64,000 nt of DNA from Hahellaceae bacterium (GTDB lineage Bacteria > Pseudomonadota > Gammaproteobacteria > Pseudomonadales > Oleiphilaceae), in assembly GCA_024234575.1 (NCBI GenBank), contig JACKOB010000007.1:124001-188000 (forward strand), in the 5' to 3' direction. The first letter of the stretch is position 1, and each line of letters opens with the position of its first letter. Position numbers and translations under genes: made by a program. Below the pieces are notes generated by a model. The model was not told the origin of the DNA and did not search any database. It saw only the letters and a program-made list of their open reading frames with translations. Of this stretch, positions 1 to 64,000 are shown piece after piece.

Positions 1-294
1 ACGATAAAGCTATTTCTACAAGGTACGCCAGATGATGCGCTTAAGGCGCGAATAACCGAAAGTTTGCTGGCAATAAACAGTGTAGAGCAGTTACACCATT
101 TGCATCTTTGGTCCCTCGATGGTGAGCAACATGTTCTCACCGCGCATATTCAATTAAGCACGGCTATTTCTCCGCAAGTCCAAAAAGAAACAAAAGAAGC
201 CGTTGCCGCTGCACTAGAACAATTCAAATTGTCACATACCACCATAGAGTTCGAGCAGCATATGGAGGCTTGTCGAGATCCACATCCGCATTAA
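1..294 (+). CDS. Cation diffusion facilitator (CzcD-like), C-terminal end
   Basis: This is the last 97 residues of a protein that begins before the window. The reading frame is open from base 1 to the TAA at 292-294. The stretch LHHLHLWSLDGEQHVLTAHI matches the cytoplasmic domain that ends CzcD/ZitB-type cation diffusion facilitators, where it forms the dimeric metal-sensing fold. The family exports Zn, Cd or Co from the cytoplasm in exchange for protons. The tail is short and histidine-containing (DPHPH). The membrane part is missing from the window, so substrate cannot be judged. Confidence 0.8.
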   Translation, partial: TIKLFLQGTPDDALKARITESLLAINSVEQLHHLHLWSLDGEQHVLTAHIQLSTAISPQVQKETKEAVAAALEQFKLSHTTIEFEQHMEACRDPHPH

Positions 295-440
295 AACTCC
301 TTGTCATTTTCATTTTGTCTAACTCATCTCACCTAACTTCTTTATTTTTTCAAAAGAAATAAAAATATTTGAGGGTGTTGTTCTTATTTTATCGCCATCA
401 ATAAATAAGAGAATAAAACAGATAAAAATAGAGGCTACCC

Positions 441-788
441 GTGAACAACAAATACTACCTTTGCACGACGTCAATCAGCTGTAAAAACTATAAGGCAATG
501 GAAGACTCTTTGCGAATGGCTAAAACGACCAGTTACGAGAAAGTTTCTGAGTTTTGTCCGGAATTACCGGAATGGGAGCAAGGTATGGGCTATACCAATA
601 CCTATGGAGATTTACAGATGGTTGACGATGATAACGTATCTTTCTACGAGTCAAGCTGGAATGGTGAGAGATGTTTTATTATCTCGTTTTATGGAATTGA
701 CAACATTTTTATTGAAGACACTGACCATTGTGAATTACCCGCTTTTTTTACTGACGCGCCCAGCCAAAGCATCAGAGCAGGCTTCTAA
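441..788 (+). CDS. Hypothetical protein, 115 aa
   Basis: I do not recognise the family. The frame opens with GTG, preceded at a reasonable distance by AGAGG, and encodes 115 residues. The product is acidic and rich in aromatic residues and cysteines (CTTSISC near the N-terminus), with no signal peptide or membrane segment, so it is probably a small cytoplasmic protein. It stands alone between the CDF gene and a convergent kinase gene. A shorter overlapping frame at 604-801 is taken as a shadow. Confidence 0.5.
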   Translation: MNNKYYLCTTSISCKNYKAMEDSLRMAKTTSYEKVSEFCPELPEWEQGMGYTNTYGDLQMVDDDNVSFYESSWNGERCFIISFYGIDNIFIEDTDHCELPAFFTDAPSQSIRAGF

Positions 789-857
789 CGACTCAATTTG
801 AGATTACCAGTAAGCGAGAAGAGGCAGTTAAGTTTACTCCAGGGATGGAGCTTTTTT

Positions 858-3476
858 TCATAATTCGACATTAATTAGATCCAACGCTTCGAATTCACCT
901 TCGCTATTGAGTATAGTCCCCCACACACGATTACTCGCCTGATGGTCTTCACCGCTAAACGTTACCAGTTCGCCAATGCCTGCATCATAACCCTGCATCA
1001 TTTTAAACTCATCGACAAGGGACTCAGTGGTAAAATATCGCCCGGCTCGACGCAACCCTTCGGCAAAAATCTTTGCCGCAATGTACCCTTCCGCCGAAAC
1101 AAAATTGGGTTCGTCATTTGGAAAGTAACTGGCTAATGCATCCCGGTATTCGATAACACCCGTTGCAAAAGACTGATAGTGAGGCACCACTTGTGAAACG
1201 ATAACGCCCTGCCCCTTGCGCACATCCCCCTCTCTTAGTTTGTCTGCTAAGGCCCGAGCCCCCACGAAAGAAACGTTAGCTAATTCACCTTTATATCCTT
1301 CGTTACGCATTTCGATGGTAAATTCTGCACTGGCTGAATAGGTCCCGACAATAATGATTGCTTCTAAGGGGGTGGCCAGGTTGCGAAAAAAATTTGCGGC
1401 ATCATGCACGACAGAGGTGTTTCTTTCGTATGAGGCGGCGGGAATATTCTCGTAATCCACGTTGTACTTTTGCAGTGCCTTAATAACTCCGGAAAAGCCA
1501 TCTTTACCGTAGCTATCATTTTGGTAAAACACACCGATGCGATCTGGTTTTACTTTTTTGATGGACACGAAATAGTGGATGAGTGCTTCTGTTTCTTGTT
1601 GGTAGCTGGCCCGGTAATTAAAGACATAACGATCCGGCGGATTATTGCGCAGCAAACTGGCTCCCGAAAAAGTTCCAAAAAGAATCATTCGCTTTTCTAA
1701 GGCTATGGGAAGTATGACCTGTGCCGTTGGGGTACCGACATTCCCTAGCATGGCTAGTACGCCAGCTTTATCTGCTAACATCGATGTGACATTGCTTTGT
1801 GCCAGGCGGGGTTCATAGCCATCGTTTTCTGCTTTTAAGTAAATCTGCCGTCCGTGCACGCCGCCGCTTTCATTTACATGCTGTAAATAGGACTCGATGC
1901 CAATTCTCATTGATCTGCCAATTTCTTTAGCCGCCCCGGTAAAAGCAGCACTCATACCAAGATTGATGTCATGTGAGCTAACACCGCGTGGTAATTGGTA
2001 ACCGTCGATGTATTCCATCCAGGCATCTGTAAATACGTACCGAACACCGGGTACAATCGCTAAAAGTAAGGACGCGAGAACGACGGATGTCATCACCAAG
2101 GACGCCAACAGTTTCCGTGAGCGGAACTTAGTATTGCCTAATGTCTTGGCTTCTGTTCCGGTAACCCCTGAACCAAAACCAGTTTTGATACCACTGGTAA
2201 AAGCGCTTTGTGAATTAAATGAGCTGGTGGGTGTCGGACGTTTTGCCGGGCCTGGACGGTCATTAATCAGGATGGGCTGAATAACACCTGGTTCGGTGCG
2301 ATCAGTTCGGGGTCGAGATCTGGCTTTAATGATTCGGGTCGCGTCCGCTACTTCTTCTATAAAACCCGAACAACCACAGCCTATAAACTTATCTGACAGT
2401 TCTTTTGCCTCACTGTCCGATAAATCCTTTTTGACGATAACCCGCTTGCCACAGAATAGTTTGTCGGCAATGGCCGCTGTCAGCGAGAATTCTTTTGTAA
2501 GGTTCTTCTTTGCTTGCTCAATATTCGTTTTTTCATCTGTCTTACCGGTAAAGACAAACTGATAGCGGGTAACTACATTGCTATCGGCAGCACCCTCCCA
2601 GTCGGCGTCACTGGCGCTTTGAGAGTGTGCTAATTGAATGAGTTCATCCCAAAGTGCCATCACCGTTGGATAGCGCTGTTCGCGGTCACTATGCATAGCC
2701 TTGTTAATGATGCCTTGCAACTTGAGGCACCGAGGGTCAACGATCTCCATGGGGTCTAATGTGGGGGTGCCATCGCCCATTTGTTTTGACAGGATAATTT
2801 CCCGGCTGGCACCGCTAAAAGGTTTTTTACCGGCCGCCATGTAGTAGATTAAAGCGCCTATCGCGTAAATATCTGCCCTTGGGTCGATGTCGAGTCGACC
2901 TTCTATTTGCTCCGGAGCAAGAAATCCGGGCGTACCCATGATCATACCCAGGCGCGTATGCTTTAAATCTTCTTCTGACAACGGTTTACTAATACCAAAA
3001 TCCAACACCTTTACGACTGTCGTGTCGCCTGTTAGCCGGGAAATCATCACGTTGTTTGGTTTTAGGTCCCGGTGCACGACTTTCAGTTTATGGGCGGCAT
3101 GAATTCCTGCACACAATTGTTCGAGAACCCAAAGCACTTGTGGAAATGGCAATCCGTGCTTGTCGTCGACTATTTCGTCAAGTGTGTGACCATCAAGGTA
3201 TTCCATTGCCAGGTAGACAATGTTGTCTTCTGTTTTGCCAAAATCGACGACGTTGACAACATTCGGGTGATTAAGCTGGCTGTTTATTCGTGCTTCTCGG
3301 AGAAAAAGATTAATAAAATCCTCATCTACAAACCCCGGACGCAATACTTTTAGCACCACTAAGCGGGATAAACTGAGTTGCGTCGCGAGGTATACCAGGC
3401 TCATACCACCGTCTGCCAGCAGTTGCTCGACATGGTAGGCACCGTTTATAACCTGTCCGGTTAAATCATCTTTCAT
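858..3476 (-). CDS. Membrane Ser/Thr protein kinase with periplasmic substrate-binding sensor domain
   Basis: The 872-residue protein has four parts. Residues 10-285 are a Hanks-type kinase with Lys43, the catalytic loop HRDLKPNN (135-142), DFG at 159-161 and APE at 187-189, so it looks active. Residues 305-376 match a small domain, often seen in gammaproteobacteria, that resembles the ribosomal L7/L12 C-terminal fold. A single membrane span lies near 456-475. Residues 503-872 are a type I periplasmic binding domain like the branched-chain amino acid receptors (LivJ/Peripla_BP_6). The topology suggests an extracytoplasmic ligand sensor that drives a cytoplasmic kinase. The ligand and substrates are unknown. 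It is transcribed alone, opposite to its neighbours. Family assignment is firm; the signalling role is inferred. Confidence 0.9.
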   Translation of the reverse strand: MKDDLTGQVINGAYHVEQLLADGGMSLVYLATQLSLSRLVVLKVLRPGFVDEDFINLFLREARINSQLNHPNVVNVVDFGKTEDNIVYLAMEYLDGHTLDEIVDDKHGLPFPQVLWVLEQLCAGIHAAHKLKVVHRDLKPNNVMISRLTGDTTVVKVLDFGISKPLSEEDLKHTRLGMIMGTPGFLAPEQIEGRLDIDPRADIYAIGALIYYMAAGKKPFSGASREIILSKQMGDGTPTLDPMEIVDPRCLKLQGIINKAMHSDREQRYPTVMALWDELIQLAHSQSASDADWEGAADSNVVTRYQFVFTGKTDEKTNIEQAKKNLTKEFSLTAAIADKLFCGKRVIVKKDLSDSEAKELSDKFIGCGCSGFIEEVADATRIIKARSRPRTDRTEPGVIQPILINDRPGPAKRPTPTSSFNSQSAFTSGIKTGFGSGVTGTEAKTLGNTKFRSRKLLASLVMTSVVLASLLLAIVPGVRYVFTDAWMEYIDGYQLPRGVSSHDINLGMSAAFTGAAKEIGRSMRIGIESYLQHVNESGGVHGRQIYLKAENDGYEPRLAQSNVTSMLADKAGVLAMLGNVGTPTAQVILPIALEKRMILFGTFSGASLLRNNPPDRYVFNYRASYQQETEALIHYFVSIKKVKPDRIGVFYQNDSYGKDGFSGVIKALQKYNVDYENIPAASYERNTSVVHDAANFFRNLATPLEAIIIVGTYSASAEFTIEMRNEGYKGELANVSFVGARALADKLREGDVRKGQGVIVSQVVPHYQSFATGVIEYRDALASYFPNDEPNFVSAEGYIAAKIFAEGLRRAGRYFTTESLVDEFKMMQGYDAGIGELVTFSGEDHQASNRVWGTILNSEGEFEALDLINVEL

Positions 3477-3722
3477 TGCAGGCTCATTTCAATTAACTGA
3501 AATAAGTGTAGACACCAGACCATTATCTTCCCAACCCTGTTTTTGTCGATTGTTAACGAAAATTTTGCCTGGCGTTAACGCAACGTTACGAACGAGGCTG
3601 GCACTTTCGCGGAATTAGACCTTTAATATAGAGACAGTTGAATAAACATATTCATTAAGCGTGTAATAATTCGGCGCTAACCTGCTAATTTATTAATTAA
3701 TATAAAAATTAAGGTGCGTTAA

Positions 3723-4676
3723 ATGCTTAAGGCAAAACTTTCACTCATTAACCAGTCGTTACTCTCAACAAATCATAAAAACATTTCTTCTCGGCTTATT
3801 ATTCCCGGTCTATTGGTTGGAGCCCTGCTTACGGGCTGTGCTGGTGGACCAACCCTTAAAGCCAAAGGCGCAGTGGATCCTGAACCCGAACAGGAAGAAA
3901 TGATGGAGGCGGCATCTGAGCCTACGGAGGTCGCAACTGAAGAGCCCTCTTATTCGATGGCCGAGAGCGACTCCGCCTCAGTAGTGGAAGAGCAATCTGA
4001 CGCTGAAACCTCTGCTGCCGAAGAGTCTTCCCCGGTTACCTCCGAAGAAATTGAAGATGCCACAACGCAGATGACCAGCAGCGTGCAACCCGCTGTCGAG
4101 ACTGCACAAAAGAAAGTCGAAGTGGTGACTGCGGCCGCCGCAACTTCGGTTGCAGAAGCTAGCAAGCCAAAGCCGGCGGCCCCGGAGCTACCAGTTGAGC
4201 CGAAACCGGCTGCGACAGCGATAGAACCCGTACAAGAAGTCGCTGAAGCGGCGCCAGTTGAAGCGGCAGTTAGCAGCGCCATTGGTACTCGTTTCGGTAT
4301 TTGGACGCTTGCACGTGGTGAAAATGGCAAGTGCATGCTAACCACACCTACTTTCCAGGTTAAAGATGGTGATTTTACTTCGCAATTCTGGATGGATATC
4401 GAGCAATCCAGATTTATTGTCAACGCGTCTCTAACGCTAAAATCTGATGCGCAGCGGTCCGGCATTAAATTTGATGGGGGTAATTTGATCACATTTGACA
4501 CACAAGAGATGCCAACCAGAATGGTGATTAATCAAGACGTTACCAAAAATATTGCCAATGGCAGTAAGCTTTTCGTGTACCTGAAAAGCGAAGAGCTGGG
4601 TGATACGATTTTAACTAAGGAGATATCGCTGAAAAACACATCGGCAGCAGTAGCTTCGTTAAAGTCTTGCAAGTAA
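3723..4676 (+). CDS. Glu/Ala/Pro-rich lipoprotein
   Basis: The 317-residue product starts at an ATG behind AAGGTG. It has a long N-region and a lipobox ending LLTGC, which places the lipidated cysteine at residue 39. Residues 45-190 are a low-complexity acidic linker rich in Glu, Ala, Pro and Ser. Residues 195-317 form a compact domain beginning GTRFGIWTL with two cysteines (GKCML and the terminal SCK), likely a beta-rich periplasmic domain. Only 7 bases separate it from the next gene, so the two are probably co-transcribed and the lipoprotein may serve the 7TMR sensor. The family is not recognised. Confidence 0.7.
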   Translation: MLKAKLSLINQSLLSTNHKNISSRLIIPGLLVGALLTGCAGGPTLKAKGAVDPEPEQEEMMEAASEPTEVATEEPSYSMAESDSASVVEEQSDAETSAAEESSPVTSEEIEDATTQMTSSVQPAVETAQKKVEVVTAAAATSVAEASKPKPAAPELPVEPKPAATAIEPVQEVAEAAPVEAAVSSAIGTRFGIWTLARGENGKCMLTTPTFQVKDGDFTSQFWMDIEQSRFIVNASLTLKSDAQRSGIKFDGGNLITFDTQEMPTRMVINQDVTKNIANGSKLFVYLKSEELGDTILTKEISLKNTSAAVASLKSCK

Positions 4677-4683
4677 TAAATAA

Positions 4684-7287
4684 ATGGTTTTGATGCACCG
4701 CTTACGCTGGGTCAAATTAAGGCTGTTGCTCATACCGGTTTTACTGGTGTGGGCATTGTCATGTGTAGCCACAGAGCAGGTCCTGCTAGACCATGACAAG
4801 GTAGGTGAACGCATTGGTTTACACATTAAATACCTTGAAGACCCAGACGGTATGGTTACCATTGATACCATTCTGGATCAGCCGGGGCAGTTTATATGGC
4901 ACCCTTCAACACAGGAGGTGCCAAACTTTGGTTATACCCAGTCGGCGTACTGGTTTAAATTTACCCTCAAAAATAAAACTTCAGACCTCCTTCGTCGCGA
5001 TATCAGTGTTGATTATCCATTGCTGGATGAAATTGATTTTTACGCATTAATTGACAACCAGATTTCTGATCATAATGTTACCGGTGATATTTATCCGTTT
5101 CATAATCGCAAAGTAAAACATCGTAATTTTTTATTTCCTGTCAGCATTCCGGCTAATGCAGAGCTCAATATCATGCTGCGAGTTAAAACTTCAGGGTCTA
5201 TGCAGCTTCCGATTGGGGTTTGGGAAGAAAAGAATTACCTTTTTGAAGATCAGAAAGAAATCTTGCGCAAAAGTCTGTTTTATGGGGCTTTAGCCGTAAT
5301 GATTCTGTACAACCTGTTTCTTTTTGCGTCACTGCGTGAAGCCTCCTATATTTTTTACGTGCTGTTTGTTACGGCATTTTTAACCACCCAGGCGGCAATG
5401 CACGGGGTGTTGTTTCAATATGTCTGGCCCGACTTCCCACGCTTACAAGAACTGGCAATCCTCGTCGGTGTGCCCGCAAACGTATTGTTTACTTCGCTGT
5501 TCGCGAATAGTTTCCTGTCGCTTAAAACCTATGCCAACAACATGTATAAATTTTTTAGTGGGACAGCCGCACTCGGTCTGGTCGCTATCATTGGCGCGTT
5601 CTTTTTACCCTACGGCACTTCTACTCGAATCTCTGTCGCATTAGTGATACCTGTGTGTATTGCCTGCCTCGCCATTGGGCCTTATCTTTGGTCAAAAGGT
5701 CACCGGATATCCAGATTCTACACATTAGCCTGGGCGTTTATGGTAAGTGGTTCGTCACTTTTGGCTTTGAATAAGTTCGGTTTGGTGCCATCCAATTTTG
5801 TTACCGAAAACGGCCTGCAGCTCGGTGCCACCCTCGAAGCAATCTTTTTATCGTTCGCACTGGCCGACCGCCTTAATGAAGAACGATCTCAGCGCACGGT
5901 TGCACAACAGTCCCTGTTGGATGAGATGGAACAACGCCGTATCATCGAGTCCAAACGTATTTATGAGGCAACCCACAATCACCTCACTAAGTTTCCGAAT
6001 AAAGCGTTTATGGAAAGCAGACTAAAAGAAGTGTTCGCCAATGCTTTCAAGGCGCAATCGTTTGATTTGGTATTTATGCATCTGACCCGTTTTCATGAGA
6101 TTAACAAAACATTGGGTCACCATTCTGCTGATCAGCTGCTGGTATTACTCACTGAAAAATTGAATCAACGTATTGGGGATATTAACGGCATTATACCTAT
6201 AGAAGAAAATGATAAACGCACTGACTATATCGCCGTTATAGGCGGTGTTGCCATCGTTTATCTGGTCGAGTCATTTGGACGGCACCAGGATGTTCATATC
6301 AAAAGTATTATTAAAGAATTTGAAACGATTGACTTTAATTCGTTAAGCTTGGAATTGAATATTAAAGCGGGGGTTGCTACCTACCCGAACCAGGGAGCCG
6401 ACCCCAAAGTCTTAATTCGTCATGCACAAATTGCTGTTGATGTTGCTGAACAAAAAAGAGACACCGTTGTCTGGTTCGATGAAAACACCAACCCCTACAG
6501 TGAAAAGCGTTTAACGCTGGTTGGTGATTTGCGGCGAGCCTTAAAACAAGACAAGCTGATGTTGTACTTCCAGCCTCAGGTTTGCTTCAAACAGCAACGT
6601 GTAACGGGGCTTGAAGCCTTGCTTAGGTGGACGCATGAAGAACATGGATTTATACCACCAGACGAATTTATCCCCCTGGCGGAGCAAACGGGTCTCATCA
6701 ACGAAATAACCTCATGGGTCGTTGAAAAAGCAGCAGAGAAACTCGCTAAGTTGAATCGTGATGGCTACAACCTGAGTGTTTCCGTAAATATTTCAGCTCT
6801 CAATCTTCGAGAAAAAGAGTTCCCTGAAAGAGTGCAAAGAATAATCCAAACTTACGGAATCATCCCTGATCGTATGGTGCTTGAAGTTACTGAAACCGCA
6901 ACGATGGACGATCCGGAACAAGCCCTGCTCGCCCTGAAAAGACTTAAACTCACTGGCGTTCGTTTATCCATTGATGACTTTGGCACAGGCTACTCATCCT
7001 TAAATTACATTAAAAGACTGCCAGTTAATGAGATTAAGATAGACCGCTCTTTTGTTATGGAAATGGATGAAGACGCTGACGACATTGTCATTGTTAAAAC
7101 AACTATAAATATGTGTCATGACCTTGGCTACACTGTCGTTGCAGAAGGTGTTGAAAGAGAAAGCGTGTTGCAACAACTGAGTGAAATGGGGTGTGATGTT
7201 GCCCAGGGGTATTATCTATCTCGACCTCTACCCTTTGAGGAGCTGCAGGATTGGCTAGCTCACCAGGAAAAGATAATCAAATCATAA
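4684..7287 (+). CDS. 7TMR-DISM sensor with degenerate GGDEF and EAL domain
   Basis: This is an 867-residue signalling protein. A signal sequence is followed by a 7TMR-DISMED2 periplasmic domain (about residues 35-190), a seven-helix 7TMR-DISM membrane domain (about 195-400), a GGDEF-fold region (about 430-600) and an EAL domain (about 615-860). The GGDEF signature is absent: the equivalent stretch reads IGGVAIVYL, so cyclase activity is unlikely. The EAL domain keeps EALLRW (Glu644), IDDFGTG and IKIDRSF, as expected for a c-di-GMP phosphodiesterase. It follows the lipoprotein gene by 7 bases. An inner ATG at 4693 is an alternative start. Confidence 0.88.
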   Translation: MVLMHRLRWVKLRLLLIPVLLVWALSCVATEQVLLDHDKVGERIGLHIKYLEDPDGMVTIDTILDQPGQFIWHPSTQEVPNFGYTQSAYWFKFTLKNKTSDLLRRDISVDYPLLDEIDFYALIDNQISDHNVTGDIYPFHNRKVKHRNFLFPVSIPANAELNIMLRVKTSGSMQLPIGVWEEKNYLFEDQKEILRKSLFYGALAVMILYNLFLFASLREASYIFYVLFVTAFLTTQAAMHGVLFQYVWPDFPRLQELAILVGVPANVLFTSLFANSFLSLKTYANNMYKFFSGTAALGLVAIIGAFFLPYGTSTRISVALVIPVCIACLAIGPYLWSKGHRISRFYTLAWAFMVSGSSLLALNKFGLVPSNFVTENGLQLGATLEAIFLSFALADRLNEERSQRTVAQQSLLDEMEQRRIIESKRIYEATHNHLTKFPNKAFMESRLKEVFANAFKAQSFDLVFMHLTRFHEINKTLGHHSADQLLVLLTEKLNQRIGDINGIIPIEENDKRTDYIAVIGGVAIVYLVESFGRHQDVHIKSIIKEFETIDFNSLSLELNIKAGVATYPNQGADPKVLIRHAQIAVDVAEQKRDTVVWFDENTNPYSEKRLTLVGDLRRALKQDKLMLYFQPQVCFKQQRVTGLEALLRWTHEEHGFIPPDEFIPLAEQTGLINEITSWVVEKAAEKLAKLNRDGYNLSVSVNISALNLREKEFPERVQRIIQTYGIIPDRMVLEVTETATMDDPEQALLALKRLKLTGVRLSIDDFGTGYSSLNYIKRLPVNEIKIDRSFVMEMDEDADDIVIVKTTINMCHDLGYTVVAEGVERESVLQQLSEMGCDVAQGYYLSRPLPFEELQDWLAHQEKIIKS

Positions 7288-7455
7288 GTCGCCGAAACGA
7301 CGTTCTACTCTAAAATATTCGACACTATTCATATATTAATATGTTCTTATATAACGCTCGAATATAGTTTATTCATCTATTGCTAACCGTTATATTAGCG
7401 CCTGTTTATTCGGTTAGCTGTATCGTATTTATTCGCTCTCGAAGGATTTCTATAA

Positions 7456-9240
7456 ATGGATGGATGGCAAGGTCTGTTCTCGTTAGTGTTAACCGCAGCG
7501 GTGCTGTTATTGTTGTTTTTTACTCGTCTGGCGCCTCACCTTGTTATGATGTCAGCATTAACGTTGCTAAGCGTGACAGGTATTTTAACCAGTGCCGAAG
7601 CGCTATCAGGCTTTAGTAACGCAGGACTGATTACCGTTGCCGCAATGTTTGTTGTAGCCGCGGGTATTCATGGCTCTGGTGGTGTTGATCTGATCATCAA
7701 ACATTTGCTGGGTCGACCGGCTACAATAAGAAAAGCTCAAATTCGTGCCACTGCCCCAGTGGTTGCGCTAAGCGCGTTTCTAAACAACACCCCGGTAGTG
7801 GCAACGATGATTCCCGCTATTAATGCCTGGGCTAAACAAATAGACATTCCAGTTTCAAAGCTGCTGATACCATTAAGTTATGCTGCCATTCTTGGAGGCA
7901 CATTAACCATGATTGGTACTAGCACAAACCTGATTGTTAATGGTCAGTACCAGGCGATGACGGGGAGCGAAGGTTTTTCTCTTTTCTCCATCACGAAAAT
8001 TGCCCTGCCGGTCGTAATTACTGGCTGTTTGTTCATGTGGTGGTGGTTTCCAAAAGCATTACCGGCCTACGGCAGTGAAAAAAGATTTGGCAACTTAAGG
8101 GAGTTTACGCTTGAAGTTGCTGTTGCCCATGATGGTGCTTTGGTTGGAAAGACAGTAGAACAAGCCGGGCTGCGGCACCTTAAGAGAATATATCTGGTTG
8201 AGATAGAGCGAGATGGCAGCATTGTGACAGCGGTTCCATCAGAAGAAAAGTTATTGGGTGGTGATCGGTTAGTGTTCGCTGGAGATACAGAAGCCATTTC
8301 AGACTTGTTAAGAATAAACGGAATTGTGCCATCAACAGAAGAAGAGCGCCCTCTTATCGCAGAAAATCGCGCTGAAAGGCGGCTAGTGGAAGCGGTAATT
8401 TCACCCCACTCTGACTGCATTGGACAAACTATTCGCGACTCCGAATTTCGTAATCGTTATGGCGCGGTTGTATTAGCTGTTGCCAGAGATGGTGACCGCG
8501 TACCAGGTAATCTAGGCAGCATTCGTCTCATGGCGGGCGATACTTTGTTGCTAGAAGCTCGTCCCGCCTTCGTGACCCGGCAACGTTACAACAAAGATTT
8601 CCTGCTAATAAATGATTTAGAAACTGAATCCCCCAGACATGAAAGAGCCTATCTATCCTGGGCGATATTAGGGGTTGTTGTCGGTCTGGCAACTTTCGAT
8701 GTGTTATCCATGTTAAATGCGGCACTCATTGGTGCGGCGGCGATGGTGCTAACAGGGTGCTGCTCTATCAATCAGGCACATAAAAGCCTGGATATCACTG
8801 TGATACTAACCATTGCAGCGTCTTTTGCGCTTGGTATGGCGCTCGCTAAAACCGGTGTTGCGGAATTTATTGCGGTACATGTAGTCGAGCTGAGTGGTGG
8901 TGATGCATTGCTTATTCTTATTCTCACTTACCTGTGTGTATCAGTGCTAACAGAATTAATTACTAATAATGCTGCGGCCATTATAATGTTACCTATTGTG
9001 CTGCAAATCACTGGTGCAGCAGGCCTTAACGCCGAGCCTTACATCATGGCGCTGATGATAGGTGCCTCGGCAAGTTTTGCCACCCCGCTGGGTTATCAGA
9101 CGAACCTCATGGTTTATGGTCCGGGTGGGTATAAGTTTTCTGATTTTGTGAAGGTCGGCGTACCGATGAATATAATTGTTGCGGGGGCAACCGTATTTGT
9201 TATTTGGTTGCTCTATCCGTTGCAGGTTACGACTTCATAA
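7456..9240 (+). CDS. SLC13/DASS-type permease with two TrkA-C (RCK_C) domains
   Basis: The 594-residue membrane protein begins at an ATG with GAAGGA upstream. Two blocks of hydrophobic helices flank a soluble middle region (about residues 205-380) with two repeats typical of TrkA-C/RCK_C ligand-binding domains. The first block has NNTPVVATMIP and GTLTMIGTSTNLIVNG, and the second has TELITNNAAAIIMLPI and TPLGYQTNLMVYG. These are the paired helical-hairpin signatures of the SLC13/ArsB-NhaD superfamily. It probably moves an anion such as sulfate or a dicarboxylate with Na+ across the inner membrane. The exact substrate cannot be read from the sequence. Confidence 0.87.
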   Translation: MDGWQGLFSLVLTAAVLLLLFFTRLAPHLVMMSALTLLSVTGILTSAEALSGFSNAGLITVAAMFVVAAGIHGSGGVDLIIKHLLGRPATIRKAQIRATAPVVALSAFLNNTPVVATMIPAINAWAKQIDIPVSKLLIPLSYAAILGGTLTMIGTSTNLIVNGQYQAMTGSEGFSLFSITKIALPVVITGCLFMWWWFPKALPAYGSEKRFGNLREFTLEVAVAHDGALVGKTVEQAGLRHLKRIYLVEIERDGSIVTAVPSEEKLLGGDRLVFAGDTEAISDLLRINGIVPSTEEERPLIAENRAERRLVEAVISPHSDCIGQTIRDSEFRNRYGAVVLAVARDGDRVPGNLGSIRLMAGDTLLLEARPAFVTRQRYNKDFLLINDLETESPRHERAYLSWAILGVVVGLATFDVLSMLNAALIGAAAMVLTGCCSINQAHKSLDITVILTIAASFALGMALAKTGVAEFIAVHVVELSGGDALLILILTYLCVSVLTELITNNAAAIIMLPIVLQITGAAGLNAEPYIMALMIGASASFATPLGYQTNLMVYGPGGYKFSDFVKVGVPMNIIVAGATVFVIWLLYPLQVTTS

Positions 9241-9463
9241 TGACAGTGATAAAAAATCCAGATAACTAAATTCTAAATGTTTAAGAATGTCGCACATATG
9301 TGTACAATCTGCGGCGTTTTTGGCAAATATCATCAGATTGTTGTTCATGTTTAATACTGTTGCTAAACTCAGTTCTATACACCGCTGATTTTATTGCCTT
9401 TATATTGTTTCTCCCATAATTGGCAAACGACAGCTACAATTAAAGCAATGCCGCCTAATCACT

Positions 9464-9886
9464 ATGACTGAAACGCTTGAAATGCATGATTATGTAACCT
9501 CTAAATCACCTATCGAAGACTTGAACACGCGTATTAAAGTGAAGCGTGGTTTTTTTGCTCGCGATTGGGTTGACGTCAAGACGTTTGAGTTCGCTGATTC
9601 GCACTGCGTGATCAAAACAGATGAAATCTACGAAATAAACTCCCCTATCACTTTGTCGTTTCACTTAAAATTAGACTTGGATGACATCGTTATCGATGAA
9701 TTCGTTGGTAAAGTGAAAAAGAAAAAGAAGGACTGTAGCTGCTTTCATTACTACATAGACTTTAAAGAAGGCAAAGGACAGGACAGCGAAATCAGTTTAA
9801 GTAAGATTCGCCAAATCGGTTCAGTCATCAAGAAAAAAAGAAACCTGAAAGCTAAGATCAATAGTGTGTCTCAACGAAATAGTTAA
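9464..9886 (+). CDS. Hypothetical protein, possibly PilZ-like
   Basis: The 140-residue, lysine-rich cytoplasmic protein has no signal or membrane segment. The middle (about residues 25-105) alternates short beta-type segments in a pattern that could fit a PilZ or similar beta-barrel, but I do not see a clear RxxxR/DxSxxG c-di-GMP signature. The C-terminal 40 residues are strongly basic (VKKKKKD, VIKKKRNLKAK). No strong ribosome binding site precedes the ATG. It stands alone between the permease and the phasin-like gene. The function is unknown. Confidence 0.5.
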   Translation: MTETLEMHDYVTSKSPIEDLNTRIKVKRGFFARDWVDVKTFEFADSHCVIKTDEIYEINSPITLSFHLKLDLDDIVIDEFVGKVKKKKKDCSCFHYYIDFKEGKGQDSEISLSKIRQIGSVIKKKRNLKAKINSVSQRNS

Positions 9887-9965
9887 ATTAGTGTCCCTGA
9901 TGTCGTAGTTTATGTATCCACACTACAATTGATCTATATCCAGTCCCATTCATGTAAAAATGTAA

Positions 9966-9982
9966 TCATTGTGTACAAATGA
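9966..9982. promoter_or_regulatory. 17-bp palindrome upstream of the phasin-like gene
   Basis: TCATTGTGTACAAATGA has perfect 5-base arms (TCATT/AATGA) around GTGTACA, and ends 43 bases before the ATG at 10026. The position fits an operator or promoter-overlapping site. A related string, CATATGTGTACA, occurs at about 9295-9306 and again before the toxin-antitoxin pair at about 51144. No regulator can be named. Confidence 0.35.
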
Positions 9983-10025
9983 TAAACTAGCGGCCTTTTT
10001 GGTAAGCACTGTGGAGAAAATAGCT

Positions 10026-10655
10026 ATGGCGAAAAAAGATAAACTCAGCATTGAAAAAATACTGAACCGTGTAAACAAAGAGTACGAAAAAACAGCAAAG
10101 CAAATCGATAAAATGGTTAAAGATGCTGCGGATCAAATAGACTCTTTGCAGCACCAAATTCAGGATCCGATCAAAAAACTACTCGAAGATGCAGAAAAAG
10201 TTCGCGAGCGCGAAGTGAAACGTTTTCATGAAGAGTTTGATCGCAGAGTAAAAGAGTTTACCGATCTGCAACAAAGTATTCTCGACAAGATTGGTATTCA
10301 AAAAGGTAAAACAGAAGCTAAGGCACAACAGCCTTCGGCAACCAAAAAAGCCACACCAAAGAAATCAGCTGCACCAAAAGCTGCTGCCAAAAAGACGCCA
10401 GCAAAAAAAGCCGCGACCGCAAAAACCTCAGCAGCACCTAAAGCAGCTGCAACCAAAAAAGCTGTCAAAGAGCCCAATTTGACAATGCTTTCAGGGGTAG
10501 GACCGGCAACAGCCAAACAAATGAATGCGGCAGGAATCACTTCTATCAAGCAAATTGCCGCACCAACCGCTGCAGAGAAAAAGATTCTCGAAGGCTTCGC
10601 AAAGATTAAAGGTAGTGAAGGCTGGGAAGAGCAGGCTAAAGTTTTACTTTCGTAA
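10026..10655 (+). CDS. Phasin-like protein with histone H1-like linker and helix-hairpin-helix tail
   Basis: The 209-residue product starts at ATG 10026, which has GGAG nine bases upstream. Residues 1-95 are predicted long amphipathic helix/coiled coil of the phasin type (KILNRVNKEYEKTAKQ and onward). Residues 100-150 are a Lys/Ala/Pro-rich linker of KKA/PKA repeats like histone H1 or the PhaF tail. The last 60 residues hold a helix-hairpin-helix-like unit (LSGVGPATAKQMNAAGI). PhaF-type phasins bind both polyhydroxyalkanoate granules and DNA; the HhH tail suggests nucleic-acid or protein binding here. It is followed directly by a strong terminator, so it is monocistronic. Confidence 0.7.
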   Translation: MAKKDKLSIEKILNRVNKEYEKTAKQIDKMVKDAADQIDSLQHQIQDPIKKLLEDAEKVREREVKRFHEEFDRRVKEFTDLQQSILDKIGIQKGKTEAKAQQPSATKKATPKKSAAPKAAAKKTPAKKAATAKTSAAPKAAATKKAVKEPNLTMLSGVGPATAKQMNAAGITSIKQIAAPTAAEKKILEGFAKIKGSEGWEEQAKVLLS

Positions 10656-10694
10656 GCAAGAGGCAAAATATTGCTTACGAGTTTAACCTTAAAG

Positions 10695-10719
10695 AAACCG
10701 CCGTTATGGCGGTTTTTTT
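10695..10719 (+). terminator. Rho-independent terminator after the phasin-like gene
   Basis: The stem AAACCGCC/GGCGGTTT closes a 5-base loop (GTTAT) and runs into a T tract. It lies 40 bases after the stop codon of the phasin-like gene. Confidence 0.9.
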
Positions 10720-11034
10720 GCCTGGTAAAATGTTACAGATGTCACACAAATACAAATGTGAAATATGCTTTGCAATTTGCATTGGGTAACTGCTTCGCTT
10801 AAAAATGTTAATGAAATGAAAAACACTGTTAAACGCTGCTGTTTTGGTTACAGATTGTTGCACAAATTACCATTTGTCACGGCAAACAACGCTTAGTTTA
10901 CAACGATTTCAACATCATTCTTTTATGATGGTAATAATGAAAGATATAGAAACTATTAGCGAAATTCTGGTTTTCGGTTTTGGTTTAAACTGTTAGTAAA
11001 ATATAACGACTACTAAACTGCGGGATACCCGTTT
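10720..11034. other. Intergenic region, 315 bp
   Basis: This AT-rich stretch separates the terminator from the GGDEF-EAL gene and presumably carries its promoter. A short imperfect hairpin (CATCATTC...ATGATG) occurs near 10911-10931. No convincing gene, RNA or operator was seen. Confidence 0.5.
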
Positions 11035-12936
11035 ATGCCTACAAAATCTAGTGATCTGTGCAAAGTGCTGTACATACCACTCTCGCTAATTATTGGGGCG
11101 TTATTTCTGTTGATGTTGCAAACCGAGGGCGCGGAGTTTGCAGCGACGTCCTATATTGCGCTTACCCTTTTCGCAACGTTGTCTGTCTTGAGCGTGATGC
11201 TGGCCAAATCCAATGCGAAACTGAAGAACACAATATTCAATCACGAAGAGACGCAATCAGCACTCTCTCAGCTATCGAGTGCGCTCACCTTCAGTGGTGC
11301 GAGCGTAATGATTACCAACTCAAAAGGTATCATTGAATACGTTAATCATAAGTTCGTTCAAGAAACGGGCTGGCAAGAACGCGATATTATCGGCCAGTCT
11401 ATTACGGTATTAAAGCCATCTGATCTTCCAGAATCTGAAATTCCTGTAACCACTCTTGGGCAAGAGTGCCTGCAAGGCGCTTGGGAGGGAGAGGTGTTAT
11501 GCCAGCGGAAAGATAAAAAGCAATATTGGGCAGCGGTTACTATCTCCCCAATCATCGGAAAACTTGGCAAACAAAATTATGTTATTTCAGGAATTGATAT
11601 TTCTGACCTGAAAGCCGTCAATAGACAAATGCAGAAGCTGGCTTTGTTTGACTCATTAACCGGTTTGGCCAATCGCCGTTTGTTTGTTGATCGGTTAACT
11701 CAGTCAATAGAAAATGCCAAGCGTCATAAAGATAAAACTGCCCTGCTATTTCTGGATCTTGATCAGTTTAAACGTATCAATGACACGTTGGGACACGATG
11801 CAGGTGACAGCTTGCTGCTAACAGTGGCTGATCGTTTAAAGTCGAGTGTCCGCTCGCAAGATACGGTCTCCAGATTAGGTGGTGATGAGTTTACGATTCT
11901 GCTTAACGATATTTCAGACACCAAATTTGTCACTAATATTGCCAAACAGATACTGCAAACTTTAAAAGAGCCAATATTATTGGGCAGGCATGAGGTTATC
12001 GTCTCTACCAGCATTGGTATTACGATCGCTCCTGATGACAGCGACGATGCCGATACATTAATGAAAAACGCTGATCTCGCACTTTATAAAGCCAAAGAGA
12101 AAGGGCGAGATGGCTACTGCTTTTTCACAGAAGAGTTAAATATCCGCGCCCTACGGTTACTTACCATTGAACAAGAGCTGCGTCATGCGCTGCAGTATGA
12201 TGAGTTTACCCTGCTCTTCCAGCCCCAGGTTCATATTAAAACCGGCGAAATCAAAAGCGTTGAAGCGTTGATTCGCTGGTTTCATCCGATTCGTGGCCAG
12301 GTCTCACCTGATGAGTTTATTTCAATTGCAGAAGAGACTGGGCAGATTGTAAAAATAGGTGACTGGGTTTTGCGTAATGCCTGTATTCACATAAAGTTAT
12401 TACAGCAATTGCTAGGAGTTAACCTACGGGTGGCAGTGAATCTTTCTGCACGTCAATTTAAAGACCCAAAGCTTGAACAAACCATCACAGAAACATTAGA
12501 GTCATCCGGTCTTTCGCCCGAGTGCCTCGAAATTGAAGTCACTGAAAGCATGCTGATGGATGATATTGACTCGGTTATTGAGCAATTAAACCGAATAAAA
12601 TCGACCGGAGTTACCATTACCATTGATGATTTTGGCTCTGGCTACTCGTCTCTGAGTTATCTTAAAAAGCTGCCGGTTGATATCCTTAAGGTAGATCGTG
12701 AGTTTGTTCGGGATATACCAGATGATTTAAATGATATGGAAATTACGTCTGCAGTTATTGCTGTCGCCCATAAGCTTAATCTCAAAGTTGTGGCAGAAGG
12801 CGTTGAAAATATTGATCAGCGAGACTTCCTTGTAATCAACAAGTGCGATTATGCTCAGGGTTTTTATTTTAGCAAACCACTTACATTTGAAGAGCTGTAC
12901 GACTATTTTGACCGCCAAATTAAATTAAGTGCTTAA
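11035..12936 (+). CDS. PAS-GGDEF-EAL c-di-GMP protein
   Basis: This 633-residue membrane protein has two N-terminal helices (about residues 10-60), a PAS domain with PAC-like tail (about 80-200), a GGDEF domain (about 205-365) and an EAL domain (about 380-630). The cyclase signature RLGGDEF is intact (GGDEF at 282-286). The EAL domain keeps Glu410 in VEALIRW, plus TIDDFGSG and LKVDREF. Both catalytic sites therefore look complete, which is a common arrangement where one domain dominates or both are switched by the sensor. It should adjust c-di-GMP, which in this setting may affect exopolysaccharide or motility. It appears to be transcribed alone. Confidence 0.92.
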   Translation: MPTKSSDLCKVLYIPLSLIIGALFLLMLQTEGAEFAATSYIALTLFATLSVLSVMLAKSNAKLKNTIFNHEETQSALSQLSSALTFSGASVMITNSKGIIEYVNHKFVQETGWQERDIIGQSITVLKPSDLPESEIPVTTLGQECLQGAWEGEVLCQRKDKKQYWAAVTISPIIGKLGKQNYVISGIDISDLKAVNRQMQKLALFDSLTGLANRRLFVDRLTQSIENAKRHKDKTALLFLDLDQFKRINDTLGHDAGDSLLLTVADRLKSSVRSQDTVSRLGGDEFTILLNDISDTKFVTNIAKQILQTLKEPILLGRHEVIVSTSIGITIAPDDSDDADTLMKNADLALYKAKEKGRDGYCFFTEELNIRALRLLTIEQELRHALQYDEFTLLFQPQVHIKTGEIKSVEALIRWFHPIRGQVSPDEFISIAEETGQIVKIGDWVLRNACIHIKLLQQLLGVNLRVAVNLSARQFKDPKLEQTITETLESSGLSPECLEIEVTESMLMDDIDSVIEQLNRIKSTGVTITIDDFGSGYSSLSYLKKLPVDILKVDREFVRDIPDDLNDMEITSAVIAVAHKLNLKVVAEGVENIDQRDFLVINKCDYAQGFYFSKPLTFEELYDYFDRQIKLSA

Positions 12937-13110
12937 TCGGCTAAACCATTGCTGGTCGCAGGCGCCACATCAGACAACCCACTGTTAAGTAAGATTAAAC
13001 GCTCGTTTTGTGATGAGTTTCCGCACATTTGTCCAACTACTGCCTGTTACATTCGGTAACATACCTTATAATATATTTACATTATCAGGTTGTAAGGATG
13101 GTTAAGGACG

Positions 13111-13761
13111 ATGTTTTACTTGGTTGCTATCGCACAAATAATTTTACTTTCACTTACATCTATATTGCTTATTCGATTATACAGACTTTCTCAGTCTGGC
13201 AAGCTCAACAAAGACAGCACTGCCGTTGCGATGGGCTTCACTGATATTCTCACAGACGTTTTGCCCCCTATCGTTGGTGGTAAACGAGAAGGTGTCAGAC
13301 CGAAAAAAGCTCACAACCAAACCTCAAACATTTCTCTTCCACAAAAAACTATCAATAGCAGTAATCGCATTGACGGGTTTGCGAAAGCACAGATCTTTGC
13401 GGGGCTGCAAATGCTTGATTTAAAGCAAAAAGGGGTCTGTTTAAAGAAGCATAAAAGTGACTGGCTGATACATTCAATTGTCGCTTATTTTCATGGGGCG
13501 GCAGCGCAAATCGTCCATTACTTCGATTGCAGTGATGAAGATCGCGAAGATATTTTAGCGTTTCTCATTACGCGAAACTTGAACCTGCCTTTTGACGAAG
13601 CTAGCAAACTTACCAGCCAGAAATATCTCTCTCTAGAAGAAGATTTTGACAATATTCTTGCCTCTGGAAAGGCTGCAGCGAAAATATGGTTGGAAAAGCG
13701 TTCTGTACCGGCGAAAAACAGCTTGTTTAGCAGCATCAATGAGTACGGCTTTATCATCTGA
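13111..13761 (+). CDS. Hypothetical membrane-anchored protein, 216 aa
   Basis: An ATG preceded by AAGGA opens a protein with one N-terminal hydrophobic helix (residues 3-26, VAIAQIILLSLTSILLI) and a soluble remainder. The soluble part has a basic linker (about 55-75) and a mostly helical C-terminal region (about 90-205). I do not recognise the family. The lone anchor suggests an inner-membrane protein with a cytoplasmic domain. It lies between the c-di-GMP protein and a convergent phasin gene. Confidence 0.6.
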   Translation: MFYLVAIAQIILLSLTSILLIRLYRLSQSGKLNKDSTAVAMGFTDILTDVLPPIVGGKREGVRPKKAHNQTSNISLPQKTINSSNRIDGFAKAQIFAGLQMLDLKQKGVCLKKHKSDWLIHSIVAYFHGAAAQIVHYFDCSDEDREDILAFLITRNLNLPFDEASKLTSQKYLSLEEDFDNILASGKAAAKIWLEKRSVPAKNSLFSSINEYGFII

Positions 13762-13767
13762 CTCGCA

Positions 13768-13795
13768 GGGCTAATCACGTTGTACGTGTTAGCCC
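13768..13795. other. Hairpin between convergent genes
   Basis: GGGCTAA and TTAGCCC arms enclose CACGT/ACGTG around a three-base loop, with a single bulged T at 13775. It starts 7 bases after the stop of the 216-aa gene and lies before the end of the convergent phasin gene. There is no T run on either side, so it may be a processing or weak termination structure. Confidence 0.5.
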
Positions 13796-13870
13796 CTCGC
13801 ATTTATATGACACAACTGCCCCGTTCAATTAATAATAGTACGGGGAAGGTATCGCTTGAAGAGAGTATCT

Positions 13871-14299
13871 CTATTTCTTCTCGAGCTTTTTAATTTTCTC
13901 GTTTAGCTTGTCGATTTTCTCGTTTAACTCTCGAACATCTGATTTCGATGGAAGACCAAGTCTGTTTATTGCACGAGATACGCGCTGATCAAAAACACTT
14001 TCTAGTTTATCCCATGTACCGGTGGCCTTTTCTTTCACCTCACCGACTGTTTCTTCGACCGCTTTAATGCGTTTTTCTACTACACCACGGGTTTTGTTCT
14101 CGATTTCCTCACCCTCTTTAACAAGCTTCTCGAAAATTTTCCCCGCGTCTTCTTCGGCTTTATTATAAGCACCTAATCCAGCCAGCCATATTTGTCGGGC
14201 GGATTCTTTGATTTTTTCAGACAAATGGGCACCGCTTTCAATGTTTTCCGCATCGCTGCGTTGTTCTGCTTTTTTATCCTGGTCATCATTATGTGCCAT
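13871..14299 (-). CDS. Phasin family protein (PHA granule-associated)
   Basis: The 142-residue product has the hallmarks of the poly(hydroxyalkanoate) granule-associated phasin family: SAREIWLAGLGAYNKAEE-like sequence (here ARQIWLAGLGAYNKAEEDAG), a long charged helical middle, and a leucine/lysine heptad C-terminus (LNEKIDKLNEKIKKLEKK) that should oligomerise as a coiled coil. Phasins coat PHA granules and can act as chaperones. The ATG follows AAGGA at good distance. No PHA synthase or depolymerase is in the window. Confidence 0.85.
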   Translation of the reverse strand: MAHNDDQDKKAEQRSDAENIESGAHLSEKIKESARQIWLAGLGAYNKAEEDAGKIFEKLVKEGEEIENKTRGVVEKRIKAVEETVGEVKEKATGTWDKLESVFDQRVSRAINRLGLPSKSDVRELNEKIDKLNEKIKKLEKK

Positions 14300-14533
14300 G
14301 AATTTTTGTCCTTGACTGAAAATAAAATCGATTCATTGATAAATTAATTAATTCGTTATAACGACATCGCTTAGCTCATCATTTAGATAGAGCGTCGATG
14401 TTCTAATCTATGCTAGGTTGCTAGTATAAATTAAATGTTCTGGCAAATGAATGACGATGCGGCTGGCTAGCGGTCTAAACTGCACGATTAGCGGGTTTTA
14501 CCAACGACTATTTAGATAAAGGCATGTATTACA

Positions 14534-15529
14534 TTGAATATTAATATCAACAATTTACGCCAGAGCCATCAATTGCCCTTTTTTATTATTGATCTGGCGA
14601 TGCTTGTGCTGGTGAGCATTAACCTTTTGTGGATTATTCTGGATTCCGTTTTTGGTATACAGCTGGTTAATCAGTTTATTTCCGACACTTTTCCGCAAGT
14701 GCATCAATTCTATACGCCTCTGCATGAAAATTTCATTCTTATTGATCTGGTTTTCGTCAGTATTTTTCTAACAGAATTCATGGCTCGCTGGATAATTTCA
14801 GTTAAGAATAAAGAGTTTGTAAGGTGGTATTTTTTCGCGTTTGTGCATTGGTACGATCTGCTAGGCTGCATTCCTGTCGGCCCCTACCGGGCGCTTCGGT
14901 TTCTGCGGCTGTTTTCCATTTGTTATCGGTTGCATAAGTATAAAATTGTTGATTTTAAAGAGCTGCCCGTATTTGGTTTTATCATTTTCTATTACAACGT
15001 TTTTTTAGAAGAGCTATCAGACCGCATAGTTGTTAATGTTTTAAGTGGTGCGCAGAAGGAGTTGGCCAAGGGTGCCCCCTTAACTGATGAAGTGGTTCAG
15101 AAAATCCTAATGCCACGAAAACAGTTGCTTGTGGACTGGTTTGCCGATCACATTGAAGAGAAAACAAAGCATATTATGCTGGATAAGCGCGACGATATTC
15201 GATCATATATTGAACAAGTTGTCTCGGATGCCGTAAGGCAAAATGAAGAAATAGGCAGGCTAAAATATGCGCCGATAATCGGCTCGACTATTGCCGCTTC
15301 GCTGAACGACACAATTACCGATGTGGTGTACAAAACTGTCGAAAACATTCTCATAGATTTGTCTAGCGAGGACAGCAAAGTTTTTATCGCCGATCTGGCG
15401 GAAATTATTTTAGCGCCTACGCACACACCTACTGTCACCGATGAAGATTTCAGGGTAATGGTAATTGAGATAATCGAGGCGGTGAAGACACAAGTGTCGA
15501 TCAAACGCTGGAAGAGCGAGCTATCGTAA
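14534..15529 (+). CDS. Voltage-sensor-like membrane protein without a visible pore
   Basis: The frame begins with TTG and encodes 331 residues. Four hydrophobic segments lie near 16-38, 66-88, 96-114 and 117-135. The fourth reads YRALRFLRLFSICYRLHKYK, with Arg119, Arg122 and Arg125 spaced every three residues, as in the S4 voltage sensor. Segment 2 carries Asp71, Glu81 and Arg85, and segment 3 carries Asp108, matching counter-charges of voltage-sensor domains. No S5-P-S6 pore or selectivity filter follows; instead there is a long soluble helical region (about 150-331). It resembles proteins annotated as ion transporters in gammaproteobacteria, but function is inferred. An ATG at residue 23 is inside segment 1 and unlikely. 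Confidence 0.6.
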   Translation: MNININNLRQSHQLPFFIIDLAMLVLVSINLLWIILDSVFGIQLVNQFISDTFPQVHQFYTPLHENFILIDLVFVSIFLTEFMARWIISVKNKEFVRWYFFAFVHWYDLLGCIPVGPYRALRFLRLFSICYRLHKYKIVDFKELPVFGFIIFYYNVFLEELSDRIVVNVLSGAQKELAKGAPLTDEVVQKILMPRKQLLVDWFADHIEEKTKHIMLDKRDDIRSYIEQVVSDAVRQNEEIGRLKYAPIIGSTIAASLNDTITDVVYKTVENILIDLSSEDSKVFIADLAEIILAPTHTPTVTDEDFRVMVIEIIEAVKTQVSIKRWKSELS

Positions 15530-15599
15530 TGACTGGCACCTCGGTTAAAAAATAAAACATTGTAATATTTCTGCTCGTTTACTGCGCTTCCTGCCTGTT

Positions 15600-15662
15600 C
15601 TGGTCTATAAATGTAAGGTAACGGCTTTCTAGAATAAGCAATGTGCGATATTTATAGACCAG
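15600..15662. repeat. 13-bp perfect inverted repeat ahead of the YiiX-like gene
   Basis: CTGGTCTATAAAT at 15600-15612 is perfectly inverted as ATTTATAGACCAG at 15650-15662, with 37 bases between. The right arm ends 27 bases before the ATG at 15690. It could form a stable leader hairpin or be a two-site operator. Confidence 0.7.
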
Positions 15663-15689
15663 CCCTCTGTCAACGTAAGAGTATTGCAG

Positions 15690-16550
15690 ATGATTTCCTT
15701 TAATATTCTTTCGAATTTTATCATCAAGTGGCTAAATCATGAGTTCCCGCTTCGCGCGGTGCCGATGAGTGATTTCTCACGGGTGCGCTTCGAAGTCAAA
15801 CCAGGAGACGTCGTCCTTGTTGAGGGGCGCACGCGCGTTAGCGAGGTGATAAAGGTTATAACGCAATCACGTTGGTCACATGCGGCGCTGTATATCGGGC
15901 GCTTACATGAGATAGAGCACCCGCTATCCAGAGAGCGTGTAAAGTCATTTTATGATGGTCAGCCTGATGTACAGTTGATTATTGAAAGTGAGCTGGGCTT
16001 AGGCACTATCGTTAGACCTCTAACTACTTATGACCGTGAACACTTGCGCATATGTCGCCCACGGGACCTGACCTATCAGGACTCGCAGAAGGTGATCAAT
16101 TATGCGGTGAGCCGATTAGGAAATAATTACGACGTAAGGCAGATCTTTGATTTGGCGCGGCTGCTTTTTCCATGGTGGATAATGCCCCGTCGTTGGCGCT
16201 CTTCGCTGTTTGCAAGACATGTAGGCAAGCCCACGAAAACAGTGTGCTCAACAATGATCGCCGAGGCATTTGCTTCCATTCAGTACCCTATTCTTCCGTT
16301 GGTGAAGCGTGCTGAAAAAAATGGAAATGAATATAGCTTTTATCGCCGCAACCCTAAACTGTGTACACCATCTGATTTCGACTACTCGCCGTATTTCGAC
16401 ATCATCAAGTATCCATTTTCCCATCACCAGAGCTCTCTGCCGCATTATCGCTCGATGCCATGGGCCAGCAACAGTGACCTATCACCGGATGAAGCCGAGA
16501 GCTACCTGGCAGAAAGTTCGTCGGCAGAACAAAACAAACAACTTCACTAA
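15690..16550 (+). CDS. YiiX/YebB-like permuted NlpC/P60 cysteine hydrolase
   Basis: ATG 15690 is chosen because AAGAG lies just upstream; a TTG two codons earlier is the alternative. The 286-residue protein has the block VKPGDVVLVEGRTRVSEVI then SRWSHAALYIG, where the histidine is the catalytic base, and later KTVCSTMIAEAF, which supplies the cysteine. That order (His before Cys) is the circular permutation typical of the YaeF/YiiX branch of NlpC/P60 enzymes. These hydrolases act on amide or ester bonds in lipids or peptides. There is no signal peptide. The physiological substrate is unknown. Confidence 0.8.
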   Translation: MISFNILSNFIIKWLNHEFPLRAVPMSDFSRVRFEVKPGDVVLVEGRTRVSEVIKVITQSRWSHAALYIGRLHEIEHPLSRERVKSFYDGQPDVQLIIESELGLGTIVRPLTTYDREHLRICRPRDLTYQDSQKVINYAVSRLGNNYDVRQIFDLARLLFPWWIMPRRWRSSLFARHVGKPTKTVCSTMIAEAFASIQYPILPLVKRAEKNGNEYSFYRRNPKLCTPSDFDYSPYFDIIKYPFSHHQSSLPHYRSMPWASNSDLSPDEAESYLAESSSAEQNKQLH

Positions 16551-16553
16551 AGG

Positions 16554-16596
16554 TAACTTAGTTTTAGATAACTTAGTTTTAGATAATTTGGTTTTG
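16554..16596. repeat. 15-bp tandem repeat
   Basis: The unit TAACTTAGTTTTAGA occurs twice perfectly (16554-16568, 16569-16583) and a third, diverged copy follows. It starts just after the stop of the YiiX-like gene and precedes modA by about 160 bases. Confidence 0.85.
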
Positions 16597-16756
16597 TTTT
16601 CCACTGTTGGCTTCTAATAACCTTTCCTGCTAAATACCGGTGCTTGCTCCTGCAGATCGGATACTGCACTATAATGCCGTTTAAAAATTCGTGAGTTATA
16701 GTCAGACACAGTCGGTAAAACGGACTAGACAGAAATTCATTACATAAGGGCTATAG

Positions 16757-17524
16757 ATGCGTGCGCTGCCTCTTGTTTTTTTATTATTGATTTCAGTTGG
16801 CTCCCCTGTATCGATTGCTGAAGAAATTATCCTTGCTGTCGCATCAAATTTTATGAAACCAATGCAATACCTGGCACAGGAATTCGAGAAGACAACGGAA
16901 CACAAAGTACGACTGGCGTTTGGTTCGTCGGGCAAGCTCTACGCACAAATCATTCATGGGGCACCCTATCATGCATTTTTTTCAGCGGATCAAACGAAAA
17001 TAGATGCCCTCGCAAAAGATGGATTGATCGTTCAATCCAGCAGATTTACCTATGCGGTTGGCCAGTTGGCACTCTGGTCTTCTAATTTGAATGGAAGTAT
17101 CAATGCTGTGGAACAACTTAAAACAGGTAATTTTACAAAGATGACGCTGGCAAACCCCAAGCTTGCACCTTACGGAGCTGCAGCGGTACAGGTGTTAGAA
17201 AATTTACATTTGCGAGAAAGCACCGCATCTAAATGGGTGCTGGGTGAGAATATCGCCCAAACCTACCAATTTGTTTACAGTCAAAACGCCGAATTAGGCT
17301 TTGTTGCACTTTCTCAGCTCGCCGCTGGTAATGCACTTAACAACACAACCGCCTGGCTGATTCCTGTCGAGCTTTATGAACCAATTAAACAAGATGCTGC
17401 GTTGTTAGCAAGTGGAAGAAATAACGCAGCTGCCAATGCATTTATCAAGTATATGCAAGAGAACCATACGCAAGCGGTAATCACTTCTTTTGGATATAAA
17501 ATGCAACACAACCAAGAACCTTAA
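16757..17524 (+). CDS. modA: Molybdate ABC transporter substrate-binding protein
   Basis: The 255-residue periplasmic protein has a signal peptide (MRALPLVFLLLISVGSPVSIA) and the typical ModA opening VAVASNFMKPMQ-like sequence (AVASNFMKPMQYLAQEFE), then FGSSGKLYAQIIHGAPYHAFFSAD, which provides the serine ligands for the oxyanion. It captures molybdate or tungstate and hands it to ModB. AAGGG precedes the ATG. It is the first gene of modABC, 15 bases before modB. Confidence 0.95.
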   Translation: MRALPLVFLLLISVGSPVSIAEEIILAVASNFMKPMQYLAQEFEKTTEHKVRLAFGSSGKLYAQIIHGAPYHAFFSADQTKIDALAKDGLIVQSSRFTYAVGQLALWSSNLNGSINAVEQLKTGNFTKMTLANPKLAPYGAAAVQVLENLHLRESTASKWVLGENIAQTYQFVYSQNAELGFVALSQLAAGNALNNTTAWLIPVELYEPIKQDAALLASGRNNAAANAFIKYMQENHTQAVITSFGYKMQHNQEP

Positions 17525-17539
17525 AGCATCAAGTCCACT

Positions 17540-18235
17540 ATGAATTTTTCAGATAGCGACATTGAAACGATCCTGCTGACACTGCGGCTAGCAACAACGG
17601 TCACCCTGTTATTAATGTTGATCGGGACGCCAATAGCCTGGTGGCTTGCCAGAACCAAATCCGCGTGGAAAGGCCCTGTCAGCGCCGTTGTAGCCTTACC
17701 TCTTGTACTCCCTCCTACCGTTTTAGGGTTTTATTTTTTGGTGGCAATGGGACCGCAGGGGGTTATTGGTGAGCTTACTCAAAGTCTTGGGTTTGGCACA
17801 CTTCCATTTACATTTACCGGTTTAGTGGTAGCGTCTGTATTTTATTCGATGCCGTTTGTGGTTCAGCCTATTCAAAATGCCTTTGAAGCGTTGGGAGACC
17901 GGCCGCTTGAGGTCGCAGCGACGTTAAGAGCAGGCCCCTGGGACACGTTTTTTAGCGTTATTGTTCCCATGGCGAAACCCGGTTTTATCACTGCGGCGGT
18001 GCTTGGTTTTGCGCATACCGTAGGTGAGTTCGGTATCGTGCTGATGGTTGGTGGAAACATTCCCGGAGAAACACGTGTGATGTCTGTGCAAATCTACGAT
18101 CACGTCGAAGTAATGGATTACGCACAAGCGCACATGCTCGCAGGAATGATGCTTTTGTTTTCGTTTTTAGTGCTATTAGGGCTCTATAGCCTGCGTCGTC
18201 GGCACAATATCTGGGGGCTCAAGCTTGAGCGATAG
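17540..18235 (+). CDS. modB: Molybdate ABC transporter permease
   Basis: The 231-residue inner-membrane protein has five to six hydrophobic helices and the ABC permease EAA loop (EALGDRPLEVAATLRAGPWDTFFSVIVPMAKPG, here split around residues 115-147) that contacts ModC. The sequence ALPLVLPPTVLGFY is characteristic of ModB. Its 3' end overlaps modC by 11 bases, indicating translational coupling. Confidence 0.95.
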   Translation: MNFSDSDIETILLTLRLATTVTLLLMLIGTPIAWWLARTKSAWKGPVSAVVALPLVLPPTVLGFYFLVAMGPQGVIGELTQSLGFGTLPFTFTGLVVASVFYSMPFVVQPIQNAFEALGDRPLEVAATLRAGPWDTFFSVIVPMAKPGFITAAVLGFAHTVGEFGIVLMVGGNIPGETRVMSVQIYDHVEVMDYAQAHMLAGMMLLFSFLVLLGLYSLRRRHNIWGLKLER

Positions 18236-19361
18236 AATTTTAGAGGCCCGCCTGAACCCTGACCAAGAGAAACCAGCGCCCATTCGGATCAAGCTGCGTC
18301 TGATAAGGCCCGACACACAAAAAAATGTGGGGTTTTCGCTGGATGTAGATGTAGTGATTCCAGGAAGTGGCGTGACGGCGATATTTGGACATTCTGGCTC
18401 TGGAAAAACCACTTTTCTCAGGTGTATCGCCGGATTAGAAAAAGCCAGCGGAATGCTCGATGTAAATGGCAGCATTTGGCAAAGCGGTAAAACCTTTCTC
18501 CCTGCTTATAAACGGCCCATTGGTTATGTTTTTCAGGAAGCCAGTTTGTTTGCACATTTGACCGCATCAGATAACCTGCAATACGCAATCAAACGTTCTG
18601 GTCTTCCCAAGAATAACCAAAACTTCAAAAATATTCTGCAGACATTGGGTATTGAAAACGTCTTGCAGCGTTATCCCCACGAACTATCCGGGGGTGAACG
18701 TCAGCGTGTTGCCATTGCCCGCGCTTTACTGATACAACCGCAACTTCTATTAATGGATGAACCTCTTGCATCCCTCGATATGGCGAGAAAACAGGAAATA
18801 CTACCCTACTTGGAAAACCTCTGTGCCACTTCATCGGTTCCTATTCTGTATGTCAGTCACTCAATTGATGAAGTGGTAAAACTGGCGGACCATGTTGTCG
18901 TACTTGATCAAGGTAAAGTTGCAGCAAGTGGCTCGGTTACCGATGTGTTTTCTCGTATTAATCCCACATTTCAGCCGGAAAGCGACCTTGGCGTCATTTT
19001 GGATGGAACGGTAATTGAGCGGGACACACGATGGCACCTCAGCCGCATCGCTTTTGATGGTGGTGACCTTTGGCTACGGGATACCGGTGACGAAATCAAT
19101 CGGCCTGTCAGGGTACGCGTGCTGGCACGGGATGTCAGTATTGCGCTCGATAACCATCATGACACCAGCATTCTCAACAAAATCCCTGTTAAGGTATGCG
19201 AAATCTTCACGACTGATGAAGGCACCATTACTATTGTTCGTCTTAATGCAGGCGAGTCTTACATCATCGCCCGGCTCACCGCAAAATCAGCCCATTATCT
19301 AAATCTAACGCCAGGAATGCCTGTGTGGGCACAGATTAAGTCGGTTGCACTCGTGCAATAA
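18225..19361 (+). CDS. modC: Molybdate ABC transporter ATPase
   Basis: The frame starts with TTG, inside the end of modB and behind a GGGGG-rich site, giving 378 residues. It has Walker A FGHSGSGKTT, the signature LSGGERQRVAIARAL, Walker B LLLMDEPLASLD and the switch histidine in YVSHS. The C-terminal third (about 290-378) is a molybdate-binding TOBE domain. It powers molybdate import with ModAB. A modE-type regulator is not nearby. Confidence 0.95.
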   Translation: MSDRILEARLNPDQEKPAPIRIKLRLIRPDTQKNVGFSLDVDVVIPGSGVTAIFGHSGSGKTTFLRCIAGLEKASGMLDVNGSIWQSGKTFLPAYKRPIGYVFQEASLFAHLTASDNLQYAIKRSGLPKNNQNFKNILQTLGIENVLQRYPHELSGGERQRVAIARALLIQPQLLLMDEPLASLDMARKQEILPYLENLCATSSVPILYVSHSIDEVVKLADHVVVLDQGKVAASGSVTDVFSRINPTFQPESDLGVILDGTVIERDTRWHLSRIAFDGGDLWLRDTGDEINRPVRVRVLARDVSIALDNHHDTSILNKIPVKVCEIFTTDEGTITIVRLNAGESYIIARLTAKSAHYLNLTPGMPVWAQIKSVALVQ

Positions 19362-19489
19362 CCCAAGATTACCGAGCGCTATATCGTAAGCTTGTTACGT
19401 TGGGTTCCATAAACCGATGGCAAAAATCCTAAGGTGATATAAACAGGGTTCTTTATAGCAAAACAGTTTTAAAAAATCCTTTTCATTGG

Positions 19490-19517
19490 TTGATAATTAA
19501 CCAATCTGAACAATACT
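19490..19517 (+). promoter_or_regulatory. Candidate sigma-70 promoter for a small RNA
   Basis: TTGATA (19490-19495) and AATACT (19512-19517) are separated by 16 bases in an AT-rich stretch after modC. A transcript would begin near 19523 and end at the terminator at 19590-19621. Confidence 0.4.
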
Positions 19518-19522
19518 AATAG

Positions 19523-19621
19523 ACGGTCGGTAGGCGTCCCTGCTGCCGGCCAGGTAGAGAATCTTTCATGGATACTACTCACGTTACAGCCCGACCCCTT
19601 CCCCAGGAGTCGGGTTTTTTT
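19523..19621 (+). ncRNA. Candidate small RNA, about 100 nt
   Basis: Between modC and the acyltransferase there is a roughly 100-base GC-richer segment bounded by a promoter-like pair and a strong intrinsic terminator. The terminator lies about 137 bases before the next convincing start codon, which suits an independent short transcript. The segment contains two GGA triplets (ATGGATA near the middle, CAGGAGT in the terminator loop and stem), as in Rsm/Csr-binding RNAs, but that is weak. It has no significant ORF. It could instead be a leader with attenuation for the downstream acyltransferase pair. No known RNA family was recognised. Confidence 0.45.
19590..19621 (+). terminator. Strong intrinsic terminator
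   Basis: CCCGAC (19590-19595) pairs with GTCGGG (19609-19614), followed by seven T. It ends the putative small RNA or acts as an attenuator before the acyltransferase gene. Confidence 0.85.
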
Positions 19622-19757
19622 GCTCGTCGTCAACTTTCTGGCCATTGACCCTGGTAAGTCTATTTCTGGTAAACCGATAACACGTTATACTCTTGGCCGT
19701 TTCAGGCTGTCTCCACTGCACCTGTTTTATTTGCGGAAAATAGAGGACGTTTACGCC

Positions 19758-20573
19758 ATGGGTATCAGGTCGTTTCTTAAAAATGCGCTAGTTTCCAAGG
19801 AACTGGATTCGCAACTTAACAAAATCAATAAACCTGTCGGCTCGCTCGGATATGATCCCTGGGGATATAACGTTGATGCCAATAAAGTTGCCATGGCAAT
19901 CTTCGACTATATCTATCATAAGTACTTCCGGGTTGAAGCCAGAGGTATAGACAATGTGCCCGCAGAAGGGCCAGTGTTGATAGTTGCCAATCATAGTGGA
20001 CAGCTACCTATTGATGGCACCCTAATTGGCTATGCGTTAACGTCGAGAGAGAAAAACCCCCGCGTTCCACGTGCTATGATCGAGCGTTTTTTTCCCACCG
20101 TTCCTATATTGGGTAATATGTTAAACCAGGTTGGAGCCGTACTGGGTGATCCGGTCAATTGCGCCAAGATACTATCCAATAATGAAGCAGTAGTCGTGTT
20201 CCCGGAAGGTATCCGCGGTTCAGGCAAATTGTATAAAGACAGATATCAGTTGAAGCGCTTTGGCAATGGCTTTATGCACCTGGCGATGAAATACAATGCG
20301 CCGATTATTCCGGTAGGTGTAGTAGGCTGTGAAGAAACCATTCCTGCCATCGCGAACATCAAGCCATTAGCGAAGATGCTGGGTGTGCCTTATGTGCCTA
20401 TCGCTCTCCCCGTTGTCTTTCCCGCAAAGGTGATACTTAACTTCGGAGAACCCATTTATTTCGATGATAACGTCATCGATGAAGACCACATTACAGAAAG
20501 AGTCGAAGTGGTAAAGTCTGCAATTAGCAAGCTTATTGACAAGGGTCTGTCAGAAAGGAAGAGGTTGTTTTAA
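19758..20573 (+). CDS. PlsC-like lysophospholipid acyltransferase
   Basis: ATG 19758 is preferred because AGAGGA lies ten bases upstream and because the longer frame would run into the terminator. The 271-residue protein has the acyltransferase motifs NHSGQLPID (the catalytic His-Asp block, in the long-spaced form seen in some family members) and FPEGIRG, which binds the glycerol phosphate. It should transfer an acyl chain to a lysophospholipid or similar acceptor at the inner membrane face. Its stop overlaps the next start by one base (TAATG), so the two genes form an operon. Confidence 0.85.
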   Translation: MGIRSFLKNALVSKELDSQLNKINKPVGSLGYDPWGYNVDANKVAMAIFDYIYHKYFRVEARGIDNVPAEGPVLIVANHSGQLPIDGTLIGYALTSREKNPRVPRAMIERFFPTVPILGNMLNQVGAVLGDPVNCAKILSNNEAVVVFPEGIRGSGKLYKDRYQLKRFGNGFMHLAMKYNAPIIPVGVVGCEETIPAIANIKPLAKMLGVPYVPIALPVVFPAKVILNFGEPIYFDDNVIDEDHITERVEVVKSAISKLIDKGLSERKRLF

Positions 20574-21517
20574 TGAAAAGGACAAATAAGCCTACAATTT
20601 TGATAACGGGCTCTGCTGGAGCATTAGCACAGCAAGTTATCAACCGGATGTCCGATAGCTGCAATATTGTGGCGGTTGATTTTCGTGAACAGGTCTACTT
20701 GGGTGATGATATCCCCAGCTATCGAATCGACTTTAACAAACGCGTTTTTGAAGATCTTTTCAGAAAATACAACTTTGACGGTGTGATTCATCTTGGCCGC
20801 CTGATTGCAAGCCAGGAAACACGTATGCGGCGTTACAATGCAAACGTCCTGGGCACACAAAAGCTGTTCGAGTTGAGCCACAAATATGGGGTTAAACAAG
20901 TTACGGTTATGTCAACGTTCCATGTTTATGGCGCTATCGCCTACAACCCCGCTCTGATCGATGAAGATGCCCCGCTAAAGGCGGCTGAGCTGACAATGGA
21001 TTTGGTTGATTCCGTCGAGCTTGAGAACTTGGCCAATATTTATCTGTGGAAGTACCCTGATATTCACATTACTGTGCTGCGTCCATGCAATATCGTTGGC
21101 CCTGGGGTACGAAATACAATCAGTCTGCTACTCAGCAGTAAATACGCACCAGTGTTGGCGGGCTTCTCGCCTATGATGCAGTTTATTCATATTGACGACA
21201 TGGCGGATGCCATTGTTGTGGCACATAAAAAGAATATTCCCGGCATTTATAATGTTGCACCTGATGACTGGGTGTCCTATCAGGAAGCATTGCAGTTGAG
21301 TGGTTGTACTCGTGTACAGATTCCATCCATACCACCATCATTACCCCGATTTATCAGTAGAATAATGGGTTTAAAATCTTTCCCTGTGTATTTGCTGAAT
21401 TACTTTAAATATCCCGTTGTAATAGATGGAAAGCTCTTTAGAAATACTTTTTCATTTAAAGCGAAAAAGCCTCTTAAAGAAGTTTTTAGATACTACGCAG
21501 ACGGCAAGCGGGACTAA
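20573..21517 (+). CDS. NAD-dependent epimerase/dehydratase (extended SDR)
   Basis: The 314-residue protein opens with ILITGSAGALAQQV, the Rossmann GxxGxxA loop of extended short-chain dehydrogenases. MSTFHVYG and a later region with LRPCNIVGPG match sugar-nucleotide epimerase relatives. The usual YxxxK is not obvious: the stretch near residues 140-165 (VELENLANIYLWKYP) offers Tyr and Lys but with altered spacing. It is translationally coupled to the acyltransferase, and pairs of this kind are often linked to lipid metabolism. The substrate is unknown. Confidence 0.8.
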   Translation: MKRTNKPTILITGSAGALAQQVINRMSDSCNIVAVDFREQVYLGDDIPSYRIDFNKRVFEDLFRKYNFDGVIHLGRLIASQETRMRRYNANVLGTQKLFELSHKYGVKQVTVMSTFHVYGAIAYNPALIDEDAPLKAAELTMDLVDSVELENLANIYLWKYPDIHITVLRPCNIVGPGVRNTISLLLSSKYAPVLAGFSPMMQFIHIDDMADAIVVAHKKNIPGIYNVAPDDWVSYQEALQLSGCTRVQIPSIPPSLPRFISRIMGLKSFPVYLLNYFKYPVVIDGKLFRNTFSFKAKKPLKEVFRYYADGKRD

Positions 21518-21781
21518 CAGACAGCCTCTTGTGCAATCGTGGCGGTGAAGCGTGGCTTCCTGCCACGATTATCCTCCCCCAACCTCGCTCTTTACAAATC
21601 CAGATTCTGTTCTAAATTTGCACTAAGTCTTAAGAGAACTGTCATTCAACTTTCTCGATTCGCACAGAAGGCTGCGATGCTTAACATCAGCCCAAAAAGC
21701 GGAGTGTGCCAGGCGGCAAGAGGTAGACGAGCAGTGGCAATTATTAATCAGATTTTAATACTATTTTTTCGAGAGTTAAAA

Positions 21782-22003
21782 ATGCTCTTATTGCCGCTAT
21801 GGCTCATCCATTCGGCCCCTGATCACAAGCATTTTTCGCATCGCAGGTTAACGGTTCATTACCGGCGGCGTATTAAACTGGTGAAGGCCGTGTGGTTAGG
21901 TGTTGCCGCAATTTTGTTGGTGTTACCCTCACCCGCATTTGCCGTGCCTCTGTGCCTCTTTAGTTCTTTTTTATCTTTCAGTATTTTGGATGAGCATCAA
22001 TAA
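21782..22003 (+). CDS. Small membrane protein resembling the PGPGW family
   Basis: A 73-residue frame starting at ATG 21782 has RRRIKLVKAVWLGVAAILLV followed by LPSPAF and another hydrophobic segment. Basic residues, helix, LPGPGW, helix is the plan of PGPGW putative transmembrane proteins; here the motif reads PSPAF, so it may be divergent or decaying. The same frame is open upstream to GTG 21539, but that part looks non-coding. Its stop codon lies inside the first copy of a 19-bp tandem duplication. Confidence 0.4.
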   Translation: MLLLPLWLIHSAPDHKHFSHRRLTVHYRRRIKLVKAVWLGVAAILLVLPSPAFAVPLCLFSSFLSFSILDEHQ

Positions 22004-22022
22004 TTTGGATGAGCATCAATAA
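21985..22022. repeat. 19-bp perfect tandem duplication
   Basis: TTTGGATGAGCATCAATAA occurs at 21985-22003 and again immediately at 22004-22022. The first copy contains the last codons and stop of the small membrane protein. It looks like a recent slippage duplication. Confidence 0.9.
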
Positions 22023-22145
22023 ATAGTGTTAAACCATCACATACTCTCATGCTGGTGTTACAATGCTGCGCATTCATATTTGCCTCGTTATGCATGACGA
22101 GGCGTTACTGGTCTCTAAAATGTTTATGGCAATATTTCTCATATA

Positions 22146-24206
22146 ATGGGTTACTCTTTCGGCACTCTTAGTCATGGAACAGGCGTCATTGTATATGGCT
22201 TAATCTGCCTGCTACTGTTAAAAAGCTACCTTCGCCGCAATAGTGACCGCACCCTGCTTTTGGCGTGTTTCGTTACACTAATCTGGATGGCATCGCTAAC
22301 CATACAGTCTGTTACCGGGTTTCCGTCGTTTCATGTGCGCTACGCTATCGAAATAGTTCGCAACCTTTCATGGATATTCGTTTTACTCTCGATATTTAGT
22401 TTTATTGAACAAGATCATCCCCGCCGTTTAACAACGAAACACATTCGCACAGGGGTTGTGGTTTTTTATGGCATCATATTTACTTCAATTTTAGTTGAAG
22501 GCTTTTCTGGTATTCCTCTGATCAATGGCAAAGTGTTACTCACGACACAAATCGCGTCTTCGGTTATTGGTCTCATGTTGTTAGAGCAAAGCTGGCGAAA
22601 CTCTTCCACGTATGGCCGCTCCAGCGTCAAATATCTGTGCATCGCCATCTGTTCGATCTTCGTTTATGACTTCCTGATGTATTCCGATGCTTTGTTGTTT
22701 GGTCAGATTTCCGACTCCATTTGGGATGCCCGTGGCGCCATTAATACATTCGTTGCGCCTCTCATTGCTATTACGATGGTAAATACGCGCAAGCAACCCG
22801 TTTCTGTGCAAGTCTCGCGGCAAATGGTGTTTCACACCGGCACATTGTTTCTTGCTGGTGTATATCTTTTGGCAATCTCCACTGGTGGTTACTATGTGCG
22901 TACCTTTGGCGGTACCTGGGGAGAAGCCTTACAAACTGTCTTCTTTTTCTGTGCTTTTATCTTGATGGTTTTGTTAATAGCCAGTCGAGGTTTTCGCGCT
23001 AAGCTAATGGTATTTATAAGTAAAAATTTCTTTGATTATAAATACGACTATCGGGACGAGTGGCTGAAGAGTACAAATTTGTTAGTGGATAGTGTCGAAA
23101 AAACGCCTCTGAAAGAGCGTGTTATTCAGGTATTGGCAGGCTTAGTCGAAAGCCACAGCGGCGCATTGTGGCTAAAGCGCGATAACAGCGGCTATACCGC
23201 CCAGTCTTATCTAAGTAGTCGCGCGATCCGTAACAATCACGTAGATGAAACATCAGAGCTGATAACGTTTTTTAAACAATCGAATTGGATTATTGATCTA
23301 AAAGAATATTTTACCGACCCAACTAAATACCATTTGCTCGAAATACCTGATTGCATCAGCAAAATGGATCATCCTTGGCTGATCGTTCCTCTATACAACA
23401 GTAATAGTGTCTTCGGCTTTGTGGTAATCAATGAGCCGATTACTAAAATGGAGCTCAATTGGGAAAACTACGACTTAATTAAAGTGGTAGCCAGCCAGGC
23501 CAGCAGTTTTCTGGCCCAGAGTCAGTACCAGGAAGACCTGGCACAAGCGCAACAGTTTGAGGCGGTTAACCGCACTTCCGCTTTTATGGTGCATGACCTC
23601 AAAACCATTATCGCGCAGTTATCACTTCTTACTAAAAATGCGCATAAATTTAAGTCGAACCCCGCTTTTATCGAAGATATGATCAAAACTACGGAACATA
23701 CTGTTGATAAAATGCAACACCTTTTGCAGCAAATTCGTAATCCAACAATTCAGCATGAATTACAGACAGTTGATATTGTCGAACTATTACACAAAGTGTG
23801 CGAGGCGCAAAAAAAGTTTAAACCGGCGCCCGCATTTGATTGCAAAGAAAAATCGCTAAAAGTTAAAGCCGATTACGATCAGTTGTTTATGGTTATCGGA
23901 CATGTCATACAAAACGCACAGGATGCCACGCCGAAGACCGGCGAAGTAAAGGTCAGTTTAAAGAAAGCAAAGGGTATGGTTTACGTGTTTATTCAGGATA
24001 ATGGAACCGGAATGTCGGAAGACTTTATCCGAGAGCAACTTTTCAAACCCTTCGTAAGCACAAAAGGACTAACGGGAATGGGCATTGGTGCCTATCAATC
24101 CAGGGAATACCTGAAAAAAATAGGCGGTAACATTGAGGTTACCAGCGAACCAGATGTAGGTACCTGTTTTACCCTGCATATTCCCGTAGACTTTCGCCAT
24201 ACCTGA
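22146..24206 (+). CDS. prsK: XrtA/PEP-CTERM system histidine kinase PrsK
   Basis: The 686-residue sensor kinase has an N-terminal block of about eight hydrophobic helices (residues 5-290), a GAF-like domain (about 315-460), a histidine phosphoacceptor in MVHDLKTI (His483) and a HATPase with NAQDATP, DNGTGM and GMGIGAYQS. This architecture, next to a PrsR-type regulator, identifies PrsK, the kinase of exosortase A loci. It should phosphorylate PrsR in response to an unknown membrane or envelope signal. No clear ribosome binding site precedes the ATG. About 100 bases separate it from prsR, consistent with an operon. Confidence 0.9.
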   Translation: MGYSFGTLSHGTGVIVYGLICLLLLKSYLRRNSDRTLLLACFVTLIWMASLTIQSVTGFPSFHVRYAIEIVRNLSWIFVLLSIFSFIEQDHPRRLTTKHIRTGVVVFYGIIFTSILVEGFSGIPLINGKVLLTTQIASSVIGLMLLEQSWRNSSTYGRSSVKYLCIAICSIFVYDFLMYSDALLFGQISDSIWDARGAINTFVAPLIAITMVNTRKQPVSVQVSRQMVFHTGTLFLAGVYLLAISTGGYYVRTFGGTWGEALQTVFFFCAFILMVLLIASRGFRAKLMVFISKNFFDYKYDYRDEWLKSTNLLVDSVEKTPLKERVIQVLAGLVESHSGALWLKRDNSGYTAQSYLSSRAIRNNHVDETSELITFFKQSNWIIDLKEYFTDPTKYHLLEIPDCISKMDHPWLIVPLYNSNSVFGFVVINEPITKMELNWENYDLIKVVASQASSFLAQSQYQEDLAQAQQFEAVNRTSAFMVHDLKTIIAQLSLLTKNAHKFKSNPAFIEDMIKTTEHTVDKMQHLLQQIRNPTIQHELQTVDIVELLHKVCEAQKKFKPAPAFDCKEKSLKVKADYDQLFMVIGHVIQNAQDATPKTGEVKVSLKKAKGMVYVFIQDNGTGMSEDFIREQLFKPFVSTKGLTGMGIGAYQSREYLKKIGGNIEVTSEPDVGTCFTLHIPVDFRHT

Positions 24207-24306
24207 GAATTGATTACCAGTTTTAAACCAATAGCTAAAAGACAGCCCAATTTATTTTTGCTAGATTGACAACCTTACTATATGAACACGGAGTTACAGT
24301 TTCCAC

Positions 24307-25662
24307 GTGATTAAAAAACTGCTTATAGTTGAAGATGATCCTGGCCTGCAAAGTCAGATGAAATGGTGCTTCGAAGACGTCGAAGTGCACGTTGCCGATG
24401 ATCGGGAGTCTGCACTCTCCCTCTTTAGACGTGTCGAACCCTCCGTCGTGACCCTCGACCTGGGGTTGCCACCAGACCCCGGCGGTTCAAGCGAAGGGTT
24501 TCGTACCCTCGAAGATATCTTGCGCCTTTCTCCCTCTACTAAAGTCATTGTCGTGACCGGTCGAGAAGAAAAAGAAAATGCGGTCAAAGCAATAGGTATG
24601 GGTGCAAGTGATTTTTACCAGAAACCCGTAGACGCAGACATATTGTCGTTTGTAGTCAACCGCGCATTTCGCCTTGCAGAGCTTGAAAAAGAAAATCAGG
24701 AACTAGTTGAAAGCCAGCCAGCAACAAAGCTGAAAGGCGTGATCGCCAGCAGCCCTGAAATGCTGGAAATTTGCAAAACCATTGAGAAAATTGCGCCGGT
24801 TGATCTAACGACTTTGATTCTCGGTGAAACAGGCACGGGCAAAGAACTGCTAGCCCGGGCGATTCATGATAACAGCCTGCGTAAAAACAAAGCATTTTCT
24901 GCTATCAATTGCGCAGCTATCCCAGAAAATCTTCTCGAGAGCGAACTCTTTGGACACGAAAAAGGTGCCTTTACCGGCGCCACAGCGCAGAAAAAGGGAA
25001 AAATTGAACTCGCTGATGGAGGCACGCTGTTCCTGGATGAAATCGGCGACATGCCGCTGCCACTGCAGGCTAAAATGCTGCGGTTTTTGCAAGAGCGGGT
25101 CATAGAGCGAGTTGGTGGGGTAAAAGAAGTACCGGTTGATATCCGCGTGGTGTGTGCCACCCATCGACAGGTGCGTGACCTAATCGATGAAGGCGCGTTT
25201 CGCGAAGATCTCTATTACCGGATAAGCGAAATCACCCTGCAGGTACCACCTCTTCGCGAAAGACATGGGGATGCCATTGTAATTGCCAAAGCGATGTTAA
25301 AAACATTTGCCAAGCAGCTTGATCGAGGCTCACTCGCCTTCTCTGACGATGCCGTAAAATGTATTCAGACCTACCCATGGCCGGGTAATGTTAGAGAAAT
25401 GATTAACAAGGTGAAAAGAGCGACCATCATGAGTGAAGGCAAAAAGGTGACCGCACAAGACCTTGAACTACCTAATTGCGATGATGAAATAGGCGAGGAT
25501 TTGTTTAATCTACGACAAGTACGTGAAGAAGCCGAGAAAAAAGCCATTCGCCAGGCCCTTGAAAGCTCTGAATACAATATGTCCCGCGCGGCGAAGTTAC
25601 TCGGGGTGACCCGGCCAACGCTGTACAGTCTTACAGACAAATACAATATGACTGTGCAGTAA
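24307..25662 (+). CDS. prsR: PEP-CTERM-box response regulator PrsR (sigma-54 activator)
   Basis: The 451-residue protein starts at GTG with CGGAG upstream. It has a receiver domain (1-125, phospho-acceptor Asp51 in TLDLGLPP), an AAA+ domain with Walker A GETGTGKE (173-180) and GAFTGA (220-225), the loop that contacts sigma-54, and a Fis-type HTH (about 420-448, MSRAAKLLGVTRPTLY). This is the NtrC-class layout of PrsR. It should activate sigma-54 promoters of PEP-CTERM genes after phosphorylation by PrsK. A matching promoter is present at 37391-37405. Confidence 0.93.
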   Translation: MIKKLLIVEDDPGLQSQMKWCFEDVEVHVADDRESALSLFRRVEPSVVTLDLGLPPDPGGSSEGFRTLEDILRLSPSTKVIVVTGREEKENAVKAIGMGASDFYQKPVDADILSFVVNRAFRLAELEKENQELVESQPATKLKGVIASSPEMLEICKTIEKIAPVDLTTLILGETGTGKELLARAIHDNSLRKNKAFSAINCAAIPENLLESELFGHEKGAFTGATAQKKGKIELADGGTLFLDEIGDMPLPLQAKMLRFLQERVIERVGGVKEVPVDIRVVCATHRQVRDLIDEGAFREDLYYRISEITLQVPPLRERHGDAIVIAKAMLKTFAKQLDRGSLAFSDDAVKCIQTYPWPGNVREMINKVKRATIMSEGKKVTAQDLELPNCDDEIGEDLFNLRQVREEAEKKAIRQALESSEYNMSRAAKLLGVTRPTLYSLTDKYNMTVQ

Positions 25663-25681
25663 TAATTCTGTGCAGTGTTAA

Positions 25682-25716
25682 CCGTAGGATAAAGCCATTT
25701 GTGTTTTACCCTACGG
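25682..25716. other. Inverted repeat after prsR
   Basis: CCGTAGG (25682-25688) and CCTACGG (25710-25716) form a stem extended by TAAA/TTTA. It lies 20 bases after the prsR stop but lacks a following T run, so it may stabilise or end the transcript. Confidence 0.5.
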
Positions 25717-25884
25717 CTACCCCCAAATTGCTTTCCCCTCTTGTTATGTCTTTTACCAAAATAACGGCTATATTTTCAGTAACACACATTAAGTTAATGA
25801 CACCTGCAATCTGATAGAAAAGGTAACTTATCGTAAAGCTATCTTTTATTGCGCCTGGTGCTCACTTTGGGACGTTAAGGTTAC

Positions 25885-26730
25885 ATGAAAATTAAAGACT
25901 ATATTAAAAAAGCAGAAGGCATCTATGCCCTGCCTGACACAACTATCAGGCTGCAAGAAATTCTGAACGACGACACCTCATCTTTAACAGACGTTGCCAA
26001 TGTTGTATCCATCGATCCAACGTTAACGTCAAAACTCCTGAAACTTGCTAACAGTGCGTTCTACAGCTTTCCATCTAAAATCGACACTGTCAGCCGGGCC
26101 ATCGGTATCCTTGGCGCCGATGCAGTGTTTAATCTCGCACTTGCCAATAGTGCGGTTGATGCCTTTGCCAAAGTGAACCGTGACGCTATCGACCTTGATA
26201 AATTTTGGCGGCACTCGGTTGACTGTGCATTAATCACTAAAGAGCTGGGCTCGTTCAGTAAGTGCCGAAACATTGAACGACTTTTTGTGATGGGGTTGTT
26301 AGCCAATCTGGGCGAGCTTATTTGCGCGAATGAAACACCGGAAATCGCCAAGCGCTGCGCTCAATACACGGCACAGACGCCACCCTGGGCAATGCAGAAA
26401 GAGGTTTTGGGCTTCACCTATGCAGAATTAGGTTCTGAACTGTTACGAACATGGTGCCTGCCACCTGAAATCTATAACGTTGTTGGTATGCAGCATAATC
26501 CCGAGAAAAGCAGCTTTCCGACAGAAGCACGCCTGCTGCACATAGCTTCAAGAGTCGCACTAAGTCTGGGTGACGCGGAGCTGTTTTCTATCGATGAAGT
26601 GATGAATAGTCCGGATTTTTCTGCAACTAAACTGTCCAGCGACGATATCAGTTCTGCTGTCGAGTTCGCGAATATCGAAGCGATTAATGTGTTGCAAATA
26701 CTAAACCCAATGGCCGCGTCAATTTATTAA
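25885..26730 (+). CDS. HDOD domain protein
   Basis: The 281-residue cytoplasmic protein is almost entirely an HDOD domain: LPDTTIRLQEILNDDTSS, SIDPTLTSKLLKLANSAFYSF and RAIGILGADAVFNLAL are the typical helices. HDOD proteins are non-catalytic relatives of HD phosphohydrolases, often found with c-di-GMP or stress signalling. AAGG precedes the ATG. It sits between prsR and the convergent protease gene, and any role in the exosortase system is only suggested by position. Confidence 0.88.
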   Translation: MKIKDYIKKAEGIYALPDTTIRLQEILNDDTSSLTDVANVVSIDPTLTSKLLKLANSAFYSFPSKIDTVSRAIGILGADAVFNLALANSAVDAFAKVNRDAIDLDKFWRHSVDCALITKELGSFSKCRNIERLFVMGLLANLGELICANETPEIAKRCAQYTAQTPPWAMQKEVLGFTYAELGSELLRTWCLPPEIYNVVGMQHNPEKSSFPTEARLLHIASRVALSLGDAELFSIDEVMNSPDFSATKLSSDDISSAVEFANIEAINVLQILNPMAASIY

Positions 26731-26783
26731 ACGAACTAAAAAAAATTGGTTCACTAACGGAACCTGCACCTGAAAAACAAGAT

Positions 26784-26821
26784 CTGCAGCCACCGCGTTA
26801 AAACATCATTGCAGGCTGCAG
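26784..26821. other. Inverted repeat between convergent genes
   Basis: CTGCAGCC (26784-26791) is inverted as GGCTGCAG (26814-26821) with a 22-base spacer, midway between the converging HDOD and protease genes. It may be a two-way transcription end, though there is no T run. Confidence 0.4.
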
Positions 26822-26838
26822 GTATCGATTTAGGATGG

Positions 26839-27624
26839 CTATTGCATTAATCCTGCATCCCGCAGTACAGCCTCTATTTCAACCGAAGGAATCACATAGG
26901 TGATGCCACTGGGTTTTTCTAGTACAGCCTCTTTGCTTTCCTTAACAAATACTTTATTTACAACGCCTATCACTGCCCCCGACTGCATGTCAAACACCGG
27001 ACTACCGCTGTTTCCCGGATAGGCCGTGGCATCCAACTGGTAGACCATAAATGGGTCTTTAAGGCGCTTTAGTACGCTGGCACTTAATTTTTTAGAGTTA
27101 TCCGCAGGAATGGCGACTGGCGTAATGCTGCTGACAATACCTTGGTGGGTCACAGGGTAAAAGCCAAGAATGGCACCTATGGGATACCCGGTAAAGGCGA
27201 TGGTTTCTCCTTCCCGAACTTTGGTATCGCTAAACCTCAATGCCGGAAGCTTTTTACCTGTGTGTTTTAAAATCGCGATGTCGCGTGACTCATCTCTGGC
27301 AACCACTGACACTTTGTAGACGTCAGGATTAAATCCCTGGCCAACAAATATGACCAGCTCTTCTTTTTCGAGGGTTTCTATGGGGGATACGACGTGCTGG
27401 TTGGTGACAATGTATGTGCCGTCTAAAACAACAAATCCGGTGCCTTTTAAATGGGTTTGCGGCCTGCCTAACACATTGTAACTGCCCACACCGACGATGG
27501 ATGGCTTAATCTTAACAATTGTGTCTGGAAGCGCTGCCGTAACCGTCGTACTAAATAGCGCACCAAAACACGCGGCAAGAAAAAGAAAGTGCTTAACCTG
27601 ATCTTTCCATAATCCAATATTCAT
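26839..27624 (-). CDS. Secreted trypsin-like serine protease
   Basis: Start ATG at 27624 is preferred over the longer frame because it has AGGA upstream and begins a signal peptide (hydrophobic core HFLFLAACFGALF, likely cut after TVTAA). The 261-residue product has a trypsin/DegP-like catalytic triad: His77 in VTNQHVV, Asp115 in SRDIAIL and Ser206 in YPGNSGSPV. No PDZ domain follows. It probably acts in the periplasm or outside the cell. It lies within the exosortase gene region on the opposite strand, and might process exported proteins, but this is not shown. Confidence 0.85.
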   Translation of the reverse strand: MNIGLWKDQVKHFLFLAACFGALFSTTVTAALPDTIVKIKPSIVGVGSYNVLGRPQTHLKGTGFVVLDGTYIVTNQHVVSPIETLEKEELVIFVGQGFNPDVYKVSVVARDESRDIAILKHTGKKLPALRFSDTKVREGETIAFTGYPIGAILGFYPVTHQGIVSSITPVAIPADNSKKLSASVLKRLKDPFMVYQLDATAYPGNSGSPVFDMQSGAVIGVVNKVFVKESKEAVLEKPSGITYVIPSVEIEAVLRDAGLMQ

Positions 27625-27785
27625 CTGTTTAGTCCTATGAATCCCGTAAATACTATGAACAATTCGCATGCTAGCCGCATCGATAATGCAATCGGTTCTA
27701 AATTCCCGTGCGCAAGCGGTTCGCAATCACTATAATTGATTTCAGACAGCGATGGTTAATTGGATAAATAACTCAGGGAGCGAAA

Positions 27786-29363
27786 ATGACCACCTTTCTC
27801 CATTCTTTAATAGAAGATACCGCGAATACTCATCCAAATAACCCCGCTCTTTTTTACAAAGATCAATCGTTAAGTTACCAACAACTCGTCGAAGAAATCA
27901 CCAAAGCCAGCCAGGCACTGCAACAGTGCGGGTTACAACGATTCGAGCGTGTTGCCATCTATACCCCCAAGACCCCTGAAGCGGTTGCCGCCATATTCGG
28001 TACGGCAAAGGCTGGCGGCGTTTTCGTTCCGGTTAACCCGCTGCTTAAGGCGCCACAGGTAAAATATATTCTTGCAGATTGTAATGTGCGTATCCTCATT
28101 ACGCAGTCAATGCGCCTAAACCAGCTTAAAGAAGAACTGTTACATTGCCCTGACCTGCACACGGTTGTGACATTAGATAAACCACCGTTTGATCATGTCG
28201 GTCACGTGCGTGTAATTGAGTGGAACGACTTCATCAAGGCTGACGAGAAGGGCTCTACGCTGATTGGCCCGGTAACGGACGCAGACATGGCTGCCATTCT
28301 TTACACATCTGGAAGCACTGGCAACCCGAAAGGTGTCATTCTGTCTCATCGGAACATGGTAGTTGGGGCGCAAAGTGTTAGCAGCTACCTGCAAAACACG
28401 GCAGAAGACCGCATTTTAGCGGTATTGCCTTTTAGTTTTGATTACGGATTGAGCCAATTAACGACTGCTTTTAATGTCGCGGCCAGCGTCTATTTGATGG
28501 ATTATCTGCTGCCTAATGACATTGTAAAAGCCATCGAAAAACACCAAATAACCGGGCTTGCTGCGGTTCCCCCTTTATGGGCTCAGTTGTGTAAATTGGA
28601 ATGGAAAAACAATGAAGGCCAATCCCTCAGATATTTTACCAACTCTGGCGGTGCCATGCCTGAGGCAACCCTCAAGCGTTTGCGGGAAGTGTTTGAAAAC
28701 GCCAGCCCTTATTTGATGTATGGGTTAACTGAAGCATTCAGAAGCACCTATTTGCCACCGGAGCAAGTGGATATTCGCCCTACCTCCATGGGCAAAGCCA
28801 TTCCTAATGCTGAGATTCGTGTTGTCAGAGAAGACGGTGAAGAGTGCTCACCCCGGGAGCCCGGTGAATTAGTCCATAGTGGCCCGCTGGTGAGTCTTGG
28901 ATACTGGAATGCCATTGAGAAAACAGCCGAACGTTTTAAGAAAACACCCGGTCTTGCGAAAGAGATCACCAACCCTGCGCTGTCTGTCTGGTCGGGTGAT
29001 ACGGTTTATCGCGACGAAGAAGGGTTTCTGTTTTTTGTCGGCCGTAAAGACGACATGATTAAAACCTCTGGCTATCGTGTCAGTCCAACCGAGGTAGAAG
29101 AAACAATCTATGCATCGGGCAAAGTGACAGAAGCGGCCGCGTTGGGTATCCCCCACCCGGATTTGGGTCAGGCGGTGGTGATTTTTGCGACACGCAGTAA
29201 AGGTTACATCGGTGATGGCGCGGATGTGCTTCAGCTTTGTCAAAAGACACTGCCCAACTTTATGGTGCCGAAAAAAATCTGTTTTCTGGAGGCATTACCC
29301 CACAATGCCAACGGAAAAATAGATAGAAAGGCTCTTTTGCAACAAAACAGTGATATGTTTTAA
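27786..29363 (+). CDS. Acyl-CoA ligase (AMP-forming), exosortase A-associated
   Basis: The 525-residue ANL-superfamily enzyme has the P-loop ILYTSGSTGNPKGVILSH, the adenylate-binding MYGLTEAF and the hinge/lysine end NANGKIDRKALL. It activates a carboxylic acid as acyl-adenylate and passes it to CoA or a carrier protein. Sequence and its placement directly before a PLP decarboxylase match the exosortase A-associated ligase family. AGGGAG precedes the ATG. The ACP at 48211-48450 is a plausible acceptor. The true substrate is unknown. Confidence 0.9.
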   Translation: MTTFLHSLIEDTANTHPNNPALFYKDQSLSYQQLVEEITKASQALQQCGLQRFERVAIYTPKTPEAVAAIFGTAKAGGVFVPVNPLLKAPQVKYILADCNVRILITQSMRLNQLKEELLHCPDLHTVVTLDKPPFDHVGHVRVIEWNDFIKADEKGSTLIGPVTDADMAAILYTSGSTGNPKGVILSHRNMVVGAQSVSSYLQNTAEDRILAVLPFSFDYGLSQLTTAFNVAASVYLMDYLLPNDIVKAIEKHQITGLAAVPPLWAQLCKLEWKNNEGQSLRYFTNSGGAMPEATLKRLREVFENASPYLMYGLTEAFRSTYLPPEQVDIRPTSMGKAIPNAEIRVVREDGEECSPREPGELVHSGPLVSLGYWNAIEKTAERFKKTPGLAKEITNPALSVWSGDTVYRDEEGFLFFVGRKDDMIKTSGYRVSPTEVEETIYASGKVTEAAALGIPHPDLGQAVVIFATRSKGYIGDGADVLQLCQKTLPNFMVPKKICFLEALPHNANGKIDRKALLQQNSDMF

Positions 29364-29483
29364 ATACCCAGCTAAATCTTAATGAGTTGGTGTTATGGGG
29401 TTGTTGGCAGAATTTTCAGTAAATTTTTCGCGTTAGTGTCTCACTACAAATTTTAAACAACATTAATACAGGCGATAGTTCGT

Positions 29484-30725
29484 ATGACTCAGGAGAAGAA
29501 AAAAATAGATCATGCTCCAATGGTTTATTTCAACGTACAAGGTTCAGACTTAGTCATAGACAACCGAACCATGTCACAGATCGCCTGTATCGCGGGTCAA
29601 ACCCCTTTTTACGTCTACGACCGTCGCGTCATTCTCGACAAAATACGCCTGTTTCGCGCCCACATCCCAAAACGCATCCACTTGCACTATGCCATGAAAG
29701 CAAATCCCCATCCCGCGCTGGTTAGCTTCGTTGCAGAACATGTAGAAGGGTTGGATATTGCCTCTCAAGGCGAGCTGCCCGTTGCCCTGGCAACCAAAAC
29801 GCATCCCGAAGATATCAGTTTTGCGGGGCCAGGCAAGACAGAAAGAGAGATCAAAGCGGCGATTGCGGCGGGTATTATTCTGAATATCGAATCTCTGACA
29901 GAGCTTGACCGGGCGCTACGCATTGGGACCGAACTGGGGCTGTCACCGCAGTTAGCGGTGCGTGTAAACCCTGATTTTGAGCTGAAGTCATCGGGCATGA
30001 AAATGGGCGGCGGTCCGAAACAATTTGGCATCGATGCCGAAATTGTTCCTCAGGTCATCAAACAAATTGCGGCGTCAAACGCCACCTTCGTCGGGCTGCA
30101 TATATTCTCTGGCTCACAAAACCTCAAACCCGAAGCCATTATTGATGCCCACAATAAAACCTTTGCGCTGGCCGAGAGGTTGGTAAAAGAATCTGGTTGC
30201 TCATTACAAAAACTCAATATCGGTGGTGGGTTTGGCATCCCCTATTTTCCCGGCGAGAGTCATCTTGATCTGCAACCCATCGGTGAAAATCTTGAGCGGC
30301 TTATTCAGCAATATGATGCTGTGTTTAGTAAAACAGAATTAATTATTGAGCTGGGAAGATACCTTGTTGGTGAGTGCGGTCTTTATGTTTCGTCAATCGT
30401 TGATAAAAAAGTTTCCCGTGATCATACCTTTCTGATCACAGATGGGGGCCTGCACCACCATCTTTCAAATTCGGGAAATTTTGGTCAGGTTATACGAAAG
30501 AATTACCCGGTGGTGATCGCCAATAGAATGGGCGCTACAACAACAGAAAACGTGTCCGTTGTTGGGCCGCTGTGCACACCGTTGGATATCCTTGCCGATA
30601 AAATGACACTGCCAGTAGCCGAGATTGGAGACCTTATCGCGGTCTACCAATCAGGCGCATACGGAAAATCAGCAAGCCCGGCAAGATTTCTTAGCCATCC
30701 AGACGTTGTCGAACTCTTTCTATAA
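29484..30725 (+). CDS. PLP-dependent decarboxylase, exosortase A-associated
   Basis: The 413-residue protein has the fold III decarboxylase layout of the ornithine/diaminopimelate family, with the PLP lysine in HYAMKANPHP (Lys72), the phosphate loop LNIGGGFGIPY and the late PLCTPLD (catalytic Cys) motif. It belongs with the decarboxylases that accompany the exosortase A acyl-CoA ligase, 120 bases upstream. It would decarboxylate an amino acid, perhaps to make an amine joined to the acyl group, which is inference. Confidence 0.9.
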   Translation: MTQEKKKIDHAPMVYFNVQGSDLVIDNRTMSQIACIAGQTPFYVYDRRVILDKIRLFRAHIPKRIHLHYAMKANPHPALVSFVAEHVEGLDIASQGELPVALATKTHPEDISFAGPGKTEREIKAAIAAGIILNIESLTELDRALRIGTELGLSPQLAVRVNPDFELKSSGMKMGGGPKQFGIDAEIVPQVIKQIAASNATFVGLHIFSGSQNLKPEAIIDAHNKTFALAERLVKESGCSLQKLNIGGGFGIPYFPGESHLDLQPIGENLERLIQQYDAVFSKTELIIELGRYLVGECGLYVSSIVDKKVSRDHTFLITDGGLHHHLSNSGNFGQVIRKNYPVVIANRMGATTTENVSVVGPLCTPLDILADKMTLPVAEIGDLIAVYQSGAYGKSASPARFLSHPDVVELFL

Positions 30726-30891
30726 CCGGCATCGTTGTATTTTATAACGGACAGTCCCAATTGGTTAATTCTGGGGCAACGGGCTGCGCTTTCCGGGCTA
30801 TATGTTTGCTAATCACCGTATATAGATCATAATTTAAACACTAGCGTAATGAATCATTTCATAACGCGTTTGTTAAACCTTGGTCGTACCA

Positions 30892-31779
30892 ATGAATAGC
30901 GCATGCATGCCGGAAGTGAAAGCCAATAAAAAACAGAAGATGGTACCCATCTTTGCCGGTGGCGGTACGCGCCTGCCCGCCCATATTGGTATTCTAAAAG
31001 CGATAGAAGAACTGAATATTACTTTTGATCATATTGTAGGTGTTTCTGGTGGCAGCATCGTGGGCGCTCTTTATGCGGCAGGCTACACACTCGCAGAAAT
31101 CGAAAAAATTGCCTTAGGAACCCCATTTGCAAAATTCAAAGGCTTTTCACTTATTACGTTATTAAGAGACGGTGGGCTTTGTTCAGGAGACGAGTTTGAA
31201 CACTGGATGGATGAGAAACTGCAAGGATTAACCTTTGGGCATCTTCATCACCATCTACACATTGTCGCCACAGACGTTGCCCAGGGACGGCCGGTTATCT
31301 TTAACCGTGACACGTCACCGGACATGAAGGTTTCGAAAGCTGTCCGGTTTTCAATGTCTATCCCGCTGCTGTTTAGCTTCAAAAAATTTAATGACTATGT
31401 CATGGCCGATGGAAGTATCTTATCAGAAGATGCCTTACACAGAGACTGGGCTGGTGATGGCACGCCGGTACTTTGCTTTCGATTGCGCAGCCAGGCGGTA
31501 CATAAACTTAACGACAAAAAAGCTTATTTTGCCCTAAAGACGTATGCCTCAATGTTGATACGAACATTCATGAATACAGTGTCTCGGGAATATATCAACG
31601 ACAAACTATGGCACAACACGATTATTGTTAACACGGGCAGTATTTCTCCCGTTGACTTCAATCTGACGGATGCCGAAAAGCAAGAACTATTAAAAATGGG
31701 ATATGACACCGCAATATCCCTGATTCCGCACAAAGTAATTCCCTATATTGACCCTTCGGCAGTTTCATCTATGCATTGA
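30892..31779 (+). CDS. Patatin-like phospholipase
   Basis: ATG 30892 gives 295 residues; a TTG four codons earlier or an ATG at 30940 are alternatives, and none has a strong ribosome binding site. The oxyanion loop GGGTRL (23-28), nucleophile elbow GVSGGS (Ser52) and catalytic Asp173 in MADGS form the patatin Ser-Asp dyad. It should hydrolyse acyl esters of membrane lipids. It lies in line with the exosortase-associated ligase and decarboxylase. Confidence 0.88.
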   Translation: MNSACMPEVKANKKQKMVPIFAGGGTRLPAHIGILKAIEELNITFDHIVGVSGGSIVGALYAAGYTLAEIEKIALGTPFAKFKGFSLITLLRDGGLCSGDEFEHWMDEKLQGLTFGHLHHHLHIVATDVAQGRPVIFNRDTSPDMKVSKAVRFSMSIPLLFSFKKFNDYVMADGSILSEDALHRDWAGDGTPVLCFRLRSQAVHKLNDKKAYFALKTYASMLIRTFMNTVSREYINDKLWHNTIIVNTGSISPVDFNLTDAEKQELLKMGYDTAISLIPHKVIPYIDPSAVSSMH

Positions 31780-31913
31780 ACAGGGTTAGAATGCCTCAAG
31801 TTTTGCATAAAATGCCATTCTGTTTTTCCTCATGCGCGACTCAACATTGCACTTCTTTACAGAATGATCATTTGCGGCACAAACATCGGATTAATATTTA
31901 ACTGGAGTAACAC

Positions 31914-34718
31914 ATGATAAGTTCATGCCCGGGAAAGGCTAGCCCAAGTAATAAAAAAAATATGCTGTTTAAAACCATGAAACTTATGATCATCCCCACT
32001 TTTATCACTGCCCTGTCTGCTTGCAGTGGTCAAAAGACCGATCTTGAATACCTTGAATCCGCGAAGAAATATGCCGCGCAGGGAGATTACAAATCACACG
32101 TAATCGAGCTAAAAAATGCACTGCAACAGAACCCGCAAAATGCAGATGCCCGTTATTTACTGGCTGTGGCTTACCTGTCAGAACAACAAGGGGCCGCAGC
32201 GCAGAAAGAACTTGAAAGAGCTATCGAATACGGCATGGCAAGCAGTGATCTTACTGATGAACTCGCCCTCGCTTATTATTATCAGTATAAGTTTGATGAT
32301 CTTTTGCTAAATACAATTGACCATCAAAACCTTAGTGCAGAAGATCAAGCCAAAGTTCTATTTTATCGTGGCATGGCCAATATAAGTTTAAATCGATCAT
32401 CTGATGCAGAAGCAGATTTTGATGCATCAAATAAGCTCGGTAAAACACCATATGGAACGTTGTCCCAAGCTTATCAACTCGCCTTAAACAATGATTTTTC
32501 CCAGGCACACGCGCTGGTAAAAGAGCTGATTACAAAAGATGCAAAGTTTGCAGAGGCACAGATTCTTGCCAGTAAAATTTCAGCTGGCAACAAAGACATC
32601 GAAGCGGCGATAAAATACCTGCAAAATGCGATAGAACTCGAACCAAACCGGCTGCAGTTATATGTCGATATTGCGAAGTTACAGGCCGCGGCGAAGAAAT
32701 ATGACGATGCTGAAAAAAACATCGATATTGTGTTAAGAAATGCAAAATCACACTTACCATCCAATTTATTAAAGGCTTCACTGCGAATGCAGGCCAAAGA
32801 TTGGGAAGGGGCAAAAAAACACGCCGAACAAGCGCTTACTGTTAGCGAGATTAATACACAAGCAAAGTTAATCTCTGGGATGGCTAATTTTTACTTGAAC
32901 AATTGGGAGCTAACGCGTGAGCGTCTTCGCTCCGTAGCGGCAACGTTACCCACCGATCATATCGCCAGACGGATGCTTGCCTATTCGGAGTTCAAGCTTG
33001 GCTACGCGCAAAATGCAGATGATATCCTTGCATCACTAGGCGATTTATCAGTGAAAGACAATCAACTTCTCGCTGGTTTTGGCACAGAGCTGGCAAGAAA
33101 AGGAAAATATGACGAAGCTGTCACCATGTTTGAAAAAGCATCAGCACTCACGCCTGACGATTCCGACACTTTAACACGCTTAGGTATTCTAAAACTGCAG
33201 CAAGAGGATTTGACAGGAATAGAGAACTTGCAGCACGCACTAGAACAAGATGCAAGCGCTATATGGGCACGCGTAGCGTTGGCCAAACAGTATGTAAAGC
33301 AAGGCGATACAGAAAAGGCACTGCAAATCGCGAATGAACTGATTGCGACAGATCCTACGAAATCCGAAGGCTATTTACTGGCCGCCGAGATTTACGGCGC
33401 GACAGGAAATCTTGCTAATGCAGAGGCGATACTTAAAAAGGGGCTGGAAAGCAACAAAAACGAAACAAGCCTCTATTTTAGTTTGTTTAAAGTGAAAGTC
33501 GCGCAAAAGGACTTTACAGCAGCTGAAAACTATAACGCTGAAATTCTTAAAATTGAGCCAACAAATGAAAGGGCTTTACTCAATCTGTATCGGTTAAATA
33601 AACAGTCTGGAAATACAGAAGTTGCTATTTTGAAGATTGAAAATGCCGTAAAAGAAAATCCGGACAGGGATTCTCTAAAGCTATTAAATGGCCTGGTTTT
33701 ATTTGACAGCGGAAAAGACGAGCCTGCGATCGATCAGCTCACAAAAATACAACCAGGCACTGTCGCATTTGGTAAAGCGCAAAACCTGATGACCACAGCT
33801 CTTGCGCGCAAGGGACAATATGACAAAGCACTACCCTATGCGGTGCAATGGGCATCTGCAACACCTGAGCAGTATCAGTCTCATCAGGCTCTTGCTGACC
33901 TACATTTAAAACTCAACGACAAAAAGAGTGCTCTCGCCGCAGTTCAACAGGGCCTTGTTGCCTTACCAGCTAATAAAGAACTCATGCTTCGTGAAATACA
34001 GTTGTTGTTAGCATCTGAAAAAGATGAACAAGCACGGGCAAAAATTGCCAAATATACTGCCAGCCATGGTCAATCAGCAGAACTTGAGTATATTCGTGGA
34101 AACAATGCCGCTGCCAAAGGTAACTACAAAGAAGCTCTGCTGCACTACCAAACACTGCATCAACTGAAACCTAGCAGTCAATCAGTTATCGTTATTGCTG
34201 AGCTTTATGGCAAACTTGGACAAAAAGATAAAGCGATTGCCGAGTTAAAGAAATGGCTCGAAACGCATAAAAATGATCAACCTGTTGGTTTGTACCTGGC
34301 AAATATTAATCTGAGCGGTGATAAATCTCAGGCCATTAGCCAATACCAAACTCTGGTTGCGAGTAACCCGAATAATGTTGTTGCGCTTAATAACCTGGCG
34401 TGGGCTCTTGGCGAGCAAGGCAGTGTCACAGATGCCTTAAAATATGCTGAACAAGCCTATACCCTCAGTCCTAAGGTTGCACCGGTTATTGATACATATG
34501 GGTACCTGCTATTGCTATCCGGAAATATACCGGAAGCGCTCGCCAAGTTGCAGATGGCGCACGACATGCAGCCCAATGAGCCATCAATCTCCTATCATTA
34601 CGCGCTTGCTTTGAAAGAGTCTGGAGATGTTGAGCAGGCCAAACAGATTCTAACTGCCCTCGGTTCGTTAGATTTTCCAGAAAAAGAAAAAGCTACGGCA
34701 CTACTGAAAGCGCTATAG
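31914..34718 (+). CDS. prsT: PEP-CTERM system TPR-repeat lipoprotein PrsT
   Basis: The 934-residue lipoprotein starts at an ATG with GGAG seven bases upstream; later ATGs lack this. The lipobox ALSAC places the lipidated cysteine near residue 37. The rest is tetratricopeptide repeats throughout, with typical NNLAWALGEQG and YHYALALKESGD motifs near the end. This length and repeat plan match PrsT of exosortase A loci, thought to work in envelope polysaccharide or protein handling. It follows the patatin gene and ends at a terminator. Confidence 0.9.
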   Translation: MISSCPGKASPSNKKNMLFKTMKLMIIPTFITALSACSGQKTDLEYLESAKKYAAQGDYKSHVIELKNALQQNPQNADARYLLAVAYLSEQQGAAAQKELERAIEYGMASSDLTDELALAYYYQYKFDDLLLNTIDHQNLSAEDQAKVLFYRGMANISLNRSSDAEADFDASNKLGKTPYGTLSQAYQLALNNDFSQAHALVKELITKDAKFAEAQILASKISAGNKDIEAAIKYLQNAIELEPNRLQLYVDIAKLQAAAKKYDDAEKNIDIVLRNAKSHLPSNLLKASLRMQAKDWEGAKKHAEQALTVSEINTQAKLISGMANFYLNNWELTRERLRSVAATLPTDHIARRMLAYSEFKLGYAQNADDILASLGDLSVKDNQLLAGFGTELARKGKYDEAVTMFEKASALTPDDSDTLTRLGILKLQQEDLTGIENLQHALEQDASAIWARVALAKQYVKQGDTEKALQIANELIATDPTKSEGYLLAAEIYGATGNLANAEAILKKGLESNKNETSLYFSLFKVKVAQKDFTAAENYNAEILKIEPTNERALLNLYRLNKQSGNTEVAILKIENAVKENPDRDSLKLLNGLVLFDSGKDEPAIDQLTKIQPGTVAFGKAQNLMTTALARKGQYDKALPYAVQWASATPEQYQSHQALADLHLKLNDKKSALAAVQQGLVALPANKELMLREIQLLLASEKDEQARAKIAKYTASHGQSAELEYIRGNNAAAKGNYKEALLHYQTLHQLKPSSQSVIVIAELYGKLGQKDKAIAELKKWLETHKNDQPVGLYLANINLSGDKSQAISQYQTLVASNPNNVVALNNLAWALGEQGSVTDALKYAEQAYTLSPKVAPVIDTYGYLLLLSGNIPEALAKLQMAHDMQPNEPSISYHYALALKESGDVEQAKQILTALGSLDFPEKEKATALLKAL

Positions 34719-34726
34719 GTCCTAAC

Positions 34727-34766
34727 ACGAGGATAAGTGCATTCGGCGCCTATCCTCGTTGTTTTT
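34727..34766 (+). terminator. Intrinsic terminator after prsT
   Basis: ACGAGGATA (34727-34735) pairs with TATCCTCGT (34751-34759), followed by TGTTTTT. It lies 8 bases past the prsT stop. Confidence 0.75.
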
Positions 34767-34852
34767 CGGGTAAGCAGCGCATCCTTCCTCTAAGAGTTTT
34801 TTGCTGGCTATACTATTGAGCAACGCCTCACACCTACTTAAAAGGACTTCTT

Positions 34853-37123
34853 ATGTTAACCACAGGGCAGATTTCAAAAATCTTAGTAGATAAAAGCCTG
34901 TTTTTTTTTCTGGCCAGCCTTGCTTTAATCGCGGCGTTGGTAACTGGTGCAGGAAACTTATATTTCGAAAGTGACTATAAAATCTTCTTTGACAAGAATA
35001 ACCCGCAGCTTTTAGAACAGGATGAAATAGAGGACACCTACACAAAGTCCGATAATATTACGCTTGTTGTCTCTACCAGTGCGAAAGATCTGTTTAATGA
35101 AAAAGACCTCAGTACCCTGCTTGATATAACCGATCACGCTTGGACACTACCTTACTCCATCCGCGTAGACTCCTTAACTAACTTCCAAAATACCTATGCA
35201 GAAGGCGACGATTTAGTCGTCGAAAACCTTGTGCCAGATACTCTCAGCAATATCGATTTGGATCAGTTAAAAAAAACGGCACTATCGCAAATTGAACTCG
35301 TAGATTTCGTTCTTTCAGCGGATGCAAAAACCACCTCGATTACAATTTTATTGCAATTACCTGACGATAAATTCGAAAAGGATGCGGCCACCTATAAGGC
35401 GATTTCCGCTGCAAGAGAGCTGATATCGAAAGTAGAAAGTGAACGTCCTGAACTCAAACTATTTCTACTTGGCCAAACCACCGTCAATGTTACCTTTAAT
35501 GAGCTCTCCCAGAGAGATAGCGGGCTTTGGTTTCCCATTATGTTTCTGATCATGGCGGTGCTGTTGATTGTCCTGTTACGATCTGTTTCAGGTATGTTTT
35601 GTACTCTCGTTATTATCGCCACCAGTGTTGCCTCTACACTTGGTACCATGGGCTGGTTTGGCTTACCGTTAAATCAAATTACTGCAGCATTACCTGTCAT
35701 TATTCTAACGCTAGCCGTTTGCGATTGTGTGCATATTTTAAATAACTACTATTTTCACCTGGCCGACAACCAAGATAAGGCGACAGCACTCTCAAATTCC
35801 CTTACAACAAACTTCCAGCCTGTGTTTCTTACAAGTTTTACAACGGTCATCGGATTTTTAAGTATGAACTTTAGTGATACGCCACCGCTGAGGGATTTGG
35901 GTAACTGGGCAGCCGTTGGCGTTACATTTGCCTATATATTTAGTCTAACGGTACTCCCTTTTATTGCCTTAAAGCTTCCAGCGAAAGGCCGCAAACAAGC
36001 GCATAGCGATTGGAGTGATAGATATACTCATTGGCTACTTTCAAATAAAAAATCTTTGCTGATCGGGTTTGTTTTAGTTGTCGTAGGCTTGCTATCTCAA
36101 ATTCCAAAAAATGAACTTAACGACAATACAATAGGCTATTTCAAACAAAGTGTGCCCTTTCGCCAAGCAGCCGATTTTATGCAAGAAAACCTAACCGGGT
36201 TTGATATGTTTAGCTACTCGCTAACTTGCAATGAAACAAATTGCGTCAACGACCCTGCTTTTTTAAACAACGTACAAACTTTTGTTGATTGGTTAGAAAA
36301 GCAGCCCGAAATAGTGCATGTGGTCAGTTACACAGACATCATCAAGCGTCTCAATCGAAATATGCATAACGGTGACGAAAAATTTTACACTATCCCGGAT
36401 ACCCGTGAACTGGCCGCGCAATATCAGCTTCTCTATGAGCTATCTCTACCTTTTGGCCTTGATTTAAACAACATCGTAAACGTCGACAAATCCGCATTAA
36501 AGATATCAGCCATTATTAAAGGGCAAAAAGCGCAGCAATTATTAGAAATTGAAGACCGCGCCGGCGCCTGGTTGCAAGCCAATCATCCTGATTTACATTC
36601 TCATGGCACCGGTATTTCCATTATGTTTGCTCATCTAGGCCAACGAAATATTTATAGTATGATCTCAGGCTCCCTCATCGCGTTGGTTCTAGTGACTTTG
36701 ACGTTGATGATCGCTTTACGCTCAGTTAAATATGGCCTAATTAGCCTTATTCCCAATTCATTGCCAGCTGCAGCCGCTTTTGGTGTTTGGGGGATGTTAA
36801 TGTCAGAGGTAAACGTCGCTGTTGCTGTTGTTTTCTCCTTCACGCTTGGGATTATCGTTGATGACACTGTTCACTTTTTAACCAAGTACCTCCGGGGGAT
36901 AAACGAGTTAGGTAAGAACTCCCTGGAATCCGTGTCTTATGCACTGTCTGTAGTTGGTAAATCAATTGTTATTACAACCGTTGTACTTGCAGCGGGTTTT
37001 TCGGTGCTTGCGTTGTCAGACTTTAACGTTAATGCCTACATGGGCGCGATGGTCGCGTTGACTATTGTTATAGCTCTCGTGCTTGATTTGGTGTTGCTGC
37101 CATTAATCTTAATGAAACGATAA
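34853..37123 (+). CDS. RND/MMPL family exporter
   Basis: The 756-residue inner-membrane protein has two copies of a six-helix module, each after a large periplasmic loop (about residues 35-215 and 430-610). The helices carry VCDCVHILNNYYFH and IVDDTVHFLTKY, the acidic proton-relay motifs of the MMPL/hopanoid-type RND branch. It probably moves a lipid or hydrophobic compound by proton exchange. It is the only gene between terminator-bounded prsT and the PEP-CTERM gene. A run of nine T at 34901-34909 encodes Phe residues near the N-terminus. Confidence 0.88.
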   Translation: MLTTGQISKILVDKSLFFFLASLALIAALVTGAGNLYFESDYKIFFDKNNPQLLEQDEIEDTYTKSDNITLVVSTSAKDLFNEKDLSTLLDITDHAWTLPYSIRVDSLTNFQNTYAEGDDLVVENLVPDTLSNIDLDQLKKTALSQIELVDFVLSADAKTTSITILLQLPDDKFEKDAATYKAISAARELISKVESERPELKLFLLGQTTVNVTFNELSQRDSGLWFPIMFLIMAVLLIVLLRSVSGMFCTLVIIATSVASTLGTMGWFGLPLNQITAALPVIILTLAVCDCVHILNNYYFHLADNQDKATALSNSLTTNFQPVFLTSFTTVIGFLSMNFSDTPPLRDLGNWAAVGVTFAYIFSLTVLPFIALKLPAKGRKQAHSDWSDRYTHWLLSNKKSLLIGFVLVVVGLLSQIPKNELNDNTIGYFKQSVPFRQAADFMQENLTGFDMFSYSLTCNETNCVNDPAFLNNVQTFVDWLEKQPEIVHVVSYTDIIKRLNRNMHNGDEKFYTIPDTRELAAQYQLLYELSLPFGLDLNNIVNVDKSALKISAIIKGQKAQQLLEIEDRAGAWLQANHPDLHSHGTGISIMFAHLGQRNIYSMISGSLIALVLVTLTLMIALRSVKYGLISLIPNSLPAAAAFGVWGMLMSEVNVAVAVVFSFTLGIIVDDTVHFLTKYLRGINELGKNSLESVSYALSVVGKSIVITTVVLAAGFSVLALSDFNVNAYMGAMVALTIVIALVLDLVLLPLILMKR

Positions 37124-37181
37124 CTATAAAATGAACTGATTTATTTAAAAGCTAAGATTTGCAGACACGTTTTCACCATAA

Positions 37182-37376
37182 TTTACATGATATTTTCTAA
37201 CGTTAATGGATAAAAAATAAATATCGCTGCTGTTCCTTATACTATCGTAGTAAAACTATTGCTGAGTATCGAGGCACTAGTAGATTATGTCGAATTATTT
37301 TACATGATGCACTATTGGTTGTTTTCTGCATTGTACAAATAAACAAATAAATATATATATATCAATAACATGTAAA
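37182..37376. promoter_or_regulatory. Three TTTACATG elements upstream of the PEP-CTERM gene
   Basis: TTTACATGAT occurs at 37182-37191 and 37298-37307, and CATGTAAA (the inverse) at 37369-37376. They lie 15 to 209 bases upstream of the sigma-54 promoter, where an enhancer-binding protein such as PrsR would bind. The AT-rich stretch at 37360-37372 (TATCAATAACATG) partly fits an IHF site. This is inference from position and repetition; the 340-base gap holds no gene. Confidence 0.35.
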
Positions 37377-37390
37377 TGTTTGTGTTTTAT

Positions 37391-37405
37391 TGGCACACTA
37401 CTTGC
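37391..37405 (+). promoter_or_regulatory. Sigma-54 promoter of the PEP-CTERM gene
   Basis: TGGCACACTACTTGC fits the -24/-12 consensus (TGGCAC-N5-TTGC) exactly. Transcription would begin near 37416, about 48 bases before the ATG. PrsR, encoded 13 kb upstream, has the matching GAFTGA activator domain. Confidence 0.85.
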
Positions 37406-37463
37406 CTAACCAAAGACACCTAGTAACTAGATGATACAAATAAAACAACCCGAGGTTTTGAAA

Positions 37464-38411
37464 ATGAAAATTAAGAATTTGTTATTGACAAGTGCGGTGG
37501 TGGCCGCTTCTGCCGCAGCTAACGCATCTCCTATATATATTGATTTGGGTGCTGGCAAGGATTTTAATGGCGATGGTGATGGACAAACTGGCGTTTTTCA
37601 GCAGCTTGGCTATACCGGAACATTGGCTACCTCAATTTACGCATTAGACGTAACTGACCCTTCCAATCCACAGTTGGCTGGTACGGTTGTTGATACCAAT
37701 ATTCAGTCAGTGATGGATGCGTATGGGTTCGGCGCTATCGCAGGTACTGCAAACCCAGTTGGCGGAACTAACGGAACGCCACTTAAATTCCAATACCCTG
37801 CTTTCCCAGCACAGAATGGATTTAACGCGTTGAACCCATTGTGCAACCCTGAGGGCTTTAGCTGCTCCGATGACACTGAAAGATATGGTGATGACTGGAT
37901 TTTGAGTTACGAGTATGTGCTTGAGGGTACTGTATCAGTAACAGATATCTCATTCACAAGCGGTTACTTCAACGTTTTCTATCACGACAGCACTGGTGTT
38001 TCATTTGAACAGGTGGCAAAGATCAGCGTAACTGGTTCACAGTTGCTGCCAGCCAACTTGAATATTATGGGTGAAGTTACTTTCGATTTCGATGGTGACG
38101 GCATTGATAATGACGCATCAGCGTTCGCGAAAAACTTTATGCATGATGCAACTACTGGTACATCGTTTTACGATATCTGGACAACTGGTGGCGATAGCGC
38201 TATTAGCTTCCTGATCGATACTAACGTAAACCCACCAATTCCTAATCCAGCATCTTTGGTTGTTACTACCGATGGAGCCGGTGGTATTTACGGTATTCGT
38301 CAGTCTACATTAGATGGCAGTGCTGAATTTAACGTCCCAGAGCCAAGTTCAATCGCTCTGTTGGGCTTAGGTCTGTTGGGCTTAGGTGCTACTGCTAGAA
38401 GAAAAGCGTAA
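37464..38411 (+). CDS. PEP-CTERM sorting domain protein
   Basis: ATG 37464 is chosen because GAGG lies eight bases upstream and the signal peptide begins here (MKIKNLLLTSAVVAASAAANA). The 315-residue secreted protein ends with the exosortase sorting signal: PEP at residues 292-294, a hydrophobic helix (IALLGLGLLGLGA) and the basic tail ARRKA. The middle has Asp/Gly-rich strands and a cysteine pair (PLCNPEGFSC), as in cell-surface PEP-CTERM proteins. It should be cut and anchored by the exosortase, which is not in the window. A sigma-54 promoter precedes it and a terminator follows. Confidence 0.93.
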   Translation: MKIKNLLLTSAVVAASAAANASPIYIDLGAGKDFNGDGDGQTGVFQQLGYTGTLATSIYALDVTDPSNPQLAGTVVDTNIQSVMDAYGFGAIAGTANPVGGTNGTPLKFQYPAFPAQNGFNALNPLCNPEGFSCSDDTERYGDDWILSYEYVLEGTVSVTDISFTSGYFNVFYHDSTGVSFEQVAKISVTGSQLLPANLNIMGEVTFDFDGDGIDNDASAFAKNFMHDATTGTSFYDIWTTGGDSAISFLIDTNVNPPIPNPASLVVTTDGAGGIYGIRQSTLDGSAEFNVPEPSSIALLGLGLLGLGATARRKA

Positions 38412-38427
38412 GTTTTTCTGACACACT

Positions 38428-38454
38428 AAAAAGGAGCCTTTTGGCTCCTTTTTT
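38428..38454. terminator. Bidirectional terminator
   Basis: AAAAAGGAGCC and GGCTCCTTTTTT enclose a TTTT loop. With A and T runs on the two sides it can end both the PEP-CTERM gene and the convergent ThiF-like gene. Confidence 0.9.
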
Positions 38455-38473
38455 ATTGCCCTACTAAAATCAG

Positions 38474-39325
38474 TTACAGCAATATTTTCTTCGCAATATT
38501 AAACGCAATTTTCTGCAATGGGTTCGAATTACCACCTGGGCGCCAAGTCTTGCTCATTTTATTACGGTATGCATCAAAATGAAGGCCGTGTGGTGCGTAA
38601 ATTACGTCTCCTCTGCCCAATAATATTTTTAATGCATTTGTACCTGCAATACCGGCACACAGATCAACTGCCATATGCGTGGATGGCCCTTTACGCGCCT
38701 TAAAATCGGCACGTGAAGCATCAACCAGATAGCTGCGCTGAAGCATGGATGGCGACAAGCCTATCAAAAATCGAATTAATTGCTCTTCTTCTGTATAGCC
38801 TTCAAGCTGGAAGTATTCATCAAATGTCATCTTGCCAGGAATAAAGGCGAGAAATGCGCACCCCATGCCTAAAGGCGCAGCGGTTATCGCAGGTATACCT
38901 TTCTCGTGACATTTTCTAAAAGCCAGTTTGCGCGCATCTAAGGCGAAAAAGTCCAAGCTATCTACATATAGATCAACGCCTTCAAAAAAAGCGTCAATGT
39001 TACTTTCATTTACACCTTCAGGGTAAGTGTCAATTTTTGATTCGGGGTTTATATCCAATACTTTCTGCTTCATCACATCCAGCTTTTTTTGGCCTACAGT
39101 ACTCATCAGCGCCCCTTCCTGCCGATTAAAGTTGTGGACCTCAAAGATATCAAAGTCAGAGATAGAAAAAGCAGTCACCCCAAGTCTGGTCAGTGTAACC
39201 AGGTGTGCCCCGCCAACCCCCCCTAAGCCAGCTATGGCCACTTTCTTTCCCGCAAGCTGCGCTTGCTCAGCCTCCGTTACCCAGCCAATATTCCGTGAAA
39301 CTGCGTCGTTATAACAGTAGGCCAC
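38474..39325 (-). CDS. ThiF-family adenylyltransferase, copy 1
   Basis: The 283-residue E1-like protein starts at GTG with GGGAG upstream. It has a nucleotide-binding GLGGVGGAHLVTLTRLGV, the acidic strand ISDFDIFEVHNFNRQ with the Arg of the ATP site, and PAITAAPLGMG. No CXXC zinc knuckles or rhodanese domain are present, unlike MoeB or ThiF. Such proteins adenylate the C-terminus of a ubiquitin-like protein or a peptide. It is divergent from a broken acyltransferase gene, and a second pair of the same design follows, so the unit appears duplicated. Confidence 0.85.
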   Translation of the reverse strand: MAYCYNDAVSRNIGWVTEAEQAQLAGKKVAIAGLGGVGGAHLVTLTRLGVTAFSISDFDIFEVHNFNRQEGALMSTVGQKKLDVMKQKVLDINPESKIDTYPEGVNESNIDAFFEGVDLYVDSLDFFALDARKLAFRKCHEKGIPAITAAPLGMGCAFLAFIPGKMTFDEYFQLEGYTEEEQLIRFLIGLSPSMLQRSYLVDASRADFKARKGPSTHMAVDLCAGIAGTNALKILLGRGDVIYAPHGLHFDAYRNKMSKTWRPGGNSNPLQKIAFNIAKKILL

Positions 39326-39502
39326 TTTGCACTCCCAGAATTCTTGAAAAACAGTATTAAGATCACATTCGTATGTGAGTCAACGTAAAACTTTTAAATT
39401 ACCAACTATACTAACCTTATAGCAGCTAAGGGCATTTTTGCCTCTATTTGAAGATCAGAAGCTCAAACTAACATCTTTCGATTTTAAGAAGAGAATAAAA
39501 AT

Positions 39503-39754
39503 ATGAGTTTACTTAAATCCCTCTCTCAAAATAAATACGTGGGGAAATTAATAGGGGGTTTTGTTTCAAATAGAGTCAATAAAGAAGTTGAAACCATTAC
39601 AACGCATTTTGATCGATTTCTAGAACCTATCATAGCCATTAACCAAGATGATGTGGAGTCAGTATATAAAATTCGACACAGCGTTTATTGCGACGAATTG
39701 AAATTTGAGGCCCCTAAACAAAGTGGCATGAATATAACCTGTAAAAATATATGA
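39503..39754 (+). pseudogene. Truncated N-terminal fragment of the exosortase-associated acyltransferase
   Basis: The first 76-78 codons are nearly identical in DNA to the start of the intact gene at 40910 (LLKSLSQNKYVGKLIGGF and VSNRVNKEVETITTHFDRFL). Homology stops at SGM, after which unrelated bases give a stop within nine codons. The intact relative is 280 residues, so the catalytic part is missing. It appears to be the broken half of a duplicated ThiF/acyltransferase pair. Confidence 0.85.
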
Positions 39755-39880
39755 CACTATCACCCTTCTGAAAATAGCCTACTTTCTATAAGTATTAGGC
39801 AGTAAGTCTAACCACTGTGAAATGGATAAGCTTCGACCCTTCCTTGCTAACGGTATACTTCACTTGTAACTGCTAATGAA

Positions 39881-40741
39881 CTATTCCATTTCCAGCAATT
39901 TTTTTACCCTCCAAAACATATATTTCTGCAACGGATTTCTATTCCCCCAAGGTCTATAGGTTTTTATCAGCCTATTTCGATAAGCATCAAAATGTACTCC
40001 TCTGGGCACACAGACAATCTCTCCCCTATTCAGCAGCAGCTTTAACACATTTGTGCACAGCACACCCGCAGCCAATGATATCCCCATACAAGTAGAAGGT
40101 GCCTTCTGCGTTAAAAAGTTTACCGATGATCTGTCTACCAAATAGTGCCGCTGCTGAACCGACGGAGAAACACCTATAACAAATTTAATGATCTGATCTT
40201 CTTTAGATAGACCGTCTAAACAAAAATATTCCTCAAAAGTCATTCCGCCTGGCATAAAGATCAAAAAGGCCGTTCCCATCCCCATTGGGGCTGCCGTGAT
40301 GGCAGGAATACCTTTTTCGTAGCAACGCCGAAAAACCTTTCTTCTTATGTCAATTGCAAATATATCCAGACTATCAACATAAACATCCACTGCATCGAGA
40401 ACTGCATCAAGATTTCCTTCATCAATCCCCTTGTCGAAATTCTTTACATTTGCTTCTGGATTAATATCCCTTAAGGTATTCAGCATAACTTCCGATTTCG
40501 GCTTACCTAATGTTGATACAAACGCCCCCGCCTGGCGATTGAAATTAGCAACATCGTAATCATCCATATCTGAAATATTAAAATTACCAACACCTAATCG
40601 AGCCAGAACAATCGCATGATCCCCACCCACACCACCAAGACCGCCAATGGCGACTTTAGCCTGCTTTAGTTTTTGCTGCTCGTCATGAGTCACCCAGCCA
40701 ATATTTCTTGAGACCGCCTTATCATATTGATAATCCGCCAT
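39881..40741 (-). CDS. ThiF-family adenylyltransferase, copy 2
   Basis: The 286-residue protein is a clear paralogue of the one at 38474-39325, sharing VSRNIGWVT, GLGGVGG, FNRQ, PAITAAP and the C-terminal HFDAYRN(K/R) stretch. It again lacks zinc CXXC motifs. GGGGGAG lies just before its ATG. It is divergent from the intact acyltransferase gene with a 168-base spacer, repeating the arrangement of copy 1. The proteins differ throughout, so this is an older duplication than the near-identical acyltransferase segments suggest. Confidence 0.87.
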   Translation of the reverse strand: MADYQYDKAVSRNIGWVTHDEQQKLKQAKVAIGGLGGVGGDHAIVLARLGVGNFNISDMDDYDVANFNRQAGAFVSTLGKPKSEVMLNTLRDINPEANVKNFDKGIDEGNLDAVLDAVDVYVDSLDIFAIDIRRKVFRRCYEKGIPAITAAPMGMGTAFLIFMPGGMTFEEYFCLDGLSKEDQIIKFVIGVSPSVQQRHYLVDRSSVNFLTQKAPSTCMGISLAAGVLCTNVLKLLLNRGEIVCVPRGVHFDAYRNRLIKTYRPWGNRNPLQKYMFWRVKKLLEME

Positions 40742-40909
40742 TTCTCCCCCTTTACACCCCTTAATGAAAACATATTTTCAGTATAGCCATTATATGGCAT
40801 TTAAATTTATTGAATCGCAACTATAATTTAAATGTGCTTGGCTCTTAGCATGACACCTTTTCCACAGAATCACCCCCTGTAGCTATCAAGCTTGGAGTAC
40901 ATAATTGAC

Positions 40910-41752
40910 ATGAGTATTTTAAAATCCCTCTCTCAAAATAAATACGTTGGGAAATTAATAGGGGGCTTTGTTTCAAATAGAGTCAATAAAGAAGTTGAAA
41001 CCATCACAACACATTTCGATCGATTTCTAGAGCCTATCATTGCCCGCAACCAAGACGATGTGGAATCGGTATATAAAATTCGACACAGCGTTTATTGCGA
41101 AGAATTGAAATTTGAGGCTCCTAAGCCAAGTGGCATGGAGACTGACGAGTATGATGAGTACTCTATTTTTGGACTCATAAAACATCGCCCTACAGACCGT
41201 TACACAGGGTGTGTCCGGATTGTTGCGCCTACAAGTGACGATCAGTTACTTCCTATCGAAAAATACTGTTCCCACTCCTACGCTAACAGCGATATTAAGC
41301 CATCTGACTTTAAACGCACGGAAATAAGCGAAATATCAAGGCTAGCAGTGCTGTCGTACTTTAGACGAAGAAAAGCGGATCAGTTTGAAGGTGCTGCAAC
41401 GGGTGCGATAGACCAGGAAACATTTTCGACTGAAGAGCTGCGCTGCTTCCCTTTTATATCGGTTGGCCTCTATCTAACTGCCGCCGCCATAGCAATAGAC
41501 AATGGCTGCGATCACTGCTTCGTTATGATGGAGCCTCGGCTGGCTAGAAGCATGGCTCTTATCGGCATAAAATTCAAGCAGTTAGGGGAACCGGTTGAAT
41601 ATCATGGGCTGCGTGCACCTTACTATATTGACGGAAAGATATTTTTACAGAATCTTTCTCCAGGGTTTAAAGCCTTAAACCAGGCGATCGAAAAGTCTAT
41701 TCGACCGCAACTGGCCCCCTTTAAAGCAAAACGAAACGTCAACAAATCTTAA
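40910..41752 (+). CDS. PEP-CTERM/exosortase-associated N-acyltransferase
   Basis: ATG 40910 is used, aligned with the start of the truncated copy, giving 280 residues; a TTG six codons upstream is possible. The protein resembles the N-acyl amino acid synthase/autoinducer synthase fold: YKIRHSVYCEELKFE is the typical RYxVYCEE-like N-terminal motif, and TEISEISRLAV and FVMMEPRLAR occur later. Family members occur in organisms with exosortase systems and are thought to make an acylated small molecule. Its 3' end overlaps the convergent acyltransferase by four bases. Confidence 0.85.
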   Translation: MSILKSLSQNKYVGKLIGGFVSNRVNKEVETITTHFDRFLEPIIARNQDDVESVYKIRHSVYCEELKFEAPKPSGMETDEYDEYSIFGLIKHRPTDRYTGCVRIVAPTSDDQLLPIEKYCSHSYANSDIKPSDFKRTEISEISRLAVLSYFRRRKADQFEGAATGAIDQETFSTEELRCFPFISVGLYLTAAAIAIDNGCDHCFVMMEPRLARSMALIGIKFKQLGEPVEYHGLRAPYYIDGKIFLQNLSPGFKALNQAIEKSIRPQLAPFKAKRNVNKS

Positions 41753-42501
41753 ATTACAGAAGACTTTACGAATTGCAGAAAATCCATTTTCTCAGGCGAC
41801 AGAGCTAAGTATTGATCGCTGTTGTGCCAATAAAAAGGCGCTCTCTCACCGTGATAGTCAATGATATTACCAACCGACTGAAATTTTATTCCTAGCCTGG
41901 TTAGCAAGGTGGCGAGTCGTGGCTCCATCATTGTAAAGCAATGATTGAGTTCATCCGGCAAGGTAAATCGAGCAAGGCAGCAGTAGCTAAGCGCCAGCGT
42001 GCACAACGAATATCCAAATTCTGCCCTAACCAGCGACGTAATCTTGCTTTTGTCCAGAATCGCGGTTGGGCGCGTCACTGCTAAGCGAGATATTTCGGCA
42101 TAACTCCCGGCACTGAAATTATCAGGTGCAACTTCGCCAGAAAAAGCATGTGAGCAATATCGCTCTATAGGTAAAACCGCTTTTTGGGCGCCGTCAGTTG
42201 AATTGATAAGCCTAACCGTGCCAGTGTATTCGCCTGAGTGTTTGTCTTGAATAAGGAAATGATCAGAATGCGCATCGAACGCATCGATTTCTTTCTTTTC
42301 AGGGAAGTTTTCAGAGGACTCAAAAGATCGCTCTTCGCAGTAAATCTTATATCGCAGTGAGTAACACTCATTTTTTAGGTGCTCGGTACTCGCTTTCACA
42401 ATTGAATATCGGCTATCAAAAGCCTCTATGAAATCGATCCGAGATTGTTTCTTTTTAACAGCGGGACGAGGGGTAATGCAAACCTTGGCCATGGCGTTCA
42501 T
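41749..42501 (-). CDS. Second exosortase-associated N-acyltransferase
   Basis: The 250-residue protein has the same motifs as its convergent neighbour: SLRYKIYCEERSFE, VLPIERYCSHAF, AEISRLAVTRP and CFTMMEPRLATLL, so it is a distant paralogue of the N-acyl amino acid synthase type. GAGG precedes the ATG. Having two different acyltransferases and two ThiF-like enzymes side by side suggests a modular pathway for acylated, adenylated products; this is inference. Most of the following 785-base gap is unassigned. Confidence 0.85.
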   Translation of the reverse strand: MNAMAKVCITPRPAVKKKQSRIDFIEAFDSRYSIVKASTEHLKNECYSLRYKIYCEERSFESSENFPEKKEIDAFDAHSDHFLIQDKHSGEYTGTVRLINSTDGAQKAVLPIERYCSHAFSGEVAPDNFSAGSYAEISRLAVTRPTAILDKSKITSLVRAEFGYSLCTLALSYCCLARFTLPDELNHCFTMMEPRLATLLTRLGIKFQSVGNIIDYHGERAPFYWHNSDQYLALSPEKMDFLQFVKSSVI

Positions 42502-43189
42502 TTACTTAACCTCGCAACAGATAGCGCCAAAGTACCGCGATCACTTAGAAGTGCACGAATACTGGTCGATAGCGAGAGCAGAAAACAAAACCTGTTGCGA
42601 CTACCACTGAGAGGCAATTGAGTGTCTGATAACAGACAGGAGTTTATAAAAAATAAAGTAGTATAGCTTTTGATAGATGCGCGATTTTTTAATATAACGA
42701 GCAAAATAGCTTCCCCTATTTGCAAATATTCTTCTGAATAGTAGACGACCGGACGCACCAATCGTATTCAAACAAAAGAGTTATGCCTCGCACAAATTTA
42801 AATAAATCTAATATTCTTTTTTTTATCACTGCTTGGCTATGTATTATTATCTAAGCAGTTGTTTATTATTAATAACAGCGAAGCCAGTCTAACGAAACTT
42901 TAATAGCATGTGAATAGCGTTTCTATTTATTTCAGTCTTAAAATGCATAATTATTAGCCAATTTTGGAATATTAAGCAAACTGTAAACTAAGTTGACGCC
43001 TTTAACTAAAGTGCGTGTTAGGTAAGTCGGTTTGTGAGTCAGAATCGGCGATCAGGGCACTCTTTGCAGTAGGCAGATTGTTTTTAACTTGGAAGAGGGA
43101 GGTTTTTCATATTAAGGCGAGTCTTTGCTGTACAAGAGTGGCGGCCCTTCACACATTTTTAATATTGTTTACACTATAATGTTCGCAAA
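42502..43189. other. Long intergenic region
   Basis: About 690 bases upstream of the Tat-protein operon, AT-rich, with no convincing gene. It contains a run of eight T near 42817, an inverted pair ACTGCTT/AAGCAGT (42828-42834 and 42853-42859) and a CATGTGAA element near 42907 that resembles the TTTACATG elements at 37 kb. A minus-strand frame at 42498-42761 was judged non-coding. It may hold enhancer sites for the sigma-54-like promoter at 43190. Confidence 0.4.
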
Positions 43190-43204
43190 TGGCATATAAT
43201 CTGC
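43190..43204 (+). promoter_or_regulatory. Sigma-54-like promoter of the Tat/PqqD/HprK operon
   Basis: TGGCATATAATCTGC keeps the essential GG and GC with the correct 10-base spacing (TGGCAT-N5-CTGC), with two mismatches to consensus. It lies 82 bases before the ATG at 43287. If real it would tie this operon to PrsR-type activation. Confidence 0.5.
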
Positions 43205-43286
43205 TTCATATCTCTTAAATTAGATTTTACTAGAGTGTTTTGTAAAAATTACTGACACACTCTTTCAACGAGCCGGGTTGTAAATA

Positions 43287-44060
43287 ATGGACGATCGAAA
43301 AGAGTCAAAAACAATGAATGAACAAAAACTGCCCAATGGATTGAGTAGAAGAAATTTAATTCGTGGTATGTCGGCTGCACCGATCGTACTATCTGTTTCC
43401 AGTCGTCCTGTTTGGGCTGCTGGCTGTACAATATCTGGCCACTTATCAGGGAATTTATCAAACCCTCAAGATACTGACTGCACTTCTCAGGCAGAAGGCA
43501 AGTCTCCAGACTACTGGTGCAAATGGAAAGAAATATACGACCTTTTGAAATCAGTTCACTGCGCGCCTTGGGGTCAGTGGGATGGGCTAAGTCAAGATAA
43601 TATCGATGCACTTAATCTGCAATTCGGTAAATATAACATGGGCGAAGGCACCGCAATAAACGTGCTTTATAACTGGAGTGTCGCTGCAAGCGCCAATACA
43701 GACGGCCGTATTAATTTGCACCCCACTGACGCATCAGGGCAAATCACTTCTTCCGGTAGCTCTATATGCAATACAGGCAATCAAGTTGATCGACACATGA
43801 CAGCAGGCCTGTTGTCAGCAGCGCATCCATCAATTAACTTTCCGTATAGCGCAAGTGAGTGGACTGTTAGCTACATGCTGGATAAGTACCTGTCCCCAGT
43901 CTCTGGTGAACCGCAAGCACTTGATAACCTGTTACGAAGCTTCTTTACAAGCCACGCAGAGCCAGGGTTAATGAACTTGGCTTCAGGTGCGGGTATCTCT
44001 AGTGCATCAGCCGCATATACTTGGGCGATTAATTATTTGAACTTGAACGTTCAGTGTTAA
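43287..44060 (+). CDS. Tat-exported hypothetical protein, first gene of the HPr-rel-A-like operon
   Basis: The 257-residue product has a twin-arginine signal (LSRRNLIRGMSAAPIVLSV, likely cut after PVWA) and six cysteines in the mature part (AGC, TDC, YWC, VHC, SIC and the final QC). No known domain was recognised. An ATG nine codons later is an alternative start. It is the first gene of an apparent operon with a PqqD-like protein, an HprK-related kinase and a nucleotidyltransferase, so it may be the substrate or output of that system. Export as a folded protein suggests it is modified or loaded in the cytoplasm first. Confidence 0.65.
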   Translation: MDDRKESKTMNEQKLPNGLSRRNLIRGMSAAPIVLSVSSRPVWAAGCTISGHLSGNLSNPQDTDCTSQAEGKSPDYWCKWKEIYDLLKSVHCAPWGQWDGLSQDNIDALNLQFGKYNMGEGTAINVLYNWSVAASANTDGRINLHPTDASGQITSSGSSICNTGNQVDRHMTAGLLSAAHPSINFPYSASEWTVSYMLDKYLSPVSGEPQALDNLLRSFFTSHAEPGLMNLASGAGISSASAAYTWAINYLNLNVQC

Positions 44061-44085
44061 AATCGCTGTCATTGGGTGGCTAGTC

Positions 44086-44361
44086 ATTCAACTAAAAATA
44101 TCGGACTACGTTCTTGATTGCATAAAAGACTGGGGTGATGAGCTTATTGTTTACCACCCTTTTCTTGGTGAAACCATGATGCTCGACGGTGTGCTAAAAG
44201 CTGTTTTTTTACAGCTGGCGAATGCACCACATACCGTTAACGAGCTTTTGGGTAATTTAGAAATTTCCGCTCTTATCGATCACCTCTCCGCCACGGAACA
44301 GCAAGAATATCTTAACTCGATAGTGAATGAACTGCTGCGAAAAGAACTTATTATCCAATGA
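44086..44361 (+). CDS. PqqD-like peptide chaperone (HPr-rel-A type) with non-standard start
   Basis: The conserved PqqD-type region begins well before the first ATG (44176): the frame reads SDYVLDCIKDWGDELIVYHP then FLGETMMLDG and a helical tail. From the preceding stop at 44044 to 44176 there is no ATG, GTG or TTG in frame. ATT at 44086, with GGTGG upstream, is the best of several rare starts; ATC 44062 or ATA 44098 are others. The protein is then 91 residues. PqqD proteins bind a precursor peptide for modifying enzymes. It overlaps the kinase gene by four bases (ATGA), so the two are translationally coupled. Confidence 0.65.
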   Translation: MQLKISDYVLDCIKDWGDELIVYHPFLGETMMLDGVLKAVFLQLANAPHTVNELLGNLEISALIDHLSATEQQEYLNSIVNELLRKELIIQ

Positions 44362-45269
44362 CCTCTAACGATTCGGATAGCATTCGCAAGCAAATGCAAA
44401 GTGGCTATGTTTTTAAAAATGGTCCGTTCAATCTCTCTCTGAAAACTAACGAATCTAACGTTTTAGAGTCTTTTACCAGACTCTACCCGGCATCCCAATC
44501 AATTAGTGAAAGCGAGTTTATCGACTTCCACATAACGATTCAGTGCCCATCAGTTTTAAGGCGTTTTTATCGCCCTCAAATTCAGTTTGTTCTGGATGGA
44601 ATATCCCCTTTCAAACCACTGCCCCGGCACGAGTCTTTTCCACTGTTTGAATGGGGATTAAATTGGTGTGTGGCGACCCATGCCCATCAGTATTTCATGC
44701 TGCATGCCGCAGTGTTAGAAAAAAACGGTTTGGCAGTAATAATGCCAGCCCCGCCAGGCTCAGGAAAGAGCACATTATGTGCAGAAATGGCATTTAGTGG
44801 CTGGCGATTGTTGTCTGATGAGTTTGCGCTGATAAACCACGACACCCTAACCCTTACTCCCTTTGTACGACCAATCAGCTTAAAAAATGCGTCCATCGAT
44901 ATTGTGACGCAAAGACATTCTGATGCAGTGGTTGGTAGTATCGTCCACAATACTTCCAAAGGGTCGGTTGCACACCTGCGTCCGCTGGATAAATGGTTTA
45001 GCCGACAGGATGAAACGGCTATTCCTAAATGGGTTATATTTCCGCGTTATCAGCCTGCCGCTAAAATTGCCACCTCGAAATTAACTAAAGCACACGGCAT
45101 GATGAACATAATCAGCAATAGTTTTAATTATGCCGAACTTGGCAGCTTAGGTTTTAAACTTGCCGAAAGGCTGACGGAAATATGTGATTTCTACGATTTG
45201 ACCTATTCAAATCTTGACGAAGCGATGGATTTTTTTAATACCTTGTCAGCCAGTGCAGAAGGTAAATAG
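44358..45269 (+). CDS. HprK-related kinase A
   Basis: The 303-residue protein has a Walker A loop PAPPGSGKST (130-139), preceded by a hydrophobic strand (GLAVIM) and followed by LLSDEFALI with Asp154, the catalytic acid of HPr kinase-type enzymes. The N-terminal third is unlike classical HprK. It fits the HPr-rel-A kinases found beside a PqqD-like protein in exosortase-bearing genomes. The phosphoacceptor is unknown and no HPr protein is nearby. It is coupled to both flanking genes. Confidence 0.85.
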   Translation: MTSNDSDSIRKQMQSGYVFKNGPFNLSLKTNESNVLESFTRLYPASQSISESEFIDFHITIQCPSVLRRFYRPQIQFVLDGISPFKPLPRHESFPLFEWGLNWCVATHAHQYFMLHAAVLEKNGLAVIMPAPPGSGKSTLCAEMAFSGWRLLSDEFALINHDTLTLTPFVRPISLKNASIDIVTQRHSDAVVGSIVHNTSKGSVAHLRPLDKWFSRQDETAIPKWVIFPRYQPAAKIATSKLTKAHGMMNIISNSFNYAELGSLGFKLAERLTEICDFYDLTYSNLDEAMDFFNTLSASAEGK

Positions 45270-45270
45270 C

Positions 45271-46374
45271 ATGGATGTTCTGTTAACGCAGTTTCTTCGC
45301 TACCCGGCTATTGCTCAAAACTTTTCAATAAAAGAGTGGGAGTTACTTTACCGCCAGTCCAAGTCTGCGCAACTTACGGCAGCAGTCTGGGATTTGTTAC
45401 AGCAATTCGGGCTTACAGATAAGGCCCCACCAAAAGCGGTAAATCATTTCTATTCCCAAACACTGTTAGTACAACGGCAAAATGCCTTTATCCGCTTTGA
45501 ACTGGAAAAGGTGTATAAAGCCATAGGCCGCGTTGAGCAAAACATCATTCTTCTAAAGGGTGCAGCTTACCTGTTGTTGGATTTACCCTTTGCCAAATCG
45601 CGCAGAGTTGCCGATATTGACCTTTTAGTCAGCAAAAGTAATCTCCGTGAAGTTGAAAAAGAATTGATGTTTTACGGCTGGATTAAAACCAAAACAGATA
45701 ACTATGATGACATGTACTACCGTGAATGGATGCATGAAATCCCGCCTCTAAAGCACATAAATCGTGGTTCGGTGCTTGATGTTCATCACAACATATTGCC
45801 AGTGATTGCTGGCAAGGCACCTGACGCCAGAAAGTTAATCAACCAGTCGATAAGGTTAAGTAATCACCCTTTTTGCGTGCTGAGCCCAGCAGATATAGTT
45901 TTACACTCCGCTTGCCACTTGTTCCACGAAGGAGAGTTTGAGAAAGGCGTCCGGGATTTGTACGACCTGCACCAGTTGTTTAACTACTATGGCAACAATG
46001 AAGAGCAGGTTTCTTTTTGGGATGAGCTGTTAGACAGGGCGATAGATTTAAAACTAACGCAACCATTGTTTTTTGCTGTTCGTTATTCGCACTTATTATT
46101 TGGGACACGTATACCCCAGGACATACTGCAGAAAACCCAATCGTTAATGGCCAATAAAGTGCAGGTGTTGATCTATGACTTCCTGTTTACCCGCATTTTT
46201 GTTCCCCACCACCCCAGCACCAAAAATATTGGATTCAGTATCGCGAGATTCTTTCTTTATTGGCGGTCTCATCTGATCAAAATGCCCTTAAGGATTCTGA
46301 TCCCGCATCTTATTAAAAAGTCTATGAAGGGATTTACTGAGAAAAAAGCCAAAGATAACAAAATTGAAGTTTAA
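45271..46374 (+). CDS. Nucleotidyltransferase-fold family protein
   Basis: ATG 45271, with AGAAGG eight bases upstream, is preferred to the longer frame that overlaps the kinase gene. The 367-residue product belongs to the NTP_transf_5-type family: ILLKGAAYLLL and RRVADIDLLV form the nucleotidyltransferase core, with the DxD acid pair in DIDLLV, followed by a mainly helical C-terminal half including HSACHLFHEGEF. Such proteins are usual partners of PqqD/HprK-related kinase genes. The reaction is unknown. It is the last gene of the operon, one base after the kinase stop. Confidence 0.8.
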   Translation: MDVLLTQFLRYPAIAQNFSIKEWELLYRQSKSAQLTAAVWDLLQQFGLTDKAPPKAVNHFYSQTLLVQRQNAFIRFELEKVYKAIGRVEQNIILLKGAAYLLLDLPFAKSRRVADIDLLVSKSNLREVEKELMFYGWIKTKTDNYDDMYYREWMHEIPPLKHINRGSVLDVHHNILPVIAGKAPDARKLINQSIRLSNHPFCVLSPADIVLHSACHLFHEGEFEKGVRDLYDLHQLFNYYGNNEEQVSFWDELLDRAIDLKLTQPLFFAVRYSHLLFGTRIPQDILQKTQSLMANKVQVLIYDFLFTRIFVPHHPSTKNIGFSIARFFLYWRSHLIKMPLRILIPHLIKKSMKGFTEKKAKDNKIEV

Positions 46375-46406
46375 GGCCTTACCTCACCTTGTGAACAAAC
46401 AAAAAG

Positions 46407-47312
46407 TTAGCGGCATACTGTTAATGAAAACTCTTCAACCTGACGTCGCCACTGCTTCGATGAAAACGTATGCGTCGCATGCTCAACGGTTAATTCCCGC
46501 CCCTTTGCTACTGCAATAGCCTGCCCCCAGGACTCGTCATTTTTAACCAGTATTTCAAACTCATCAGCAGTTAGATCATTTCCGCTTAAAATAATATGAA
46601 AACGTTTCGGCAGCTTAGTTAGCCCCAGTCTCATCGCATTAACATAATTATTTTCGCTAAACTCAGGCCAAGACGTCGCTTTATTATTTGAGTGGGATTG
46701 ACCGGCTAAAGCGTCTGGCTTAGCCTTGGCTAATGCTCTGCTTATTGCGCTCACAAAACCTTTAATGGCTGCACCATAGTTAAATTTTAACGAAAGCACT
46801 TTTATCCAAAAGTTTTTATCTTTTAATCGTTGCCAGTAATAATTTTTTAAGTAGGCTTGGGCTTCAGTGTGAGATTGCCTCACCCATGGGTTTAATGCGA
46901 TAAAATCGACGAGCCGGTTATCAGGTTTTACAGATAGATACATCAAACCAAGCGAAACCGCATCACATAGCCCCCAGAAAACAAACTCGGTAATGTCAGC
47001 CTGCTCAAAAAAACACTGGATAGCATTATCAAGGTCTTCACAGGCATCCAAAAACTCCGTCTTGTCCCCTTCGCTGTCGCCCATGCCAGAATAGTCAAAA
47101 CGAAACACAGGAATACCGTTGTCCGCAAGAAATCTTGCTAGTAATAAAAATTGCCGGTGGCTACCCGTGCGGTTTTGTGGGCCGCCAACCGCTAACAGCA
47201 CTCCTTTCTTTGCCGGGTTCGATACTGGCATATGAAGTGTCGCGACAAGCTTAGTTGGCTTACCATTAGCGCCAGTCTTCCCGTTGAACACGATTATCTG
47301 TTCATTGCTCAT
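46407..47312 (-). CDS. Exosortase A system-associated hydrolase 1
   Basis: The 301-residue alpha/beta hydrolase has FRFDYSGMGDSEGD, as in the exosortase A-associated hydrolase pair, and a nucleophile elbow reading WGLCDAVS, where Cys replaces the usual Ser. A late histidine in ATHTF could complete the triad. It might hydrolyse or transfer an acyl group, perhaps from the neighbouring ACP. It overlaps hydrolase 2 by 11 bases in the order ACP, hydrolase 2, hydrolase 1. Confidence 0.85.
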   Translation of the reverse strand: MSNEQIIVFNGKTGANGKPTKLVATLHMPVSNPAKKGVLLAVGGPQNRTGSHRQFLLLARFLADNGIPVFRFDYSGMGDSEGDKTEFLDACEDLDNAIQCFFEQADITEFVFWGLCDAVSLGLMYLSVKPDNRLVDFIALNPWVRQSHTEAQAYLKNYYWQRLKDKNFWIKVLSLKFNYGAAIKGFVSAISRALAKAKPDALAGQSHSNNKATSWPEFSENNYVNAMRLGLTKLPKRFHIILSGNDLTADEFEILVKNDESWGQAIAVAKGRELTVEHATHTFSSKQWRRQVEEFSLTVCR

Positions 47313-48198
47313 AACGGGTGCCCTTCTCGGAGCTCAGACTATTACAAGCATAGTCAGCACATTGGTCGCTAAACCAGTTGACGGTTTTAGCTATTAACAA
47401 AGGCGCGACAGAAATTTCCTGAGTTGACCAAAACTGACTGCCTTCTACGCAGAAGCTTTCAACGGGGATGCTGGCTTGCTTGAGTTTTTCTATCGCTGTG
47501 GCCGAAACCGGTAGCAGAGTATCTTTGGCTGGCGAACTGGCTTCAAACCAGGCCACTTTAGGAAAGGTAAATTCAGGGTCAGTGATGTATTTGTCGAGTG
47601 ATGATTGCTCTAGCTCATCTACCAATGACTGGCTTAAGGTGTAGCCTGCTACTTCTGTTAATCCTGTTGAACTCAGTTCTTCTTTTATCGTTTGAGCAGA
47701 ATCTTTTTTACCCGAATTGCTGGTTAAATTGGCCGCCAAGCGCAAACGGAAAAACTGGTTGATGAGTATTTTTCCGCTGATAACAGGGTTCCAAAATGCA
47801 ACGGCACGGATATTCTCTAATTTCTTCCATGCATGCAGCGCCACAAGCGCCCCCATACGTAAACAGACTAAATATATCGGCACTTGTTGGCCGAGTTGAC
47901 TGTTTGCAACATGATCCACGACATCCTGAAGATCCTGGGTATAGGATGTAAACGAGGCCTCTTCAAAATGGCCCTCTGACTCACCTGTGCCGTAATAGTC
48001 GAAAAGCAATGTACCCATGTTCGACTCAGCAAAGCAGGCGCTTAACTGGGCAAACATATGGCGTGATTTATTCATTTCTTCTGCGAAAGGTGGCACGAGA
48101 ACCACTATCGCCTTTACGCTGCCAGTTTCTGGCAAACGCAGAAGGCTAAACAACTTGCCATTAGTTGCCGACAGGTAAGATGGCTGAAATATCATCAA
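47302..48198 (-). CDS. Exosortase A system-associated hydrolase 2
   Basis: The 298-residue alpha/beta hydrolase opens with PLPETG-like LLRLPETGSVKAIVVLVPPFAEEMNKSR and has FDYYGTGESEGHFEEA. The nucleophile elbow reads LVCLRMGA, with no serine at the centre, so the site may be altered as in other members. The downstream overlap with hydrolase 1 and 12-base gap after the ACP indicate one operon. The reaction is unknown. Confidence 0.85.
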   Translation of the reverse strand: MMIFQPSYLSATNGKLFSLLRLPETGSVKAIVVLVPPFAEEMNKSRHMFAQLSACFAESNMGTLLFDYYGTGESEGHFEEASFTSYTQDLQDVVDHVANSQLGQQVPIYLVCLRMGALVALHAWKKLENIRAVAFWNPVISGKILINQFFRLRLAANLTSNSGKKDSAQTIKEELSSTGLTEVAGYTLSQSLVDELEQSSLDKYITDPEFTFPKVAWFEASSPAKDTLLPVSATAIEKLKQASIPVESFCVEGSQFWSTQEISVAPLLIAKTVNWFSDQCADYACNSLSSEKGTRYEQ

Positions 48199-48210
48199 AT
48201 GGTCCGGGGG

Positions 48211-48450
48211 TTACAGCTTAGAATCCACAAAGGCAACGAGACTGCCTACCGTTTCAAACGTCTCGGCGCTAATTTCATCATCTTCAACAAACACGCCTAA
48301 GCTGTCTTCTAAAGACGTAATAACGGTTACCACAGCCATAGAATCGAATTCTGGTATTGAACCCAGCAATGCGGTGTTTTCATCCCAACCGGCCACATCC
48401 GTTTGAAGTGTTTCTTGTAATACGGCCAATACCGAATCAATGGTGCTCAT
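48211..48450 (-). CDS. Acyl carrier protein
   Basis: The 79-residue acidic helical protein has the phosphopantetheine site FDSMAV with Ser37. It is the first gene of the ACP-hydrolase 2-hydrolase 1 operon, with AAGGAAG upstream. It could receive the acyl group made by the exosortase-associated acyl-CoA ligase at 27786. It is divergent from housekeeping AcpP, so a dedicated role is likely. Confidence 0.9.
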   Translation of the reverse strand: MSTIDSVLAVLQETLQTDVAGWDENTALLGSIPEFDSMAVVTVITSLEDSLGVFVEDDEISAETFETVGSLVAFVDSKL

Positions 48451-48744
48451 ACTGCTTCCTTAGTTCTGTGACTATTAATGGTATCTATCGCGAAAAGCTT
48501 GTTCGCAGATGCGTAAAAATCGGCGAAATTATAACAGCCCTAAGCAGTCAAAACCACGCACGACTTAGCACACTCGTTTTACTGCAATCATCTGTGCTTA
48601 AACAATGCCTATTGCAACACTGCTGTGTTATACAGCATGCTGTCGCACGCGACTAATGATCATGACTATACTCGAGTACAGCCCTTGATGCTCTCTACAC
48701 AACCGACTACCATTTTAAATGAGTTTCGATAAACGGAGATATTC

Positions 48745-49035
48745 ATGCGCCCTTCTATAGCACTTGACCAGAAACGTAAGGCTGTCCGGGATGCAACGAA
48801 ACGCTTCCACACGACAAATCCACGGATTTTTGGATCAGTACTGCATGGAACAGATCAAGAAGGCAGCGACCTTGACCTGCTGGTCGATGCTCTCCCCGGT
48901 ACTACACTGTTCGACTTAGGTGGATTACAAGTAGAGCTTGAGTCCCTGCTGGGTATTCATGTTGACCTATTGACCCCGAATGATTTACCCGTGAAATTTC
49001 GTGACCAAGTTCTTGCCGAGGCTTTGCCTATATGA
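48745..49035 (+). CDS. mntA: MntA-type antitoxin (minimal nucleotidyltransferase)
   Basis: The 96-residue protein has GS at 30-31 followed by ten residues and DLD (42-44), the GSX10DXD signature of MNT AMP-transferases. In HEPN-MNT systems this protein adenylylates and silences the HEPN RNase toxin. Its end overlaps hepT by four bases (ATGA). Confidence 0.9.
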   Translation: MRPSIALDQKRKAVRDATKRFHTTNPRIFGSVLHGTDQEGSDLDLLVDALPGTTLFDLGGLQVELESLLGIHVDLLTPNDLPVKFRDQVLAEALPI

Positions 49036-49388
49036 ATGAAAATCGATTAGTCGACTATCTTGAGCACATGCGACAAGCTGCGAAAGATGCTAGCGACTTT
49101 GTAGATGGATTGGACAAAGATGACTTTCTGAAAGATAAGCGTACTCAGCAAGCGGTTATTATGAGTCTGATTATTCTTGGTGAGGCTGCAACAAAAATCA
49201 TGGACAACTATACTGATTTTTCACAGGCGCACCCTATAATCCCCTGGCGTAATATGCGCGGAATGCGAAACCGTATCGCCCACGGCTATTTTGACATCAA
49301 CCTCGAAGTAGTATGGGACACTGTTCAACTTGCCTTGCCGACATTATTGATACAACTCTCCTCCATTCAGGATAAAGATATCATCTAA
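49032..49388 (+). CDS. hepT: HepT-type HEPN RNase toxin
   Basis: The 118-residue helical protein ends with RNRIAHGY (79-86), matching the RX4HXY nuclease motif of HEPN toxins; the following Tyr is the usual AMPylation site. It forms a type VII toxin-antitoxin pair with the upstream MntA. The order antitoxin first, toxin second is reversed in some known pairs. Confidence 0.9.
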   Translation: MNENRLVDYLEHMRQAAKDASDFVDGLDKDDFLKDKRTQQAVIMSLIILGEAATKIMDNYTDFSQAHPIIPWRNMRGMRNRIAHGYFDINLEVVWDTVQLALPTLLIQLSSIQDKDII

Positions 49389-49547
49389 GGAACTTCTGAT
49401 TAAGCCCTGCTTTCTCATCTGTACACCAGCGGCGCCGATCCAAATATAAGAAGAATTTTGGGTCTATTCATTTCGATATGTCCTTAGATAGTGAATTTTC
49501 TTATTATCGAACTTAGCACGATTAACTGCTTGATAAGAGGCGATAAC

Positions 49548-51071
49548 TTGCAAAACCACACCCGTCAGACAACCACCAAAATAACAAAAATTGTCATTCG
49601 ATTGATTAAGGCTCTAATGCTCGCACTCTTCACAGGAGTTTTCGTTAGTTATTGTTTTCTACAATGGTACTTCCAGCGCCCCCCCTTAGAAACCACTCTA
49701 ACCTTACTGGATAAAATCACAACCGATTACCTCTACAAATACCCGTCCCTTAGTGGTTTAACTCAATATTTTAAAAGCCCGGTTGTTTTTTCAGTTACCC
49801 CTCACCCACTCATGGCGTCATTTGAAGGCAAAACTTCTGTGCTCGGTGTTGTCGGGCCTCTAAATAGTCACAGCCAAGACGCCCTGAATGCGCAACCAAA
49901 GGTGACGCAGATAACGGATGAAGCCTCGTTAAAACAAGCGCTAAAGAGTGTTGAAGCCGGCACAACACTAATCATGCAGCCGGGAGTGTACGAAATTAAC
50001 AGCGCATACATTGGCGTGGTAAAAAAGGGCGAGCCAGCCAAGCGTATAACACTGATGGCCGAAAACCTGGGCGAAGTAACCATAAAGCTCGACGCGGTAG
50101 ACGGCTTTTTGGTCGTCGCCCCCTACTGGACATTTAAAAACCTGGTCATACAAGGAAACTGCTCAAACGACTCCCGATGCGAACATGCGTTTCATATTGT
50201 TGGCGACTCGCATCACACAGAAATAAGCAACAATATACTGCGTAACTTTAACGCCGCCATTAAAGTCAACGCAGCAAATGACAAACGACCGGATAATGGC
50301 CTGATAACAAATAATGCCATTTTTAATGACGCCCCCCGCAACACAAACAAGCCGGTAACACCCATCGACATAGTCGCCGCCAGCGACTGGACTATCGCCC
50401 GAAATTTTGTCGCTGATTTTGCCAAAAGCGGCGGCGATTACATTAGCTACGGCGCTTTTGCGAAAGGTGCCGGTACAAATAATACGTTCGAACAAAACAT
50501 CATTTTTTGCGAATGGAAGCATGCCGGCGGCAAGCGTATTGGCATCTCGTTAGGTGGCGGCGGTACCGGCGCACGCTATTGTGCCGATGGGCAATGCCTA
50601 ACAGAACAAGAAAGAAGCACCATACGAAATAACATCATCGGCAATTGCCCGCTTGAAGTTGGCCTATATGTTAACCAAAGCAAAGCAAGTGAAATTTACA
50701 ACAACCTTATTTTTAACACCCGAGGGATAGATTTATCTGGCGATCAAACCACTGCAACGCTTTACAACAACATTATTGATGGAAGAGTTGTAAGTAAAAA
50801 TGGCGCGCAATTTCGCAGCGAGAACAACATATCGCCAGTTATCAATGCACTATTGAACACCCCTCACTCCAAAAGCATTTACACCAACACAAGTCAGGCA
50901 GACTTCACCCTGCGTTCGATGGATCTGTTGGAAGAATCAGGAACAACGGTAACGTCTAGTAAAGACATCTGTGGCAACGAATTGGAAGCACCTCCAGTCA
51001 TAGGGCCTATTAACTACTTATCACGGCAATTATGTGTGGCGAAATTTAGTAATACGCTAAACCACAAGTGA
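49548..51071 (+). CDS. Secreted right-handed beta-helix protein (polysaccharide lyase-like)
   Basis: TTG 49548 is preferred because AGAGG lies seven bases upstream; GTG 49491 and ATG 49617 are alternatives. After a membrane or signal segment (about residues 22-38) and a short linker, the protein has repeated turns such as NNILRNFNAAIKVNAAN, NNAIFNDAP and NNLIFNTRGIDLSG, typical of chondroitinase-B/PL6-type parallel beta-helices. It could bind or cleave the exopolysaccharide made by the nearby genes. Catalytic residues were not confirmed. It stands between two toxin-antitoxin pairs. Confidence 0.8.
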   Translation: MQNHTRQTTTKITKIVIRLIKALMLALFTGVFVSYCFLQWYFQRPPLETTLTLLDKITTDYLYKYPSLSGLTQYFKSPVVFSVTPHPLMASFEGKTSVLGVVGPLNSHSQDALNAQPKVTQITDEASLKQALKSVEAGTTLIMQPGVYEINSAYIGVVKKGEPAKRITLMAENLGEVTIKLDAVDGFLVVAPYWTFKNLVIQGNCSNDSRCEHAFHIVGDSHHTEISNNILRNFNAAIKVNAANDKRPDNGLITNNAIFNDAPRNTNKPVTPIDIVAASDWTIARNFVADFAKSGGDYISYGAFAKGAGTNNTFEQNIIFCEWKHAGGKRIGISLGGGGTGARYCADGQCLTEQERSTIRNNIIGNCPLEVGLYVNQSKASEIYNNLIFNTRGIDLSGDQTTATLYNNIIDGRVVSKNGAQFRSENNISPVINALLNTPHSKSIYTNTSQADFTLRSMDLLEESGTTVTSSKDICGNELEAPPVIGPINYLSRQLCVAKFSNTLNHK

Positions 51072-51146
51072 TGAGATCAAGAACAGGTAACCGACCGCCA
51101 TTCACACTAAAACAAGTCATACTTTATGAATTTGCGTGTTATCATA

Positions 51147-51156
51147 TGTGTACACA
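51147..51156. promoter_or_regulatory. Palindrome ahead of a toxin-antitoxin pair
   Basis: TGTGTACACA is a perfect 10-base palindrome 20 bases before the antitoxin start. Phd-type antitoxins usually bind such palindromes to repress their own operon. Confidence 0.4.
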
Positions 51157-51176
51157 AATAACTCGCAGGGCTCATG

Positions 51177-51491
51177 ATGGAACACTTCGGAATAAGAGAA
51201 CTTAGAAACAACATAGGGCGATATGCTGCAGAAGCTGAAGCTGGCTCTATTAGCATTATTTCTAAAAACGGCAGCCCGCTGACCGTAAACATTCCCTTTG
51301 ACAGCACACTAATTAACCTGGGTGTAAATAAGTCTATGGCGGTAAAACTGTACAACGAAGGTGTTCTCACTTTGGCCAAAGCTGCAAAGCTATCTGCCAT
51401 GACAATGGATGATTTTATATCTTTGCTGGGCGCTGCAGGGATATCTGTTATGGGTTACGACAGCTCAGAATTGGGCGAAGAATTCGAGTGA
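51177..51491 (+). CDS. Phd/UPF0175-like antitoxin
   Basis: ATG 51177 has AGGG six bases upstream and is preferred to 51174. The 104-residue protein looks like a fusion: residues 1-40 (GIRELRNNIGRYAAEAEAG) match the Phd/YefM DNA-binding fold, and residues 50-95 (MAVKLYNEGVLTLAKAAKLS) match UPF0175-type sequences. It overlaps the next gene by four bases (GTGA), as expected for an antitoxin-toxin operon. Confidence 0.75.
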   Translation: MEHFGIRELRNNIGRYAAEAEAGSISIISKNGSPLTVNIPFDSTLINLGVNKSMAVKLYNEGVLTLAKAAKLSAMTMDDFISLLGAAGISVMGYDSSELGEEFE

Positions 51492-51985
51492 ACACCCAAG
51501 TGATTATAGTCGCAGATGCGAGCCCTTTAATCGCTCTATCAACGATGGGTATATTACAACACCTACCCTCGCTGTTTAGCAAAGTCTATGTTCCAGATGT
51601 CGTGCTTAACGAATGTTCAGAAGACTTGTCAAAACCCATGGCAATGGAAATACAAATAGCTGTTGACTCAGGGATTTTGCATGTCAGGCAGGTGACTAAC
51701 ACAAAGGGGATGCACGAACTCTCACAAGTGCTTGATGATGGCGAGGCAGCCGCGATCATGCTGGCAAAAGAACTAAGTGCGTATATTTTAATCGACGAAA
51801 AAGCTGGGCGCCTAATAGCTAAGCGAGAAGGCTTAAAACTCAAAGGAAGTATGTACTGTCTGGTCGAATGTAAAAAGAAAGGTTTGATTGATTCAGGGTT
51901 AAACAGAATTCAGTTACTAAAAGAAAAAGGTTACTACTTAGATAACAGTCTTGTCTCAGCCGTCCGTACCATGTGCGGCGAGTAG
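51488..51985 (+). CDS. DUF3368/PIN-like toxin
   Basis: The 165-residue protein starts at GTG, coupled to the antitoxin. VADASPLIALSTMG, PDVVLNEC and DDGEAAAIMLAKEL provide the acidic residues of a PIN-type nuclease as found in DUF3368 proteins. It is probably the toxic RNase partner of the upstream Phd/UPF0175-like protein. Confidence 0.8.
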   Translation: MNTQVIIVADASPLIALSTMGILQHLPSLFSKVYVPDVVLNECSEDLSKPMAMEIQIAVDSGILHVRQVTNTKGMHELSQVLDDGEAAAIMLAKELSAYILIDEKAGRLIAKREGLKLKGSMYCLVECKKKGLIDSGLNRIQLLKEKGYYLDNSLVSAVRTMCGE

Positions 51986-52111
51986 TGGTGCTTAGTGCCC
52001 GCGCACGGTAGCTATTGGTATCTGCCGAAGTTGACGCCACCCGCTCTAACTTAATGGCGCCTCGGCAAGCAGACCTAATTACGAATTTCACATAACAACA
52101 ACCTACGCGCG

Positions 52112-52915
52112 TTACTTCCGCCCTAACCTTCTATAAAGATTCTCTAACTTAAACACATACTTGTGCTTGTTGAAGAAGTACATCAGCCCCTTAATATGCA
52201 AATAGGTAAAGTAATTTACTTTAAAGCCACGAGACTTCTCTTGAGCGTCATGCACCACCGAAAACTGGGGTAAATAAGTGATTTTCTTACCCGACTGCCA
52301 AACCCGCAAGCAAAAATCGACATCTTCTGGCGAATAAAAAATCTTCTCATCCAGTGCACCAATTTGATAATAAGTCTCAGCGGGAAACATCCAGCAAGCA
52401 GAGATCGCGTAATCAATATCGGTAGGCTCAGTTAACTGCACATCCTCTTGTGCCTCCATTTGCTTCAACATGAAAAAACGCTGAAACTTTCGCGAAAGCG
52501 TTGGAAACGTATCAACAGACAACTGAAAGCGGCCATCCGGATAAGTTAACTTGGGTGATACCAAACCCGTAGTCGGATTAGCATCTAGCCAATCCTTCAT
52601 GCCGGTTAATGCGGCGGCATTCATATAGGCGTCAGAATCGAGAATTAAAATATATTTGCCCTTTGAAATCGCCAGGCCACGATTTCTGGAATAGGTCGTG
52701 CCAGTATTTCGGCCCAGATAAATCACCTGTAAATGCTCGGGGTACTTATCTTGCAGCCTTCTTAAAATGGAAATACTGCCGTCGGTAGAGCCGTTTTCAA
52801 TTACTACTATTTCGCCCGTCAAACCGCTTTGCTGATAGGCACTAACCAGTGAATCAACACAAGTTTCGATATAGTTTTTTGAATTAAAAGAGAGAACTAC
52901 TGCACTAACGTCCAT
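52112..52915 (-). CDS. Family 2 glycosyltransferase
   Basis: ATG 52915, with AGG eight bases upstream, is preferred to the longer frame. The 267-residue cytoplasmic protein has SAVVLSFNSKNYIETCVDSL, ENGSTDGS and LILDSDAYMN (the DxD-like nucleotide-sugar site), all typical of GT2. It adds a sugar to a lipid-linked oligosaccharide, by inference. It is divergent from the GT4 gene. Confidence 0.9.
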   Translation of the reverse strand: MDVSAVVLSFNSKNYIETCVDSLVSAYQQSGLTGEIVVIENGSTDGSISILRRLQDKYPEHLQVIYLGRNTGTTYSRNRGLAISKGKYILILDSDAYMNAAALTGMKDWLDANPTTGLVSPKLTYPDGRFQLSVDTFPTLSRKFQRFFMLKQMEAQEDVQLTEPTDIDYAISACWMFPAETYYQIGALDEKIFYSPEDVDFCLRVWQSGKKITYLPQFSVVHDAQEKSRGFKVNYFTYLHIKGLMYFFNKHKYVFKLENLYRRLGRK

Positions 52916-53042
52916 ATTATTTACCTGAAAATCATCAATAAAATACACATAAACATCGATTTGGGTTTAAAATTGCCATCACCAGGCAATCTGTCCAAGC
53001 GCACTATTATTTAGGCCCAATAGCCACAATACAAGGGATTTA

Positions 53043-54248
53043 ATGAAAATACTCCACGTATTCGACCACTCTATACCCATACAAGATGGTTACGCCACAC
53101 GAAGCCGCTGTATCCTCAATCAACAGCAAGCGTTTGGATGGGAAACGTCACATCTTACCGGCCCCAAACAAGGCCAGTATAACGGCGAAGTCGAAACGGT
53201 TAGTGGCATAAAGTTTTACCGCACCAAACCAGGTGAATCACTACTGCACCGGTTACCCATTGTGCAGCAACTCGGCACCATCAGTGATATATATAAACGC
53301 CTGCTATCAGTTATTAATACCGAAAAACCACAGATCATACATGCGCACTCCCCTGCACTTAACGGCGTTGCCGCTGCCCTGGCCTCTAAAAAAACCGGCA
53401 TTCCATTTGTTTATGAAATAAGAGCCTTTTGGGAAGACGCAGCGGTAGACCAAGGCACCAATAAAGAAGGCGATTTGCGCTACCGACTAACGCGAGCAAT
53501 GGAAAACTGGGTCATCAAACGCGCCAGTGCCGTGTTTACCATCTGCAAAGGTTTAAAAGATGACTTAGTATCACGCAACGCAACAACTGCGCCAATAGAA
53601 GTAATACCCAATGCCGTCGAACTAGAACACATTAGCAAACCATTGCCTTATCAAACCGATATCGCCAACAAGTTTGGGCTTACCCAAGGTAAAACGCTTG
53701 GCTTTATTGGGTCGTTTTATGATTACGAAGGTCTGGACTTACTGATCAACGCGACCCCAGAACTCATTAAATGGGATAGCGACATAAGGCTATTGCTGGT
53801 TGGCGGCGGCAACGAATTCGACAACCTGCAAGCACAAGCCAAACAACTAGGCCTAGAAGACAAAATATTCTTTACCGGCAAAGTACCTTACGAAGAAGTG
53901 ACCAAATTCTATTCGGTAATTGATGTGTTGGTGTACCCAAGAAAATCACTGCGCCTTACCGAGCTGGTTACCCCCTTAAAACCCCTCGAAGCCATGGCAC
54001 AAGAAAAATTGTTTATTGCATCGGATGTAGGCGGACACAAAGAACTCGTTATACCCGACGAAACTGGTGTGCTGTTTAAAGCGGATGACGCAAAAGATTT
54101 GATTCGCAATGTAGAAAAGATTCTTGGTGATAAAGCACTGCAAGCTAAAATGCTGGTAAACGGTAAGAAGTTTGTGATGGAGGAAAGGAATTGGGGGGTT
54201 AGTGTGGGGAGGTATGAAAGCTTATACTCCACAATTACTTCTCGTTAA
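53043..54248 (+). CDS. GT4 glycosyltransferase, exosortase A-associated
   Basis: The 401-residue protein begins ILHVFDHSIPIQDGYATRSR and continues GWETSHLTGPKQ, which matches the Daro_2409-type glycosyltransferase family linked to exosortase A. VIPNAVELE, IGSFYDYEGLD and PLKPLEAMA are GT-B/GT4 donor-site motifs. AAGGGA precedes the ATG. It is expected to extend the repeat unit of an exopolysaccharide. Its end overlaps the next frame. Confidence 0.9.
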   Translation: MKILHVFDHSIPIQDGYATRSRCILNQQQAFGWETSHLTGPKQGQYNGEVETVSGIKFYRTKPGESLLHRLPIVQQLGTISDIYKRLLSVINTEKPQIIHAHSPALNGVAAALASKKTGIPFVYEIRAFWEDAAVDQGTNKEGDLRYRLTRAMENWVIKRASAVFTICKGLKDDLVSRNATTAPIEVIPNAVELEHISKPLPYQTDIANKFGLTQGKTLGFIGSFYDYEGLDLLINATPELIKWDSDIRLLLVGGGNEFDNLQAQAKQLGLEDKIFFTGKVPYEEVTKFYSVIDVLVYPRKSLRLTELVTPLKPLEAMAQEKLFIASDVGGHKELVIPDETGVLFKADDAKDLIRNVEKILGDKALQAKMLVNGKKFVMEERNWGVSVGRYESLYSTITSR

Positions 54249-55485
54249 CATCTTTCGTGGCACCTATCTTCTGCCTTCTGCGACGCAACAGGTAAATAAG
54301 TTTATGCAGCATCCTCAACCGGAGCTTTCTGACATTCGGAAAAAAAACCTAAGCAACGATCAAAGAGTTATTTACGAACAAATCACTCAGTCCGCGTTCA
54401 TATGCCAAAAAGCTAGAGGTGCTCTGTACCAAATTTTTTGCAGCCTTGACGAAACTCTGGGCAAAACCATTCTGATTCCCGCATTTCATTGCCCGACAGT
54501 AGTTCAGCCTGCGGTACTAGCAGGCTATAAAATTCAGTTTTACAAGATTAATGAAGACTTAAGCATCGATACAGATGAAGTAAACAATATGATTAATGCA
54601 GACACTGCAGCTATTGTTGTCATTCAGTATTTTGGCTTTTCTTTTAAATCAGACGCGTTTAAAGAAACAGCATCGATAAACAACTGCATAATTATTGAAG
54701 ACTGGTCTCATTCATTTTTGCAAACATCGCCGCTAAGATTGGCAGGTTCTAACAATAGCATTGCCACTTATTCCTTTTGGAAAATCATACCTTGTGTAGT
54801 TGGTGGTGGCTTTATTAACCGGACAAGTAAAATATTAAACAGCACCAACTACTTAAAACAAAGCTCAACAATAGAAAATATTAAAATCAACAAACGTATA
54901 ATTGAGTCATTTATAAATAATTCGAACTCTGAAACCTTAAAAAACGCCCTTGCGAAGTTTGAATCTTTTAGAAAAAAACGTGTTACTAACAGTGTAAACT
55001 CTTCCGACAATGAAAAAATATCACCGAAAGAGACTATCGAAGCCGATCATTACCCTATTGAGCCATCTTTTTTTGCGAAAGATCTTCCACTGCTATCCAA
55101 CGCTTTGCTATATCGAGCAGATTTAGAACTTATTGCGAGGAAACGGAGGGAAAATTTCAACACTTATTTGGAGTTAACCAGTGGTATTAATTTAATAACT
55201 CCTTACTTTTCTATGCTGCCAGACGATGTCTGCCCATGGGCGTTCCCGATAGTTTTAGAAAATCGGAATCAGTTCGACTTTAAGCTTCGGAAAGAGGGTG
55301 TACCATTTTTTACATTTGGGGAGCAATTACACCCTCTAGTCAGCGACATAAAATTAATTAGTCCAGAGGCGAGGAAAATTTCTCAATACTTATCTAACTC
55401 AACTTTATGCCTATCTGCGCATCAAAAACTTAACAGACAAGAGATTGAAATCTCGCTCGATAAGGCTAAATCAATATTGGGGTAA
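54202..55485 (+). CDS. DegT/DnrJ/EryC1-like aminotransferase-fold protein
   Basis: GTG 54202, inside the end of the GT4 gene, gives 427 residues; an ATG at 54214 is also possible. LIPAFHCPTVVQPAVLAGYK and YSFWKIIPCVVGGGFI resemble the DegT fold, with Lys194 in the place of the PLP lysine. IEDWSHSF is the matching Asp-containing block (DASH-like). The sequence is divergent, with Lys/Asn-rich low-GC stretches, so it may be altered in activity. A role in making an amino sugar is inferred. Confidence 0.7.
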   Translation: MWGGMKAYTPQLLLVNIFRGTYLLPSATQQVNKFMQHPQPELSDIRKKNLSNDQRVIYEQITQSAFICQKARGALYQIFCSLDETLGKTILIPAFHCPTVVQPAVLAGYKIQFYKINEDLSIDTDEVNNMINADTAAIVVIQYFGFSFKSDAFKETASINNCIIIEDWSHSFLQTSPLRLAGSNNSIATYSFWKIIPCVVGGGFINRTSKILNSTNYLKQSSTIENIKINKRIIESFINNSNSETLKNALAKFESFRKKRVTNSVNSSDNEKISPKETIEADHYPIEPSFFAKDLPLLSNALLYRADLELIARKRRENFNTYLELTSGINLITPYFSMLPDDVCPWAFPIVLENRNQFDFKLRKEGVPFFTFGEQLHPLVSDIKLISPEARKISQYLSNSTLCLSAHQKLNRQEIEISLDKAKSILG

Positions 55486-55495
55486 CGGAATATGT

Positions 55496-56593
55496 TCAAG
55501 CCTTTCGGTACTTTCTTAATATGCCAATTAACTTTGACTTTAGCGCAAGCATCTTACCAACAAGTGTTTTGTTGTAGACGATATATGTGACGCGTCCGTA
55601 TTTTTTATCAGTCCATCTCATTTTGTAATCTTCACATTTCCCCATGAAGTCGTAAATGGAAATATCCCTACTTATCAATTCTGGAAACGCAAAGCTTTTC
55701 AATACATGACCTGGTGAGTACTTCTTGTAAGTTTCTTTATAACTTTCTTTAAAATCATAAAAGGTAGAACCAAACGACATACCATAAATATAAGCAATTG
55801 GCTCTCCGTCTAAAGTCAGCAAGTGTCCTGATAGCCAATTGTTTTTTGCCGCACTCGGCGTGAAATGTCGATAGAAGTTTTCTTGAAACTCATTTTTAGA
55901 GATCGCTGTGCCTGCCTCATTCTTCCAGGAATCACTTTCAATAATCATGACTGCCTCTAAGAACTCATCCACCTCATCACTACGCGTGAAGTGTTTATAC
56001 TCGACTTGACCTATCTCCCGAAGCCGTTTTTCGCTGCTTTTCATTGTCCATCGCAATTTTTTAGGCATGCTTTTAAGAAAATCATCCCAATTGCTATCCA
56101 GTTCTATGTAAGGAGACTCGGCCTCGGCTATTAATTCAAACTGCAGTCCGACATTGGATAATGTCTGCTTACAAAGTCGTTCTTGAGTCGACCCTCTGAC
56201 AAAGGAAAGCGTTAACGTACCCCAGCCATGTATATGATCTGCAGCATAACCAATAAGATTTTCGATGGATTTTTGACTTACTTCACTCAGTATAAGACCT
56301 TGTCGCCCTCCGTAAAGGTTGCTAAACAATGCCATAGTGTCGTAGCTCAAAAAAAACAATTTAGATTTGCTCTTGTACAAAGGTAAGATTGCAGTAATCG
56401 TGTCTAAGTCTTTCTCCACAACAACAAGCTTTTCAGCTACGTCCTCTCGCGTTTGCCAAAGGGTATTTGTCCAGTCGTAAGACGCGGTAATATCGAGCCC
56501 GCTAACATCGTTACTATATCTTTGGACTAGTTGATTCCATTCAGAAGAGACAGCTTTCAGGTCGTCTGGATTAACATACACTTTAAACGACAT
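55496..56593 (-). CDS. CelD/BcsL-type GNAT acyltransferase
   Basis: The 365-residue protein resembles Acetyltransf_6/CelD proteins in polysaccharide loci: LPLYKSKSKLFFLSYD near the start, then LRWTMKSSEKRLREIG, IESDSWKNEAGTA and PIAYIYGMSFGSTFYDFKE. AAGGAAC precedes the ATG. It probably acylates or otherwise modifies a sugar or lipid intermediate in the cytoplasm. It is a paralogue of the gene at 58252. Confidence 0.85.
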   Translation of the reverse strand: MSFKVYVNPDDLKAVSSEWNQLVQRYSNDVSGLDITASYDWTNTLWQTREDVAEKLVVVEKDLDTITAILPLYKSKSKLFFLSYDTMALFSNLYGGRQGLILSEVSQKSIENLIGYAADHIHGWGTLTLSFVRGSTQERLCKQTLSNVGLQFELIAEAESPYIELDSNWDDFLKSMPKKLRWTMKSSEKRLREIGQVEYKHFTRSDEVDEFLEAVMIIESDSWKNEAGTAISKNEFQENFYRHFTPSAAKNNWLSGHLLTLDGEPIAYIYGMSFGSTFYDFKESYKETYKKYSPGHVLKSFAFPELISRDISIYDFMGKCEDYKMRWTDKKYGRVTYIVYNKTLVGKMLALKSKLIGILRKYRKA

Positions 56594-56961
56594 TCAATTG
56601 TTCCTTTATATTACAAATAATTTAGGCCGTTTTGTTCGATATAGCTAGATTAAGATAAGACACCCATTTCTCTTAAATTATTCCGCTTATTATCTATAAA
56701 AAACGGCGCAAATAATGACACAACGCGTTCCTATCAGCAAAGTTATTGTATACTGCTGATAAACATCAGCGGCATCCTAGCGCCGATTATTTATTTATGC
56801 ATTTACGCCTGCGCGTTACTTTTTTAAAAAAAATAATCGTATAGTAAAAATCCACCTTTTTTATAAGAGCTTTAAAGTAAACGTGAGCACTATTACCTGT
56901 GATTTCTAAAAAACACTATCAAGAAATCTCATAACCTATTTTAAGATTTTGATAATTTATT
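56594..56961. other. Intergenic region, 368 bp
   Basis: This AT-rich divergent spacer carries a small perfect hairpin GCTGAT-AAAC-ATCAGC (56755-56770). It presumably holds promoters for both flanking genes. No gene or JUMPstart-like ops element was seen. Confidence 0.5.
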
Positions 56962-58242
56962 ATGAAACAATCTGTATTAATGATTGCGTTTCACTACCCT
57001 CCATTTTCAGGTAGTAGTGGCGTTCAAAGAACACTTCGATTTTCAATGTATTTGCCTGATCATAATTGGCAACCACTCGTGTTAAGTGCTCACCATCGCG
57101 CTTATGAGAATGTATCCAAAGATTTGCTGGGTCAAATTCCAAACAACGTAATCTACAAACCCGCTTTTGCAATGGACTCGGCACGCCACCTTTCGTTTAA
57201 GCAAAAACACTTGCAAATGCTAGCTATCCCCGATCGTTGGATAACTTGGTTATTTGGTGCTGTCCCATCAGGGGTTAAATTGGTTAAAGCGTATAAACCA
57301 AAATGCATTTGGTCAACCTACCCTATTGCTACAGCTCATTTGATTGGTTATTGCCTAAAAAAATTGACCAAACTTCCTTGGGTGGCTGATTTTAGAGACC
57401 CCATGGTCGAGCAAAACCCACTCACAAAAGAATGGACGCCAAAAGACAGGGCCGTAAGGCGCAGTCGCCTTTGGATTGAGCGTAAAACTATCGAAAATGC
57501 ATCTCGGGTAATATTTTGCACTGAAGGCGCAAAGAATATTTGTCAGCAGCGCTACCCTGATGCGGATCACTCTACTTGGATAGTTATTCCCAACGGTTAT
57601 GATGAAGAAACGTTCGTAGAGGTAGAAAAACTTCTAACAAAAACTAAAGGGGGCGCGGCAATCTGCCCAACCAAGCCCTTCAAACTGTTACATAGCGGTG
57701 TTTTGTATAACTCGCCAGATCGCCACCCAAAGAACTTATTCGAGGCGGTGTCGAACCTTAAGTCATCCGGTAAAATTGCCGACGGTGACTTCATTATTTC
57801 ATTAAGGGCGACTGGATTTGATGCCGAATATAAACAGCTAGTAGCCTCGTTAGGTATATCCAACTTTGTTGAATTTCTCCCTTCAATTCCATATACACAA
57901 GCACTAAGAGAAATGATGGAAATGGATGGTCTGCTAATCTTTCAGGGCTACACATCCAACCCAGCAATACCCGCTAAACTTTACGAATATTTTCGCGCAA
58001 AGAAACCAATATTTGCGTTGGCTGATGAGCTTGGTGATACCGCTAAACTATTACGCTCATTGGGGCTGGACAACATAGTACCGTTGGACGATACATCCCA
58101 AATAGAAGAGGGATTGAGCCGGTTTCTAACCAACTTAGCTGAAGACAAACAAACCTGTCTGCCACAAGATAAAATCAACTTGTTTTCCAGGAAAAACCAA
58201 GCAGCAACCCTAGCCAATGTCTTAAATTCTCTCAACGGATAA
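56962..58242 (+). CDS. GT4-type glycosyltransferase
   Basis: The 426-residue protein has the N-terminal VLMIAFHYPPFSGSSGVQRT, VVADFRDPM-like sequence (WVADFRDPM), and a C-terminal donor domain with LLHSGVLY and PAKLYEYFRAKKPIFAL. This is a GT-B fold glycosyltransferase, probably acting on lipid-linked sugars. It is a paralogue of the gene at 60107. Only 9 bases separate it from the CelD-type gene. Confidence 0.88.
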   Translation: MKQSVLMIAFHYPPFSGSSGVQRTLRFSMYLPDHNWQPLVLSAHHRAYENVSKDLLGQIPNNVIYKPAFAMDSARHLSFKQKHLQMLAIPDRWITWLFGAVPSGVKLVKAYKPKCIWSTYPIATAHLIGYCLKKLTKLPWVADFRDPMVEQNPLTKEWTPKDRAVRRSRLWIERKTIENASRVIFCTEGAKNICQQRYPDADHSTWIVIPNGYDEETFVEVEKLLTKTKGGAAICPTKPFKLLHSGVLYNSPDRHPKNLFEAVSNLKSSGKIADGDFIISLRATGFDAEYKQLVASLGISNFVEFLPSIPYTQALREMMEMDGLLIFQGYTSNPAIPAKLYEYFRAKKPIFALADELGDTAKLLRSLGLDNIVPLDDTSQIEEGLSRFLTNLAEDKQTCLPQDKINLFSRKNQAATLANVLNSLNG

Positions 58243-58251
58243 TGATGCAAT

Positions 58252-59364
58252 ATGTATGAGATAAAGGATTTTCCATTCGATCAAGCCAGCTCAATATATG
58301 GAATTGCGTGGGAAGATCTAATTGAAGAACAGTCACTCAACCCCAGCCTACTGCCTGGTTGGTTGAAATGTACGTTTACGGCATTTGAAATTAGCGACAT
58401 AGTACGTGTAAGCGTTGTGCTCGAAAACAACAAACCACTTGCATTCTTCCCATACTATTTTACCTACCATCGGTTTCTTGGCTTAAAACTTAAAACACTT
58501 AATCTTGGTGCTAATTTCTACTGTTACCATCAAGCTATTGCCTGTATAGCCAAGCACGACGCAGTATTAACTGCATTTTTACAGCATCAGCAAAAGAAGG
58601 TTGGTTGGGATATTTTTCAGGCAGGGCAAGTTGTAAATGGATCCAAAACCGAAGCAGCAATTTTAGAGTTTGCAAAGCAGCTTAAGCTGCCAAGGTTCGA
58701 ATATGTTGGCGAAAAGTCCCCTTACCTACCTCTCAATGAGTCGTGGCAGGATGTATTAGCAAATAAGGCAAGAAAGTTTAGGTATAAAGTAAATAAGCGC
58801 GAAAAATTGTTATCAAGTAATCAAGATTACAACATCAAGTGGTTTAATGACGTAGAAGCCTGCGGTGAGTTGCTAGAAATTATTTTGGATATCGAAGAAA
58901 AAAGCTGGAAGACTTCAGAAAATATGGATATCAGTAATAACCCCACGGAACAGTCACTTTACAAAGTGTTGCTTACGTTTCTGGCTAAAGGGAATCTGCT
59001 GCTTTGCAATGTGCTCTATTTCAAAGATACGCCAATTGCTTATAACTTATGTTACAAATGGTGTGGAAAAGTTGGCCAAATTAAAACATCATTCGACAAT
59101 ACCTTTAAGGAAGAGTCGCCGGGGGCTATTCTAATTGAATACTCGCTACAATATTTAATTAAAAATAATTTTGATGAATTCGACTTTTTAGGCGATATGA
59201 TGCCGCACAAATCGTCATGGACGAAGGTAACAAGGGATCACACTTCATATTACATTTACTCAAAAACACCCAAAGCACGTATCGCAGTATTAATGAAAAA
59301 ACTCATAAACAAGATTAAACAGTCTAAACAGCTAGACAACGAGAAAGCAGCTAAAGATGACTAG
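58252..59364 (+). CDS. CelD/BcsL-type GNAT acyltransferase
   Basis: The 370-residue protein shares its plan with the gene at 55496: YLPLNESWQDVLANKARKF, IEEKSWKTSE and DTPIAYNLCYKWCGKVG. The C-terminal stretch has the DFLGDMMPHKSSWT block of this family. It overlaps the TPR gene by eight bases. A likely role is acyl or aminoacyl modification of a polysaccharide building block. Confidence 0.85.
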   Translation: MYEIKDFPFDQASSIYGIAWEDLIEEQSLNPSLLPGWLKCTFTAFEISDIVRVSVVLENNKPLAFFPYYFTYHRFLGLKLKTLNLGANFYCYHQAIACIAKHDAVLTAFLQHQQKKVGWDIFQAGQVVNGSKTEAAILEFAKQLKLPRFEYVGEKSPYLPLNESWQDVLANKARKFRYKVNKREKLLSSNQDYNIKWFNDVEACGELLEIILDIEEKSWKTSENMDISNNPTEQSLYKVLLTFLAKGNLLLCNVLYFKDTPIAYNLCYKWCGKVGQIKTSFDNTFKEESPGAILIEYSLQYLIKNNFDEFDFLGDMMPHKSSWTKVTRDHTSYYIYSKTPKARIAVLMKKLINKIKQSKQLDNEKAAKDD

Positions 59365-60097
59365 ACAACATTTAAAAGAGTCAGCCTTAAAATTAACTAA
59401 GAATATTATTTTGGCTTCACTACTATTACCTGTTGCAAGCTTTGCATTAGGTTGGAGTGGGAATCAACTTGATGGTGCGCCCTGTGTTGGGAAAGGACAA
59501 GGATTCGGCCCTTACGACTATGTTCGCGCAAAGAGTGGCCAAGACCCAGAGTATTATCAGTCTACTAGACTGTGGGAAATTGATAGAATTCACTTTGGCA
59601 AAGGCATGACCAATATGCAGAGTGAGCCACTTACCTATCAGAGCAGCAGAGTTATAGCTGGTGAGTTTGATTACACGCTTCGAGCCTTTCCAACCCATAT
59701 TGGAGCCTTAAACGCTATAGCAGAATTAGAATTAAAAAGAATTGAATCGAATAAACTAGCACAGAAACAATCTGAAGTGATCAGGCCTTTCCAAACGCCC
59801 CCTGAGTGCTATTTTATTAGAGCTGCTGTTTATAAAAGTGATCAAGCAAACATTCCACTCTTACACGCTATCTACCTACACCGCCTAAAAAAATATAACG
59901 AAGCTGCCAACTACTACGAAAAAAGTCTTGCGATAGAAGATGAAAATCCTGAAGCGCATTATAACTATGGGTTGGTGTTAATTAAGCTCAATCGGTACGA
60001 TGATGCGAAAGAGCATGCTGTTAAAGCGTATAAGCAAGGCCACCAACTCTCAGGGCTAAAATCGCTTCTGCAAGAAAAGGGGAAATGGGACGATTAA
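59357..60097 (+). CDS. Secreted TPR-containing protein
   Basis: The 246-residue protein has a signal peptide (LTKNIILASLLLPVASFA) and a C-terminal pair of TPR motifs (AIYLHRLKKYNEAANYYEKS, PEAHYNYGLVLIKLNRYDDA). The N-terminal half (WSGNQLDGAPCVGKGQGFGP, then a DYTLRAFPTHIGALNAIAEL stretch) is not recognised. It is probably periplasmic and belongs to the operon with the two genes before it. Confidence 0.75.
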   Translation: MTRQHLKESALKLTKNIILASLLLPVASFALGWSGNQLDGAPCVGKGQGFGPYDYVRAKSGQDPEYYQSTRLWEIDRIHFGKGMTNMQSEPLTYQSSRVIAGEFDYTLRAFPTHIGALNAIAELELKRIESNKLAQKQSEVIRPFQTPPECYFIRAAVYKSDQANIPLLHAIYLHRLKKYNEAANYYEKSLAIEDENPEAHYNYGLVLIKLNRYDDAKEHAVKAYKQGHQLSGLKSLLQEKGKWDD

Positions 60098-60106
60098 CAA
60101 TAGGTC

Positions 60107-61354
60107 TCAGGTTTTTATCAAGCGTGTAAGCAGGTCTATTAGTAATATTGCCCCGTTGCGCCTGCTGTATTTGTCCACATCTATTGGTAGGCAATAGTTA
60201 TCGAGGTAGAATTTTTGACGCATTTTATCTATTGCTTGCGCTATTAGCTCACAACTATCCAGAGGTATCACCTCACCAGCGCCCGCATCTTGAATCAGCC
60301 TGGCTGTTTCACCATTTTGCGCCGTCAGAGCAAGAACGGGCTTACGACACCTTATATACTCGTATGCTTTAGCTGGGATCTGATCATTACAATTTTCAGC
60401 TTGCATCAACAGTAATACATCAACCGACATCATTTCTTGTAGTGCGGCTAGATAGCCAATTGGTGGGCACACTTCCACTACATCCGCAATATCAAATTGT
60501 CTAATCATATTCTTAATGTACTGGTCGTGTCCGGTTGCTCTTAATCGGAGAGAAAAGTCGTGCACTGATATCAAGTTTTTGTCTTTAAGACTCTTTAATG
60601 CACTAAACAATTGTGTCGGATCTCTTTCTAGCGGGTATATAAGTCCACTGTGAAGCATCACAACCTTGTTGTTTAAAGCTGCGCCATTAATAGAATTCGT
60701 ACGTTCTGCCTGCAGAAATGCGTTCTCATCAAAGCCATTAGCAATGACAGAAAATTTTTCTGGCGGGACCTCTGGGAAGCGTTGCAGGTAGTAATTGCGA
60801 GCAGCATTCGTGACAAACACAAAGTGATTGGCATGTTTAAACACTAATCTTTCAATAAAACGATAAGATTTATTAACTACCGGGTCTGAGGGGAAATTGT
60901 CTTGTGCCATAGGGTCACGAAAATCAGCAACCCAAGCAACACCGCTCACTTTATGAAGTAAATACCCAATTAAATGCGCGGATGCTAATGGGTAAGTGCT
61001 AACAATTACAGAAGGCTTGTTTTTACGTATATGGAAAAGACCAGAAATAAATCCACCTAGCACCCATGTCTGGTACCTATCGGGCAAAGACATAAACCGT
61101 AAATACTTACCCTTTATGGATAGGTCCCTTACAGCATCCTTTGCCCACGCTCTTATCACTTTAACATTGCTTGGTATCGCCTTTTTTTGGCCAACATCGA
61201 CACTGTGATAGCATTTTTCATTGGCAGTTAATACGGCCACCTCCCACTTTTTGGCTGCCAACTCTTTCGTAAAGGAAAGTGTACGATGAACACCTGAGCT
61301 ATAAGCAACGGGCGGATAGTGAAAAGCAACAAACAAAACGCTCTTGTTAATCAA
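60107..61354 (-). CDS. GT4-type glycosyltransferase
   Basis: TTG at 61354, with AGGG upstream, is supported because the paralogue at 56962 begins at the same place. The 415-residue protein has SVLFVAFHYPPVAYSSGVHR, WVADFRDPM and PAKAYEYIRCRKPVLAL. It is convergent with the TPR gene, with a 9-base gap. Confidence 0.88.
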   Translation of the reverse strand: MINKSVLFVAFHYPPVAYSSGVHRTLSFTKELAAKKWEVAVLTANEKCYHSVDVGQKKAIPSNVKVIRAWAKDAVRDLSIKGKYLRFMSLPDRYQTWVLGGFISGLFHIRKNKPSVIVSTYPLASAHLIGYLLHKVSGVAWVADFRDPMAQDNFPSDPVVNKSYRFIERLVFKHANHFVFVTNAARNYYLQRFPEVPPEKFSVIANGFDENAFLQAERTNSINGAALNNKVVMLHSGLIYPLERDPTQLFSALKSLKDKNLISVHDFSLRLRATGHDQYIKNMIRQFDIADVVEVCPPIGYLAALQEMMSVDVLLLMQAENCNDQIPAKAYEYIRCRKPVLALTAQNGETARLIQDAGAGEVIPLDSCELIAQAIDKMRQKFYLDNYCLPIDVDKYSRRNGAILLIDLLTRLIKT

Positions 61355-61414
61355 CGAGTAGGCCCTGCTATTTGAAGTGATGATTACACATAGTTTTGAT
61401 TATCTTAGCAATTC

Positions 61415-64000
61415 TTAGTTTTTGTAACGATACATCCAAACTTGATGTTGTGATGAGGGACCAGTTTTGAATACATAAACATTTTCTCGTTCACTATATT
61501 CGATTGCATGAAATGCTTGCGTGCCAATATTAGGTGAATTTTCATCTTTTAAAATTTGGTGGCTGTTCCAAGATTTCGCGATAGGGTCAAATACATGGAA
61601 AACACCTTTCGTGATAGCACCACCAATAACGCTATTCGCACTGTCATAGCCCCACCCTGTTTCAGATAGCGTCGGTGGCGTTCCTGTTACATCTACCAGC
61701 TCTATCGTGCTGTTTTCCCAGTTTTCGCGATCTAACGTAACCTCATAAGCTTTTGCTGATGCACCACCAAGTAAATAATAGAATCTATCGTTAGGTGGAA
61801 AGTAGACTAAATTTTGAGCATAGCTTAAATGGACATAATATCCGGTTTTGATGGTGCGTTGTTTTCGATTAACTGGATCGTATGCATGAATTCCACTATT
61901 ACCCACAAATATAAATAATCCAGATACTGGGTCGTATTCACTAGCCGCATATTTGGACCACAGACCTATATCTCCGTAGCTCCATTTTTTAGTTTCAAAA
62001 CTGTAATGGGCAACTCTATTTTCCGCTTTAGCATTGAACCCCGAGCACTTAGTTCCAGATGCAACATTTCCCCATCCATGAAAAATTAAAAATTCATGTG
62101 GATGCTTGGTTGCACCCAACAAATCGTAGGTGTGTCTGGCTATCGGGTGTCCCGTTGTTTTCCAGCTCATCGTCACAGGGTCAAAATTATCTATCGTCAT
62201 ATCCTCACAAGGAGTAGTGGGGTACAGACTATTCCAGGTGAGGGTATCGAAGCTAAAGGAATCGATATCTGTTCTAGCCGTCGCAGCATGCCCGCCCCCA
62301 AACATAAGCATGTTCCCGGTTACAGGGTCTTCAACCATGCCGCTGTAATCTGAGATTGTCCGACACCTTGTCACACCCTCACCTTCTGGCCCTTTCCCCT
62401 GGCAGTCATAATCGCCGAGACTTATCGCTGTGTTATCAGCTAAAACAATTTTCCCTATGGGTGGTTTTTGTATGTAATCAACAATAATCCAACCAAGTTG
62501 CGCCCCTCTTGCGTCACCAATGGTAGCATTTATCCGATAGCTGCCAACAACATCTGCTTTAAAAGTGGTTTTATTTGCGTAACTATTGCCAATAAATACC
62601 TGGCTTTGTGAGGGTTGCTCTACCACATTCCAATACACATTTTTTGTGCTGATCGTAGAGTTATTGATGGCTAACCCGACAACTTCACCTAAATGTGCCG
62701 TAACTCTTTGGCCAAGGTATGACTGAATATCGTACGTTTCGGTAGGCGTACCAGAACCCGGTGTAGTTGGGTCTGGCGACCCTGAGTCGGGACTACCAGA
62801 ATCCGGGGTGTCTGTGTCTGGCTCGCCAGAGTCAGGTGTGCCGTTGTCTGGGTTACCAGTATCTGGGCTGCCCGTATCAGGTGTGCCGCTGTCTGCGGTT
62901 TCTCTGGGTACTATCGCCCAATTTGGGTAGGCGCTGTAGTCGGGTTTTACGGGCCGATCTGCAAATATCTGCCATGCTTTTTGTGCATTGGGTAAGCCGG
63001 TTTCCGCAGCCAGCGCCAGTGCGGGTTGAAAGTTTGCTGGGTAACCAGAAGGTGACTGTGCATAACCCACCATTTCACCGGCCCGTAACCCTCCGCCAAT
63101 CATTGCCCCCATCTCTGCGCTGCTGCATTCTGCAGAAGCCACCGCTGCAGACACGTTATTTTGGTAAATTTCGGCAAAAGATGAATAGAAATCATCACCG
63201 CTACTTGCCCGCACATTCATTGAATAAGGGGCGGCGTAAACCCAACAGTAGCCAGGCGCAGTCATCCTGCCAATTGGAAATTGTGACTTCCACTTCCAAA
63301 ATGGGATAGCTGCGTCGAATCCTAGCTCAACCATATGGCCAATAGACCAGGTTAAAAAGTCGTCCATCCACGGCGCTAAACCACGTCCGCTGTTGTAGAC
63401 AAGTGAGTAACCATGAGTAATAAACCCAAACTTATTGGCCTCGTTGTTGTTGGCATATTCATCAGTAAAATATTTAATGGTGTTTTGTAGTTGACTATTA
63501 AAATATGCCTTGAGCGGGTGGAGTTCTGGCGTAACCGCTGCAGCTTGGCCCAATGTCCGTAATGTCCACGCCATTCCTCTCACTTGCCCACTTTTTGGCA
63601 AGCCTTTACCTGCATCCCGATACCCAGGGTTAGATTGAAATGTATTATATACAGCCCAAAATTGTAGTTCTTCCAGGTAATAAAACTCACCTGTTACTAC
63701 ATAGGGTAAATAGGCAAATGACGGCTGGTGGGAAACATCGTGGCTATAGGGTGAAGAACACACCTGGCCACACTTAGGAAAGGCTTCACTTTTGCCTGTC
63801 TGCGGGTTATAGGTGTCAGACGGAGTGCCAATTACCGTCATGTAGGGGTATTCATCAAGTGTAATGGGGTAGCCTGTATCTTTGTTTCGGTAATGTACCG
63901 ACCAAGTGCCAGCTAAATCGGCAGAGTCTAAGGTGACCTTTTTCGCACCAGCATCCATCGATAACAGGTACAAGGCCTGCCATTTCGGTAGTGGGCCTAT
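61415..64000 (-). CDS. Large secreted protein with Kelch-type propeller, partial
   Basis: The reading frame is open to the window edge, so the N-terminus lies beyond 64000; at least 861 residues are present. The first part (about 350 residues) is helical and aromatic-rich and may be an alpha/alpha barrel as in polysaccharide-degrading enzymes. A Pro/Asp/Gly/Ser linker follows, then an Ig-like region (about 420-510), then a Kelch/galactose oxidase-like propeller with repeats such as GNMLMFGGGHAA and LFIFVGNSG. It is likely exported and active on, or bound to, carbohydrate. The substrate is unknown. Confidence 0.75.
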   Translation of the reverse strand: MGPLPKWQALYLLSMDAGAKKVTLDSADLAGTWSVHYRNKDTGYPITLDEYPYMTVIGTPSDTYNPQTGKSEAFPKCGQVCSSPYSHDVSHQPSFAYLPYVVTGEFYYLEELQFWAVYNTFQSNPGYRDAGKGLPKSGQVRGMAWTLRTLGQAAAVTPELHPLKAYFNSQLQNTIKYFTDEYANNNEANKFGFITHGYSLVYNSGRGLAPWMDDFLTWSIGHMVELGFDAAIPFWKWKSQFPIGRMTAPGYCWVYAAPYSMNVRASSGDDFYSSFAEIYQNNVSAAVASAECSSAEMGAMIGGGLRAGEMVGYAQSPSGYPANFQPALALAAETGLPNAQKAWQIFADRPVKPDYSAYPNWAIVPRETADSGTPDTGSPDTGNPDNGTPDSGEPDTDTPDSGSPDSGSPDPTTPGSGTPTETYDIQSYLGQRVTAHLGEVVGLAINNSTISTKNVYWNVVEQPSQSQVFIGNSYANKTTFKADVVGSYRINATIGDARGAQLGWIIVDYIQKPPIGKIVLADNTAISLGDYDCQGKGPEGEGVTRCRTISDYSGMVEDPVTGNMLMFGGGHAATARTDIDSFSFDTLTWNSLYPTTPCEDMTIDNFDPVTMSWKTTGHPIARHTYDLLGATKHPHEFLIFHGWGNVASGTKCSGFNAKAENRVAHYSFETKKWSYGDIGLWSKYAASEYDPVSGLFIFVGNSGIHAYDPVNRKQRTIKTGYYVHLSYAQNLVYFPPNDRFYYLLGGASAKAYEVTLDRENWENSTIELVDVTGTPPTLSETGWGYDSANSVIGGAITKGVFHVFDPIAKSWNSHQILKDENSPNIGTQAFHAIEYSERENVYVFKTGPSSQHQVWMYRYKN
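62750..62896 (-). repeat. Pro/Asp/Gly/Ser-rich linker repeat inside the Kelch protein gene
   Basis: About 15 tandem, imperfect units of PD(S/T)G(S/N/T) form the linker between the helical and Ig-like regions. The underlying DNA repeats could expand or contract by slippage. Confidence 0.8.

Follow-up and report, generated by a model that had tools for sequence, protein, structure and literature searches.

What an HprK-related kinase modifies when it is encoded beside a PqqD-like protein, a nucleotidyltransferase and a Tat-exported protein is the question raised by four genes at 43190..46374 of the window, the whole 64-kb stretch of DNA analysed here. The original prediction described these same-direction genes correctly, including the tight packing of the last three, in which the end of the PqqD-like ORF (44361) overlaps the kinase start (44358) as ATGA and a 1-base gap precedes the nucleotidyltransferase. 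In this study, we identify the probable substrate and target residue, connect the promoter to a known regulator and place the set in the biology of flocs and the biofilm matrix. If this is correct, a pathway that modifies proteins destined for Tat export would be added, and the exosortase/PEP-CTERM system would gain a new component.

The enzymes of the set

The genes and the site discussed below are as follows.

43287..44060, + strand: Tat-exported partner, candidate substrate (twin-arginine signal; 81-sequence family alignment)
43425..43460, + strand: conserved-tail codons CTISGHLSGNLS, residues 47-58, predicted modification site with Ser50 most likely (F1 alignment; low-confidence in the AF2 model)
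44086..44361, + strand: PqqD-like peptide-binding protein, putative ATT start (TIGR04353, 30.6 bits, E 5e-7, below the cut-off of 35)
44358..45269, + strand: HprK_rel_A kinase (TIGR04352, 362.5 bits)
45271..46374, + strand: NTP_transf_5 nucleotidyltransferase (PF14907, 157.9 bits, cut-off 31.2)

The kinase is a clear member of TIGR04352 (NCBIfam cut-off 200 bits), a family in which the PGSGKST P-loop and an SDE motif are conserved, and its own P-loop is intact. Compared with known structures, its AF2 model is closest to PEPCK, with E 2.6e-7, and also resembles HprK, with E 1.4e-3. It thus resembles HprK/P of the PTS in fold and P-loop, whereas its sequence lies far under that family's cut-off (TIGR00679, 12.4 bits against 240). 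The predicted PqqD-like gene stood in part: a homologue of the right length is in the right place, but it scores below the NCBIfam cut-off and lacks a standard start codon, and a Pfam search with the ORF gave no match. Because ATG, GTG and TTG are all absent from its frame ahead of the start of homology, translation probably begins at the ATT at 44086, behind GGGTGG, or else the sequence contains an error. The PqqD profile found no match in 34 of 132 loci.

The nucleotidyltransferase carries LKG...DIDLLV, read by eye, and a relative at locus L097 is fused to the kinase. Its match to AbiEii is weak and under the cut-off (E 0.0026); this match is what would speak for a toxin-antitoxin or defence set built around an AbiEii/MenT-like nucleotidyltransferase, a reading that we find scarcely credible given the exported partner, the sigma-54 promoter element, the PEP-CTERM setting of the locus and the fact that no antitoxin candidate was seen.

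The original prediction called the set possibly undescribed. NCBIfam already names two of its models (TIGR04353, the PqqD model, as 'HPr-rel-A system' and TIGR04352 as 'HprK-related kinase A'), but no family in Pfam or NCBIfam matched the Tat protein of the window (NCBIfam profiles, E <= 1). The window belongs with this cassette in that its kinase is a clear member and that a PqqD homologue and a nucleotidyltransferase adjoin it; the nucleotidyltransferase neighbour is our own criterion, absent from the NCBIfam output. The NCBIfam names cover the kinase and PqqD; added here are the dedicated Tat partner, the C-x-x-S tail that it carries and the link through the promoter. In the library searched, a literature search on the HPr-rel-A and HprK-related kinase names and family accessions found no paper, and a second, on HprK, PqqD, twin-arginine and nucleotidyltransferase or on RRE/PqqD/exosortase, found none describing the set among the titles and abstracts listed. 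The set is widespread, with at least 7815 proteins matching the kinase family among 7999 candidates scored.

Co-occurrence of the twin-arginine protein and the kinase

A scan that used only the Tat protein as query returned 74 loci, with Alteromonas, Paraglaciecola, Marinobacterium and Rheinheimera among the genera. The kinase lay within 10 kb in 73 of them and the nucleotidyltransferase was present in 72; in the lone exception, kinase and nucleotidyltransferase were found at a contig end in the same genome. Conversely, among 398 sampled Pseudomonadota genomes, 61 had the kinase over the cut-off, and 60 of these encoded a small twin-arginine partner. Of the 73 Tat-first loci that have the kinase, our twin-arginine rule recognised 56; as the rule is insensitive, several partners were read by eye. 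The partner lies upstream on the same strand, usually directly so, in 51 of the 59 kinase-first loci inspected. Its gene is sometimes downstream of the cassette, and in six sampled genomes (G082, G094, G035, G138, G227 and G281) it is unlinked.

The kinase-negative genomes were screened with profiles of two partner families, F2 and F3, which occur in 48 of the 61 kinase genomes versus 0 of the 337 others. At E <= 1e-5, 38 genomes have F2 and 11 have F3, all within the 61 kinase genomes, with four F2 matches and one F3 match that are partial or weak included in these counts. Across the sampled Pseudomonadota, the HprK_rel_A kinase and a small twin-arginine partner are thus near-inseparable, mostly together with PqqD and the nucleotidyltransferase, in counts that take no account of phylogeny. 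Co-occurrence of the Tat protein with the kinase, on which the original prediction hinged, is near-perfect in both directions (73/74 and 60/61).

The same genomes bear on the other point that the prediction had exposed to refutation, namely that the kinase might act on an ordinary HPr encoded elsewhere. As a PTS-type regulator, the kinase would phosphorylate ordinary HPr or NPr and so signal the metabolic state, which would agree with the HprK-like fold of its model and with a PF00381 (HPr) match in 35 of the 61 kinase genomes. However, HPr was undetected in the other 26, some of which are drafts, so HPr is not a general substrate; the constant partner is the Tat protein, and the score against TIGR00679 is far too low for HprK/P. 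HPr phosphorylation as the general function is thus largely refuted, and we regard a PTS role as highly unlikely.

The C-x-x-S tail and the candidate substrate

The window's Tat protein, of family F1, has 257 aa; its translation contains SRRNLIR followed by a hydrophobic segment and RPVWA, and it ends in NVQC, that is, in Cys and not Ser. An NCBIfam search (E <= 1) found no PEP-CTERM domain at its C-terminus. The AF2 model is confident for a helical domain that starts near residue 70 and of low confidence for the tail at residues 45-60, and the fold matched nothing among solved structures at E <= 0.001. Six mature cysteines, as predicted, can be read in the translation, but just two of them, C47 and C65, are unchanged throughout the 81-sequence F1 alignment. 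The invariant tail residues in that alignment are C47, S50, G51, S54, G55, N56 and S58, of which only S58 falls outside the pattern, covering most of the tail motif, by which the F1 loci were picked. The lipobox rule constrains the residue three before a lipoprotein Cys; a lipoprotein reading of the first Cys was rejected by eye, position -3 often being W or A.

The partner families are otherwise dissimilar, and what is mostly common to them is C-x-x-S in a terminal tail. In F1 (81 sequences) it is N-terminal and invariant. The non-F1 partners, unlinked ones included, have C-terminal [ST]C..S[FLI] in 47 of 49 cases, versus 10 of 5774 other ORFs, and two (L106 and L120) lack C-x-x-S at the expected place, as do three of the ten F1-like partners of kinase-first loci (L105, L119 and L122). 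A single SG..SG[NDS] motif was rejected as a universal partner mark, since it matches only 3 of 59 kinase-first loci, L114 by chance, and marks one family only.

The original proposal of a possible modification of either a peptide or the Tat protein is supported by the near-perfect association of Tat protein and kinase and by the 26 genomes without detectable HPr. Between the two, we lean towards the Tat protein, because dissimilar partner families mostly have the C-x-x-S tail. Lasso peptide tailoring offers a precedent for the chemistry. The lasso B1 protein is PqqD-like. According to the review PMC8498205, HprK homologues phosphorylate a Ser of the lasso precursor, to which a nucleotidyltransferase then adds hexose. 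Our set resembles these systems (an HprK-like kinase for paeninodin, kinase and nucleotidyltransferase for pseudomycoidin) in its pair of enzymes, of which the lasso kinase modifies a Ser. In contrast, the window has no lasso precursor, which would be short with a C-terminal Ser, its partner being a 257-aa protein that ends in NVQC, and the substrates proposed here are Tat-exported proteins of roughly 110-280 aa.

On balance, we think it likely that the set is a dedicated protein-modification cassette, in which PqqD presents the tail of the Tat protein, the kinase and the nucleotidyltransferase modify its Ser, and Tat exports the product. The PqqD protein would bind the Tat protein in the cytoplasm, perhaps through both signal peptide and tail, and present the tail; the HprK/PEPCK-fold kinase would phosphorylate the Ser of C-x-x-S (Ser50 in the window); the PF14907 nucleotidyltransferase would add a sugar or nucleotide onto the phosphate, as for the phosphoserine of pseudomycoidin; and the finished, folded protein would leave by Tat, with removal of the signal. 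In PEP-CTERM loci, the Tat protein is probably built into the exopolysaccharide/PEP-CTERM matrix or serves to anchor it. Also in favour are the intact P-loop of the kinase, the kinase-nucleotidyltransferase fusion and the F1 tail, which is of low confidence and lies outside the confident domain of the AF2 model. Counting the other way, C-x-x-S could instead serve binding, a disulphide or assembly, and lasso kinases target the C-terminal Ser of a short peptide while the window's motif is N-terminal in a much longer protein; the low PqqD score, the loci with no PqqD hit, the partners that lack C-x-x-S and the non-canonical PrsR-like boxes before the window's Tat gene also speak against it.

A bolder version, which we put forward tentatively, is that the Tat signal peptide acts as a RiPP-style leader read by PqqD, that kinase and nucleotidyltransferase place a phosphosugar on the C-x-x-S Ser in the tail of a folded protein, and that the phosphoglycoprotein, released through Tat export and signal peptidase, joins an exosortase-controlled matrix. 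If true, Tat cargo would have a general cytoplasmic phosphoglycosylation pathway, and C-x-x-S would be its sequon, placed at one end or the other of dissimilar proteins.

Two other readings leave the Tat protein unphosphorylated. The cassette could modify another peptide or a small molecule, such as an exopolysaccharide (EPS) precursor, and the exported Tat protein would then use the product as its receptor, scaffold or effector. The unlinked or downstream Tat genes noted above would fit this, as would the many EPS genes in the window's locus. However, no second small ORF was seen to accompany the set in a non-systematic look, and a C-x-x-S tail common to dissimilar partners is hard to explain for mere receptors, so we hold this to be unlikely. 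Secondly, Tat exports folded proteins, often cofactor-bearing, and the three enzymes could fold or load the Tat protein, with C-x-x-S and the second Cys as ligands or a disulphide and not a phosphosite. The invariant C47 and C65 in F1 and C69, C83 and C158 in F2 would agree with such maturation, yet F1 has only those two invariant cysteines, its tail is predicted to be flexible and outside the folded domain, and a kinase and a nucleotidyltransferase make an odd maturation pair; we consider it improbable.

Promoter elements and the PEP-CTERM setting

The window is a PEP-CTERM/exosortase-A locus of the XrtA type with PrsK, PrsR and PrsT; it is rich in EPS genes, and the annotated neighbours of the set are PEP-CTERM genes. 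The features concerned are listed here.

22146..24206, + strand: PrsK histidine kinase, PEP-CTERM system (TIGR02916, 712 bits)
24307..25662, + strand: PrsR sigma-54 response regulator (TIGR02915, 692 bits)
37286..37406, + strand: canonical PrsR-box-like sequence and sigma-54 element ahead of the PEP-CTERM gene of the locus (the box scores 22.0 and the sigma-54 element is at 37391; the script counts a spacer of 86)
37431..38411, + strand: PEP-CTERM protein, PepA-like (TIGR02595, 26.2 bits, cut-off 16; floc_PepA, 47.1 bits, below the cut-off of 80)
42980..43000, - strand (reverse): second PrsR-box-like sequence, ~190 bp upstream of the promoter (score 18.8, borderline versus the random maximum of 18.7)
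43190..43205, + strand: sigma-54 (-24/-12) element TGGCATATAATCTGCT before the Tat gene (1 mismatch to TGGCAYN5TTGCW)
43239..43259, - strand (reverse): PrsR-box-like sequence resembling PEP-CTERM motif 1, located between the promoter and the ATG of the Tat gene (score 22.8, the window's best)

Despite this setting, the Tat protein differs from PEP-CTERM proteins in lacking their domain, and 29 of the 61 kinase genomes had no exosortase match over the cut-off. Kinase and exosortase share a contig in 20 genomes and lie within 60 kb in only 8, and 28 of the 74 Tat-first loci have, within 10 kb, one or more of the nine genes scored as marks of an exosortase-A locus (by our own score thresholds). 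The exosortase link is therefore partial, and close linkage was rejected as a general rule.

The sigma-54-like promoter that had been predicted ahead of the Tat gene was confirmed as TGGCAT-N5-CTGCT, beginning 97 bp ahead of the Tat ATG. With at most one mismatch, the window holds only three such sites: one within the prsT coding sequence, one that begins 40 bp ahead of a PEP-CTERM gene and this one. Allowing two mismatches, an element precedes 56 of 72 related Tat genes (4.2 expected) and seven of nine other partner genes, mostly F1-like (1.1 expected). It is found before 13 of 25 F2 genes (2.7 expected), where it is weak and mostly badly placed, and before none of eight F3 genes; therefore, we restrict the promoter claim to F1 and similar genes.

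For the PrsR box, the maxima of 20 Markov windows were 11.1-18.7, and the boxes before the window's Tat gene differ from the canonical arrangement in orientation and spacing. PEP-CTERM genes have an upstream motif 1 ending in TTTACA, as PMC1569441 describes, and the likeness extends across F1: a motif ending in TTTACA is found upstream of the promoter in 44 of 57 regions (4.3 expected), and 41 of these lie at 50-87 nt with helical phasing.

A near-obligatory Tat partner of the HprK-related kinase

The cassette in the window encodes a twin-arginine (Tat) protein, a PqqD-like protein, an HprK-related kinase and a nucleotidyltransferase, arranged as follows:

43190-46374, one direction, four-gene set with promoter element
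43190, sigma-54-like element before the Tat gene
43287-44060, twin-arginine protein, 257 aa
end at 44361, PqqD-like protein (TIGR04353, 30.6 bits, below the cut-off of 35)
44358-45269, kinase (NCBIfam TIGR04352 HprK_rel_A, 362.5 bits against a cut-off of 200)
45271-46374, nucleotidyltransferase (PF14907)

The original prediction called this operon possibly undescribed; a database name for it already exists (the NCBIfam 'HPr-rel-A system'), but no literature on the cassette was found in the library searched. The near-obligatory Tat partner, the C-x-x-S tail it carries, the case against HPr and the link through the promoter are new. The Tat protein of the window has no family match in Pfam or NCBIfam; when 81 Tat relatives were scanned singly, TIGR01409 (Tat signal) matched 7, another Tat-signal model matched 3 and two further models one weak member each, and Pfam gave one weak member. 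At 44062-44176, the PqqD frame has no ATG, GTG or TTG ahead of the homology start, for which the likeliest explanation is an ATT start at 44086 behind GGGTGG, or else a sequence error.

From the Tat side, a search of the genome collection with an alignment of 12 Tat relatives gave 74 loci selected by the Tat protein only (Tat-first loci). Within at most 10 kb per side, the kinase was present in 73 of the 74 and the nucleotidyltransferase in 72; in the exception, L037, the same genome carries both enzymes at the end of another contig. The commonest order was Tat-PqqD-kinase-nucleotidyltransferase, with the Tat gene downstream of the nucleotidyltransferase in about a dozen loci. With the PqqD profile, 98 of 132 kinase loci showed a neighbouring match; many of the 34 without one are from Alteromonadales, which have a short divergent ORF in that position (for example, L117).

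In the search that began with the kinase, 61 of 398 Pseudomonadota genomes scored over the TIGR04352 cut-off, a count that leaves out 199 genomes with some weaker match. We inspected 59 kinase-first loci (L075-L133); of the remaining genomes, G002 corresponds to L010 of the Tat-first set and G186 is split across contigs. A small twin-arginine protein lay upstream on the same strand in 51 of the 59, 40 of them given by an automatic signal rule (41 flagged, L091 being a chance ORF) and the remaining 11 recognised by eye (L076, L077, L078, L087, L097, L101, L115, L117, L120, L122 and L129); the background of a similar rule was 67 of 1727 ORFs elsewhere. Among the other eight, the partner was divergent and adjoined the kinase in G150, and was encoded elsewhere in the genome in six (G082, G094, G035, G138, G227 and, more weakly, G281); no convincing partner was seen in G202, whose kinase is cut by the contig end. 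With G002 and G186 added, the partner is present in 60 of 61 kinase genomes. The reverse test covered the partner families F2 and F3, whose profiles matched 38 and 11 of the 398 genomes, respectively (union 48; E <= 1e-5; matches in G115, G139, G194 and G281 partial or weak). All 48 carry the kinase and none of the 337 kinase-negative genomes matched (Fisher p 2.5e-50, with genomes counted as independent and phylogeny ignored). The Tat protein and the kinase are partners, and the expectation that the Tat gene is conserved with the other genes was borne out from both sides.

The C-x-x-S tail of the partner proteins

The partners sort into three alignable families, F1 (that of the window), F2 and F3, plus a few singletons. 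Behind the signal, F1 proteins carry C-[ST]-[VI]-S-G-x-x-S-G-N-x-S, a second Cys and then G-x-[ST]-P-G-[YF]-W. In an alignment of 81 sequences (the window, 11 database relatives and 69 of 78 locus sequences), mean column identity is 15% and R22, C47, S50, G51, S54, G55, N56, S58 and C65 are invariant; the search pattern for F1 loci spanned C47 to N56, leaving S58, C65 and the weaker G71, P74 and W77 unconditioned. Three second copies, in L038, L040 and L052, do not fit the search pattern, yet contain C-T-I-S-G-Q-[VI]-S-G-N. Among ten F1-like kinase-first partners sorted by eye, seven have C-x-x-S behind the signal (absent in L105, L119 and L122).

In the other families a similar motif lies at the opposite end: F2 proteins terminate in [ST]-C-W-x-S-[FL] (25 aligned), F3 proteins have T-C-[FY]-A-S-L near the C-terminus (8 aligned), and the singletons L132 and L140 carry SCIVSI and SCLNSF. 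The pattern [ST]C..S[FLI] falls within the last 30 residues of 47 of 49 non-F1 partners (exceptions L106 and L120), a sample of 41 beside the kinase and 8 others, without the second F2 copy in G198; the motif was itself a criterion in sorting F2 and F3, flagged partners lacking it were kept all the same, unlinked copies came from homology, and one of the 47 (L101/L139) is a short frame of 110 residues. Among 5774 other ORFs with a minimum length of 100 residues, 10 contain the pattern in that same terminal stretch; none of 78 F1 proteins does. A C-x-x-S tail, N-terminal or C-terminal, is therefore common to nearly all partners.

The AF2 model of the window Tat protein (mean pLDDT 83.8) has a confident helical domain from about residue 70, with pLDDT 52-57 in blocks 41-60; its fold had no PDB match at E <= 0.001. 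Many F1 proteins show a second signature past the tail, roughly C-x(n)-G-x-[ST]-P-G-[YF]-W and often then K-N..W-P. Tandem pairs of differing F1 proteins occur within single loci (L037, L038, L040 and L052), so a single cassette may have more than one substrate.

The enzymes and a proposed modification

The kinase model (pLDDT 92) has the HprK/PEPCK fold, with matches to PEP carboxykinase (E 2.6e-7) and HprK (E 1.4e-3). A P-loop could be read in every one of the 132 kinase loci (114 with a strict pattern, 17 with a looser one and L097 by eye), and the nucleotidyltransferase ORFs retain LKG in 108 of 113 and DxD in 111 of 113. At L097:1438-3558 the two enzymes form a natural fusion of 707 residues in one open frame, direct evidence that they work jointly. 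We take the pseudomycoidin enzyme to be a PF14907 member.

HPr (PF00381) is present in 35 of the 61 kinase genomes. It was undetected in the other 26, some of them drafts, and is therefore unlikely as the general substrate. A possible modification of the partner has an analogue in lasso peptides: there, according to PMC8498205, a serine of the precursor is the phosphorylation target of HprK-like kinases, and the phosphate receives one or two hexoses through the action of a nucleotidyltransferase. Because of this analogy we propose that PqqD would present the tail of the Tat protein, the kinase would phosphorylate the C-x-x-S serine, the nucleotidyltransferase would cap the phosphate and the product would be exported via Tat. 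The tail and its residue are supported as the modification site; the phosphate, the cap and a role in the matrix are what we infer. The earlier suggestion that the set may modify a peptide or the Tat protein itself was right in substance.

Promoter elements and the PEP-CTERM/exosortase setting

The window also encodes PrsK, PrsR, an acyl-CoA ligase, a decarboxylase, PrsT, a PEP-CTERM protein, two exosortase acyltransferases, hydrolases 1 and 2 and the glycosyltransferase stp3; by these genes it is a PEP-CTERM/exosortase A locus. In the set of 398 genomes, exosortase (PF09721 over cut-off) was detected in 32 of the 61 with the kinase and in 49 of the remaining 337 (odds ratio 6.5).

In 2006, Haft and colleagues described a two-part sequence before PEP-CTERM genes, tied to PrsK/PrsR, in which motif 1, ending in TTTACA, is followed after an average of 63 nt by a sigma-54 element (PMC1569441). 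In Aquincola, floc formation is reported to involve pepA, a PEP-CTERM gene that depends on RpoN (PMC9850573). Compared with the text description in PMC1569441, the arrangement upstream of the Tat genes is alike. Sigma-54 elements (<=2 mismatches) precede 56 of 72 Tat genes (4.2 expected), and TTTACA occurs in 44 of 57 upstream regions (4.3 expected), in 41 of which it belongs to a motif with the consensus TGTCGGAATATTTTACAC at a distance of 50-87 nt, sites having been sought at about 44-94 nt. The distances cluster near 51, 62, 74 and 86, a spacing of roughly one turn of the helix (period 11.3-11.5), a regularity equalled by none of 2000 random sets, with duplicates removed or not.

In the window, the pair takes its canonical form before the PEP-CTERM gene (box 37286, sigma-54 element 37391). 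The Tat gene has a sigma-54 element with reverse-oriented boxes at 43239 and, weaker, 42980, and given this orientation co-regulation of the two genes is likely only. Other strong PrsR-box-like matches (36371, 39738, 40430 and 54991; scores 20.2-22.6) lie mostly inside long ORFs, with no sigma-54 element within the next 260 nt.

Elsewhere in the window, 38474-41752 is a duplicated pair in which two minus-strand ThiF-like E1 genes (PRK08223 family) alternate with the exosortase acyltransferase genes, with an apparent truncated acyltransferase copy, by eye, at 39503-39754. A small acyl-carrier-like protein (48211-48450; PP-binding, 21.2 bits) adjoins hydrolases 1 and 2. Within the exosortase locus, two small gene pairs resemble, by eye, toxin-antitoxin pairs: an apparent MNT-type nucleotidyltransferase with a HEPN-like protein (48745-49388) and an antitoxin-like with a PIN-like protein (51174-51985).
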